A stretch of 64,000 nt of DNA from Dermatophagoides farinae (Eukaryota > Arthropoda > Arachnida > Sarcoptiformes > Pyroglyphidae): the NCBI RefSeq assembly GCF_024713945.1, contig NC_134682.1, forward strand, positions 3,100,001 through 3,164,000, in the 5' to 3' direction. The notes beneath the pieces are model-generated. The model saw nothing but the letters and a program-made list of their open reading frames with translations. It did no database searches and was not told the origin of the DNA. A program made the translations under genes and the position numbers. This document shows, in pieces, positions 1 through 64,000 of the stretch. The number at the start of each line of letters is the position of its first letter. Position 1 is the stretch's first letter.

Positions 1-31
1 AATCAATGAAAACCGGTAAATTTGGACTGAC

Positions 32-593
32 CTGATTTATGTTCTTGATTGACATTCAATTTATTTGTTTGTGTTTTGAATACAATCGATACGGGCACTT
101 CGTATGGTGATATTTCAATCACTTGTGGTTCACCATCATTACCATCTTCAAATTTTACCGGTATTACTTCGACAGTTTTTTTACTATGTACAGCCATTTC
201 TACTGGTCCTTGTGGCCTATATTTTGTATCACTGCCACTAAATTTATCCATTTGATTCAGGAAACCATCACTATTTAATATGGCATTTATACCAGATGAA
301 TAAATGTTTGTTTCTTCTTTTGGTTCTCTTGCAAATGTCGATGTAAATGTATATGAACTTTCAGCTAAACGTTCACCATAGCTTGAACGATCTTCTGAAC
401 TAACTGATTCTGATGATGATGATGATGATGGCGAAGAATGATTTGATTCATCTTCAGATGTATCTTGACCATTGATGAATGAAATGGAAAAACAAGAAAA
501 GATGATTAAAATAATGATGATGATAAATGAAATGAAATTTCGTTGTCGATTATAACCCATTATTATAGATGGACAATTGTCGAATAGATTCAT
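32..593 (-). CDS. DFP2-like secreted protein, 5' exon (partial or truncated)
   Basis: The reading frame opens at 593, with a second in-frame Met at 560 that gives a neater signal peptide: a basic MGYNRQRN start, then an Ile/Phe-rich hydrophobic core ending near FINGQ. The mature part starts with a Ser/Asp/Glu-rich stretch. It ends with the family core seen in three other genes of this window: GPVEMAVHSKKTVEVIPV, then EPQVIEISPYEVPVSIVFKT. At 34-26 the minus strand reads CAGGTCAGT, a strong splice donor, so the exon probably ends at 32 and the rest lies outside the window. Without that splice the frame stops at 3-5 (196 aa) and the C-terminal module is missing. Unlike its paralogues it has no intron inside the signal peptide. 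The function of the family is unknown to me; secretion is inferred. Confidence 0.7.
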
Positions 594-1000
594 TTTTTTT
601 TATTTTGTTATGTGATTGAAAATTATTTGCAAAAAAAAAAATCTGAAAAAATTGATATTTCGATGAAAAGGAATTTATGTTATGATTAACAACAGCAGCA
701 GCAACAACAACAACAACAGATTATCAGCAATTGCCAATTGCAATAAACAGACACATTATTATCATTGAAAGATTGTTGTTGAATGTGTTGAATCGGTGAT
801 TTAACTTTTGCAATGATGATGATGATGATGATTATGGCACCACAAAACTCCCCGAAAAAAAACAAACAAACAATCAACAGTCAAATTGGACACATATTAA
901 TAAGTGAAAAAAAAACATTCCTGAATGATGATGATGATGATGATGATGATTATGGTTTACAGGTTTGAAAATCTGAAAAAAAAGTGAAAATGAATTTCAC

Positions 1001-1010
1001 TTTTTATATA
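1001..1010 (-). promoter_or_regulatory. Candidate TATA box of the left-edge DFP2-like gene
   Basis: The minus strand reads TATATAAAAA about 410 bp upstream of the first ATG at 593. Two other DFP2-like genes of the window have comparable boxes closer to their starts. The long distance implies a long 5' UTR or an unseen 5' UTR intron, so the assignment is tentative. Confidence 0.4.
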
Positions 1011-4000
1011 CTCGTGTCATCATTGGTTTAACGCTGATGGTGAATAGGAAGACCGAAAACAAAATAGAACAGAACAGAAAAAATTCTACAAATTTTCATT
1101 CAAAATTGGATTTTCTCTTTCATTTCTCCAATTCGACCACACACTGTTGCTCTCACTTTTTTTTCTCCAATCATCATCATCATCATAGATAGTTTTTTGG
1201 ATGTCCAATAGATTGAATCAGACAGATTGGTTATATTTTCTCTCTTCAATTTGTTTGTTGTTGTTGTTGTTAGTTATGATATTCGTCACTTTCACTATAC
1301 AGGTCGGTATATTCGGTCACTGAATTTTTGTTTCATTTTGTTTTTTTTTTTTTGTATATTCGTATTATAAACCCGAAATAAAAGAGAGCCACATCTTTTG
1401 ATATAATCGAATCAAAGAACAAGAAACTTGTTGCCGCTGCAGCTTATGGTAACATCTCATTATGTGTGTGTGTGTGTATACATGGGTGGAATTGTCGTTT
1501 GCCTTGTTTTTTTGTTTTGTTTTGTTTGCATCTCATTTATAATGTATCCATATCCAGATTTTTAGATTGTTTTTATCAATTGTTAGCCACCACCATCACC
1601 ACCACCACAGCAGCAGCAGCAGCATTAGTAGTAGTGGTGGCGGTGGTGGTGGTGATGGCCATTTTTCGATGATTCATATAAATCAAAAAAAAGTTATTTT
1701 AATTTAACCCCAAAAAAAAAAATTCTGAATTCAAAAAAAAAATCAATCCATTGAGGCAAAGCAAAGAACAAAACAAAATTGAATTTCACATTCCTTCGTG
1801 TATTGAATTCGTTATTGGGCATCAAACAAACAAACGAAAAAAAATCGAATCAAATCGAACAACAATAACAAACAAACAAACAAACAAAGAATAAAATTAA
1901 AATATCGAAATGAAAAAAAAATCGCTGATACAACGGGTTTTATATTTCGAACAAACAAAACAAAACAAAACAAAACGAAAAAAAATGAATTGAAAATCTA
2001 GTGAAGAATAACACTATCAAAGTTTGCATTTCATGTCGATCAAAATAAAATATAAAATGAAAAAAACGAACGCATCAATCTACATTTAAATTATATGAAA
2101 AAAAAGTGGCCATTGTTATTATTGGAAGGAAGAAGAAGAAGAAGAAGGGATTATTCGAAATTCCAGGAACAACGGAAACATTATAGAGAAAGAGAAAGAA
2201 AAAAATCAACAAAACATTGTTTATTGATGAAGCATATCGGTATTTGAAAATTATTATTATTTTGATTAGGATATTTTTAGCTAACTTTTTTCTTTTTCTT
2301 TTGACAATTGAAATATATGTTTGTGTGTGTATGTGTATGTAAAGAGCATGATGCCTATGATCATCATCATCATCATCATCATCATCATAAGGAAATCAGA
2401 TCTTACCATGAATAATATACGATTGAAGATTTTGAATTATAATTCCAAACTACTACTACTACTACTAGTACTACTATTATGTAATAAACGGTACATACGA
2501 ATTATGTACTACTCACATATGGATAAATATATGGTTTTTTTTTGCACCTCTCTATCATTCGATGATGATGATGATGGTTGTGATTTTTTAGCATAATGGA
2601 ATCTCTTTGAAATATATTTTATACACATCCAGGCTATCAATGGCTTTTATATGTGTAGTTTGTGTGTGGTCATCATCATCGTCATCATAATAATAATGAT
2701 GATCTACCATGTTTTTGATATTGGATTTTCTATATATACAAAAATCGTGGACATAGAAAGTGATAGAAATCGGTTTTCAAATTATAAATAAAAATTTGCA
2801 TAATAAAAAAAAACAACAAAACAAAAATACTGAAAATATCGATGATTCTAATCTGATCGTTGTTGTTGTTTTTTGTTGATTATCGAAAACATTTGGATGA
2901 GGGTGTGTATGTGTGTCTGTGTGTGTGTGTGATATATGAATATTGGATGCCTAACCCTAATTTATCGAATGATATGATATGAAACAATAATAATCATCAT
3001 AAATCGTATTTTGTTGAATGCAATATGTATGTATGTGATTTTTTTTTGCCATCTGAATGCATTCTCTTTTCCAGCCATTTTCTTAAATAAATTCATTCGT
3101 GACATAATGTAATTCATCACAGAATTTTTTTTTTTTTTTTTTGGAAAAATATATAAAAATATGCATGTGAACAAAATATTTAACTAAACGGATTCTAGTC
3201 ATGCAGATTCACGTTCAAAGAAAAAAAAATTCTTTTGTCACCGACGACGACGGTATGACAATTTTTTTTTCCATTGTTGAGTTTATCAATAGAGAACCAA
3301 AAAAAATGAAATAATTTTTTCAATGAAAACGGAAAATTTACCATTTTTTTCTTGATTTTTACCGGATTTTTTTCCCAAAAAAAAAGAAAATTCATTAAGA
3401 ATCATTTCCGGAAAAATGATACTTTGAAACAATATCCTTAACACACATTGAATCGAATTATAAATGAATTATATTATTCGAACAAGAGAAAAAAAAAGAT
3501 AAATTTCAATTACCAATAAAATGAATGAATGAAATTGATTACAGAGAATTTTCCATCATCATTGGCTAATTAAATCAAAGAAGAAAAAGAAGAAGAAAAA
3601 AAATTGTTAATAATAATTTCTAGCCATCATCAGATGATTAATAATAGCATTTGTGAACATTTTTCAAAAGAAAAAAAAAGTTATAAAAAGCTAGAAATTC
3701 CATTCTCATTGGTCGAAATGAATGGAAAATACTGAAACACTGAAATGTTCGTCCCTAAGGGCCATAATCATCATCGGAATCTAAGGATGATGATGATGAT
3801 GAAAACATGGAATCTTGTATAATAATTATTATTGCTCTTTCCTTCTGTGAAGAGAATATAATTTTGAAATTGGATATCTTAATTTGAAGATTTTTTGTCT
3901 CTGTCAAGCAAGTAAGTAAGTACAAACAGAGACAAAGAATAAAAAACCTAACAGAGTAGTGGTGGAACCAAGAAAAAAATCCTGCAAATATTGCCATGAA

Positions 4001-4646
4001 AAATATATCAACTTAAGTGTAATGTTCCAAGGATTTATTATTCGTTAATGATTAATTATACGACTAAATGTGTTTCATTTCTAGAATATTGTTGTAAAAA
4101 TATGGATTTGAAAGGATTTTTTTTCGCCTTGCTTTCGTCGTTTTGCGGTCCTATTGCCTATGTGATTCATGTGTGTGTGTGTGTGTCTGAAAATACCCTC
4201 CAAAAAATGCTATCAACCGGAGATGACAATAATTAATCACCAAATGCCAAGTGTTTTGCTTGAAACGTTGATCGTTTCGTTTCGTTTCGTTGTTTTTTTT
4301 GTTGTTGTTATTGTTCGCGAAACTTTTCGCATCGTTGTATCCAGGATTGTCGTTCAACCAACAAACAAGAACAATATGATAGCAAATAAAAATGATGATG
4401 GTAATATATATGAAAAAAAAGAAGAATAAGAGATTCTGTGAGAGACAAACAATAACACATTAATACCATACTGATTGTGTTTGTGTAATGTGATAAAAGA
4501 ATTTCAAGATTCTATCGATATATTAAATTATATATTTAGTCACATTTAAACTGATAAAATGATAAAACCACAATTTATCATCAGCCAATGTGGATAAAAA
4601 TATATATTCGATTATGATCATCAAATAAATGAAAAAAAATGATTTG

Positions 4647-4673
4647 CCACATTAAATTAGAGATTTAATGTGG
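4647..4673. repeat. Perfect 11-bp inverted repeat (hairpin)
   Basis: CCACATTAAAT and its exact reverse complement ATTTAATGTGG are separated by the 5-base loop TAGAG. It is not made of the local simple repeats. Function unknown. Confidence 0.6.
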
Positions 4674-6558
4674 TAGGAGGCCAAATATTTTTAGGGAACC
4701 AATATTCTATTTATATGTAATCAGAAAAAAATGTCAACGATAATCATATTGGATTGGCAAAAAAAAGGTTAAATTGATCATCAAGATTGGTCATTGATGA
4801 TCACACACATCACACACTATAAAATGATCATCAAGCCAATAATGAATTGTAAATGTAAAGAAAAGCTGTGAATCGGAAATTTTTTTTTCAGAAAAAAAGC
4901 CATTCAATCATCATCATCATAATAATGATGAAATTTTTTTTTTTATTCAATTTCAATGTAAGAACAAACCTACATTTTTGTTTGGACATGGAAAATGAAA
5001 TTATGTTGCCCAAAAAAATTTGTTGTTAATGAACAAGAAAGATGAAATGAAAAACAGTGTTTCTTTTTTTTAGGCCATCGCTGGATTTAAGGGATAACAC
5101 CACTGATATAATTATAAATCCAATGCACGGATATTTACCATTCTTTTTTTTCTTCATTTTTGCGGTACATTTTATGATGATTTTGTTTTTTGTTTTCGAT
5201 TATGATTAAATAGGTGCCATGATATATAAACAACAACAACAACAACAACAATTGAATGAAATGTATCATCATCATCATCATCATTATTAATTTCTTTAGG
5301 ATAAATTGAGAAAGTGTTGATTACTTAAAATTAAATCAAATTAAGATGATGATAAATTCTGTTCAAAATTTAAATGGAATCATAAAGAATATTCTCGATA
5401 ATATTGTGGATTTTTTTTTCAATAATAATAAAAAAAAAGTTAATGCACGACACACTCATGATCATCGAATCGATCGTTTTCAAACCAACATAACTACAAC
5501 AAAGTGATCCATCAATCAAATTGACCGACCGACAAACCGGCCGGTCATATATATAAATTAATTTATTTTCATTCTAATATTACAATATATTAAATTTAGT
5601 AACAAGTAATCAAGTTGACTATCATTCTTTATGATTGTGTCTCATCCATTAATGAAATATACATGACATGATTTCAAAACAAATACAAGATGAGAAGAAA
5701 AAAAAATGAAAACAGAAACTCATTCAGAAAATTTTCTGTTGGCTGGCATTGACCGGATGGTTTGACGGTTGACGTTTTTTTTTTGCCATCTTCTTCTTCT
5801 TTTTATATTTTCATCCATTCAATGGGCCAAAATTAGTTTTAAAATGTTTGCTCTTCTCATGATAATGTTGATGATGAGTAAGACGACAAAGTTACAACAT
5901 ATAGACAATTGTCTAACCATATAAATCGGTCTTCGGACAGAATGATGATCGATCAAATTATTTTGGTAGTGGTGGTGTTGGTGGCGGTGCTGGCCATTAT
6001 AAAGGCTGTAAATATAGAACGATTTTTTTTTTGAATTAACCAAAAAAAAAAACCATAACCGGTGGCACAACCTATCGATTGATCAATTGATTTAATCAAA
6101 TTGATTGAACAAAATCATCATCATCATCATATAAGCTATCATAATGGTACATGATGATGATCATCATCATCATTGTATTGATATAGTGATATTATTATCA
6201 TAGACATCATCATCATGGCCATTCATTCAATATTCAATATAAATATCAATCATTATTCGATACAATTTGATCGATGATCGGCATCGACCTTTTTTTTCCT
6301 CTACTATTTAAAAGGTTCCATTATAATGATAAAGATGATCAAACATTGCATTTCGCTTTTTTTCATCTGAATCGAATCATTCAATTTTGAAAAGAATCTT
6401 TTTTTTCTGATTCTTTTTTATTCAATCATCATCATCATCATCATCATCGTTCGATGTCGTTATTTGGTTGCTATTCAATTATGAATTTCATACTAGACTG
6501 GATATATAATAAAGGTTTTGATTATTTCTTCGAATTTTATTTGATCAAATAAAGAACA

Positions 6559-6581
6559 AGAGAGAGAGAGAGAGAGAGAGA
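6559..6581. repeat. (AG)n microsatellite
   Basis: Uninterrupted AG dinucleotide run of about 11 units. Confidence 0.9.
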
Positions 6582-7400
6582 TCAAAGAATATTGAAACTG
6601 AATAGAAAATATTCATTTTCATTGGTTATTATATTGATTCGATTCGATTTGGTTCATTTTGAATTGGACACCAAATAATAATCGATTTGGTGTTACACAT
6701 TAAAATTAACTTTCTCTTCATTTTTTTTCACGATCCAATTTTTCATCATCATCATCATCATCTATTATCGATCGGCCATATAAGTAAAACAACAACAACA
6801 ACAACAACAATTTGTGATCTAGTGATTGATATTGACGGATTTACCATCACCGTCATCTCTCTCTTCCTTTCTTTTGCTCTGTTTATATATATGAGTTTAT
6901 TATTCTAAAAATAATCGATATGAAAATTTTTTTTTTTCATTTTCATCAAATTCAATCGAAACTTGTTGATTTGAAGATGAAAAAAAATACAGCAAGAATG
7001 AAAGAGTTTGTGACAAAAAACAAACGAAAAAATGATAGAAGAAAAAAAAGGTCAACTTATCTAATGGATTAGAATAGTGTTCTAATTATATCAATCAAAT
7101 GGATCTAATCATCAACATTTAAAAATAAAATCTCGTTCCATGTTTGATGATAATTAATTTCGATTATCAAGATTAATTTTGATCAATCAAATTAACATTA
7201 ATACATTGACTGCCGTAACTATCGTTGCTATCAAATAAGACGAGCAGCATTATGTTTCAATGTTGATAAAAAAAATAATAATCCAATTCAATGTGACATT
7301 TAATCAATTAATCTTTTTTTTTTTTTTTTGGTTGACTACCAGAAAATAAAATAAAAAAAAACACCACAATGGTGTTATCAAATTAAATCAGATCAATCAA

Positions 7401-7424
7401 GTGTGTGTGTGTGTGTGTGTGTGT
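7401..7424. repeat. (GT)n microsatellite
   Basis: Uninterrupted GT run of about 12 units. Confidence 0.9.
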
Positions 7425-9358
7425 TTGTGTGGGCGTATTGGTTGGTTCGATCTCCAGTAATTTCGATTGAATATCGAATCGAAAATGTTGTGGAAAAAGT
7501 AACAGGGAAATTTTGTTTTCAGTTGATCAACAACATCTGTGAAACCTAATTATAGCGAAGAAGAAGAAGAAAAAAAAACAAAATTCAAAACGAATGAAAA
7601 TTTTTTTTTTCACCAAATTTTCAAAAACATCCACCATGGTTTGACGTTTTGTTGTTCATCATCAATGGGTTTGGTTTGAATTTTCTGTTTTTTTTCTCTA
7701 TGGCACTCATGACATGATGTTGAGGTGATCATCATCATCGTCGTCGTCGTCGTCGTCGTCATCAACAAAGATTGACCAATTTTTTTTGTCTATTTATTGT
7801 TATATATTCAATGATGATGTAATCGCCGACACACAATTGTGAAAGACAGTTTTCTATTTTTTTTTCTCTCTATGTCAAAGTTTTTTTTTCAAATTTTTTT
7901 TATTCATTCATCAGATTTGATCGATCTATTCTCTCAATGGTGAAATGAAAATGTCGAAAAACATGACGAAAATTTCTATTGATTTGAAAATAGAAAGGTG
8001 TTTTTTTTTTAGTTTAATGTGTATCTTGGAAATTCAATCACCAAAAGATCGACATTGATGAAAAAGATGGAGAGTGAGAGAGAGAGAGAGAGAATTACAG
8101 TTTTTTTTCGGGTCCAAAGGACAGGTTTTTTTTTTACTGTTGTCAGTAGTACCATCGCTGTAGGTGGGCGATGTTTTTAAAAAAAAAATTCATGTCGGAT
8201 GTTGATGATGATAAGAAAAAAGTTGATCATATTTATCAACCATGAACCATTGAGGCAATAATTTGTAAAATTTTTTTTTTTTTTGAATTCGAGTCAATTG
8301 AATAATCATATCCGATCGTAGTAAGAGATTGTTTTGTATCGTGTACGTGTGTAAAATAACCTAGATATAAATTTTAAAATTTCAAATTTCATTTTTCTCA
8401 TCATTCAAATTATGTATTAAAAGGAAAAAATATATTTTATTCAGAGTTGTTGTGATCATAACTGATCCAAACATCGTGATTACTGATTCAAGGAGAAAAA
8501 AAATATATATCATAAAAATGTAATACATACAGGATGGAAAAGTGTCAAAAGTTTTCAATAAATAAATTATCATTATAATTGATTTTTTGCAAAAAAAAAA
8601 AAAAAACATTTCCGTTGAGAAGATGAGTAAAAAGGTGATTTTTTTTTGTTCTTCACATGATTATCATCATATCGACATCCACATTTGTTGATGATGATGA
8701 TGATGATCAATTCACGTGAATAAAAAAAATGAAGATGATGATGACAAATCACTATCATCATCATCACCTATTTTTTTTCTATAATGATAATGATGATGAT
8801 TTTGTCATCATCATTGTTTTTTCGAGTTGTCCATTAAAATTTTTTAAAAATCAAAGCAAATACAACAACAACAAAAGACCTAAAAAGACTATTGCAATAA
8901 TGATGATGAAAACAAAATGAAATAAAATCAAAAAATACTAATTGAATTGTCAATTGTTTCATTGAAAACTATCTGTTTTTTTTTATTGTTGTTAGTGTGT
9001 GTGTGTGTGTGTTTTTTTTTATGATTCACAATTGTTTTTCGTCAACATTATTCAAATGGTCACCATTTGTCTTTGTGTGTGTGTGTGTGTGTGTATTCCG
9101 GATTCAAAAAGTCTAAAAAACATCAACAGTCTGATGAAATTTAATTTAACCAAAAAAAAAAAAAAAAAAAAATTACTCTGCTAATTCATTTCATTTATCG
9201 AATAAATATCCAAAAAAAAAAAAAAAAAAAACAATGTATGGAGCTCAATTTAGACAAATACGAAAGAAAAACCGTTTGTTGAACAAAAATTTGATAAAAG
9301 AATTTCGAATCATCATCATCATCATCTTTTGTTTTTTGTTTTAAACAACAACAAAAAT

Positions 9359-9390
9359 ATTCTAAACATTCAAATGCAGATGTTTAGAAT
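9359..9390. repeat. Perfect 11-bp inverted repeat (hairpin)
   Basis: ATTCTAAACAT and ATGTTTAGAAT flank a 10-base loop. Outside the stem, (AAC)n-rich sequence on the left faces (TG/T)-rich sequence on the right, which could extend the pairing imperfectly. Confidence 0.6.
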
Positions 9391-11713
9391 TGTTTTTTGT
9401 TTTTTTTTGTTTTAGATGATGATAAATCTGAATCGAATGTGTGTGTGTGTGTGTGTAAACAAAGTGCTAAAAATAATCTTATCGTAGTGTGATCTTTTCG
9501 TTCGTGTGGTTAGTATATAGCATCATTATCATGATGATGATCATATCAAACTTTTCACTAATTTAAAAAAAAAATTTTTTTTTTTGTTTTCACTTTACAC
9601 AACTGTTGATCATAGAAAAAAAGATGATGAAAAGATATATCATCACCATCATCTGGACAAACAAGTGTCGATATCTTTATCAAACCAAACAAAAAATTAA
9701 ATAACTCAATGTATTTTTTTTGTTTTGTTTTTTTTTTGTTTTGTTTTGGTTTTTCACGATTACAATGGAATTACGATTTTTGTTTTTTATCCATTTGCGG
9801 ATATCATCATCATCATCATCTTCATCACCTATCCATCACCAAACCATCTTGACCAATGAGCCAAATCTTTTCAATAATAATGATGACGACGATGATGATG
9901 ATGATGATAAAGATATTTCAAGTAATCTTATGGGATTTATCCATTGTTGATATATAATAATAATATATACTTGAATTGAATTCTTAAATCAAATTCAATC
10001 AGTTTTGACAACAACAATTCAACACAATAAGAAACTATATGGTTTCTATTGTGGTTGTTGCTTGTTTGTTTGTTTGTTTCTGATAATATTGGACGCCTGT
10101 TTCAACTCAATATGATTCATCATTCATAAATAATATGAAAACATAATTACAGATTCATGATTGAATGTAGGCGGTAGTAGTAGTAGTAGTAGTATACAAG
10201 TAGTTTATCTTTTCAAAAGATTTCCGAGAACAATAAATACTAATATAACAACAACAACAACAAAAACGTAAACAACAAAAAAAAACGTAAACAAAAAGCA
10301 GGTTCGTTTTTTTATTTATTTTTTTCCAGATTTTTTTTCTGCTGACCAATAAACAATCATTGTCAGACGATTGAATTATATGCGATGAAAAATGGTCATA
10401 TTTGTTGTTTGTGTAGATTTTTTTGTTGTTGTTGTTGTTGTTGCATTGTGTATGTCTGTGTGTGTGTGTGTGTGTGTGTTTATCCTGTATTTGGATGTCG
10501 GGATTTGATTGTTTGATTTTCGATGATGATTGGAAAATGAACAGTAAAAAAAAAACGATGTGAAAAAGATGAAAGATTTCCGTCAGATGGTTTAGTAGAA
10601 ATTAGCCAGAAAATCATCTTCATCATCATTTTCAAAAACAACAACAACAACAACAAATAATCATAATGGTCATCATCATCATCATCATTAACAACAATTG
10701 AGATATTATACATTGGGACAATGATGGAAAAAAAATTGATCCAATGAACTGGAACATATCCGTAAATGGATATAGTTTGAAAAATTGTTCCAAATCTTAT
10801 CGGTCACATTTTATTTCACTATACACGTGTGTGTATGATTCGAATATTGTTATCGTTATTCTTAATAATTGATGAAAATATAAAATTTTTTCAAAAAAAG
10901 AAATCTATCGTTGAAATTTAAATTTTTTTTTTTCGTTTTATATTTATCGAATTCCCCGTAGAAAATCAGATTTATTCATATCCGATTCGGTTGTTTAATA
11001 AGGTAACGAGACTGAAAGGAAAAAAAAACGTGCAAGGTAATTAATATTTTACGGCTATATATTTTTACCTGTTTAGACAGATTTTTTTTACAGCCACAGC
11101 TACATACACTCCACATATATTGCTAATACAGGTAAAATGATATCCAATTTTTTTTTACAACGACAGAAGCTTTCAACATTCAAAAGAAAAATAATCATCA
11201 TTCATGTCGGAAGAAAACAACCATTGAACAATAACAACAACAACAACAACAACAACATCAATTGTAACATCTTTAGTTGTTGTTAATGATCACATTGTAT
11301 TGATATTGTAATCGAATAGGATAAATGATGATTGGATCATATACACACACAGTAATCACATATATCCGTGTGTAAATGTAAATGACGGGAAATAAAAAGA
11401 TGTCATCACGATCATACACACACACACACACAGTGAGAGTGAGTGAGTGAGAAAAAAAAATTTGAAGGCAACATATACATATCCGTGGTTATCGATACGA
11501 CCTACGAATTTTTTTTTTGAATATCCATCTGAATGGATAATGGATGATCATCATCATTGACAATCACATACTACCGGCATTCAATCAATTTTTTTATATT
11601 TTCTTCTTCTTTTTTTGGATTCCAAATGTGAATCAATATAAAGTTATTATGTATGATAATTACAATTTCAAATTGCTTTTTATTAAAGCATTGGAATTAC
11701 CTTGTTATATTTA

Positions 11714-11714
<1 letters not shown>

Positions 11715-11802
<88 letters not shown>
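11715..11802. repeat. Long perfect (TG)44 microsatellite
   Basis: Uninterrupted TG run of about 88 bases, by far the longest perfect dinucleotide array in the window. It has no gene nearby and is likely to vary in length between individuals. Confidence 0.95.
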
Positions 11803-11806
<4 letters not shown>

Positions 11807-12301
11807 ATATCAGTAATTTAAGTAAATGAGCCAATAATAATATCGCACGAAATCAAAATAAATGTTCGAGGCAATAAATCATCATAAGCAACACTAACAC
11901 TAGTAATAATGAAAAGAATTAATATGCTAAAATGAATTTAAGCAGCAAAAAAAAAACATTCCAGTAACATACAATCTATTGTATATATATATGGATGAAT
12001 GTGGTTATTATTATACGTCGAAATTTATGGACAACATTTTGGTGAGGTATAAATGTGTGTGTTTCTGTGTGTGTGTGTGTGTATGGAAACAAAAAGCGCG
12101 GGTAAATTGGAAATGGAACTAAAAACAAAACAAAACAAAACAGAAAAAAAACACGGAACAAGATTTGAATTTTTTTCGTACAAAAAAAAATGAAGAAGAA
12201 ATTAAAATGTTCATTCAATCAACCATTATTTAAAGATTTTTTTTCTCTCGTCAATGTGAAAAATAATGATAAGAGAAGAAAAAAAAACAGATTTGTCGAT
12301 C

Positions 12302-12303
<2 letters not shown>

Positions 12304-12332
<29 letters not shown>
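12304..12332. repeat. (TG)n microsatellite
   Basis: Uninterrupted TG run of about 14 units. Confidence 0.9.
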
Positions 12333-12334
<2 letters not shown>

Positions 12335-14070
12335 CCGAAAACCCTGATATACTCATTCACTGAATCATTGAATTTTAGATAAAGAGAAAAATTTGACCAA
12401 ACTCAAGAAAAAATTTTTTCTTTTTATTTTTGAATCGGTAACATCTTCAAGGAGAAAAAAAATCGGTTATTCACAGTGATGATGATGATGATCATAATAA
12501 TAAACAGCGGTTTCACCTACACACACACACACACACACTCATACTCTCCACATAGCACATAACGCGTTGGACACTCCAATCATATTCAACAAGTGACCAC
12601 AATGATTTTTATTTCATTTTTTTTTTCGTGCCCTACCAGCACAAAACAACCTACGACAATGTGAAGATCAGAAATGAAAGCCTGAAAAAAAAACAAAAAC
12701 AAAAATTCAAAGTTAATATTTTTCCGTATTTTCAGTTTTTAAGCCAAATAATCATCATGTGTTATGTTTACACCAGATATTTATATTTATACACGCCAAC
12801 ACGCGATCAACAACAACAAAAAAAAACAATAGCCTTGGAACTTGGAACAAAGTAACAAATTTCGATAAATAAAAAAAAAAAATTTTTTTTTTCGTTACAT
12901 AACGACAAGATCAAAAAATAAAAAACAAAAAAAAAGACGGAAAAAACCTAATAAATCAACACACAACAACGATAACAAGATTGCTGTATCGCAAAAAACG
13001 ATCAGCAAGAAAAAAAAATTTTTTACAAAATTCCAAATTTTTACACAAAAAAAATATGAAAATATGAAAAATTATTCAAATTACAATCATTATTTCACCA
13101 TGATTATGGTGATGATGAAAAATTCGAGTCATCAGTGAATTTTGAAGATAATTTTGTTGTTCCACACCAAGCAAAAAAACAATAAATTTCAGTGAAAAAA
13201 AAAGAAACTTGATGATGATGATCATGATAGTTATAATTTTCATCAAACCAAGATTCTAGAAAATTTTTATATATATATATGGATCATCAATTTTCATCGT
13301 TTCAATCGTTTTTTTTTCCGTCTTTTTTCCTCATAACGTTAATGTAAATTATCAAGATGATGATGATGATAATGGCACCAGCAATGATGATGATGATGAT
13401 GATGATCGATTGTAAACTAATTTCACTAATTATAAATCTAGATCATCATCATATGCCGCGTGTAGACTTCATTATCATCATCGTAAAAATATTTCACGAT
13501 TGTTTCTAGATTTAGGATGGTGATGGCTATGGTGATGATCAGATACAAAGTTAATACCGTTTTTCTGGCTATAAATTCAAAAAAAAACCAAAAAAACCAA
13601 AAAAAAATTCTAATAATTTGAAAATATTAATGGCTCAAAGACCATTGAATGTGTGTCTGTGTGTGTGTTTTTCGATGATTATCATGATGATAATGATTAT
13701 GCATGATAATCATCATCATCATCATCAAAAATGAGAGAAATTAACAAGTTATATCATGATAAACAATGAGATAAAGGCGTGCTGATGGATGAATCGTGTG
13801 TGTTTGTGTGTGGAAATCGCCAAAACACCTCGGTTTATTTATTTTTTTTTTGTTTGAATATTAATTTCAATGAAGAAAGAAAAATATTAAAATTAGAAAT
13901 AAAATTATTCATAACGCACACACACACATACACACATGAAAATGACCAAAACAAAACGGAAAAAAAAGAAAAAATTTATATGGCGCGAAAAATTAAACTT
14001 TTTTTTACCGATGTTTCATGTGATGGTCCATCCAAAAAATGGTTCAACATGAATTGAATTTTAATTACTC

Positions 14071-14103
14071 GATGGATGGATGGATGGATGGATGGATGGT
14101 TGG
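14071..14103. repeat. (GATG)n tetranucleotide repeat
   Basis: About seven units of GATG/GGAT with one late substitution (GGTT). Most other repeats here have di- or trinucleotide units. Confidence 0.85.
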
Positions 14104-17100
14104 ATGAAGAAAAAATTTTTTTCAAAAATGAACAATATTCTGATTTTGAAAAATGACCACAAATGGTTAGAAATCTAAACAAAACCCATCTCACAGCCAG
14201 ACATTCAATGTATGCTATGTATGCAACAACAACAACAAAAATATAAATACGACAGATATATGATAATAATCAATGAATGAATTCAAAAATTGTTTGCCAT
14301 GATGATGATGATGATGATGATAATGCGGAACAAATACAAAGAGAGAGAAAATGAAAAAAGAATGACAGCCGTATATCATGTTATCATTTTATCATTTTTT
14401 TTTCTTCATTGGATAAAACAAAAAAAAATTTACATTTGATACCCATTCTTCATTGTAATCATCATCCTCAACAACAACAACAACAACAATAATAACGATT
14501 CATATGCCGAAATTATGTACCATTTCTGTTGTTGCTGATGCTCAATCCTTTTATTGTTCAAATGACCGGCTAGACATTTTAGTAGGTTTTTTTTGTTGTT
14601 GTTTAGATGTAAACAAAAAGGTTCCAAAACAAATTAGATGTAATGGAACAAAATACATATGATTCGTTTGAATGAACGAATAAATTTGATTTTGTTTTTT
14701 GTTTTGTTCAATTTCAAACAAAACAAAACATTCAACACACAAAACAGGCATCAAAAAAACAAAACAAAACAAAACAATAAACAAATGTTTATTTTTGTTT
14801 ATTTTCAAGATGATGATGATGATAATAATAATAATAATGATGAGCAATCGATATGGAATTATGTTGATCAAGTTTACAAAAAAAAAAATGAAAATGGAAA
14901 ATGAAAAACATTTTGACAGGTTATATAACGAAACAATGTATTAATAGACACATATATGTGCATGATGATGATGATGATGGCTCAAAAATCAAAAAATTTT
15001 TTTTCCTGTCTGCTTGATAATGGATCCATATTTCAATCAATAGAATCAATTCACAGTTTCTTCCGAAACAAACAAACAAACAAAAAAAAATTCATCATAA
15101 TCATAATCAAATTCAAAGCAGATATGTTTGGTCGAATTTGTTGTTTTGTTGTTGTTGTTGTTGTTGTTGTTGGCATCATAATAATGATGATGATGATGAT
15201 AATTATTACAAGTAACAACAACAGCAGTAGCAGCAACAGCAGCAGCAGCAGCAGCTGTCCATTGAATAATTTGTGTGTTTGAAAGTTGTCGAAAAAAAAA
15301 TCCATTTACACATAATGAAAATGAACAACAGAAAAACAACAACAACAACAACAACAAAAATAGTATTTTTAGACAAGAAATAATTTGCAATCCAAAAATA
15401 TGAAAAAGAAAAATTAGAATTACCTGAGAGACAAAAAAAAATTAATTACAAAAAAAATGACATAGGATGACATTCGATATTGAATTGAATGAATTTTCCA
15501 TCTCACACCACTAGTATCATCACAATTTAATGATGATGAAAATCAAATCAATCATTTGATCATGATCATCATCAGTATCATCATTGAAGTTTTGAATCAA
15601 ATGATTCCAAAAAAAAAAAAAAAATGAGGAAATGATCTATTGGCTATAACGAATAATGATGATAATGATGTGATGGATCAATAATCATGGATGAAACGAT
15701 GACACGATAACATCATCATCATAATCATCATCATCATCATCATTGAAGATCACCAAATTATATGAAAACTAATTTTTTTTTGTGGAAAATAAAATTGTAT
15801 CTGTATATCCTGTACACGTGTGTCTACATGTTTATGAAAAATAAAAAAGAAAAAATTCATTTCGTTCATTCAAAACCAATCCTATATCGTTATTGGCATT
15901 TGGTTTAAATTTTTTTTTCTTCGTTTTTCGTTGAATATAATAATAATTGCTATTTGTGTGGTTTTGGGTTAATTATGGGCAAATTTTTATCATCATCATC
16001 ATCATCATAATCATAATCAAAATCATGAATCGAATCTTGAATTGATGAACAAAAAAAAAATGTCTGTCTGTGTGTGTGTGTTCTGTGTATATGAATTTTC
16101 AAATTAAACTTTCCATTTGCAACAACAACAACAACAACAAAAATAACGATAATAACAGCCAGATTTGATAGGAAGCAATATATATATATGACAAATCATG
16201 ATAATCACAAAATAAGTGATCCAAAAAAATCCATTATTGTAGTTTGTTTTTCATTTGATATAATTATATTCAGTTTTTTTTTAAATAGCCCGTTTTTGAA
16301 CTTTTTTGTTGTTGTTGTTGTTGTTTCCACATTGAAAATCATTATTTGGATACGATAATTAGTGTATTTTGAACAGTAATAATAAACCAAAAAAATAGAA
16401 AAAAAAATCGATCTCATTAGTTGTATTAAACAAATGGACCATCTATAAACGGGTTGAATTTTTTTAAACCCGTTAAATACACGCATACACACATAAACAG
16501 AAGCAAAACATCGGTATTGCCTGATGATAATATCTAGCCTAGACAATTATTATTGTGGTTATAAAGAGAGAGAAAAGAAATGACTAAAACACGAGAGTAA
16601 TCATCATCATTTGATGATATTGGTTCAATTACCCTATATAATAATAATAATAATGGATATGAATGTTGCAGCTGTAAATATAAATATGATGATGATGTAA
16701 GTGTTGTTTACACACGCCATATGACCAATCAACCAATGATGATTTTTTTTTGTTTTTGTTATTTTCGTTCCAATTTATCTTTTTGGTCAAAACCATCACC
16801 ATCATCAAATTTACTCAGTTCTTTCTATTTATAATTGCTTTGACAAAGCTTTTTTTCATTGTTCTAGCTTGCAGCTTTTGCATCCAATAGATGGTGCAGT
16901 CATTCAATAGAACATAGAAATTCGAATTTTTCGAATTGATTATTGTGATAATACATGTGTCACACGTGATTTTCATTTTGTGTTCTGTGTAGTGTGTATT
17001 TGATTTTTTGCATAAATCTTTATCAACTCCTATTTTAAGGTATAGGAGCGTTTTGCTTTTTTTCTAAATAAATAAATAAATCACCATCATCATAGACGCA

Positions 17101-17273
17101 CACACAATATGATTCCAGAAAAGATCGAGATCCTAAGCTACCATTCAATTTGGTGCGTGGACGATACAATTAATTAATGTTTTAAGGGCATCTTTCGAAA
17201 AAATAATGGTATTGCAACATGGAATGATTTAATCTGAAGATTTTTGTTCAAAAACAAAAAACAAAAAACAAAC

Positions 17274-17573
17274 CACATCAATATATCAAACCACATCAGA
17301 TCCGATCCATCATTATGAGTGGCGTTAAAATTGACACCTTTTGGATGCCAAGCAGGGGGGGCGGCGCAGCCGCCACCCCTGCGGGTATCCAGTTATATTG
17401 GCCGTCAAGGATCGAAACCTTTGGCTGGATACCAAGCAGGGGGGGCGGCGCAGCCGCCACCCCTGCGGGTATCCAGTTATATTGGCCGTCAAGGATCGAA
17501 ACCTTTGGCTGGATACCAAGCAGGGGGGGCGGCGCAGCCGCCACCCCTGCGGGTATCCAGCTATATTGATGTG
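17274..17573. mobile_element. Possible inserted element: GC-rich array bounded by a 12-bp inverted repeat
   Basis: CACATCAATATA at 17274-17285 is the exact reverse complement of TATATTGATGTG at 17562-17573. The two lie at either side of the GC-rich tandem array, as terminal inverted repeats would. The left flank also holds the direct repeat AAACCACATCA twice (about 17270-17280 and 17288-17298). No transposase and no clear target-site duplication are visible. Part of the right arm (TATATTG) recurs in every repeat unit, so the pairing may be coincidental. Confidence 0.25.
17348..17568. repeat. GC-rich 84-bp tandem repeat (2.6 copies) with hairpin-forming units
   Basis: Copies start at 17348, 17432 and 17516, exactly 84 bp apart. 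The first two are identical; the third stops after 53 bases. A degenerate piece of an earlier copy precedes 17348. Arms CTGGATACC and GGTATCCAG alternate along the array. Between them lies either a GC-rich hairpin (GCAGGGG...GGCGGC, loop GCA, GCCGCC...CCCCTGC) or a smaller stem (CAAGG...CCTTTG). Because 84 is a multiple of 3 and the unit lacks stops, several frames on both strands stay open. The minus-strand frame repeats a 28-residue unit beginning WIPAGVAAAPPPLLGIQP. I do not believe these are proteins. The composition is totally unlike the surrounding AT-rich DNA. Confidence 0.9.
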
Positions 17574-17579
17574 ATGATG

Positions 17580-19737
17580 ACTGGTTATTATTATTATTAT
17601 GGATGTGATGATGATGATGATGATGATGGTCATTGTTCACATGTTTTGATCTAGTTTTTTTTCGGGTAGGAGAGGAGGGGATGCCAATAAATAAAAAACA
17701 ATTGACCCGATTAATATATGCGAAAAAAAAAATTGAAAAATTTAAATGAAAGAAAGAGAAAGATAAAATATACCAGTGTTTCCGAAATATGAAATATTCA
17801 AATGAGAACTATAGTATTAATCGTTTTTCGATTCTATTCGATTATTTTTCAAACCAAAAAAAAAAAAAAAAAATCACAGCAATAATTTTTGTCTTATTTG
17901 ACGTAAATGTTGATGTTGAAAAATGAAAAAAAAAAATTTTTTTTGTTGCTTTAAAAATGGTTTTTTATCTGCTTTTGTTGATTAATATGATGTGAACAAA
18001 AATGTAATAAATTGGGTTTTACTGATTTTTTTTTTTTTTTTGATGGTGGTGGTGGAAATAGTTTTCAATTGTTGAAAAAAACGGTTCCAAATTGTGTTTG
18101 GGTAGTAGTAATCCATATATCCATCAATCGAACCAAGATGTGAACGATTTATTATTGATAATAACTATTTTTCTTGTTCAATTTTTTTTGGATCATATTG
18201 GATTGATATTTTCAAAATCTACGCCCAAAAATAGAAATATAACAAATTGAACAAAGAAAGAGAAAAAAAAACATCCATGATCACCTTCATCACCAAATAT
18301 GATCATTCATTTCGATAAATCTTGATTTTTTTTTGTCTGGCTGTAGAAAAAAAAATTGGGTGAAATCTTCTTTGTGGATGGTTGGTTTGTGTTTGTGTGT
18401 ATGGATGATGATGATGATGTAATTGTCAAGATAAATCAAGTCAAAAATCAAGACAAAAGATAAAAGAAAAGAACGATCAAAATTGTTATCTATTTTATCA
18501 TCACAAGATATAATGAAAAAAAAAGAAACAAATTGGAAAAAAAACATCGTTCACTATTATTTTTTTTTCTGGTCATTCATTCATTGTCTATACGATATCA
18601 AAACAATGGATCGATACTATCGATATATTAATTATATTTTTCGAATACAACATTTTTACCGGTCATCATCATATTTTTTTTTTTTACTGTTTTTATTCGG
18701 TTATCTTTCAATTTTTGACATATTTTTGATTTGTATGGTTAATAATAGAAATATTCAAAATTATTTGATATTTGGTATAGTATATAACTTTATAATAAGT
18801 TCAAAATTCGATGGCTAGAAGACTCGGAATTCATTCTGATGACCCAAATTTGAATTTTTCCGTAATGTTAGTTATTTACACTCGTGGATAATATGAGTAT
18901 TGTATGAGATAAGAAGATAATTAAATGATGATATATAATGTTTGATTGTTAAGAAAAAAATTACAGATTTTTCATCCAATTGTGATGATCGATCACAATG
19001 TTTCTTGAGACGATATATATACAATAGAAAAACATGATTACGATTCGATCGATTCGGTCATTGATCATTGATGGTGATCATAATGATATCGATTTTGTTT
19101 CTTAACGATGACAATATGATGATGATAATCGATTAACTTTTCAATCGATTTTTTTTTCTTGACTAATGATGATGATCATGATATCGGCAGCCGAACTAAT
19201 TATGATGACAAAATCGATCAAAAATTGGATTTTTTGTTTTGTTTTGTTTTGTTTCACAACAATGACATCGAATTGAACATGGAATACATTTTTTAAAATG
19301 GACAGAGGAAAAAAAATTCAAGTGTCAATGATCGAATTTCTCAAGTTTATCTCTATCACTATCACTAGCTCTCTTCCGTATCATCATTATCATCAGCGAA
19401 ATTTTTTTTTTCGAATTAATTTTGGATTTTTTTTTCATTTTTTCAAAAAAAAAAATACAACACTAAACAACCACTGCCATCTAGTGATGGAAGAATATAT
19501 CGATTGTTTGAATCTAATAACAACAACAACAATTGTTTTGAAATTATTTAAATCTGCATAGATTTTCAATAAATCATTGGCATTTTTTTCTACTTTATTA
19601 GTTTGGCCTATTTTTTCCGATTTATCTCTTTCTCTATTCAAAGTAATCAATCAAAATTTTTATATATTCATTTTGTGTTCAATATATAAAAATCAATACT
19701 CATCAAAAGCAAAAAAAAGGGGGGCAATTAATAAAAA
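17580..19737. other. Intergenic, simple-repeat-rich
   Basis: Holds (TTA)n and (GAT)n tracts just after the GC-rich array, many poly(A)/poly(T) runs, and a TATCGATA octamer at 18618-18625. The reading frames are short and low-complexity. No gene is supported upstream of the BROX-like start. Confidence 0.6.
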
Positions 19738-21725
19738 ATGTACTGGTTTTATTATCGTAATCGAATTAAGAGAACATATGTTGGACGTGATACATTTACA
19801 AATTCTGCCGGTGCTATACCATTGACATATACATCAAGTCAATTATTATCACAATTAGAAACATTACGTGAACAAATCCGTACATTATTGATCGATGATA
19901 ATGATCCTGATTCAACGAAAGATGAACGTTTGGATGAAATTTTAAAGAAATACTATTCATTATTTCGTGGTTTCATATATTTACCCACCGAAAAGGTTGC
20001 TGAACAATCATCAACCACCACCACCACAACAACAACAACAAGCAATGATAAATCAAACAATGACATTCATACAATGGGCCAATCGCCATTACGAAGATTA
20101 TTCCGTTTCAAATGGGATGATTCAGTGACCGATGCAAAAGTATCGGCTAATGATACATTATTTGAAGTGATTTCATTGCTTACAAATCATGGCCTTTGGT
20201 TAATGCAATGGTGTCAGAATATATCGTTAATAATACCGATGAATTATTTTCCACAACATGTTGTGACAATGCAAAAAATTCTTCGCCGTGCTGCTGGCCA
20301 ATTTCAACTTGCATTTCGATCATTTCAACCACAATTACCGGAACAATTACGTGATCGTATTGATTCTAGTAATTCGAACATTTTACAAGCATATTATTTT
20401 CAATGTTTAGCTGAAGGATGGGAATTATGGTTTATTAAAATATTACAAAATATGACCATTTTTCAAACAGATTCATTGAAATTAAAACCATGCGGTGGAT
20501 CTGTTGATCCGAAAACAATTGCTCAATTAGCAATGACTATTTATGGAAATTTCAATCAATCAATGGAACGTATACGAACAATAATATCCGAATTATCGAA
20601 TTATCAAAGAAATAATGAAGCAAATTTCTACAATACATGGTTCACATATTTGGAAGTGAAATCCTATTATTATCAGGCATGGAATTTTCTTGCAAATACC
20701 TATGATCGTTGGCTAATTGCATCGGATATACAAAAAATTCAGCCACAAATACGACAAGAATTAAATCAAATGGATAGATATCAGAAAGAGTTAAGAAATT
20801 TAATTCGAAAATATAATACATTGATGAATCAAACACCGGAAAATCGAATCAATAGAGAATCATTGTTGATTGAATTACGATTATATGCACAAATGTTACA
20901 GGAACAGGTGGAAAAATTGGAAAGACCAGTTGGTATTGATTCGATATTTGATCATCGTATCCAATCAGTAATAAATTCTAAAGAAATGGAACCAATTCCA
21001 TATCATTTTCCGGCATTCGATGATATTTGGACAACTAATTTCTATAGTGAATTCGGTGTACATCTACCACGTGAAGATGCCGAAGCATTAGCTGCACAAA
21101 TTAAACGTCAAAAAGAATTGGAAGAGCAACAACTTGCCCGTAAGTGTTTAACAGTGCTTTTTGTTATTTTTCCATTATTTACGTTTTTTTAAATCAAAAT
21201 ATTTTAGAAAAAATGATTGAAAGCAAAAAACAATCACCGTTCAATAGAATTTCACGATTTTTTAATCGAACATCACCACGTGTTATTAAAAGTTCCAATC
21301 ATTTATCGCCGAATAGAACAAATGTAAATATCAAATCACCATTGCCATATAGATCACCAAGAAAAACACCATTAGGTCATATGATTTCACCTATTCCAGC
21401 TCCGGATCCACATGGTAAAAATCCAATAATATCAACACCATTGGTTATACCGACAATTCAATCTAAAATTGAAGAAATAAAATCTAAAACATCGGGTAAA
21501 AAGGCTACATCACCATCACCACCATTACAGAAACCGGTAACACCAAAAATTACGGCCACTGCTAAACAACAACCACAACAACAACAACAACAACAGCAAC
21601 AACAACAACAACGGCCAGATACAATGATTACATTGAAAAAACGTCAGGATATTATTCGTCAAACTTTACAAGCGACAAAAAGTTTGGATGAAGTGTCGAC
21701 AAATTTGAAAAAACAACAAAAGTAA
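19738..21725 (+). CDS. BROX: BRO1-domain protein, BROX-like, with long C-terminal tail
   Basis: Two exons: 19738-21139 and 21208-21725. The intron (21140-21207, GTAAGT...TTTTAG, phase 1) joins ...QQLA to QKMIESKK; the product is 639 aa. The N-terminus MYWFYYRNRIKRTYV lines up with the start of animal BROX, which supports this ATG. BRO1-domain landmarks: YYSLFRGFIYL, RLFRFKWDD, TLFEVISLLTNHGLW, QKILRRAAGQFQLAF, YYFQCLAEGWELWF, YLEVKSYYYQAW and MEPIPYHFPAF near residue 417. BRO1 domains bind CHMP4 ESCRT-III tails at endosomal and nuclear membranes, so an ESCRT accessory role is inferred. Oddities: a Thr run near residues 93-101, and a C-terminal tail of about 200 residues, basic, Ser/Pro-rich and with a poly-Gln tract, where vertebrate BROX (about 411 aa) ends in a CAAX farnesylation box. 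No CAAX is present. Confidence 0.85.
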
Positions 21726-22285
21726 AACCATGAATTTAATTTGATTAAATTTTTCATTTCATTGAATTTATAATGATTAACCAAGGCCAATAACAGATGA
21801 TAAAAAAATCTGGTTAAATTTTTTTTTTGATTTAAACAAAAAAAATTTTTTTGCGAAAATTTTTCTTTGCCTCACACACAAACAGTAATTATTCACGTTT
21901 AATCGTTATATCAATATGTTATCCTAAAAAAAAATCAAGAAGATAATGTCTACAAAATATCGATATCAAATCATTATCACTGCGTTGATTTTTTTTGCTG
22001 CATTAAAATGACAAAAATGATATTGAATATCCATCATCATCATCATCATCATCATTCATAATCATTTATGCCGGTGTGTATCATGAGCGCTCAAATCGTA
22101 AATGTGTAAAGATAAACCCAAAAAAAAAAATTTCCGCTTAAAATGTTTAAAAATAGTAGGAATAAGAACAAATTGAGCTCATATTTTTCATAAATGAACT
22201 TTTTTGGTACGCAAATCGTTGGGTACTTTTGTGTTCATTCTTTTATTTGATTTTTTTGTTGTTGTTTTGAAAATTTAAAACAATA
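21726..22285. other. Intergenic spacer between the BROX-like and ACSF2-like genes
   Basis: 560 bp holding the BROX-like 3' end and the presumed ACSF2-like promoter. Poly(A)/poly(T) runs and an (ATC)n tract at about 22032-22056 are present. Confidence 0.6.
21958..21965. promoter_or_regulatory. TATCGATA octamer upstream of the ACSF2-like gene
   Basis: Palindromic TATCGATA about 320 bp upstream of the start at 22286. In Drosophila this octamer is the core of the DRE (DREF-binding) element of housekeeping promoters. A similar role in this organism is only a guess. Confidence 0.35.
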
Positions 22286-22647
22286 ATGTTGAAAATTTCA
22301 CCAATTTTACGTTTATATCGTTCGAATTCATCATCAATCATACAACGATGTACACAGATACAGATGATATCAACAAGAAATCTGACCAGTGGTGATAATC
22401 ATCATGATTATTTAAGGTATAAATAATATATTTATTGACATATTAATTATATTAACGATTTGAAAATTTATTATATCAACAACAATAACAACAACAAAAA
22501 GTCCATACGTTCAGCTACCATATTCATATGCATTTGGTCGTAGTCAAGGAAATGTTATCTATAAAACCTTGGGACAACTTATGGATGAACGGGCAGAAAA
22601 AGGTAAACATTTGTGTTTTGTGAAAAAAAATAATTTTAACCCATTGT

Positions 22648-22683
<36 letters not shown>

Positions 22684-24567
22684 AGATTCTGGTCGACCAT
22701 TCATAGTTAGCCATCATGAAAATATTAAAAAATATTTTGGTGAATTTTATGAAGAAATAAATCATTTGGTTATGGCCATGCACGATCATTTAAACATAAG
22801 ACGTGGTGATGTTGTTGGAATTTGGAGTAGCAATGTTTATGATTGGATTGTCATACAATATGCTTGTTTACGTCTTGGTGCCATACTTTGTACGGCTAAT
22901 CCATTTTATCAATCACATGAATTAGATTATGCTATTCGTAAAGGTGAAATGAAAGCATTGTTTATGCCCGGTAAACAATCAAAACAAAATGAAGTGAATG
23001 ATTTTTTCAAAATTATTCGTGAAACTTTGCGCAATAAATCTGAGGTTGGTTATTTTTATTTTTATTTTAATGAATTTAGTTCATTTTTTTTTAATCAATT
23101 TACCTAGAATGAAGAACTTCCACTTCAACTGAAGAATATTATTACCATTGATGGTGAACGTTATGATGAGAATGATTTTCCATCCAATCTTCAAATCAAA
23201 ACATTTGAATTGTATAAACTTAAACAACATAAAGCAGAATTGGATCGATCAATAATCGAAGCTGTATTGCCTGATGATCCGGCCAAAATTGTATTTACAT
23301 CCGGTACGACAGGAAGACCTAAAGGAGCTTGTTTATCACATTTTACACTTGCCAATAATGTTTCATTAATAATGCGTCAATTTGAAATTAATGGTGAAGC
23401 AAATTGTTGTCTTCCATTGCCATTTTTTCATTCATTTGCCGGTGTACTTGGTAATCTAATGCCATTGGCATTTCCTGAATCGCAAATAGTTATACCATTT
23501 TTGAAATATAATTTACGCGATTTTGTTGAATGTATACAGAAACATAATGTTACATTTTTATTTGCAACACCAACATTGGCCATTGATTTATTCAATTATG
23601 TTTCACGAAAGAATCATCAATTACCAACATTGAAAGCTGTTTTAGCTGGAGGTGCAGCTGTACCAGAAGAAACTGTTTATCAATTTAAAGCTACAGTGCC
23701 AAGTTGTACAGATTTTCGTATCGGTTATGGTGCAACTGAAACTGGACCTGGTTTATCTGGGAATCGAACAGATAGTTCTGATGTAGATAAAGCTCAAACT
23801 GTTGGTCAACCGATTGATTTTGTTGAAGTAAAGATTGTTAATCCAGAAACAAAACATTTAGTAAAAATTGGTGAAACTGGTGAACTTCATACAAGAGGAC
23901 ATCATGTTATGATTAGTTATTGGAAAGAACCGGAAAAGACTGCTAAAGTATTACAAAATGGATGGTATAATACTGAGTAAGTATGCATCGGATTATTTAC
24001 GAGGAAAAAATCATCAAACAAATAATTTTGAAATCAGAGATCTTGCAACAATGGATGAAAGAGGATATATTAAAATTGTTGGACGTACAAAAGAGATGGT
24101 CATTGTTGGTGGTGAAAATGTTTATCCACGTGAAATTGAAGAAGTATTGCATATGTTACCGAGTATCGAAATTGCTAGTGTAAGTTTCAGATTTCTAATT
24201 GAAAAAAAATAAATAATTAACAAAACATTGCTTTCTAGGTGGTTGGCGTACCTGATGAACGACGTGGTGAAGAACTTTGTGCCTGGATCAAATATCGTGA
24301 AGGTGTTCCGGAACAATCGCATGAAGAATTGCAAGAATTTTGTAAACAAAAAGTAATAACTAGTTTTTTCAAATCATTTTTCTTGTAATTAATTTTTGCT
24401 TATTTATTATTCTCATTTCTCATATATAGTTGGCCTATTTTAAAGTGCCGAAATATTTTCTAACGGTCGATGATTTCCCCATGACACCCACAAGAAAGCA
24501 ACAAAAATATTTAATGCGAGATATTTCAGTTGAAAAATTAAAATTAAAAAAATCAACAAAAAAATAA
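22286..24567 (+). CDS. ACSF2: Mitochondrial medium-chain acyl-CoA synthetase, ACSF2-like
   Basis: Seven exons: 22286-22416, 22502-22602, 22686-23044, 23108-23976, 24038-24179, 24239-24352 and 24430-24567. They give 617 aa, close to the about 615 aa of vertebrate ACSF2. The N-terminus ([17 protein letters not shown], Arg/Ser-rich) is a likely mitochondrial presequence. Motifs of the adenylate-forming family: [10 protein letters not shown] at about 261-270 (ATP/AMP loop), GYGATE at about 403-408, then [20 protein letters not shown] and [11 protein letters not shown]. Reaction: fatty acid + ATP + CoA to acyl-CoA + AMP + PPi. Departures: the usual TGD reads TED (residues 486-488, across the 61-base intron at 23977-24037), and the C-terminal G-K motif reads TRKQQK (Lys595 kept, Gly replaced by Arg). 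Exon 3 follows a (CA)n repeat. The stop codon overlaps AATAAA. 4-coumarate:CoA-ligase-like enzymes are the alternative. Confidence 0.88.
22650..22681. repeat. (AC)n microsatellite abutting a 3' splice site
   Basis: About 16 AC units fill the 3' half of intron 2 of the ACSF2-like gene and run straight into the acceptor TTAG at 22682-22685, taking the place of a pyrimidine tract. Confidence 0.9.
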
Positions 24568-24568
24568 A
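24563..24568 (+). terminator. Poly(A) signal overlapping the ACSF2-like stop codon
   Basis: AATAAA contains the TAA stop at 24565-24567. If used, the 3' UTR would be only a few tens of bases, leaving room for the convergent DLD gene. Confidence 0.4.
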
Positions 24569-24851
24569 ATTCCATATGACCTAAAAAAAAGATTTATAAA
24601 TCTTCACGATAGATGTCGACACATTATCATGTGAAAATATAACAAATCAAATTGATTCCGAATGAAAATCATCATTTTATTTATTCTTTCTTTTTTTTTT
24701 AAACATTAAAATTTTTAACAACTTTACTAATTATTTCATTTAATATAATAGAGCATTTGTGTATGAACGTTGTGTAGGTGGTGGTGGTGATGAATGGTGG
24801 TGGTGGTTGTAGTGTAATCGAATGGGTTCAAAATTCATTCGTTTGTCTGTA
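24568..24851. other. Convergent 3' intergenic region (ACSF2-like / DLD)
   Basis: 284 bp between two stop codons. Minus-strand AATAAA signals for DLD lie at 24676-24681 and 24680-24685 (TTTATT on the plus strand). A (GGT)n-rich tract lies at about 24778-24810 in the DLD 3' UTR. Confidence 0.6.
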
Positions 24852-26396
24852 TTACATGTTGATCGGTTTTCCAAAATAAGCGGCAAGATTTGCTTCACGA
24901 AGTGCTTCCGAAACTGTTGGATGTGCATGACAAACACGTGCAACATCTTCAGCTGATGCACCATATTCCATTGCTAGTACAGCTTCATTAATTAGTTCAC
25001 CGGCAACATTGGCAATCATATGAACACCAAGTATGCGATCGGTTTTTTTATCGGCCAATACTTTAACAAGGCCATCGGTTTCATTATTAGTTTTAGCACG
25101 ACTATTAGCTAACATAAGGAATTTTCCAACTTTATATTCAACTTTATTTGCTTTTAATTCTTCTTCAGTTTTGCCTACCCAGGCAACCTCTGGAAATGTA
25201 TAGATAACGGATGGTACACAATTATAATCAATATGAACTGGACCACCGGCAATACCTTCAACGGTAACGATGCCTTCATCTTCGGCTTTATGGGCCAACA
25301 TTGGACCCGGTACACAATCACCAATAGCATAAATATTTGGTACATTTGTTTGGAATCGTGAATTTACTTTGATTCGATTTTTTTCATCCTTTTCGACACC
25401 AACTTTATCTAGGCCAAGATTTTCTGTATAAGGTCTACGACCGACTGATACCAACAGAACATTTGATGTTAATGTTTCTGCTTTGCCACCTTTAGCTGAT
25501 TCAATTTGGATTTCCACTTGATCATCCGATACTTTATTTGCCGATAAAACTTTTGTATTCAATTTAAATTTCAATCCTTGTTTTGTTAGGATTTGTTGAA
25601 ATTTTTTGGCAATTTCAATATCAATACCCATGCCGCCAATTTGTCCAAGAAATTCAACAACAGTAACATCAGCACCTAATCGTGACCAAACTGATCCTAA
25701 TTCCAATCCAATTACACCGCCACCAATGACAACCATCTTTTCTGGAACTTTTTCCAATGAAAGAGCACCCGTTGATGATACGATAGTTTTCTCATCGATT
25801 TCAATACCGGGAAAAGGTGTCACTTCAGAACCGGTAGCTATTAAGATATTATTTGCTTTAACTATTTCAGTCGAATTATCGTTTTTCGTTATTGTAACTT
25901 CATTTGAACCGGTTATCTGGCCAAATCCTTCTATATGTGTAACTTTATTCTTTTTAAATAGTTGAGCAATACCACCGGTTAATGCTTTGACGGCACCACG
26001 TTTCTGTTCCATTAAAACATCCAAATTTAGCCGTACATTATCGAATTCGATTCCACGTTCTTTGAATTCATTATGTACAGCCATATGATAATAATGTGAA
26101 TTATGTAATAATGCTTTCGATGGTATACAGCCAACATTTAAACATGTACCGCCAAGTGTTTCACGTTTTTCTACACAAACGGTTTTCATACCAATTTGTG
26201 ATGCTTTGATAGCGGCAACATAACCACCGGGACCACCACCAATAACAATAAGATCAGCATCCAATGTTGGTGTGGATAAATTTCGAACAGTTTGGCATGT
26301 GGTAGTTGCAGATGATGCTGATGCTGTAATTCTTGCCAATATCGATGAATTTTGATTGATCAAACGAATTGAAGAATTCAATAATGATGATGCCAT
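24852..26396 (-). CDS. DLD: Dihydrolipoyl dehydrogenase, mitochondrial (E3)
   Basis: Intronless frame of 514 aa. The first about 44 residues are Ser/Thr/Arg-rich without acids and look like a mitochondrial presequence. Then follow the FAD-binding loop [12 protein letters not shown] (about 51-62), the redox disulfide motif [13 protein letters not shown] (Cys85, Cys90), the NAD-binding fold [16 protein letters not shown], the second FAD motif NIYAIGD, and the C-terminal catalytic pair HAHPTVSE (His492, Glu497). All key residues are present, so the enzyme should be active. It re-oxidises the dihydrolipoamide of pyruvate, 2-oxoglutarate and branched-chain dehydrogenases and of the glycine cleavage system, giving NADH. 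Length matches animal DLD (about 509 aa). It is the only intronless housekeeping gene of the block and lies tail to tail with the ACSF2-like gene. Confidence 0.97.
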
Positions 26397-28837
26397 CGTT
26401 ATTTGTATAATTTGATTTCGATGACAATGATGAAAAAGAAATAAAATCGAATAAAATTTCCAATAAAATAAATATTAAATATGGTAAATTTTTTCTAGTT
26501 AATAATCACGGTGAATGTTGATGATCATAATCTTCTGATGATGGTCTGTTGTAAATTTGAATTTAATGATTTTCTTATGGATAACATTGAAATCTTATGG
26601 AAAGGACATCAACAGCTACACAACACATGTATGCATGATATTTACCAAGGAGACATTCGGTATCGACGACATATACATTGAATGCAAGCACAGACAGAAA
26701 GACTCAGCTGAAATTAAATTAAATGAAAAAAAGAATCGATACTATCGATATTTGAAAATGATATATATTTTTTTTTATTTAAAAAATTTTTCGCCAGACA
26801 GATTATTTTGATTTTTCAGAGACAAAATAAAAAATTTATTATTTCATGCGAAATTCATTGTTCCTGGATTCATATCCATCTAAATTATCGAAACGAAAAT
26901 TTGAAATTGAATTCGATTGTAATTGAAAAAAAGGCAAAATGAATCAACGAACAATATGATGAAATAAACAAACGAAGAAACAGACGAAGATCGAGACGAA
27001 TACAGATTCGAATTTATAATTGAAATATGGTGATGGAAAATCGGACGACATTGACAACATTGACCGCAATCGAATAGGATCGATTGTTTTGATTGATTGA
27101 ATATTACATTTTTTTTTATTCGAAACATCAAAATGAAAATGGACACACACACACACGCCAAACAAACTGAATATCGATACATGATCAATCATTCACAATG
27201 ATCGAATCAAATGACATTTCATTTGTTCGCATATATAATAATAATAATAATCAATTTGTTCACAAAAAAAAACTTTCCAATTGGAAATTCAAAACCGAAC
27301 GAACAAACAAAACAAAATAAAAAAAAATTCAAAACATCAATCTATAATAAATTGGCCCGATTAGATTGGTCATCATCATCATCATAATCATTACGGCCAA
27401 CGAAACACAGGCCACCACCACCACCACCATCATCATCGTTATGACAATCGACCACGCACAAACACATGTGAAACTTGAACTTGTCCAAAAAAAAACAACA
27501 ACAACAAAAATCTTTCCGATCCTGAATAATTTCAAATTGTAATGTTCATGATCCAATCAAGTGGATGTTATGTTATATGTCATCTTTCCATCTATCCATC
27601 CATTTTTGTTCAAATTAATTCAATATAAGAAGAAATGGAAATTTTCAAAATTCTTTAGAAAAAATAATGATAATTATCATTACCACAGACAACAATATAC
27701 TAATCGTGGCCAGAATCGTATCCATTCTTCATCATTGCAAATTTTTTTGTATTTCAATTTCAATAAGAATCTAATTTCAAATAAAAATAGTGATAATTTA
27801 ATATGAAAATGATGAAAAATTTTAACAAACAAAACAAATGAAACAGGAAAAAAAATTTGCAACAAAAAATTATCTGTATCAAACACGACCGTAGACACAT
27901 GTGTCTGATGTGGTCAACAGGTAAAAAGTAAAAAATTATAATTTCTGTGGCTATTATTTGACCATATTTACCGGAAATGATGTTCAAATTTGGATTGATC
28001 ATTGTTGTAGTTGTTGTTGTTGTTTGTTGATTATTAGATTATCCAAGGAATTTTTTTCCAATTTTTTATCTTTTTCTTTCTCGTCATCGTTTTTTTTTCG
28101 TTAGTGGTTCATTACAATTATTTTATTCAGTTTAGTCAGGTAAAAAATGTGTTTCATTGTTGTTGATGATTGGTGATGATGATGATGATGATAATAATTG
28201 GTGACAAACGATGATGATGATGACGATGACGATAATGTCCAATGTCAACATGAATGATGATAACAAATAATGATGATGATAAATCAACAACAACAACAAC
28301 CACAAAAAGCATAAATAATAAATAATCAATCAAAATTGATGTTTTTTCTTGTGAAATTATGAAAAAAAAACAACAACAACAACAGATTTGTATTCATGTA
28401 TGTGTGAGTGTATGACATACGGTAATGTCGTTAATATAATAATAATAATCGGTCAATCGGACAAATAATCATCGGATTTATCGAATTTCATTTTTTGTTG
28501 TTGTTGTTGTATTCAAAGAATTCAATAAGTAGTATATAGTAATGTATAATAGTAATATACAGGCAAAATGGAAAAACGAATTGGCTGGCTAAGATTTGTT
28601 ATCATTTTTTTTTTTTTTTTTTTGGTTTGTTTTTTTCCATATTGTTTACTTTTCAATTGAATTTGAAATGGATAATATTTGTAATAATAAATTATCAATG
28701 ATTTTGTAATGATATGAATCTGTGTGAATGTGTGTGTGTGTGTGTGTGTGTGTATATGATTATTGTACAAGTGTAACAGGTGAAAAAAAAATGAATGAAT
28801 GAATGAATAATGAATAATAATGGAAGTAAAAAAAAAA
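26397..28837. other. Intergenic region with DLD promoter side
   Basis: Contains a TATCGATA octamer at 26743-26750, 347-354 bp upstream of the DLD start, and many AAC/GTT and GAT/ATC repeats. Around 26577-26681 (plus) a repeat-free 34-codon frame begins MDNIEILWKGHQQLHNT; it may be a decayed exon. A minus-strand CA/TG run lies at about 28729-28754. No gene is supported. Confidence 0.55.
26743..26750. promoter_or_regulatory. TATCGATA octamer upstream of DLD
   Basis: Palindromic octamer about 350 bp upstream of the DLD start, at a distance similar to the copy upstream of the ACSF2-like gene. Confidence 0.35.
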
Positions 28838-30561
28838 TTATTTTTTCGATTTATATTTGTTTCCGGCTGATGGTGATGAACCAATTTCACCACCACCACC
28901 ACCACCACTACTTGGACCTACAGATGATGTTAATTTATCAATAGCATATTGTAATGCATTTCCATTGAAACCGCTTGATTTTTTGCCACCAGCACCAACA
29001 TTACCACCTTTATCATATCCACCGTTTCCATTACCACTACTGCCACCGTTTATAATACGGATACCATTTCCGAGACCACCACCACCACTACCTGTACCGA
29101 CATTTCCACCATATCCAGCGGAACCAGCATTGCCAGCATTAAGTCCACCGATTCCTCCCATCATATTTAAACCACCACCAAGACCAAGACCACCAGTTAC
29201 ACCGCCGGCAACTCCTCCTTTGCCTTGTGCTTGTCTAGCGACAATTGTTTTTACCTCTTCTTCCACAGGCCGGATTTCCTGTATGACACGCCTATATGGC
29301 ATTATAATTTCATGTACTTCCTGTTTTTCGGACAAAAAATAGATTATTCGTATGAATGAATTGAATCAATCGATCGATCAATTTCCTCACCTGGATAACC
29401 GGTTTCGTTACAGAATGACGTAAGAAGTGAGGTTCATCTTCACTTTGCGTTTCCTGTACTTCCTTTGGTTCACCAGGCTCATGTGATTGATGAATCTGAA
29501 TTTGGCTAGCCGATGTTCGGAAATTGATGACGATTGGCATTGCACTTGGAGGAATATCAATCACTTGTGGTTCGCTATTTTCATATGAATCTTGGACTTC
29601 CTTCACTTCTAACGATCGTATCGAATTTATGGCTGCTGTTAATGGACCAGTTGGACCATTTCCCGGACCGGCACCAACATTTCCACTATATCCACCGGAA
29701 CCACCATTGCCTCCATATGAAGAATGTTGTGACATTGAGTTGAAGAATCCACCATTGGATTGGTGGTTACCAAATCCACCATTTCCTCCTTTATATCCAG
29801 CATTATTTCCGCCCATTGGTGCCATAACACTATTATATGATGAAGGTGATGATGCCGTGTCTTTAATTTTTAACAAATCCATAACTGATTGAAAATAATT
29901 CGAACCAGATGTCGAGGATGCTGTCGACGCGGATGATGTTGATGGTGATGATGATGGCAATGATGATGAAGTAATTTTATTAATGGACTGTTTTTGTTGT
30001 TGTTGTGAAGGGATCAATGTATCATAGGTCATTTTTTTCAATATTTTTGCTTGTGAAGATGATTGTTCACTAGCAGCACCGGTTATTGGCAATTCTTCAT
30101 CAAATGTTGGCATAATAAGCTCATATACTGGACTTTTACGAACTTTTGTGGCCACTGAATTTGAGCTTGAACCTTGCATCAATGATGTTGTTATTGGTGA
30201 TGGTTCAAATACTAATGGTGTTAAGCCATAACCACCTAATGGCCGTGCAAGTACAGTGGTCATTGCAGCATGACCAAATGTCTCGCCATGAGCAAAAACC
30301 TTTTTTTTTTTTGAATAGGACAAAAAATGGATATATAAAAAAAATCATTATTCGAAAAAACAATGAAAAATTGAATAATAATATTTGTCTATCAATCAAA
30401 AATTCAAATTGGATTTGCTCAGGAAAAAACAATCGATATAATTTCGATTTATTTAAAATATAATCGATCAATCAATCGATTTTTTTTTCTTCACTAACCT
30501 GGCAACAAGTCGTCATGAACATTGTCAATATGATTAGATAATGTTTCATAATATTGGCCAT
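28838..30561 (-). CDS. DFP2-like secreted Gly/Ser-rich protein (paralogue 2)
   Basis: Three exons, all phase 0: 30561-30499, 30299-29391 and 29320-28838, giving 484 aa. Exon 1 (MANIMKHYLIILTMFMTTCCQ) is the signal peptide; the mature protein probably starts at VFAHGE. The middle exon has Gln- and Ser-rich tracts, then Gly/Asn-rich repeats, then the family core (about 240-324) with EPQVIDIPPSAMPIVINF and QETQSEDEPHFLRHSVTKP. The last exon opens with EVHEIIMPYRRVIQEIRPVE, which matches paralogues 3 and 4, then has a long Gly-rich tail ending KYKSKK. The family core and the IMPYRR module are shared, while the linkers vary. Secreted structural or cuticle-like function is inferred; I associate the family with mite 'DFP2-like' proteins. 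The middle exon also carries VYELIMP and YDTLIP, resembling the VHEIIMP start of the last exon. Confidence 0.85.
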
Positions 30562-30747
30562 TATGATGATTGATTAGTTGTTTGATAAAAGTTTAAGGAA
30601 AACAATTAGCAAAAAATTATGAATCTAAATCGATTGTGATTGGAAACACACTGATTGATCAATGAATTTTTTTTTCTTTTCGTTTGTTGTTGTTGTTGTT
30701 GTTGTTGTTGATTTCCACGATAAATGAATGTGAAATAAAAAAAATTT

Positions 30748-30754
30748 ATATCAA
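30748..30754 (-). promoter_or_regulatory. Weak candidate TATA box for DFP2-like paralogue 2
   Basis: The minus strand reads GATATAAAT roughly 185-195 bp upstream of the ATG at 30561. The distance resembles that of paralogue 4, but the match is weaker. Confidence 0.25.
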
Positions 30755-31669
30755 ACACATAAACACACGCACACTAAAAAAACACTAGACAAAAAAAACC
30801 GAGGATTCAATCTATACCATTGATTTGACAACACATCCGCATATATATCACGAAATGAATAAATAACTTGGAAAAAAAATCAACACAATTCACAAACATA
30901 TACAGCCAACAGAATCACAATTACACATCGATTTGATTGTTGTGTTATATGTGTGTGTGCGTGTGTAAACAAAAATTGAAATGAAAAATCAAAAAAAAAA
31001 AATTGGTGATGATCGAAAAAACAACACAACAACATGAATCATGCAATGTTCAGGTGTGTTGTGTGTGCATATGATGAAAGTGAAACAAAACTGAAACTGT
31101 ACCGTATTTTGACATCAGTTTTTATGATTGTGGTGAAATTTTTTTTCTTTTCTTTCTTTATTGTTTCAAAAGATTTGAAAAATTTCAGATGAACATCTTT
31201 TTTTTGTGCATATTGAGGGCTAGCAAAAAAAAAGTGTCTCAATCATTTTTTTTTTTTGAATTTGACTCTTTTCTGTCATGTTTTCTGTTCACATTTACCG
31301 CAATGTGATCTGTAATGAAGATTTTTTTTTCTTTATTTCTGTTCATACACACACACACACACTGACAAATGTCAGGCTCGTGTTATCGTGTTATTTTTTT
31401 TTCGGGCCACCCATATTAGAAAACAGGGGCGTTGCACGAGGGAATTTGCACGAGTTTTGTTCATCAAATATTATCATCATCATTAAGTATATTGCTCTCT
31501 GTTTTGTGTTCCAGAGTAAAAAAACATTTTCAAATGGTTCTCTTTCTTATATTCATTTACTATGAGTATTTTTTTTTCTTTTCTCTTTTTTTTTGGAACC
31601 TTCATTTTTTTTATTTTTAATGATGATGATGATGATTATCGTAATAATGGTGATCATTATAAAGTGTTA

Positions 31670-31697
31670 TGATGATGATGATGATGATGATGATGAT
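31670..31697. repeat. (GAT)n microsatellite
   Basis: Uninterrupted GAT run of about nine units. Confidence 0.9.
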
Positions 31698-32252
31698 AAG
31701 ATGTGCTGCTTACAGACATTGATTTTTTTTCTTCTTTTTTTTATCTACATTTTCAATTCCAGTCAGGTTTTTTTTTCCAACGACAAAATTTATTTAGTTT
31801 GTAAATGAACATTTTATAATGAGTAAAATTAGTGAAAACTACTATGTACAAAACAGTATGTCAGAGAGCTAGAGACAGTCGGGTTAAAAGAGACAATTTA
31901 CCATTTCCATCATGTGATGATAATGGAAATGGAATTGTAGATCACTTCACATGAACAGAATAACACAACATATGCACGACATTTTTTTTTTTTTTTTTTG
32001 TTAATACAAAACAACAACAATGAATATATAGGCGTATTAAAAGAATATAATATAATAAAATAGTCCAAACTAAAAGATTTGTCGTGAGAAGATTCAGAAG
32101 AAATAAAAAAAAATTTTTTCATATGATAAAAAAACCTTGATCCTGTTATGTGATTAAATTTTTATAATATGTACAGTGATGATGATAATAACGATGCCAA
32201 TGAAAATAAATGACCACTACATTATATATAAATGTGAATCGCCCAAATGATC

Positions 32253-32309
32253 TATCGTCAATGATGGATTCATATTTGCGTGCCATAAAAGAATCCATCA
32301 TTGATGATA
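32253..32309. repeat. Long inverted repeat forming an 18-bp hairpin
   Basis: TCAATGATGGATTC at 32258-32271 and GAATCCATCATTGA at 32291-32304 are exact reverse complements around a 19-base loop. One mismatch further out, TATC (32253-32256) pairs with GATA (32306-32309). The stem therefore has 18 paired positions and one mismatch. Related peptide-like frames run on both strands (SSMMDS / ESIIDD) as a by-product of the symmetry. It could be a small foldback element or a structured RNA. Confidence 0.7.
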
Positions 32310-32958
32310 TCGGATTCAATATTTTAACAAATAAAAAATCAATCGGAAGTGGAAATCTATACATTTTTTTTCATTTAATTTCATTCATAATTAATAATTT
32401 TACAAACAGAAGATGAAAAAAAAACTAGAACGATTTTAAATCAAAAAAAAACAAACAGACAAACAAACAAACAAACTGATAATGTTGATTTTCAAGACAA
32501 TCGATAAGGAAATTAGTTCAATTGATTGAATGATCGAACGATTGCCAATGGACAAAAATTTTCTCATATCAATTACTGAAATGATAATAATGAATGAATG
32601 AATGAATGAAAATAATCTACTCAAATCGTTATGGCTTTTTTGATGAGTTTAATTTATTTTTTTTTTGTTTAATATTCTTCCCCCTGAATACAATGCAAAA
32701 TGAAAAATAGTTCAATGTAATGAAGATGATGATGATGAAGTTCAGAACAACAACGACAACAACAACAGAAGAACAAAAAAAAATCCATAAAATGACCATA
32801 ACATTATTCAAGTTTTCCTGATATTGTTTTTCTTGTCATAATCATTTTTCAGTGGAGATAAAAAAAAATCACCTACAATGAAACAAACAAATCAACAGTG
32901 AAAAAAAAACCGATAAAAATGTCAAGTAAACAACAGAAAAGAGGATTCAAAGATTATC

Positions 32959-32990
<32 letters not shown>

Positions 32991-33641
32991 TACATCAAAT
33001 TTATTAATACGGATTCAAATTCAAATTTCATCAGATTAAGGTAAAAAAAAACAACAACAACAAATGAATGAATATTTAAAAAAAAAGAAAAAAACAAACA
33101 ATAAACAATAATGTCTATGGTAATGATGATTATCAGGTAGAAATGAATTGAAACAACGACAATGTTAACGACAACAACATGATTAACCGTGAATAGAATG
33201 AATTGGATGTGAATGAAAATCATAATGAACACATGATGATTATCATCATCATCATCATCATCCAGATCATGAATGGTGATTAATGGAATTTTAAATCATT
33301 GTAAACAACAAAATCAAAATGACAATTTTCACCATTTTTTTGTTGTTGTTGTTGTAGTTGTTGCAAAATCAATGTGGATATAGACAATTTATCAAAGGTA
33401 AAAGAAAAAATAAGTTAAAAGCTAAGATCAACGTTTTATGATCATCATCATCATCATCATCATCGTTGTCGTTTTTTTTTTGTTTCAATGAATCAATTTG
33501 AAAAAAAGGAAATGATAGATGAAAATATTTAAATCATTGAATTTCTTTTCTTATTTTTTTCAAATCAATCACAGTTGGTGGTGACCTTTTTTTCGTTGTT
33601 GTTGGTGGCGGTGATGGTGGTGATCAATGATGATGATTATC

Positions 33642-33678
<37 letters not shown>
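33642..33678. repeat. (GAT)n microsatellite
   Basis: Uninterrupted GAT run of about twelve units. Confidence 0.9.
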
Positions 33679-36600
33679 GTATGTATCGACTTGTTGATTT
33701 GAAAATGTTGTTCAAACATTTCATTCTGTATGCATTTATCGTCGTATATTTATAAACGACGATAATCGATTCATCAATCAATTTCTTAATTTATATTATT
33801 ATTATTATTATTATTTGTGAACTGTAGATCATTCGAACATATGATGGTGATCACAATTTGTTGTTACAATTGAAATTGAAAAAAAATCAATTTCCGACTA
33901 TACTGAAAATGCATGGGAAATGTTCATTTAAATCAATCTCAGGAATTAAAAGGAATAAAAGGAAGAAAAAATCTGGAAAATCCTTCCCAAGAAACATCAC
34001 ATATCACAATCCATTGTGTTACATGATGATGATGATGATGATGATCAAATCCAGATAATTAGGTAATTAAACGAAACGAGAGAAAAAAAATTGAAATCAA
34101 CAACAGTAGAAAAAAATGTTGTTTGCAATGTGAATTTTGTTATTTTTGAAAATGAAACTTGTGATATTAATTATGGTCATCATTATATAATTATGGATGT
34201 GTGTGTGTGTGTCTGTGTGTGAAATGAAATTTAGAGTAAAAAGCATTAGGTGAATTTTATTTTCTTTTTTGGTGAGAATGTCATTTTAAATGGTCATAAT
34301 GATCACCATCATCATGATCATCATCATTGAAACAAAGTTTTAGCTATTTCTATAAAGTGTTTATATCATCACACATGATCATCAGTGCATGTATGGCCTA
34401 TGATTGCGAATGATGATGATAGTGAAATGTTCTGTTAAAATTATGTTTAAATAAAAAAAAACTAACAATTTGAATTTCTAGCCACATTTTTTACTTTCAT
34501 GTTAATGTTTGTTTGTGTCATTCAGTAGTAGTTTATTATGAACAAAAAACTTTATAAATATGACACAGGAAGTATATATGATCGAGTTAAAGTTTTCGTA
34601 AGTGAATGATGAATGTTCAGATTTAAAATGTGGACCTCTTTTTTACAAAGGTATGTTTCGGATAGATATGTGATTGTGAAAACGTTAATTCAAAAAAAAA
34701 AAAAAAAAATCAGCCAGAATGTTGATTCATTGCTTCGAAATAGATTGACCTTTTTTTCCATTTATCGGTACGGCAAACAACAGGATTGTCAAGGATCATC
34801 GTTGTTTCCTGGTTATTACTCGCGATGATGATGATAATCATCTGTACCAAATGGCAATTAAATGAATATATAATGTAAACGCCCAAAATTGGATTATATT
34901 TCAATCGAATTAAAATTAAAATCATATATCACACATGTATCACCATTATATATGTGTATATAAACAGCAGACAATACAATCAGATTCAATGAGGGGAAAA
35001 AAGTAAAAAAAAAAATCAAATTTTCAATTGTGATTAAACAATTTGAAAATCTTACCATTTTGATTGTTTTTCTTAATATACATTCATTCGCCCTTAATCA
35101 CCAATCTTTAGGGGATTTATTTTGTTTGTCTGGATAATCGAATTTCTTCCACGTGATCATCATCATCATCATCATCATTTTCATATTAATATTTTAAGCT
35201 TTTTAAATGATGTGTATGTATGTATATAAAAAAAGATAAAGATGAAATCATTACATTTACATTTACATTCCAAATTGATTAATAGATTTTATGAATAGCT
35301 CCAAAATCACATGCCAAAAGAACAAAAATTATTATTTAAATGATGATAATGATGATGATCAAAAATCCTTAATATTTACTCAAATGTTTGATTTACATTC
35401 AAATTCAGATCAATGGGAGAATTAAAGAAAAAAAAATGTTAATGGTAAGTCAATACATTTTTTTGATTAATTTGTTTATTTAGAAAAATCTTTCAAACTC
35501 ATTGATCATCATCATCATCTATTTTTTTTTTTTTTTAGTTGTCATCATCATTTTGATTACGTAATGTGATGGTTATATATGAATATGAAATAGATGAAAA
35601 ATAAAAACTTTTTAAATCTATCTGGAAACAGAACGAACGAATGAAAAAAAAACAAAATAAAATGATCCAGAAATGAAGAAAATTGTGAAATTCAAACATC
35701 AATCAATGGGGGGCAAGATGATGATAAAACGTGGTGCTTTTTGTTTAAAAATCATCAATAAAAAAAAAGTTTTGTTTCATCAGTGTGCACAACACGACTA
35801 CCATCACCACCACCACCACCAAACTGAAAATCAATGACACTCCCAATCATTAAAAGAATTCAATAATCATCAATACTGATTCTATGGAAATTTTTTTTAT
35901 GGAAAATTTAATTCAATAATGATGATTATCATGATCATCATTATCATGTTTGATGACCCATGAAGATTATCGCTTCCATCATCCATCTTTATTATTGTGG
36001 ATAATTTAATTGGAAAGAAAATTATCCGGCATAATCAGCTGATCCACAGCATTAGAAACAATCCGAATTGTGTTAATCTTGAACCTGACGTTGAAAAAAA
36101 AAGACAAAAATCATGAAGAAAAGAGAGAGAGAGAGAAAAAAAATTTTTTTTTTTGGATATGGATAAAAAATTTTCACATCAATATTTCTATACTTGGTTA
36201 GGTTCGAATGGATCATCATATACACAACAACAACAACAACGACAACAGCAGAGACATTGATCGTTTTATGTCGTATCATCATCATCATCTTTTCAAGGTT
36301 AATTGATATATATGTTTTTTACACTCTTTCTCTAGGTCTTTTTAAAGAAATGGAAAACCGTTTTATATGTTATTTGTGTGTGTGTGTGTGTATGTCGAAA
36401 CAGAATGATGTTCATTTTTTTTTTCATTTCATTGTCCACGATGTTCGAAGATGATAACACACAATGATGGTGATGTACGATTGAACCAATTTTTTTTTTC
36501 TTCTTCTTCGAAAACTAAAAAAAAAGAGATGACAAGAAGGAGAAGAAGGATAACAAAAAAAAATTTTTTTTTTTTGTAAATGATGATTCAATGTGCTATC

Positions 36601-37436
36601 TTTATGTATGTTTTTTTTCTCACTTCATTACATTTATGTGATCCAAAATATCCATTTACAACAATTCAATGACACATGATGATAAATGTCTCCGAATAAT
36701 CATCATATGTGTGTCATTTTTTTTTTGTTTTGTTTTGTTTAATCGAGATCAAATCATAATTAATTAGCTTAAATTTTTAAATTTTTTCTTTCTATCATCA
36801 TTTTACTAAGAATAAAAAAAGAGAATGAAGAGAAAGTAGAAAAAAAATTCAATGTTGGTCAATTATGGCAAATGATGATGACTTTTTTGGAAAAATAGCG
36901 AAAAAAAATTGCTCTAATTTTTTTTTCTCGCCAATTTTAAATTCAATTTCCAAAATCTAATTTTCATTTAAAATGAAATGGTTGTTGTTGTGGTTGTTGT
37001 TGTTGTTGTGGTTGTTGTTCAAATACGATGTTGAAATATTTTACCAAAAATAATCACCTCTCTCATTGAAATTGTTTTTATTAATTGGATTCACACATTC
37101 AAAAAAAAAAAAAAAAAATTCTCTCAATTCCATTACCATTTGTTGTTTTGTTTGATTTTCAATCATTTCATCACATTTTTATTCTATTAGTTTTTTTCTT
37201 TCTAAATTTTCTAATTTAAAACATATAAACAATCGTTATATATATTATTATGTGTCCAATTTAGTGATATAATATGGGCAAAATAATGTAAATGTTGCAA
37301 CCGAATTTTATTTTCTTGAAATTTACAACTAATTTTTTTTTTGTTTTTCTTATTTCATATATTGAACAGTGAAACAAATGAAACACTCGTTCTTGTGGCC
37401 AGCCAAACAAAATGAAGCTCAATGACGATCATGATA

Positions 37437-37437
<1 letters not shown>

Positions 37438-37468
<31 letters not shown>

Positions 37469-37469
37469 A
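37438..37469. repeat. (GAT)n microsatellite
   Basis: Uninterrupted GAT/ATG run of about ten units. Confidence 0.9.
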
Positions 37470-39973
37470 ATTTAGAATTTCGATTCGATTTGATTTGATT
37501 ACAATCTTGTTGTTGTTGTTGTTTTTTTTTTTGACTCCTTTGTTGTTGTTGTTGTACATTGAACACACACATATTATTCGCTCACATGTTTATATGGATT
37601 GTGATCAATGGAAAAATATGTTTTAGAACAACAACAACAACAATAACAAATTCGAATGATTTGAAACAAAATGATGATGATGATGAGAAATGAATGAATG
37701 AATGAATGAAATCATCTAGAAGAAGAACAACAACAACGAAAAATGAAATTCATTTCGTGTTTCTTGTTCTTGTCATGAACTTGTTGCTGTTGTTCATTAT
37801 GTGATCATCATCACACATTATCAACACATACGAATGAGTTAAGGAAAAACAGCAAAGCCAAAAACCGCCCGAAATTTATCATTAACAACGAAAAAAAAAA
37901 TAAAAATAATCATAATGAAAATGAGATGATCGTATCGTAAGAAATGATTTTCTGGATTTTCTTTCTTTCTTGATATATATTATTATTCTATAATACAAAA
38001 TTTGTCTGGCAAACAAAATTTCGTAAAAAAAAAAAATTTGCCGGCCTAGCCAATAACAACTGGAATTTATTATTTGTTGAAACACACACACACACACACT
38101 CCGAACGCACGAACACAGAAATCAAATCAATCACAATCAGAAAATGGAAATGGAAAAATCAGACAACAAAAAAAAACACAAGAAGCAAATCACATGCATT
38201 TGTGAGCTCCACTTTATATATTTATTTATGCATACAACCATGCACATAAAAATTGTTTCAATATTGCTGTGGAACAATATTGGAATATATTTGGAAATTT
38301 TTGTCACTGTTGTTGTCACTGTTGTTGTTGTTGTCTGGCTACAATCGTTGGCAATCCTATTTGTATTTGATTTCATGGTTTTTTTTTCGCTAGTCTCCTG
38401 TTATTTGGTTGATTTGATTTTGATCGCTGTCGTCATCATGAATGATGATGTTGATGTTGATCATGGATTGCAGCAGTGGTCATCATCATCATCTTAATCG
38501 TCAATGGACAAACAAATAAACAAACAAAACGATCATAAAAAAAATCATGACAATTTTATTGTTATTTATTTCTTCGTGTTTGTTTTTTTTTCATTGCTCC
38601 AAGATATATATTATTCATTTAATCTGGAACATGAATATATAGAAAAAAAATGAAGTGAAATGAAATGAAATAAAATCTGATTCTGATTCAAAATTTAAAT
38701 CTTCAAATTTATTCACCACATTTGACAAAAAAAAAATGATGAACGAAATTGCCATTTCATTTGATAATGTGTGTTGTTTGTTTGTCAAACCCGGTCAAGA
38801 TTAGTGGTAGTAGTCCAAAGAAGAAATGCATGAATTTTTTTTGTTTGTCATAATATTCATATCATGATTATCACTGTCCACTGTTGTTTCAAATATTATG
38901 ATGTTTTATCACCTATTATATATATAAACACTTTATTGCTGTCACAAAACATACATTTGTGTGTGTGTGTGTGTGTGTTTGTGATCCATATTTTTAGCTT
39001 AAATCTCAAAACTGTCTCTCTCTTTTTTTCTCGGGAACCGAATAAAACATCGTGGAAAACGATTTTTTAGGCAAAAACTTTGAAAATTCAGATTCAGACG
39101 TGGTCAGATTTAAATTTTTTCCTTTTGTTTTTTTTTTAAAACTCTAGATGAGAATAAAGGATTTTATTTTTCATATTTTACTTGAACACCGGATGATGAT
39201 TGATCCAAAAATCTTGTTTTTTTTTCACTCTCTCAGTGAATTTATATTGTATACACGCGTTTTTTTTTACTATGCAAAAATAAATAAATTATGCAAATTT
39301 ATCGATCGTTATGTTAGTGGTGATGACGACGATGACATTGATACATATTTCATAAGTTTTTTTTCCCTCACCTTTTTTTCCTCACCATTACCAATTTTTG
39401 AATGATGAATAAAAACAATGAAAAATCCGGCTGTCTTTGTCTTGACCAAATGGCATAGCCATTGCCATATTAGGTTCATTTTCATTTCAAACAATATTGG
39501 GTGTTTGTTAAAATTAGTTAAAACTTGAATTTTTTTTTTCAATATCAAAATTGAATTCTTAAAACAAAGTAGTATTTGCCAGTAGTTGTAATTGAGTATA
39601 ATTTTCCATTCGATAAAAAACAAAACAAAAAACAAAAAACAAACTAATAATGCCAACAATAATCCACAATGCACGAATTTTTTTTTTCTCTGATACTTGA
39701 TTCAAATAAGAAATAAAAACTTCAAAGTTACGTAATAATTGACAATTGTATTTGATGATTATTTCGTCGTTGTTGTTGATAATGATGATGATGATGATGA
39801 AAGTGAGATTTAGCGCCCTTGTAACGTTGTTTCATTTGTTGGGTGTTATTATTTATTTGTTTGTTCGTTCGTTGTTGTTCTTGTTGTTATCAATTCAAAT
39901 TCATCCAAACACATTTTTTTCAACAGAAAAAAAATTTATCGTTATGATGATGATGATGATAATGTGGTGGTTA

Positions 39974-40000
39974 TGTGTGTGTGTGTGTGTGTGTGTGTGT
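39974..40000. repeat. (TG)n microsatellite
   Basis: Uninterrupted TG run of about 13 units. Confidence 0.9.
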
Positions 40001-40042
40001 CTATTATGTTCAATGATCAATAGGAAAAAAGAAATACCATTG

Positions 40043-40073
<31 letters not shown>
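40043..40073. repeat. (TCA)n microsatellite
   Basis: Uninterrupted TCA/ATC run of about ten units, closely following the TG array at 39974-40000. Confidence 0.9.
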
Positions 40074-40074
<1 letters not shown>

Positions 40075-41403
40075 GTTGTTGATTTGTCTGTCTCAGTCTT
40101 GTTCTTGGGTTGATTTCCGTTGTTGTTCAATTCAGTCAATCTTTCGATGTTGAAGATTAACAATTTTGGATTAGTCAATGATTTTTTTTTCTGATGATCA
40201 TTGTTATATTACTAATGACAATGATAATACCTTTTTTTTGGAATTATCAAAAATGTTGAAATGTGTGTTTTTCGTTGTGTTGTTTTTCTGCGTGTTTGTT
40301 TGTTTGTTTATTTTTTGTGAATTCACTGATAAAATGATAAAACAAGCAAAAAAAGGAAGTGGCAATAGATGTTGATTACTGTTGATTGCCATGATGATGA
40401 TAATTGGCCATGATCATAGACAGTTACAATGTCCGCATATATTATAATAAACGAAACGTGCGGATCAATTATAGATCAGGTGTGCTTGTTGTTGTTGTTG
40501 TTGTTTCAACAAGCTTTCGTTTCCTTTTACTTATCCATATGGTAATGTTGCATTTTTTTTTCTTTAGCTTGTTAGTATTTATATTCGAACTATATGGATA
40601 AATAATATTGTAGGTGTGTGTGTGTATGTGTGTGTTTAAAGTGTCAAAGGTGACAAAACAACAACAACAACGAAAAAATGAACGATTCAATTGGTCACAA
40701 TAAATCACGGTAACAAAGCCTGAAAATTTTTGTTTTTTTTTCGCCAATTATCCATTTCACACTATATACATATGATGGAAAATAATTAGATTTACAATAA
40801 CAACAACAGCAAAAAAATTGTCCGTCTGATAGATCCGTCGTTATGATGATGATGATTATCAACAAAATACAAATTAACACGTGTTACGATGAATCCAGTG
40901 TATTTGAATTATTTATTATTATTATTGACAATCTGGAACAACAACAACAACAACAACAATATGATGACCAAGACATGGACAAATAAAAATGATTGGATTG
41001 GCCGTTTTTTCTTCACTTACTATTCATGCGACACATGTCAATCAGCCATTTTGAATTGGATGAAACGAATTTTGTTATTTTTTTGTCGTTGTTGTTGCCG
41101 TTGGATAATAAAGAAAAAAAATTGGTCTCGGATGACCGCGAAAAAAAAAATAAATAAATGTTCACAAACATTGTCTGCGTGATGATAGTGATGATGATGA
41201 TGATGAACTGGCAAGATGTTGTTGATGATGATAATCATTGCGATTAACGAAAAAGAAGAAGAAGAAGATCATAAAAATGAATGAATGAATGAATTAAATG
41301 TTTTTATATATATAATGAGATTGTGGAGACAGGATATTTATTATAGTAATCAACAGAATTACTGTGTTTTTGCTACTAGAATTGATGCTTTAAAAAATTT
41401 TAC

Positions 41404-41434
<31 letters not shown>

Positions 41435-42774
41435 TTTATTGTTTTCCTCACATGATAAATCCATGAATGATGCCATTCATAATTCTAGGTAAATCTTACA
41501 AAAGAATAAATAACTGATCTGATCTGATGATTTTCGTTTTACGGGACACAAATCAGGGATTATCGATTATTTTTTTCTTTCTAAATAATTCGATGCACAA
41601 ACAAACTGGTTCTTGTTGTGTTCACCACAATGATTGAAATTAGTATAATTCGATTCGATAAATTGAATATAATTCGATTTTATTATATAACAATGATGAG
41701 TTTTATCAGTTTTTTTTCCGTAGAAAAAAAAATTTACATAAATTTTAATATTCAATGCACGCGGTGTCAACACGTGTCATTCAGCCATTCATTTTTTTTT
41801 TAAATTTAGTTTCAAACTTGCATTGGTGGAAATCAACAATGCTTTCTTTATGATTGAATAAAAACACGTACTTTTTGTAATTTTTTTTGTCTGTTTGTTA
41901 ATTTCGTCGAAAAAAAAATTTAAATTTATTTTTTTTTAATGAAAAATTTTGTCGCTGCTGCTGCTGCTGTTGCTGTTAACGCCCATGAATTTGTCATTTT
42001 TTTTCAATTCATTTCTAATCATGCACGTAATATTCCCAATTGTCATCATAAAGAGAATGAACAAAATTGAAATATTCAACAGTCCATATAATCGACTAAT
42101 TATCACTTAATGATGATGATGATGAATGAAAACGGAATGAAAATGGAATGAAATGAGTTCTGTATGATGAATTTCATATGAAACAGGAAATAGAAAATGT
42201 TAACTACATTTTGACATTCAATCACTGACCGAATTGAAATCGGTAGCATCCACAATGATAATTATCATTATCATGGCATGTGGTAAGATATAAATGTGTT
42301 TATTTACGATGATGATGTAATTGAAATGTGGAAAACAAAAAAAAAAAACAAATTAAAGTTAAATTTTGTTTTTTTTTTCGAAAAAAACAAAATTAAAAAT
42401 TCATCATATTTAAATCAACACATTTCTCTCATTGCAATTAGTATAGCACATCATCATCATCATATGTTGTCATGTTAAAATTCTTGGAATGTTAACTATC
42501 TCTGTAATGCGTTAAATAGATTGAAATGGATGGTCATTTGTTGATGATGATGATGATGATGACGGAAATACAGATAATCAATTGTCGAAACAACAACAGA
42601 AAAAAGAATGTGACATCATCATGATTATGTTTTGGTGGTGGTGGTGGTGGTGGTTGATCACTGCATATGATATATACGCACACACACACACAAAATGAAT
42701 GAATGAATGTTCATATCATCATATCTTTAAATTGTAATCTCTTCATTCACACACTCTGATACACCAGTTGGATA

Positions 42775-42807
<33 letters not shown>

Positions 42808-43650
42808 ATTAACCATAAAGATCAAGATCGGGTTAAATACAAAATAAAATAAAATGTTTTATTCCAATCACACATCGGGAAAAAAAAACATTATAATCGG
42901 AAATTCACAACAAGAAAAAATCCAACATTAAGCAATGCTAAAATTCACATTTCATTTCACATTCAATTTGATGATTGTGATCATGAATGATGATGATGAT
43001 GATGATAAAATCACAAACATTTACGGTTACGTGTCAATTTGTGATCATTGATATAATTGTTTCACAAAGGAAAAAAAAATTTTTTTGTTTTGTTTCTTGT
43101 TTCATTCAAAAAATTGATTGAATTTTTAAACTATAAAAAATTTGCCATTTGATCAATCAACTTTTAAATTTATTTATCAATCAATCTAAATAAAAATCAA
43201 TCAATCAATTAATCAATCGATTCATTGCTTTTGTTATTCGGCATACTGTCACATTAAAGAGATCTAATAATGAGAAAAATTATTTCATTTCAATTCAATG
43301 GTTAATTATTCATTGGTTTATATAATGATTAATGTGTGAAACAATCATTTTTATTTGCATTTTTTCTTGACAATAATGATAAATATAATAAATAAATGAT
43401 GACTGAAAATTTGGAATAAATTTTTGCAATGAACGATAAAGAAAAAAATAAAATTAAACACATTTATCAGTCAAAAGTAACTGTTTACAATTTTTTTTTC
43501 TTCAAAATTTTATGTTGATTATGTAAATGTAGCCCGTATTATTTGTTTCAATTTCAATAGAATGAATGAATGATGATGATGATAATGAAATATTGCTGTT
43601 TAGATTGTCATCGTTATCATCATTAAAAGATCTAATGATCTAAGATGAAT

Positions 43651-44498
43651 CTAATAATTTTTCGTACTCCAATAAATTGATCTGGCCGTTTTGCTAGGAT
43701 AACTTGGCAATGATGATTTTGTTGGTGGATAAATTGATGGTGATTCATGTTTTGTTCCATCAAATGAACTGCTACCGGTAAAGCCACCTTGTTCATCATG
43801 TTTAGTAGTTGGTGCTCTTGAATCCTGTTTCTGTGCTATTATTGTTTTTATATCTTCAGTAACTGGCTGAATCTCTTGAATGATTCGTCGATATGGTTTG
43901 ATTATTTCTCGTACTTCCTGTTTTTTTTTTGGGACAAAAATAGATTATTAGTATGAATGAATTGAATTAATTGATCCATTTTCTCACCTGGATAATCGGT
44001 TTCACAACTTTGTGTCGTAAATGTTTTGGCTGATCTTCCGATGTGGTTTCTACCATTCGATCCAGTCCACTTCCTGCATGATTTTGTTCAATTTGTAATC
44101 GACTTGAAGCCGATTTGAATTGCATCACCAATGGTAAGGAATTGGCACCAACTTCAATGATATAAGGTTCAGTTCGTTCCATAGGAATGTCGACGGGAAT
44201 AAAATCAAATGTCTGTCGTGTTTTTACGGCCAATGGTATGACTCTACCGACCATACGTTCATGACCGAATTCATCGGATCCAGATGAACCACCGCTTGGT
44301 TCATATTGTTGTTGAATAATATTTTTCGTTGGCGATGAATATGATTGAGCCGAGACTAGAATTGTGGCCATCATAAGAACCAAAATTGTTGAGGTCTTAT
44401 GGAGGTTAAATGGAAAAGAAAAAAAATAGTTTTCAGTTATAACAAATTCATGAGAGAAAAAAAACCGAAATTTCACAAACCTTAATTGTTTGGAACAT
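43651..44498 (-). CDS. DFP2-like secreted protein (paralogue 3)
   Basis: Three phase-0 exons: 44498-44481 (six codons, MFQTIK), 44395-43988 and 43917-43651, giving 230 aa. Joining exons 1 and 2 yields a clean signal peptide (MFQTIKTSTILVLMMATILVSAQ). The unspliced frame opening further upstream would place a basic, Phe-rich stretch in front of it, so the short first exon is preferred. Exon 2 holds the family core: TEPYIIEVGANSLPLVMQF, then SSRLQIEQNHAG, then TSEDQPKHLRHKVVKPIIQ. Exon 3 starts EVREIIKPYRRIIQEIQPV, runs EDIKTIIAQKQ and ends SIYWSTKNY. It lacks the Gly-rich tails of paralogues 2 and 4 and is the shortest complete member. A TATA box lies at 44600-44591, about 95 bp upstream of the ATG. 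Function unknown; secreted. Confidence 0.82.
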
Positions 44499-44590
44499 TT
44501 TTGTTGAAAAAATTTAAAGTTGATTTTGAATTTTATGATTTGAAAATGTTTTTTCGGTTGTTTGATGATTGAATACATTGTCATGCGGCA

Positions 44591-44600
44591 GGTTTATATA
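44591..44600 (-). promoter_or_regulatory. TATA box of DFP2-like paralogue 3
   Basis: The minus strand reads TATATAAACC about 95 bp upstream of the ATG at 44498. This predicts transcription starting near 44565 and a short 5' UTR. Confidence 0.6.
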
Positions 44601-44718
44601 GTCATCGAAATACATACGAATGTTCCATACGTATTTTCATCAGGTTTGAACGTTTTTCTTTTGCATTCATTTTTAACTTGATTGACTTGGACCAAATAAT
44701 AATAATAATACATTATTA

Positions 44719-44726
44719 TATCGATA
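44719..44726. promoter_or_regulatory. TATCGATA octamer upstream of DFP2-like paralogue 3
   Basis: About 220 bp upstream of the ATG and 120 bp upstream of the TATA box. Confidence 0.25.
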
Positions 44727-45730
44727 ATCACCGGTCGAATCAATGTTAAACTGAGACATATTGTTGTTTGTTGTTTGTTTTTTGTTGAACTAATTTCATC
44801 TGATTTTATTTTCGTTTCGTTCCATGAGAAATGGAACATGAAAGACCCGACCCCAATGATGATGATGAGTAAAATAAACATCGATATTAGGTTTGTCAAA
44901 AAAAAAATTGAATCAAAATTTTTCCTCTTCCAAAGGTGTGTGTGTGTGTGTGTCTATGTCAACTTTTGGTCGATGAGATAAACATCATCATATGTGAAAT
45001 GAATTTTTCATATAACACGTGTATATACTTTTCAGTAAGATTCAAGAAATTTTTTTCCCCAATCTTTCTTTTTATTCTTATGAGTGAGATGTCTATGAAG
45101 AGAATCTATTCATCTAACGAGATCTTTGAAGGTCTTTTTTTTCCACGAAAAAAAATCAATATTCAATTTGAAGATAAAATTTCACTATCATCAGCTGATT
45201 AGGAAAACATTAATGAAAAATGATGATGATGATTTGCACCAATATTTTTTTTTGTTCTTTGTTTTTGTTTGCCATCTTCAAATGAAATACGGAAGAGTTA
45301 TAATTTCAATTGGTTCCTATTTCACCATCATTATCCACATTTATTTGAAAACTTGTTGATGAAAAAAAAACGCTCCTGTAATCATATTGGTTTCATATTG
45401 AAATCGTAAATTATCGTATTTGTATATTGCACCCTGTTTGTGTCGTATGTTATCTTTAGATTTATTAATTTTCTCACCAATATTTGATCAAAAACAACGT
45501 TATTTAACAAGTTTAACACTTTTTATCCACAATATTTATAAGTGATAACATGATAAAAATGAATATTTTGTTGATTAATGAATTACGAACTCAAATGCAT
45601 CAAATATAGAAATTAATCAAATAATAAATAAATAAATATGAACAACATCAACACAGGTACAGGTGTTTGTATCAGATTTTTGCAAAATCTATTTTTTTTC
45701 TAATTTTTTTTAAATTCCAAATTTAGATCA
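44727..45730. other. Intergenic region between DFP2-like paralogues 3 and 4
   Basis: AT-rich, with a TG run at about 44936-44953 and a few GAT repeats. No gene seen. The two paralogues are in tandem, both minus strand, about 1.2 kb apart (44499-45730). Confidence 0.6.
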
Positions 45731-46609
45731 TTAATATCCAGATTTGCTGGCTGATGATCCAAATGAACTACTACCATATGCACCAGTTCCACCGCCATAT
45801 GATCCACGACCAGTTCCAACACGGCCCGTAGTTCCAACAGCATTTCCGGTTGTACCAGTGGTTCCAGTACCAGCTGTACGTCCACGTCCACGTGCAACAA
45901 TTGTTTTTACTTCTTCTTCCACAGGGCGTATTTCTTGAACCACACGCCTATATGGTGTAATTACTTCTCTTACTTCCTGTTTTTTTTAAATAAAAATAGG
46001 ATTGTTTTTGGTATAAATGAATTTAATCTATTGATTCATTTTCTTACCTGGATTATCGGTTTCACAACATTGTGACGTAATAATTGTGGTTCATCCTCGG
46101 ATTGTGTTTCCTGTATTTCACCTGCTTCAGAACCTTCATGTGTTTGATGTACTTGAATTCGTGATGATGCCGATTTAAAATTCAAAATTAATGGCAGATG
46201 ACCGGCATCAACATCAATAACTTGTGGCACAACTTCATCTTGTGGTAGATCAATATCTACATATTCAATTACATGTCTGGACCTAACAGCAGCTTGTACT
46301 GGTCCAGAAGCGGCAGCCGTACTAGCTAAAACACCACCACTTGTACTTCCAAAACCAAACGCTGCACCAACACTACCACCCAGTCCTAATGTAGATCCAC
46401 CATAGCCACCCGAACGACTTGAACTTGAATATCCGCTGCTACTGCTATATCCACCGCCACCACCACCACCACCACCATAAGCAGTAACCTGACTGACGAA
46501 CAATGTGGCACAAAGTATGATGATCTGAAAAAAATAAAACTAAAAATTTAAAAATTCATCATTCGCAAAAAAAACTCAATCGACAGACTTTGCTAAACAT
46601 ATTGAACAT
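45731..46609 (-). CDS. DFP2-like secreted Gly-rich protein (paralogue 4)
   Basis: Three phase-0 exons: 46609-46589, 46524-46048 and 45976-45731, giving 247 aa. Spliced, the start reads MFNMFSKIIILCATLFVSQV, a signal peptide. An in-frame upstream ATG at 46624 would add five residues. Exon 2 begins with Gly/Tyr/Ser-rich sequence, then the family core: ASGPVQAAVRSRHVIEYVDI, then PQVIDVDAGHLPLILNFKSA, then QETQSEDEPQLLRHNVVKP. Exon 3 starts EVREVITPYRRVVQEIRPVE, continues EEVKTIVARGRGR and ends in a Gly/Thr/Ser-rich tail (...KSGY). EIRPVEEEVKTIVAR is identical in paralogue 2, which suggests strong constraint on this module. A good TATA box lies at 46841-46833. Cuticle or other extracellular matrix role is inferred from composition only. 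Confidence 0.86.
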
Positions 46610-46832
46610 GTAATATGAAACCATCGAACTTTTCAAAATTATTCACATAAAGCTCGTTGATTTTTTTTTTTGATTTGCTTCTTGTTTGTTGTTGTTGTTG
46701 ATGGAAAAAAAACCAAAACAAAACGAAAATAATTCAAATGTTAAAACGAAACAAAAAACGAAAAAAAAAATTTGAACTAAACACTAGAACTTTTCAAAAG
46801 AATCTGATGAAACTTTGGTCATAGACAGTGGG

Positions 46833-46841
46833 CTTTTTATA
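46833..46841 (-). promoter_or_regulatory. TATA box of DFP2-like paralogue 4
   Basis: The minus strand reads TATAAAAAG about 225 bp upstream of the ATG at 46609. The sequence CCCACTGTC follows and could hold the start site. Confidence 0.6.
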
Positions 46842-48204
46842 CTTTAGTGACATTTCATTTTCCATCGAATATGAAACTTTTGCATTTGATCATCATCATC
46901 ATCATCATTCTCATAAATTCATAACAAAATTGAAAAAAAAACAAAACAGAAAAAGAACAAAAACAAGAGAAGTGGACAAGTTTAATTGTCAACGAATTAA
47001 ATTGTAATTCATTTTTCATTATTTTAATTTTCATCAAAAAAAAAAAAAAACAAAACGAAAAAAAATGAGCTAAACAAAATGGCAGAAAAAAAAGAACAAT
47101 TCAACGATTCAATTTTAATTCCAATTGAATCAACATTGTATGAACCATATAGCTATGAAAATTGTTGAAATTATTCTCATAGGTTTTTTTTTCTTTGAAA
47201 TTTATCTCCTCCTTTATGATGATTATAATGATGATGATGATGGTGATGAACATCGATGGTCACCATCAACATACAAACAAACATAATTCAAATGTATGTA
47301 TAATCGGTCTGGTCAGGCCGAATCATTTCAAAATTATTATCATTTTTTTTTACTTTCTCTTCATTTTTTTCTTCTTCTTCATAATGATAATTCAAATTCA
47401 GAAAAATAAAAAGAAAAAAAAATTCTCGCCATTTTTTCGACCTCATATTTTTTTTTCTTCTTGAACTTAGTGAAATGAACATTGTCATCATTACTTATAC
47501 GAATAATGATTATGAAATTATGATGATGATGATGATATTCTCGGACAGAAAAAAAAGAGAATGTCATCTTTTTGTTTCAGTGTCATCATCATCATTGTCA
47601 TTTGAATTGATTTTTTTTTCTTCATTTAATACATGTTATCACCTTGCCATTGTCCTGATTCGTTTGTTGTTTTGCCCATTATGTAATATCAAACTATACA
47701 TACACATACGTATAACAACAACAACAACAACAAAAACAACAACAATAACGGCATAGAGGTAACACAAAACAATGACATTTGAAATTTAGTTGGAAAAAAA
47801 AATTTACAATTAAAATTTAATTTGTCATTAAACCACATCAATGCCGCATCATTACAAGATGATGATGATCCAGAATAACAATGGGTGTGTGCATGTGTGT
47901 GTGTTTTTTTATGATTATCGCAGTGAGAATGGTGGTGTGATTCTCGATCAAATGATGACCTTGCTCTTGGATATATATTTTTGTTTTTTCAATAATTTCG
48001 TTATTCATCGAATGAATATAGTTTTGCTTCTTTTTCCATTGATTAGATTTTTCAATGTTATGTGTACACAATTTGTTTTAACGTATCGACCAAATTAAAA
48101 GATTTTTTTTTTGTGTAATGAAAAATTACATTTTTTTCTGTCTTTTTTTTTTGCTTTGTTTTTGTTTATTCGTTTCAAGGTAAATCCAATTATCCAGCTA
48201 AAAT

Positions 48205-48237
<33 letters not shown>

Positions 48238-49030
48238 CATTAATCCATTTAATGTATACGAGAAAAACATTTACACAGATTTTCATTGTTTTTACATTCA
48301 CACACACACACACATACACACAAAGAAAAAGCATTAGGTCCTTTTTCAGATTGATGGATGATGAATGTGGATATGTAATCTTGTTGCTATTATCGGTTGT
48401 AATAATACAAATTATTTTCAATGTTTCAAATGTGTATTTTCAATCTAAATCCAAATATTTTAATACACAATGTGCTACACTACTGAAAATAAACTATACT
48501 GATGGATCGATGATATCAAACTGTGTGTATGTGTGGAATATCTTTCATTTGTCAATGTCATTGTTGTTGTCCATAGAATGAAAAGATTTGATACAAAAAA
48601 AATGGATAATAAATTGCGGCATCTCTTTCAACAATGATGATGATGATGATGATAATCAAACTGATGATACCGACACAATGATGATGATGATGTAACCATT
48701 GTTTCTGAAACAAAATGAAACAAACGATTATTTATAGTTATAGAACATGTGAACATTATGTGTAATAATAATAAAAAAAAGAGGATTTTAATTTTTCAAA
48801 CAAACTAAAAAAAAGAGATCTGGATTAAAAATAGGGGGTGTGTGTGAATTTTGAAAATTTTTTTCGTTTTTTTTCAATTTCTCCACACAGTTATAATAAT
48901 AATATGATGATGATGATCAGTTCATTTATCAAAGAGGAGAAGAGATTGTCATTAGTTTTTTTTGTTTTTAGTTTTGTTTCAAATTTTTCATTTTTCTCTT
49001 TTATGTAAATGTGTGTATACACCGAAAGAT
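46842..49030. other. Intergenic, simple-repeat-rich
   Basis: Contains poly(A) runs near 47038-47053, (AC)n arrays at 48205-48231 and near 48300, and (GAT)n tracts. The reading frames are low-complexity. No gene supported. Confidence 0.55.
48205..48231. repeat. (AC)n microsatellite
   Basis: Uninterrupted AC run of about 13 units. Confidence 0.9.
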
Positions 49031-50200
49031 TTATTGCATAATACCATTATTTTTATCATTTTTAACATTCAAATTCAAATCATCATCATCATCATTATCA
49101 TTATTATGATGATGATGATTGTTATTTTGATTTTGATTTTTTGTATCATTATCGATATTATGATTATTATTATCGATTTTCATCATTTTTTTCATCATTT
49201 TAGTGTTACGTAATTTTCTTTGTATTTGATGATAATCCGAAATGGATTTAATGAATTTATGTTTAGCAATTAATTGATGATAAAAATTACTACCATCACT
49301 ATGTTGTGTATTCAATATGGTTGATGGTGGTGGTGGTGGTGGTGGATCTATTACATCCATATCAATATCTAATAAAGCAATGGTGGTTTTTGATTGTTGT
49401 TGGCCAATAGAATATTTTGATTGTTTTGGTTTCGGTTCATTTGTTTTCATTGCCAATTCAATATCGATTTGATCAACATCGGAATTCATAAATGGTATTG
49501 TTGTTTGCTGTTTATTGATTATTGTTGATTTTTTTAATTTCAATTTTTCTTGTTTTCGTTTATAAGATTTTGATAATGTTAATGATTTTGTTGTTTTCGA
49601 TGATGATGATGATGTTGATGTCGATGTTGATGTTGATGGTTCTGTTTGTGATGAACGTAATAGTTTTGTTCTTGACGATGGTTTTGTTGTAGATGATATT
49701 TTCGTTGATTTTATTTTTTCACTATTTTCATTTTTAATTGTCATTGTCATTTTTGATGTAATGTCCATTGCATCATTGTCAATTGTTGATGATGATGGTG
49801 ATGATGATGGTGATGATTGTGGTGGTGGTGGTGGTGGTGGTGATGATGATGATGATGATGACGACGACGGTAATGATTTCCGTATACTTTTCTTTTTAAT
49901 CGATTTTACTGATGATTTTTTCTTTACATTTTTCTTCTTCAATTTTCTATTATTATAATTATTAACACCACCACCACCACCACCAACACAATCTTTAGCA
50001 CGTGACCGCCATGTACATGTTATGATTATAAATAGTAATAATAATATAATGAAAAAAAATGTAATTATCATTATTATGATGGACATTGGCCATTTGTATG
50101 ATGATGTTAATTGCGATATTGAATGTATGTAAAAATGATTGATATTATGTGATGATGATGATGATTTATCTGATAATACAAACAACATCATCATCATCAT
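49031..50200 (-). CDS. Orphan single-pass membrane protein with low-complexity tail
   Basis: Intronless frame of 389 aa, not recognised as any family. One strong hydrophobic segment lies at about residues 38-62 (MSIIIMIITFFFIILLLLFI and on), followed by the basic stop-transfer TWRSRAKD. The remaining about 320 residues are Lys/Ser-rich with poly-Gly, poly-Ser, poly-Pro (twice), alternating Ser-Thr, and Asn/His/Asp tracts; these are translated forms of the repeats common in the local DNA. Non-repetitive segments (FMNSDVDQIDIELAMKTNEP, and YHQLIAKHKFIKSISDYHQI) look like ordinary protein and argue for a real gene. The uninterrupted length is hard to get by chance in such AT-rich DNA. The tail is predicted disordered; whether it faces the cytosol is unknown. 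Confidence 0.6.
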   Translation of the reverse strand: MMMMMLFVLSDKSSSSSHNINHFYIHSISQLTSSYKWPMSIIIMIITFFFIILLLLFIIITCTWRSRAKDCVGGGGGGVNNYNNRKLKKKNVKKKSSVKSIKKKSIRKSLPSSSSSSSSSPPPPPPPQSSPSSSPSSSTIDNDAMDITSKMTMTIKNENSEKIKSTKISSTTKPSSRTKLLRSSQTEPSTSTSTSTSSSSSKTTKSLTLSKSYKRKQEKLKLKKSTIINKQQTTIPFMNSDVDQIDIELAMKTNEPKPKQSKYSIGQQQSKTTIALLDIDMDVIDPPPPPPPSTILNTQHSDGSNFYHQLIAKHKFIKSISDYHQIQRKLRNTKMMKKMMKIDNNNHNIDNDTKNQNQNNNHHHHNNDNDDDDDLNLNVKNDKNNGIMQ

Positions 50201-53200
50201 TTGTACTTAAAAGGATTGATGATTTGAAAAACGATCCAAAATGAATAATGGCTATAATAGTCGTTGTTTGTTGTCGATAACCTGTGGACTTGGATTACGA
50301 AAATTGTAATGTTGTAATGTAAATTGGAAATGTTTGAAATGACCACCACACCACCAACACCCACGTTTTTTTGTTGTTGTTGTTGTTGTAAATTTGATTT
50401 TAAATCTAAATTTTTTTTCCGTTACACCGAAAATAGTAAATGAGAGAATGAGAGAGAGAGAGAGAAAGAAAGATCGATAAATCGATCACAATTGAACGAA
50501 TGAATGGTGGACAGCCTTGTTGGATTGAAATATTTTTCGTATTTGAATTTCCTTCATACTAATTGTTGTTGTTGAAACTATAGTTTTTTTTCGACATTTC
50601 GAATTTTTTTTCGTAACATAATAAACGACAAAGGGAATATGAAAATAAATGCAAAAATCGAAAATACGAAACAACAACAAACACCAAAAAAATCAATTGA
50701 ATTTGAATGTATTCGAATGATAATGATGATCCAAAATACAAAATATAAAATATAATTTAATTCAATGAAAAAGAAACAAAATTTTTTTCAATCAATTTAA
50801 TTTTGGAAAGAAAACGAATAAGAAAACGTTAAAATAAACTTTTTTTTCGATTATAAAATTGTTATATATTTCAAATAAACATTTCTTTTACAAACAAAAT
50901 TGAAGGTTGATTTGACCAATTTTTGCCGCTTGAACGAACGAACGAACGAACGCGATTACATCATATCGATCATTCGATTTTTATTTGATGAAGAAACCAA
51001 CAACAACAACAACAACAAATCATGAAACGAAAAAATAAAATGACACATTTATCGTCCTCGTCATCCACAAACATCTCCATTCAAAACTATAGTTGAAAAA
51101 AAACAAATTATAATTGATCGAAAAGATTAATTAAATGATAATAAACAATAGATTCATCTTTCGTAAAGATTGATCGATTGATGATCAATCATCATCATCA
51201 GAATCTGATGTTGATGATTTTCAAATGACAAATTAGATTCAGAAACACACACACACACACACAACACAGAGGCAGATCGACCGAAAATCAATGGATTAGT
51301 AACGAAAATTAAAACAAACATAATCCATTATCGATTAATGGATCAATTATATTGACGATGAAAAAGGCGGAGATGTCTGATGATCATGATGACGATGAGA
51401 ACATCTGCAGTATTATACATAATATAATTATATAATTACGTAATAAGTAAGTAAGTATAGTTCATTTAATCAAATGAAAATTTTCAAATTAACGTTATAT
51501 ATTTTTTTTTGTTCAAATCACTGATCATCTAGTAATCGTCATGTTTTTCGGCCATTTCATTTTCTTAGAATTCGATTGATTTTTTATCCATCCATCTATC
51601 CATCCATCCATCCATTCACATTCAATTTGATTGAACGACGAGTGACCAAACACGCAAACAAACAAACTTCCTGGATATACCCTGGTGAGAGAGACAGCAG
51701 TCATTTAATTCAAAATTTTTTTTCCATCATTTAATTTATAAAGAATTTTTCATTTATTAAAAGGTAAAATATGTGTGTAAAGACATTCGGCAGAGATAAA
51801 GATGATAATGAAAGACAGTGAAACATAACATTTTCAATTTTACAAGATTTTTGACCAAAAATCAAAAAATTGACAATTATCAAGAGACAAATAGTGAGAA
51901 AATGAAAATTGTAAAAATAATGTGACAAAAAATATTAACATTTCAAATAGATTGACGATGATAGATGATGATGATTTTGAATATTAAATTGAGAGAAAAA
52001 TGAGTTTGGTATGAAACGAAGAGACAAGAAAAAAAACCGGAGGCGTTGATTACGATAATGATGAATATATTTAGCCCGAAATTTGATGTGCAGAGAGGTT
52101 ACAGCAACAGCAAAAAAAAAATCACACCACCAAAACAAAAAAAAAGTGGATCAAAAACAAAGGAGGAAACACATACAAACACACACACACACACACTCAC
52201 ACACACATCATTTGTATAGTTATAGATAAATCTGAAACAAAGTTAAAAGAAAAAAAAATTTGTTGAAAAAACAACAAAACAATACATTAATTAATCAATT
52301 GTGAATAGAAAGAGAAAGTTAGAGTAATGGATCATCAATAAATAAATATATCGAAAACAAAAAAAAATTGTAATCAAACGGGGGAAAAAAATCTGATCCA
52401 AATTTTCAAAAAAAAAATTTCAATTAAAATGATGAAAAATAGGTTAGGTTTTGTGTATGCATGTTTCATCACAAATGAATGGATCATGTTGATGATGATG
52501 ATGATGAAATGTTTCTGAAAAAATGTAAATTTTATAATAATTATAAGATATATCGATATTCAAGATGTTTGTATGCATGTGTGTGTGTGTGTATATATTT
52601 GCGATTGAAACAATGATGAAAAAAAATATATATCTCGATCAATGGTTTCGAAATTAATAAATTGTTTGTTTGTTTCGTTGATTAATAATTGTAGGTGGGT
52701 GGGTGTGTGTGTATGTGTGTGTATGATGTATTAATTTTTCGTAATAAATGATAAAAAACAACAACAAAGTGAAAAAAAAGTCAATTAATTCATGCGAATC
52801 TATCATCAGGTTCTATGGTTATTATTTTTTATTTGGTTTGAAATTTGTAAATCATTTCAAACAAAACAAACAAAATAAAAGCTGATTAATGAATGAATGA
52901 GATCATATGAGATAAATTGACAAATAAATTAATTATCATCAAACGATGAGCCCATATGACAATATAACAAGAAGAAAAAAAACATGGACTTTCAATCAAA
53001 GTAAAAAAAAGAAAAAATCATGGCACAAAATCAATGATCTGATCAATTAATTAATCAATCAATCAATCAAAATATGATCATCATTTGGAGATTCGAAAAT
53101 TTCAACGTTTTTTTGAAAATGCAAACAAAAAATGCATAATTTCCATGTTTTTTCTCGGGCTCAAAAAATTAAATAGATCAACAACAAAAATATAAACATC

Positions 53201-54129
53201 TGTTTGTATGTTTTTTTTTGCTGTAAGAGATTCAAAGATTTATGATGTCACACAAACACATAAAAAAAATTGAAAAAACATTAATCCTATATAATATATG
53301 TAAATGGTCAACATATGGAAAGTGAAAAAGAAGAAAACGGTAAATCTCTTGATCATTCATCAATGTAATCATTTTGTTTAATCTTGGAAATTGGATTTTT
53401 TTTTCTTGTTATTACTGTTGTTGTTGTTGTTGTTGATGTTCTTAATTCATTCAATGGTCATTGGAAATGAAATTTTCATTTTTTTCTAATTGAAAATATA
53501 TGCAAAAGAAAAAAAAGAGAAGAAAATCCATATGAGCAAAAAACAACATCACAGGCACACTAAATCAATGTTTGATTTTGGTGATCACTAAAACATCACC
53601 AGGTAGTAAACACACACACACACACACACTCACACATACTTGAATGTAACAAAAAAAAAACGGATCAAACATGAAAACTAGGAATAAGTGATCATCATTA
53701 TGGATCGAGTTAACAAAAAAAATTGCCCATGATTCAAATATATAAGAAACTTTGTTGAAAAAAAATAACGGAAGATGAATTTTTTTTTAAAGTTATTTTT
53801 AGCAAATCCTAAACTTTTGCTTGCCGGTGGTCAAAATAATTAATTTGAATTTATAATTATACAAAATATATATTGAGCTCTATTATATAGCCTTTAGGAA
53901 ATTGCAAACAAAAAAAAATTTTACTGATCACATTATTCATCACGAGATTGTAATGTATATGATATAACTAATGTGTTGATGATTTATAGAATTGAATCTA
54001 ACACACACACACACACATGCACATACTTTTGATTGTCATTAAGGTTCAATTTTTGTTTCATTATAGGAATTTGTTCTGGTTTGAAATTATAGAGTATATA
54101 TATATAGTGTTGTCAGGATATTATAATTT
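50201..54129. other. Intergenic, simple-repeat-rich
   Basis: Contains (CATC)n at 51586-51616, CA/TG runs near 51246, 52175 and 53609, a TATCGATA octamer at 52551-52558, and poly(A)/(AAC)n tracts. No gene supported. Confidence 0.55.
51586..51616. repeat. (CATC)n tetranucleotide repeat
   Basis: About seven CATC units with one substitution (CTATC). Confidence 0.8.
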
Positions 54130-56312
54130 TTAAAAGAGAAAGAAGAAATTAAAAACAAACCAATTATTATTAATGAATGATAATGTTGGTAATTTGTCCG
54201 ACATTAATGTCTGTGTCAATATGGTAGGATCCGTATGACAGTTATCCATAAATTTTTTCGCATCATTTGATTGTTTAAATTTTACAATAGCACATTTTGA
54301 TTCATGATGATTTTGTTGTTGTTCAATGAATACGATCGATTCAACCATTCCAAATGGTCGTGTTATTTTTCTTAGTAAACTTTCACGAACATCAATGGCT
54401 AGACCGGATATTTGTATCGATGTTGATGGTTTTATTTTCTGTGCTGTTGTCTTCGACGTAGCTGTTTTATCTAAAGATGATGTTTTAGCTATTGGCGTAG
54501 GCGTTTTTATTGGTGATACATTTTTAATTTGCATGATTTGTGGATTAATTGTTGATTGCTCTAGATTTTTACTATTGATATTACCAGATGAATGTTGACT
54601 ACTGATGGTTTGGCCGCTACAAACTGTTTGAAAAATTTTTCTTTTCTCTGCCTTTTCTTGGGCAATTTTTTCTCGTAAACGTTTTTGTTCTTCCATTTTT
54701 CTCATATATTCTTCATCGATACCGAATGAACCTTTTATCTCTTCAACCTTTTCAGCAATAACAATTTGATTCTGTTTTGGTTGTGTTTGTTTATTAACTT
54801 CCTTCTTTTTCTTTTTCCTTAGAATAGGTTTTGACTTCTGGTCCTTGGTAGTTGATGTCTCCTTAGTGGTTATTGTTGCTGCTATAGAAAGGTGGTACTG
54901 GTCACTGGTTGTCGACTTTGGCATACAATTTGTGCTAGGATTAGTCAACGTTTCATTATAGGAGTTATCGGATGTCAATGATTTTAGATTTTGATTTTGT
55001 ACAGAGGTCTTGATGACATTCGTTTTCTGATTATTAATCATAATTTTTGGATTATTATTCACGTTCGATGCATTATTTGATGTGTGGAGAAAATTTGGTC
55101 TTTTTTGTTGTTGATTATTCGGTTTTGATTGAAAATTTGATTGATTCAATACAGTCAAATTTCGAACAGATCTCAATAGTGGAGGATCTGGTAATAATGA
55201 ATTACCATGATGATTAGAACTAGTTGTTATCGGATGAATTGAGTTGTTGATATTATGGTTGAAATGTCGATTCGAATGGTCAGGAAAATTAAAACGAGGA
55301 TTTTGAATATTATTATTTGATATTAAAGGTGGCTGTGTGATGAATTTATGGAAAAATTTTGAAAAAAATAAATAATTTTTTCGTAAAAAAATTCAAGAAA
55401 TACCTTAAAGTTATTCAGATGATTATTATTAACATTGCTAGTTGGAAATCCAATATATGATTCATTTGGTGTTTGGTGATCATTGATGAATGGCGAACGA
55501 TTTGTTAAAAAGGGCATAATATTAATTGGTGGTGGATTGAATGGATTCGGTATGATAGCCGAGGGAAAACCATTGTATCCTGGACTCATAACAGAATTAC
55601 AACTGCTAAATGGTCTCTGAAAAAAATTATCATTGTTTTGATTATTGAAAAAATCTGCTGAAAGAATTGGATCTATTGGCATATTCGATAAAGGTTGAGG
55701 CCTTGGAAGTAATGATGGTGATGGCGTCGTGGATGGAAATCGATAAATAGGTCCTGATTTTTGAACTGTTGAAGAATTCGATGGTCTCTATGATAGATTA
55801 AAATGTTAGAATAAAATTTATGATTTGATTAAGTGGATAATTTTACTTACACGAGATGGAAATCTGAATGCCATATTTTTACCAATATTGAAAAATTCAT
55901 TCTGTATGTTGATCGATGAATTTTTATTGGGATATCTCGGCCTCTTAAATCGGGATTGATTACGGGAATTATTATTTACATTACTATTATTTCCGTTTGA
56001 TGATAAATCATTGTATGGCCGTTTCAAAAGCTGTCGATTTTGATTAGATTCAGTTTGATTTTTCGTATCACCATCATTAGTCGATTGGTTTGATTTTAAA
56101 TGATAAGCAATTTCGATGCTTTGATTTGATGAAGAATTTTTTTCACATTTTATATCTTTATCAATTTCAGTGGTTGGAGATGAATTAACAGAACTAATTG
56201 TATCACCTTCAAGTAATCTTCTTTCGGCTTCGGAATCGATTTCAAAATTTATATCATCATCATCATCATAGCCATCTTCGATTAACATTTTCAATACATC
56301 TTCGTCATCCAT
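54130..56312 (-). CDS. RRM-domain protein with acidic N-terminus (tentatively RBM33-like)
   Basis: Three phase-0 exons: 56312-55851 (donor CGT|GTAAGT), 55787-55404 and 55332-54130, giving 682 aa. The N-terminus is acidic (MDDEDVLKMLIEDGYDDDDD). A Asn/Ser-rich part with a basic patch (RFKRPRYPNK) and a Pro/Asn/Phe-rich middle follow. A charged helix comes next (EEYMRKMEEQKRLREKIAQE, then KAEKRKIF), and an RRM fold closes the protein at about residues 595-680. In it, IQISGLAI sits where RNP2 belongs and SKCAIVKF where RNP1 belongs, without the usual aromatic residues. The EQKRLRE helix plus C-terminal RRM reminds me of RBM33, but this is from memory and weak. RNA-binding nuclear role is inferred. 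The assumed stop is at 54130; a further exon cannot be excluded. Confidence 0.75.
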
Positions 56313-57145
56313 TATGATGATGATGATAAATTTCGGTCATAAAGTGATGAAATTTCAAAAAAAATTCTACAAATCAAAATATAACTTGAATGAATTCTCG
56401 AAACAAAAGAAAAAAAAATACAGCTCAACAAACAAAAACAAAAAGAGAAAAATTATTGTTCATAGAAGACGTTACGTATTATTTTTTTTTGTTCAGGAAA
56501 TTGATTCATTCGAATTCATAAAAAATTGGGATCAGTTGGAGTTTGCAATGAATTTCCGATTCACAAATGTTCAAAACTAGTAATCATTTCATTATTATTC
56601 ATGTGAACATTTTTTTTCTTTGATTGGTAAGTTAGAACCAATTTCATTTTTTATCATATTTTTATGTAGTAACAATGACAAAATGTATGGGAAATAGAAT
56701 CAAAAAATTGACAAATCCTGACAGCTAATTTCATATAAAATGTCATGTTATGTCAAAAAGAACAAACCATAACCATGATATGATAAGATAATGACGGCGA
56801 AAATGTCGCCATTCATCATCATCATTATCATCAACAACAACAACTCATCATTACCGTTGCATTAAAATTTGAATGTTTTTTTTTCGTCTTCGAAAAGGCT
56901 ATAAATGGCCACAATTCTTTACGGTCTAATTGATTATAGTTATTTAACTATTTGGCTACCACCATAAGTAAAAAAAAAGTCGCTACCCATAGACCAGTGA
57001 CGTAAAAACTCATACCATATGGCAGTCAATGAGTTAAATTATATCGATAGAGACAACATGAACATGGTTATTGTATTCAAACTCGAATCAATATCTTTGG
57101 TTGATGACAAAAAAAAAACGATGAAATCAACAACAGACTAATGGA
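56313..57145. other. Divergent intergenic region
   Basis: 833 bp between the RRM gene (minus) and the small candidate gene (plus). A TATCGATA octamer lies at 57042-57049, about 100 bp upstream of the latter. No other gene seen. Confidence 0.5.
57042..57049. promoter_or_regulatory. TATCGATA octamer upstream of the small gene
   Basis: Palindromic octamer 97-104 bp upstream of the candidate ATG at 57146. Confidence 0.3.
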
Positions 57146-57659
57146 ATGAACAACAAAAAAACCGCCATGGGCATCATTCATTCATTTGGAGATCTCAATT
57201 TAGAAACATCGCCCAATAACGATTCTTTAAATTTTAAATGCATTTTTCAAAGTACTAATTTTTGGCCTCTACTAACGACATCAATCTATTCATGGAAACA
57301 AACAATCCGAACCGAATTTTTGTTTTCATACGATCCGGACAATGATCATGGGTAAGAAAATTTCTTTTCAATTTTTATTTTTGTTCCATTTATATCATGT
57401 GTTATTGTCGTTGATGTAATACATACATCGGATCGGATATATTTATATAGTAAAATTATATGGATGAAAATAAGAACGTATTACTTGAAAATGTTTACAA
57501 TGATCAAGTAATTGATCTAGTTTGATTATAGTGATTATCGATAATTTTTTTAGAACAATTTTTGAAATCAAAATAAATCCAAAACAGACAATGACTAATA
57601 ATCGTAATGGATTTACATGTGGCAAAATATTTCATATAACTAAATATGAATATGAATGA
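57146..57659 (+). CDS. Small candidate protein, two exons, function unknown
   Basis: Proposed exons 57146-57351 and 57554-57659. The donor is GG|GTAAGA, the acceptor TTTTTTAG and the intron 202 bases. The product is 103 aa: it begins MNNKKTAMGIIHSFGDLNLE, continues through IYSWKQTIRTEFLFSYDP, crosses the junction as DNDHG then TIFEIKINPKQ, and ends HITKYEYE. Both exons lack the translated simple repeats that fill false frames here, and the joined frame stays open for 34 more codons to a TGA. I recognise no domain. An upstream octamer TATCGATA and good splice sites are in favour; short length and lack of a known homologue are against. It could be one end of a larger gene. Confidence 0.4.
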
Positions 57660-60600
57660 TTTAATTTGTTTAAAATTACTCAATTATCATCAGATCAATG
57701 TATTTGATTCCTGTATAGAATAACAAAATGAAATTTATCCAAGATCCAAGACATTTTTCTTCTCATTATTGTTGGCGATTTTTTTTTCACTGAATATTGA
57801 TTGATTTGATTGGAAAATAATCGTTTGACCAATAGTTAGTTATCGGTTTGTTTGTTTTCATATTGAAATCGAATTTTTTTGTTCCATTTTGGTTATGAAA
57901 AACAATCAAATTTGGATTTGATCCAATTTTTTCTTTCGGTTATCCAATATAATGACTTGTTTTTACATTGTTCATATATTTACATTGAAAATTTTTCAAA
58001 ATAAAAAAAAAATTATAAAATTTTGACTAGCAAAATAAATGATAATAATGTGTGGTATTCATATTTGTGAGATTATTCATTGAAAATAGCTTATTAGTTT
58101 GCCCTATTGATTGGTTGATTGACTGATTGATTGATTTGATTTTTTTTTTTTGAAACAGATTTTGACTTATGGGCTTATCCTGTTAGAGTGTGAATGTATT
58201 TCTATCAAATTATTGTTAAAATGTTTTATATACAAAATAAATTGTTCAATAATTATTATTAGTCATTAATGATGATGATTTTTATTTGATGAATTGATGA
58301 ATTGTTTCTGGATTCGGAAATCAATTAACTAATTGTGGATAGAAAAAAAATGACAACAATCTATAGATTTCATATATGGAAAGAGATTTCATTTTACCTT
58401 CAGAAATTCCGGTAAAAAAATTTTGTTTCAAATTATTTCCTTCTATCCACTCATGGCAAGTCAACTCAATTTTTCCAATTCTATTACTGAATTTTGTCAG
58501 AAAAACTGTTAACTGTACTGTATCGATCATAATCAAGTAATAATCAATGATCCTCACAATCATATCTCATTAAGAATTATGTGAATCATCTTGTTCATTT
58601 CAATTCAAACAATTGTTGTTGTTTGTCGTTGACAAATTCATTCGAGCATAAATCGATTAACCAACTGATGAAAATAAAATAAAAAAAATTCAATTCAATA
58701 CAATAACTATTGATTCAAGATTGAATTTGTTACATTTTTTTTTTGATCCAAAAATCAACACAACCTCAATCACCAATCATTCGAAACCGATTCAATACGA
58801 GACAATTCATTCGTTTGTGTGTGTGTGTGTATGTGTCAATTGATCGATTCATAATAATTTAAGTGAATGATAATGATGATGATGGATCGAAGCAAATACA
58901 AAAAAAAAAAAATATTGCCGATTCAATTGTCATAAAGGTCCAAACACAATGATGATGATGAATGGCAAAAGGCAGTTGTTTGAAACAACAACAAAAAAAA
59001 AACAATAGAAAAAATAAATTAACGACAATTTTATGAAATGAGAAAAAAAAATATGTAATAATAACCGATATGAGATTTCGCTTTCATACTCATAGCAGTC
59101 ATAAACGTCCCGTAATGTTTTGTTTTGTTTTTTTTTTTTGCCTCAGTGTTCAATGGCCTTATCACCAGTTACCAGTTTCATTTCAAATTCAAATTGAATC
59201 ATAAATTCATGACGACCTATCTATCTATCTTTTTTTTTATCAACCCATTGAATACAAAAAAAACACTTGTTTTCTATATTCATTTTAATATTGCCTTTGT
59301 CCTTGTTCTTTTTTTTTCTTATTGATATATGGCCAATGGTTCCATATCACGTCATCATCATAATAATAATTTTGGCCAATATAAACAAAGGAAATTGGAG
59401 TGAATTGTGCTACAATTATATAACCATTTTTTTTCTTCTCATTGACTATATATTCAACAAACTGTCGCTTGATGAACATTGTTTTTTTTTGTTGGTTATG
59501 ATTTAATGCATAAAAAAAATGAAAAAAATTATTATCATTATTATTGAATATATGTGTGGTGAATATCTATTGATCGATAATCAATCGATCGAATTGGAAA
59601 TTTTTTTTTGTCTCTTCACACTTCTTTGTGGTATTGTGAATAGAAATTTTTTTTTCAAGCTCATTTCACATTCATTCATTGCGGTTATTGTTTATGGATC
59701 CATATATAAAATCATTATTATTATCATATTATGCACATAAACGATTGAACAATAGTGGCCATAAATTGAATTTTTTTCTTATTGAATTGAATTATCAAAT
59801 GAAATGATGGCTTTCACCATGATGATAATGGTTTTGATGATGATTCAGACCAAAATGGTTTATGTGTGTGTGTGATGCTTTGTTTTATTCTTCATACATA
59901 TCCAATTTAGCCAATTAAACACCTTTTTTGATATTATAAATGGCAATACATTACCATTTTTCATTTTTATTCAGGGTCTATTCACATAGGTGACAATTTC
60001 AAAATTTATCAAATGGAACATGCAACAATGAATGTATGTACCTGAGAATAATGATGAAAAAAAATGGACAAAAATGCCAATATTATATATTGTGTTAGCC
60101 AATAGGATTTTTTTTTTGTTTCATTTGAATTTATTGTTTCATTTTTTTCAAATTGCTAAACGATTTTTAGGCTAATCTGCCATTTATCATTATATTTTTT
60201 TTTCTTCTTTCTTTTGTTACGTTCAACTGAATAAAAAAAATGAAAATGAAAATTAAAACAAAACAAAACAAAAAATTAATAATAAGCGTTGATTACGTGT
60301 TTGCTTGTGTGTGTGTAGCAATACAGAACATTTATATTCACTCTTGGTACGTTTATGACAAAACTTTTGATCCAATTTTACAAATACAAATTATTACAAA
60401 ATTTTGTCGTGGTCAAGGCATTTTTTTTCAACACAGTATATTAACATATAGATTGTTTGATCCATTTGAATATATATAAATCCTGAGTTCATTCATCTTG
60501 ATCATTATGGTGACCACGACCGAAAAAAAAATAAAATAAAATAAAATTCCGCACAAATAATAATATCCGTTATGTTAAATGGAAAAAAAATTGATAAAAA

Positions 60601-63600
60601 AACTTTTTTTTTTCTATTAGAAAACAAAGCTTTCCAATTGACGCATGCAAAGATCATAATATTTCTCATAATGTTCATTTCAATTCAATTCAATGCATTT
60701 AACCATTGCTAAATGGATTGTCTTCATTCAGTCAGTCATTTTTTTTTTGATATGAAAAAAAAAGATTTTTTTTTTCCAGAAAAAAATGTGTCTCACACAC
60801 ACAGACAGTTTTACACATTTTAACAAAATTCAACAAATTCATTGTCGTTTTTTTTCAAATAAAACGAAATCCATTTTCTTCCCATATTTATTCAGATATC
60901 AAATTTTTTTTTCGTTTATTAATACAAAAGGAGAAACATTTTTCTCTCTTTTTTTCCGTAAAAATACTCGCACACACACACACATCATTTATCGGAGGCC
61001 AAACTTGTTGACTTTTTTTTTGTTTTGTTTTGTTTTGTTTATTATTCGATAGTCGGTTTTTGGTTTTTCTATATGTCACACCAAACATTGATTCGGTTTC
61101 TCTCTCATTCATCATTCACACACACTCTCTCTCTCTATTTATTTCTTGGTGAACAACAACAACAACAACAACAACGACAAAAAATTCACAATTCATTTGG
61201 CATTCCATTCTCTTTGATTTCGTTGTTGGCGGTTGTTGTAGTATTTTTTTTTCAAGTTTTTCAAATTTCGATCCATTTTGTTGTTGTTATTGTTATTGTT
61301 ATTGTTTTCAACTTATGTGATATTTCTTCTTTTAGATTGATAGTTTTGTTTGAAACAAGTTATGATTATTTTAATCATCATCATCATCATCATTATAATA
61401 TGTTTGCATTGTCAAATAATAATAATAAAATAATCATCATTACTTAACAACTATACAATCATTTGATTTGTCTGTCTGTCTGTCTAAATCGATCGTTGAC
61501 AATTGATTGGATTTTTATATTCAATTCATTCATTTGAGATTTTCTTCTTGTTCGATCATCTAGTTTTTTGTTGTTGTTGTTGTTTTTTTTCACATTTTTG
61601 CAGAAAAAAAAATCTTCATTATCAAACAAATCTTCAATATTGATCAATCAAACATCATCATCTTCATCATTGATTGATTATATATCAATCGATTCATTTT
61701 TTTCTGTTTGTTTATTTTTGATATCATCATGTTGTATTATTCTGTTCATTGTCGATGAACTTTTGTGATGAACCTGTTGTATATAGTAGAGAAAATTTGT
61801 TTTTGTTTTTTTTTCGCACTAAAAAAAATACAAATTGTAAATCATTTTGTATACGAATGCCACTTTCACATTCCATTTCATTCAACGATCCATATTTCTA
61901 CATCAAACGAACACACTCATACACATGAAACACATCCATATAATGTCTTTATTATTTTTTGTTGTTATTATCCGTTAATTTTCATCATTGAACAAAATGA
62001 AAACATCACATAATCATCATCCTCATCATAATTCTAATTTATAACCTTAACACTGAATATTTGGATGATGATGATCATAATGTTAACCTATAATGATTCA
62101 TCCATATTATTCAATGATTCAAGGATTGATGATGATGATGATGATGATGATCAAGATCGTCATCATCATGGATAAATAAAATATTAATTTTTTCCATATT
62201 ACCATAATTTGTAATAATTTTTCATTTTATGAATAACATCGTTTTTTTATGTTCATCATCATCATTATCAAACCAGCCCAAGTCTGTGTTTTTGTGTGTG
62301 TGTGTGTGAATAATGAAATACTAACTCAAATCTCTGTTGTTGCACGTGTTTGGCATTTATTTCCATTTACTTGTCGTATATGTTTCCCATTCAATTTATC
62401 CATTCGTTCATTATCATCATCATCATTTAGAAAAAAAATCCCGATAAAATAAATTGAACGTGAAAGTGAAAGTGGAAAAAAAAGGTAAATTAAAATGATT
62501 TCTGTTTCTGTTTTTGGATTCATTTTCGCGCTCGCAAACAACAACAACAACAACGAGAAAAAAAATTCATTCAAAGTTCCGGGATCAAATTCAAATTATT
62601 GTTATTTTTTTTCGCTCAGTTGTCAGTAAAAAAACAAAAACAAAAACAAAAATTAGCGAGAAAAAAATGACTTTATTATTATTTTCGAATCTCGTCAATA
62701 ATTATAGTTGAAAATTTCTTCTTTATTTATTTTTTTCTGGACAATTTTTTTTCAGTTGTTTTCCGTTATTGTTTTTGTTTTTCATTTTGTTGGTCAAGTG
62801 CCTATGTGACCGACTGTTACTGTGTGTGTGTGTGTGTGTGTGTGTCTGCCTCTGCTTGACTGATGAAATGAAAAAAATGATTATTGGCCATAACTAATGA
62901 GTTTTATATATGAAAATAAAAAATTAACTTATAACTTGCATTTATGTTAGAGAAATAATGTTCACCAAAATCAATTTTATGTTTTTTTTTTGTTTCTAAT
63001 TTTTATTATTCCTCATTAGTTATTTACTGGAAATTTTCATTCAAATTTTTTTTTTAGTTCTGTACCTGTGTCATGTACGGAAACTTTGAATCTTTGGTCC
63101 AAAACAAAAAAACTATAACATTATTATTATTATCATATACCAAATGAAAATGGACACAAAATTCAGTCGTAATTGTTTTTTTTCTGTTTCTTTCTACTCT
63201 TTTTTTTCAAGAAATTGAAGAAAAAAAAATCCCTTCAATCAAACAAACAATGGAAATAGTAACCAAAACAGTACATCACACTAAGATTATTCATAAAATT
63301 CTGTTGCATTTATCAATTCAAAATCAATCATTTGTAATAATTTCTAAATGACACTTGACTTGATCTGATTTTGATCTGAAACATGATTTCATTCCAATAA
63401 TGATAATAATTTGAAGGTCGAGTCTATTGACTGTAGTTGTAAATGTGAAAAAAAAACAAAAATTTTTCGTGATTATGTAATATTACATACTTGGAATAGA
63501 TTAAAAGAAAAAACAAAACAAAAAAAATCTGGATCATTATTACCATTGTCCATTATATAAATGGATGAATGATTTATGTTTTTTTTCCATTATTATTCAA

Positions 63601-64000
63601 TTGAATTGAATGTTTAGGTGCAAATGTAATGTGTGATAATAATAATAATAATAACTTGACAACATTTAGACACCTGCATTTCTACAAAATGTCTGTGTGC
63701 GTGTGTGTGTAGCTATGTGTATCTAATGATGATCAATTAGTAATGAACTTTTTTTTCCATTCTTTCATTTTGTTTTACAACCCCAAAAAAAATTACCGAA
63801 AAAAACAAAACAAAAATTTTTTTCCAGATAAATTAATTATCCGAAAACAGATACCACACACACACACACACAAACACGTATTAGAAAAGCGACAAGTCTA
63901 ATTTGTTTGTTTTTTTAGATGTTTGTTTTCAAAATAGTCATATTAACAATAACAAGTAGTTAAAATTAATTCAATTTCATTTATGTTACACACACACACA
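57660..64000. other. Intergenic, simple-repeat-rich, to window end
   Basis: No supported gene. Two repeat-free stretches might be stray exons. On the minus strand, 58563-58321 includes FSNRIGKIELTCHEWIEGNN with a possible donor GAAG|GTAAAA. On the plus strand, about 60320-60479 includes YDKTFDPILQIQIITKFCRG after a possible acceptor TGTGTAG. Microsatellites: (TG)n near 58817 and 62820-62846, (AAC)n near 61154, and CA runs near 60970, 63855 and the window end. Confidence 0.5.
62820..62846. repeat. (TG)n microsatellite
   Basis: TG run of about 13 units, ending in a TCTG variant. Confidence 0.85.

Follow-up and report, generated by a model that had tools for sequence, protein, structure and literature searches.

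Why should a GC-rich run of hairpin-forming repeats stand in the AT-rich DNA of a mite, and what does it belong to? The window analyzed here, a whole stretch of 64 kb from Dermatophagoides farinae (C6:3100001-3164000 of a 62,435,336-base assembly), contains three 84-bp hairpin units at 17341-17568. The species is borne out by a piece of the group 2 allergen gene (L070, on C1), which equals Der f 2 of the PDB at 116 of 117 residues and has a lower score against Der p 2; in the published assembly, Der f 2 lies on chromosome 1 (PMC11074847). The 84-bp array claimed in the original prediction was recovered by TRF as the top-scoring array of the window (17342-17568; period 84, 2.7 copies, 98% matches, score 440), with unit spacings of 84 and 84 bp. 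The additional base at 17341 is T, and later units have C there. The first two units are identical from 17348 onward, as had been stated for that starting point; counted from 17342, they show a single difference, at 17347 (G for A). The 1-kb bin that holds the array has a GC content of 35.8% compared to 26 to 28% in the two bins on each side, in agreement with the reported excess over the flanks.

A full unit consists of a 52-nt hairpin followed by a 32-nt spacer. On the plus strand, unit 1 occupies 17341-17424 (hairpin at 17341-17392) and unit 2 occupies 17425-17508 (hairpin at 17425-17476), whereas unit 3, at 17509-17568, is cut; it retains its hairpin (17509-17560) and 8 spacer bases. Folding, the check proposed along with the original prediction, gave -27.0 kcal/mol for the hairpin core of unit 2 as single-stranded DNA (shuffle mean, -10.4; z, -8.7), whereas the alternative hairpin that spans the spacer is much weaker, at -9.7 kcal/mol (shuffle mean, -4.6; z, -2.8). 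The two mutually exclusive hairpins that had been proposed thus both fold, but with these energies they are by no means balanced. The whole array also folds far better than its shuffles (z, -11.8 as DNA and -11.3 as RNA), which is expected of any tandem palindrome.

Elsewhere in the window, ordinary host genes lie at 24852-26396 (-), 23210-23980 (+), 19738-21192 (+), and 54130-55176 (-). Pfam matches were obtained for 4 of the 10 window ORFs scanned (pyridine nucleotide-disulphide oxidoreductase, AMP-binding enzyme, BRO1 domain, and RRM).

The array as part of a Helitron family

The unit was found at 93 places on C1 to C10, the window's three included, a lower bound since 40 of the 67 candidate places were scored. 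This dispersal shows the unit to be native, as the guess at a mite origin, for which many dispersed copies had been named as the sign, would have it. The 44 distinct loci examined (45 sequence sets, in which L005 and L052 are one locus, counted once) are biased toward unit-bearing copies, because most of the copies were located via the unit itself.

Across copies, the parts follow one another in a set order: a 5′ non-coding region, a helicase gene or its remnant, a module beginning GCGTTAAAATTGACACC, 1 to 4 units, GGCCAG...CAGGCGCGAAGCGCCTG...CTGG, and host DNA. The 5′ end reads A|TCTACT..., and the 3′ end consists of a 17-nt palindrome (CAGGCGC-GAA-GCGCCTG), a further 11 or 12 nt, and CTGG|T. 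Autonomous-looking and non-autonomous copies have the same ends, the same order of parts, and the same A^T target sites.

These ends were highly consistent. By pattern, the 3′ end was found at 40 of the 44 loci, the exceptions being L060, L062, the scarred L044, and the window. A T directly followed CTGG in all 41 distinct 3′ ends fetched with a pattern that contained CTGG itself and allowed one substitution. For the 5′ end, an inner motif located 12 distinct loci, every one of which starts with TC (11 with TCTAC and 1 with TCTCTTT), and among the 26 starts found by an end pattern, 24 were preceded by A. The two exceptions are a junction in L040 (G) and the start of L061 (C), which would no longer be an exception if placed two bases earlier. 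Genome-wide searches with 3′-end patterns that again held CTGG returned two kinds of site, 21 of the first (with up to 3 mismatches) and 44 of the second (with up to 2), compared to 0 for the reversed controls. Of these 65 sites, 64 read CTGG and one reads CTGC, the next base being T in 64 and A in one. The two 3′-end variants differ in the outer stem, and both fold back to the terminal CTGG (-16.6 and -19.8 kcal/mol).

The family's ends and target sites match the marks of canonical Helitrons as given in the portion of PMC4067079 drawn on here. On this sequence evidence, the array is very probably (at a probability of about 0.93) a tandem-repeat segment from the interior of a D. farinae family of canonical animal Helitrons, and the window holds a dead, scarred copy of a non-autonomous member of about 1.6 kb. 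The original prediction is thereby partly supported, being right in its anatomy and in its guess of a mite repeat.

Two further observations bear on how the family moves. First, on the reverse strand of L040, at position 1735, one copy ends in CTGG and the next begins with TCTACTCTTTAAGAGG immediately after it, head to tail. This junction is suggestive, as it is what would be expected of tandem or circular rolling-circle intermediates; the bat Helitron Helraiser forms head-to-tail circles, according to part of PMC4778049. Second, nearly identical copies occur at different places in the genome, for example L021 and L023, which are equal at 1438 of 1438 bases, and such pairs suggest recent activity. 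L051 shows two successive 5′ starts, at positions 9 and 312 of its reverse strand, the first copy being broken off after about 280 bp; both starts are preceded by the same bases, TTGACA.

A Rep-helicase gene in autonomous-looking copies

PF14214 gave five matches at four loci. The complete-looking element, L052 (C8), is 5.7 kb long, with a 1479-aa frame and three units between the stop codon and the 3′ end. Its ORF matches the Pfam families Helitron_like_N (3e-55), PIF1 (5e-48), and Pif1_2B, and residues 38 to 1474 of the protein align to bat Helraiser (PDB 7lcc) with 1020 bits. A Pfam scan of the same ORF (E 0.001) found no endonuclease domain, which autonomous partners of Helentron-type elements have. 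A second locus, L051 (C7), has a 1244-aa frame, and its DNA is 98.8% identical to that of L052 over 4.8 kb. When the Rep-helicase was searched against IMG/VR, three stretches matched by pattern, none of them a relative.

One of the closest known systems is Helraiser (Helibat1) of Myotis lucifugus. As described in the part of PMC4778049 considered here, it also has one Rep-helicase ORF (1496 aa compared to 1479 aa in the mite), a 5′ TC, a CT-purine 3′ end, a palindrome about 11 nt from that end, and an AT target. However, two differences were apparent. First, Helraiser ends in CTAG, whereas the mite family ends in CTGG and has a hairpin that can be extended to pair this terminal CTGG. Second, the mite family has 1 to 4 tandem 84-bp units before the 3′ end in most copies seen.

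Units are usual, not universal, and vary in number

Units were found by pattern at 42 of the 44 loci, with two units at 24 loci, three at 9, one at 5, and four at 4, counts that include L007 and L026 despite their interrupted arrays. Copies reached by another route gave a similar result. L064 and L065, whose 3′ ends were found without a unit query, have one unit each (L066 proved to be the same locus as L061), and among eight further 3′ ends outside the unit-search list, seven (L085 to L091) include one or more units, complete or partial, and L084 has none. Counting L084, three 3′ ends are unit-less, the others being L067 and L068; units are therefore usual, not universal, in copies of this family. 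In L067 (C3:3.428 Mb), a 5′ part of the element runs almost straight into the 3′ end. In L068 (C6:2.995 Mb), the module that precedes the array in other copies continues into the right arm of the 3′ hairpin, a fusion that re-forms a similar palindrome.

The number of units can change by one. L016 and L038 are nearly identical, with 1 substitution in about 1730 aligned bases (6 by block chain), and their lengths differ by exactly 84 bp. As for the earlier idea of a mite satellite seed, a short tandem array is indeed present, but it is internal to a transposon and comprises 1 to 4 units per copy where counted.

The window copy

Judged by homology and not by its own ends, the basis on which it was filed as a relic, the window copy is a derivative of a non-autonomous member of about 1.6 kb like L053 (C7:1.806 Mb). 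Four blocks on the plus strand match L053. The first, at 16835-17004, corresponds to positions 285 to 478 of the L053 element, in the 5′ non-coding region, with small deletions. The second, at 17119-17231, is a remnant of the end of the helicase gene, also with small deletions, and one portion aligns with the final stretch of the 1479-aa L052 ORF (83% over 47 bp). The third is a 21-bp block, TAATCTGAAGATTTTTGTTCA, identical in L053 (17230-17250). The fourth, at 17322-17569, is 98% identical to L053 and begins with the conserved pre-array module seen in other copies (17322-17340), followed by the array. Between the third and fourth blocks lies filler that is absent from L053 (17251-17321).

No clear counterpart of the initial 284 bp or of the final ~64 bp of L053 is present in the window copy, in which no 5′ TCTACT or 3′ terminal hairpin is recognizable. 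A probable leftover of the extreme 5′ part is a 13-base word at 16707-16719 (+) that also occurs in the initial ~290 bp of the family and is collinear with it; none of 3000 first-order shuffles reached 13 bases. On the other side, the post-array junction (17569-17584, +) ends in CTGG followed by T, and this may be the 3′ terminus kept after a scar or may be due to chance.

The filler holds the 12-base CACATCAATATA at 17274-17285, an inverted copy of 17562-17573, which links it to the 3′ junction of the array (28 of 3000 shuffles reached such a match). This pair is possibly a templated insertion made during repair, with the filler copied in inverted orientation. It was also considered as the terminal inverted repeats of a transposon, a reading that was rejected since the ends of the family lie elsewhere.

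The differences between the window copy and L053 are mostly gaps. In chained blocks, there was 1 substitution in 550 aligned bases, compared to 9 events of at least 3 bp (5 deletions and 4 with filler) plus 2 smaller ones. Gapped alignment covered 573 aligned bases and gave 2 substitutions; the window copy had 16 gaps and L053 had 2. Forcing the flank and filler to align raised the substitutions to 22 and gave a far larger number of gaps. Gaps thus exceed substitutions in all three settings, the excess being clear-cut in the chained-block and 573-base settings.

Few substitutions, many scars

The same pattern occurs in a few other copies. The window copy, L014, L044, and L062 are 99.8 to 100% identical to their nearest relatives in chained blocks, yet each has 3 to 11 deletion or deletion-insertion scars. 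For example, L014 (C2:8.107 Mb) differs from L011 by no substitution in 1133 aligned bases (4 in 1183 by gapped alignment) and by 11 events of 3 bp or more, and L062 (C3:28 kb) has no substitution in 461 bases and 3 events. L044 (C3:2.187 Mb) differs from L053 by 1 substitution in about 1440 bases (8 by gapped alignment) and by 8 or 9 events. Less extreme cases are L032 (C4:3.752 Mb), with 3 substitutions and 7 events, and L007, with 9 substitutions and 13 events. At the other end of the range, 12 of 42 copies (L006, L008, L016, L019, L021, L023, L027, L029, L030, L034, L038, and L042) show no event of 3 bp or more relative to the nearest relative.

Some trends were apparent. First, the scars are clustered in two of the copies. 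All 11 events in L014 fall in the first 715 of 1344 bases, and all of those in L044 fall in the last 400 of 1593 bases. When events were placed at random, 6 of 100000 trials left an event-free run of the length seen in L044; for L014, the figure was 1113 of 100000 with events of at least 3 bp (114 when all 15 events were counted). Second, the junctions mostly show little microhomology, and the fillers are 1 to 20 bases long, with some longer ones (71 and 118 bases in the window copy). Third, scars and substitutions do not accumulate in proportion. With nearest relatives assigned to 42 of 43 copies, and with whole-unit changes and events of 1 to 2 bases set aside, events of at least 3 bp were distributed relative to substitutions with an X2 of 89.7 across 33 unique pairs (32 with change), a value reached in 0 of 20000 simulations, although the pairs share copies and so are non-independent. 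Leaving out pairs with a much-scarred reference gave 21 pairs and an X2 of 70.6, again reached in 0 of 20000 simulations. Steady neutral decay is disfavoured as the cause of the scars, because pairs vary far beyond chance in how many events they show per substitution.

Other transposon remnants were compared. Three loci of a DDE_3 family (L080 to L082) differ mostly by substitutions with few gaps (94.1% identity over 491 bp with 1 gap, and 87.7% over 814 bp with 9 gaps), a weak control in which coding constraint is possible. Matches to a mariner family were short or diverged (71 to 97% identity). L080 and L081 (C5) have DDE_3 transposase fragments with dense repeats on both sides, about 95% alike.

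We take the pattern of few substitutions and many scars, clustered in L014 and L044, to be real. The ordinary reading is that of locally clustered end-joining scars. A more tentative idea, to which we give only a minor share of the probability, is that some copies, including that of the window, underwent numerous double-strand-break repairs in a burst shortly after they had inserted, whether from an attack on transposons at the DNA level or as a by-product of the single-strand intermediates of Helitrons, in an animal whose piRNA pathway has been lost. Dust mites lack piRNAs and use siRNA-like RNAs instead, according to the consulted part of PMC5805368. This absence makes the question of a targeted attack interesting and proves nothing about the scars.

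Mechanism and alternative explanations

By analogy with established Helitron biology, the Rep-helicase would nick at the 5′ TC, unwind one strand, and stop at the 3′ hairpin and CTGG, and the single-stranded circle would then be copied and inserted elsewhere, with the array traveling as a passenger. The number of units would shift via slippage or unequal exchange between units, and the strong hairpins may have a putative role as extra pause or termination structures.

That last role could be taken further, with selection keeping the array as accessory hairpins that, during rolling-circle copying, hold back the helicase or provide back-up termination immediately ahead of the true 3′ end. This would add a function and is compatible with the array being a segment of the Helitron; we regard it as unlikely. 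In its favor, at least one unit stands just before the 3′ end at 42 of the 44 loci, in L064 and L065, and at 7 of the 8 additional 3′ ends, the unit hairpin is very stable, and the 3′ hairpin of Helraiser is a terminator that can be bypassed (PMC4778049, in part). Pairing is kept in 97.0% of stem cells among the 19 of 27 unit variants that were aligned (the 8 dropped include those with the longest G runs), and of the 22 stem pairs, 12 never vary, 6 show a one-sided change, 1 shows a two-sided change, and 3 depart by breaking only. However, 9 of 18 variants do not pair at one inner position of the stem, and covariation in the stem is no greater than in column shuffles, 133 of 500 of which reached the same level. 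Moreover, the number of units ranges from 1 to 4 with no visible cost, and the 3′ ends of L067, L068, and L084 do without units, although each of these is a single copy in which loss after insertion is possible. With covariation at the shuffle level, a passenger minisatellite is enough to explain the array.

An assembly artefact, with consensus errors behind the array or behind the scarring of the window copy, is very improbable. Repeats are error-prone, and the assembly was built from PacBio and Illumina data with a quality value of 36 (PMC11074847, in part). However, the array occurs on ten contigs with locus-specific flanks, and scars of 10 to 50 bp with filler in otherwise identical sequence are atypical of consensus error; the scarred copies also differ from one another.

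Still less credible is the structured RNA suggested earlier, for example as the gene of a microRNA precursor. The hairpin is strong, and the best of the weak Rfam matches is to mir-4850 (30.3 bits; E, 0.00025), but the gathering score of that family is 93 bits, and all 11 Rfam matches fall below theirs. The copy number and placement fit a transposon, and no tRNA was found in the 64-kb window.

The unit does resemble bacterial REP-type palindromes, which are short and GC-rich and show a WIPA-like chance reading. The proposal that such a bacterial or endosymbiont repeat entered the mite genome and was amplified there, prompted by a GC-rich hairpin within AT-rich DNA and by its WIPA-like translation, is nevertheless extremely improbable: the 26-base spacer pattern (24 fixed bases) had no exact match in 84,980 prokaryote species genomes or in IMG/VR, a search by exact matching only in collections from which mite symbionts may be missing; the unit lies within a eukaryotic Helitron at most of the fetched loci; and the 3′ end of the family is GC-rich as well. 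A viral origin was likewise rejected, the exact-pattern scan of IMG/VR having returned nothing. Given the position of the unit inside a Helitron, the WIPA-like reading is best seen as a chance translation.

Relation to other rolling-circle elements and significance

Tandem arrays inside rolling-circle elements are well known, as the parts of PMC4067079 and PMC7492417 used here describe. The array of the mite Helitron family thus has counterparts in HINE, DINE-1, Pearl, and the oyster Cg_HINE, non-autonomous elements with satellite-like arrays of varying number (same sources). However, Helentron-associated elements have traits of their own in those portions of text, namely, TT or T-rich sites and subterminal inverted repeats, whereas the mite family inserts at A^T and has ends of the canonical type, with an A preceding 24 of 26 starts and a T following the 3′ ends. 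Unlike in those elements, the array is also present in the helicase-bearing copies.

The published D. farinae genome paper gives DNA transposons as 0.09% (PMC11074847, in part), and the word Helitron is absent from its main text. A literature search on Helitrons and Dermatophagoides or house dust mite genomes, with subscription papers and Repbase outside its scope, returned a sole mention, which concerns Aculops (PMC7738191, in part).

What appeared as an odd hairpin array thus becomes part of a defined, if sequence-based, Helitron family in a medically important mite. If the scarred copies are confirmed by reads, the removal of transposons from a compact mite genome would become directly testable.
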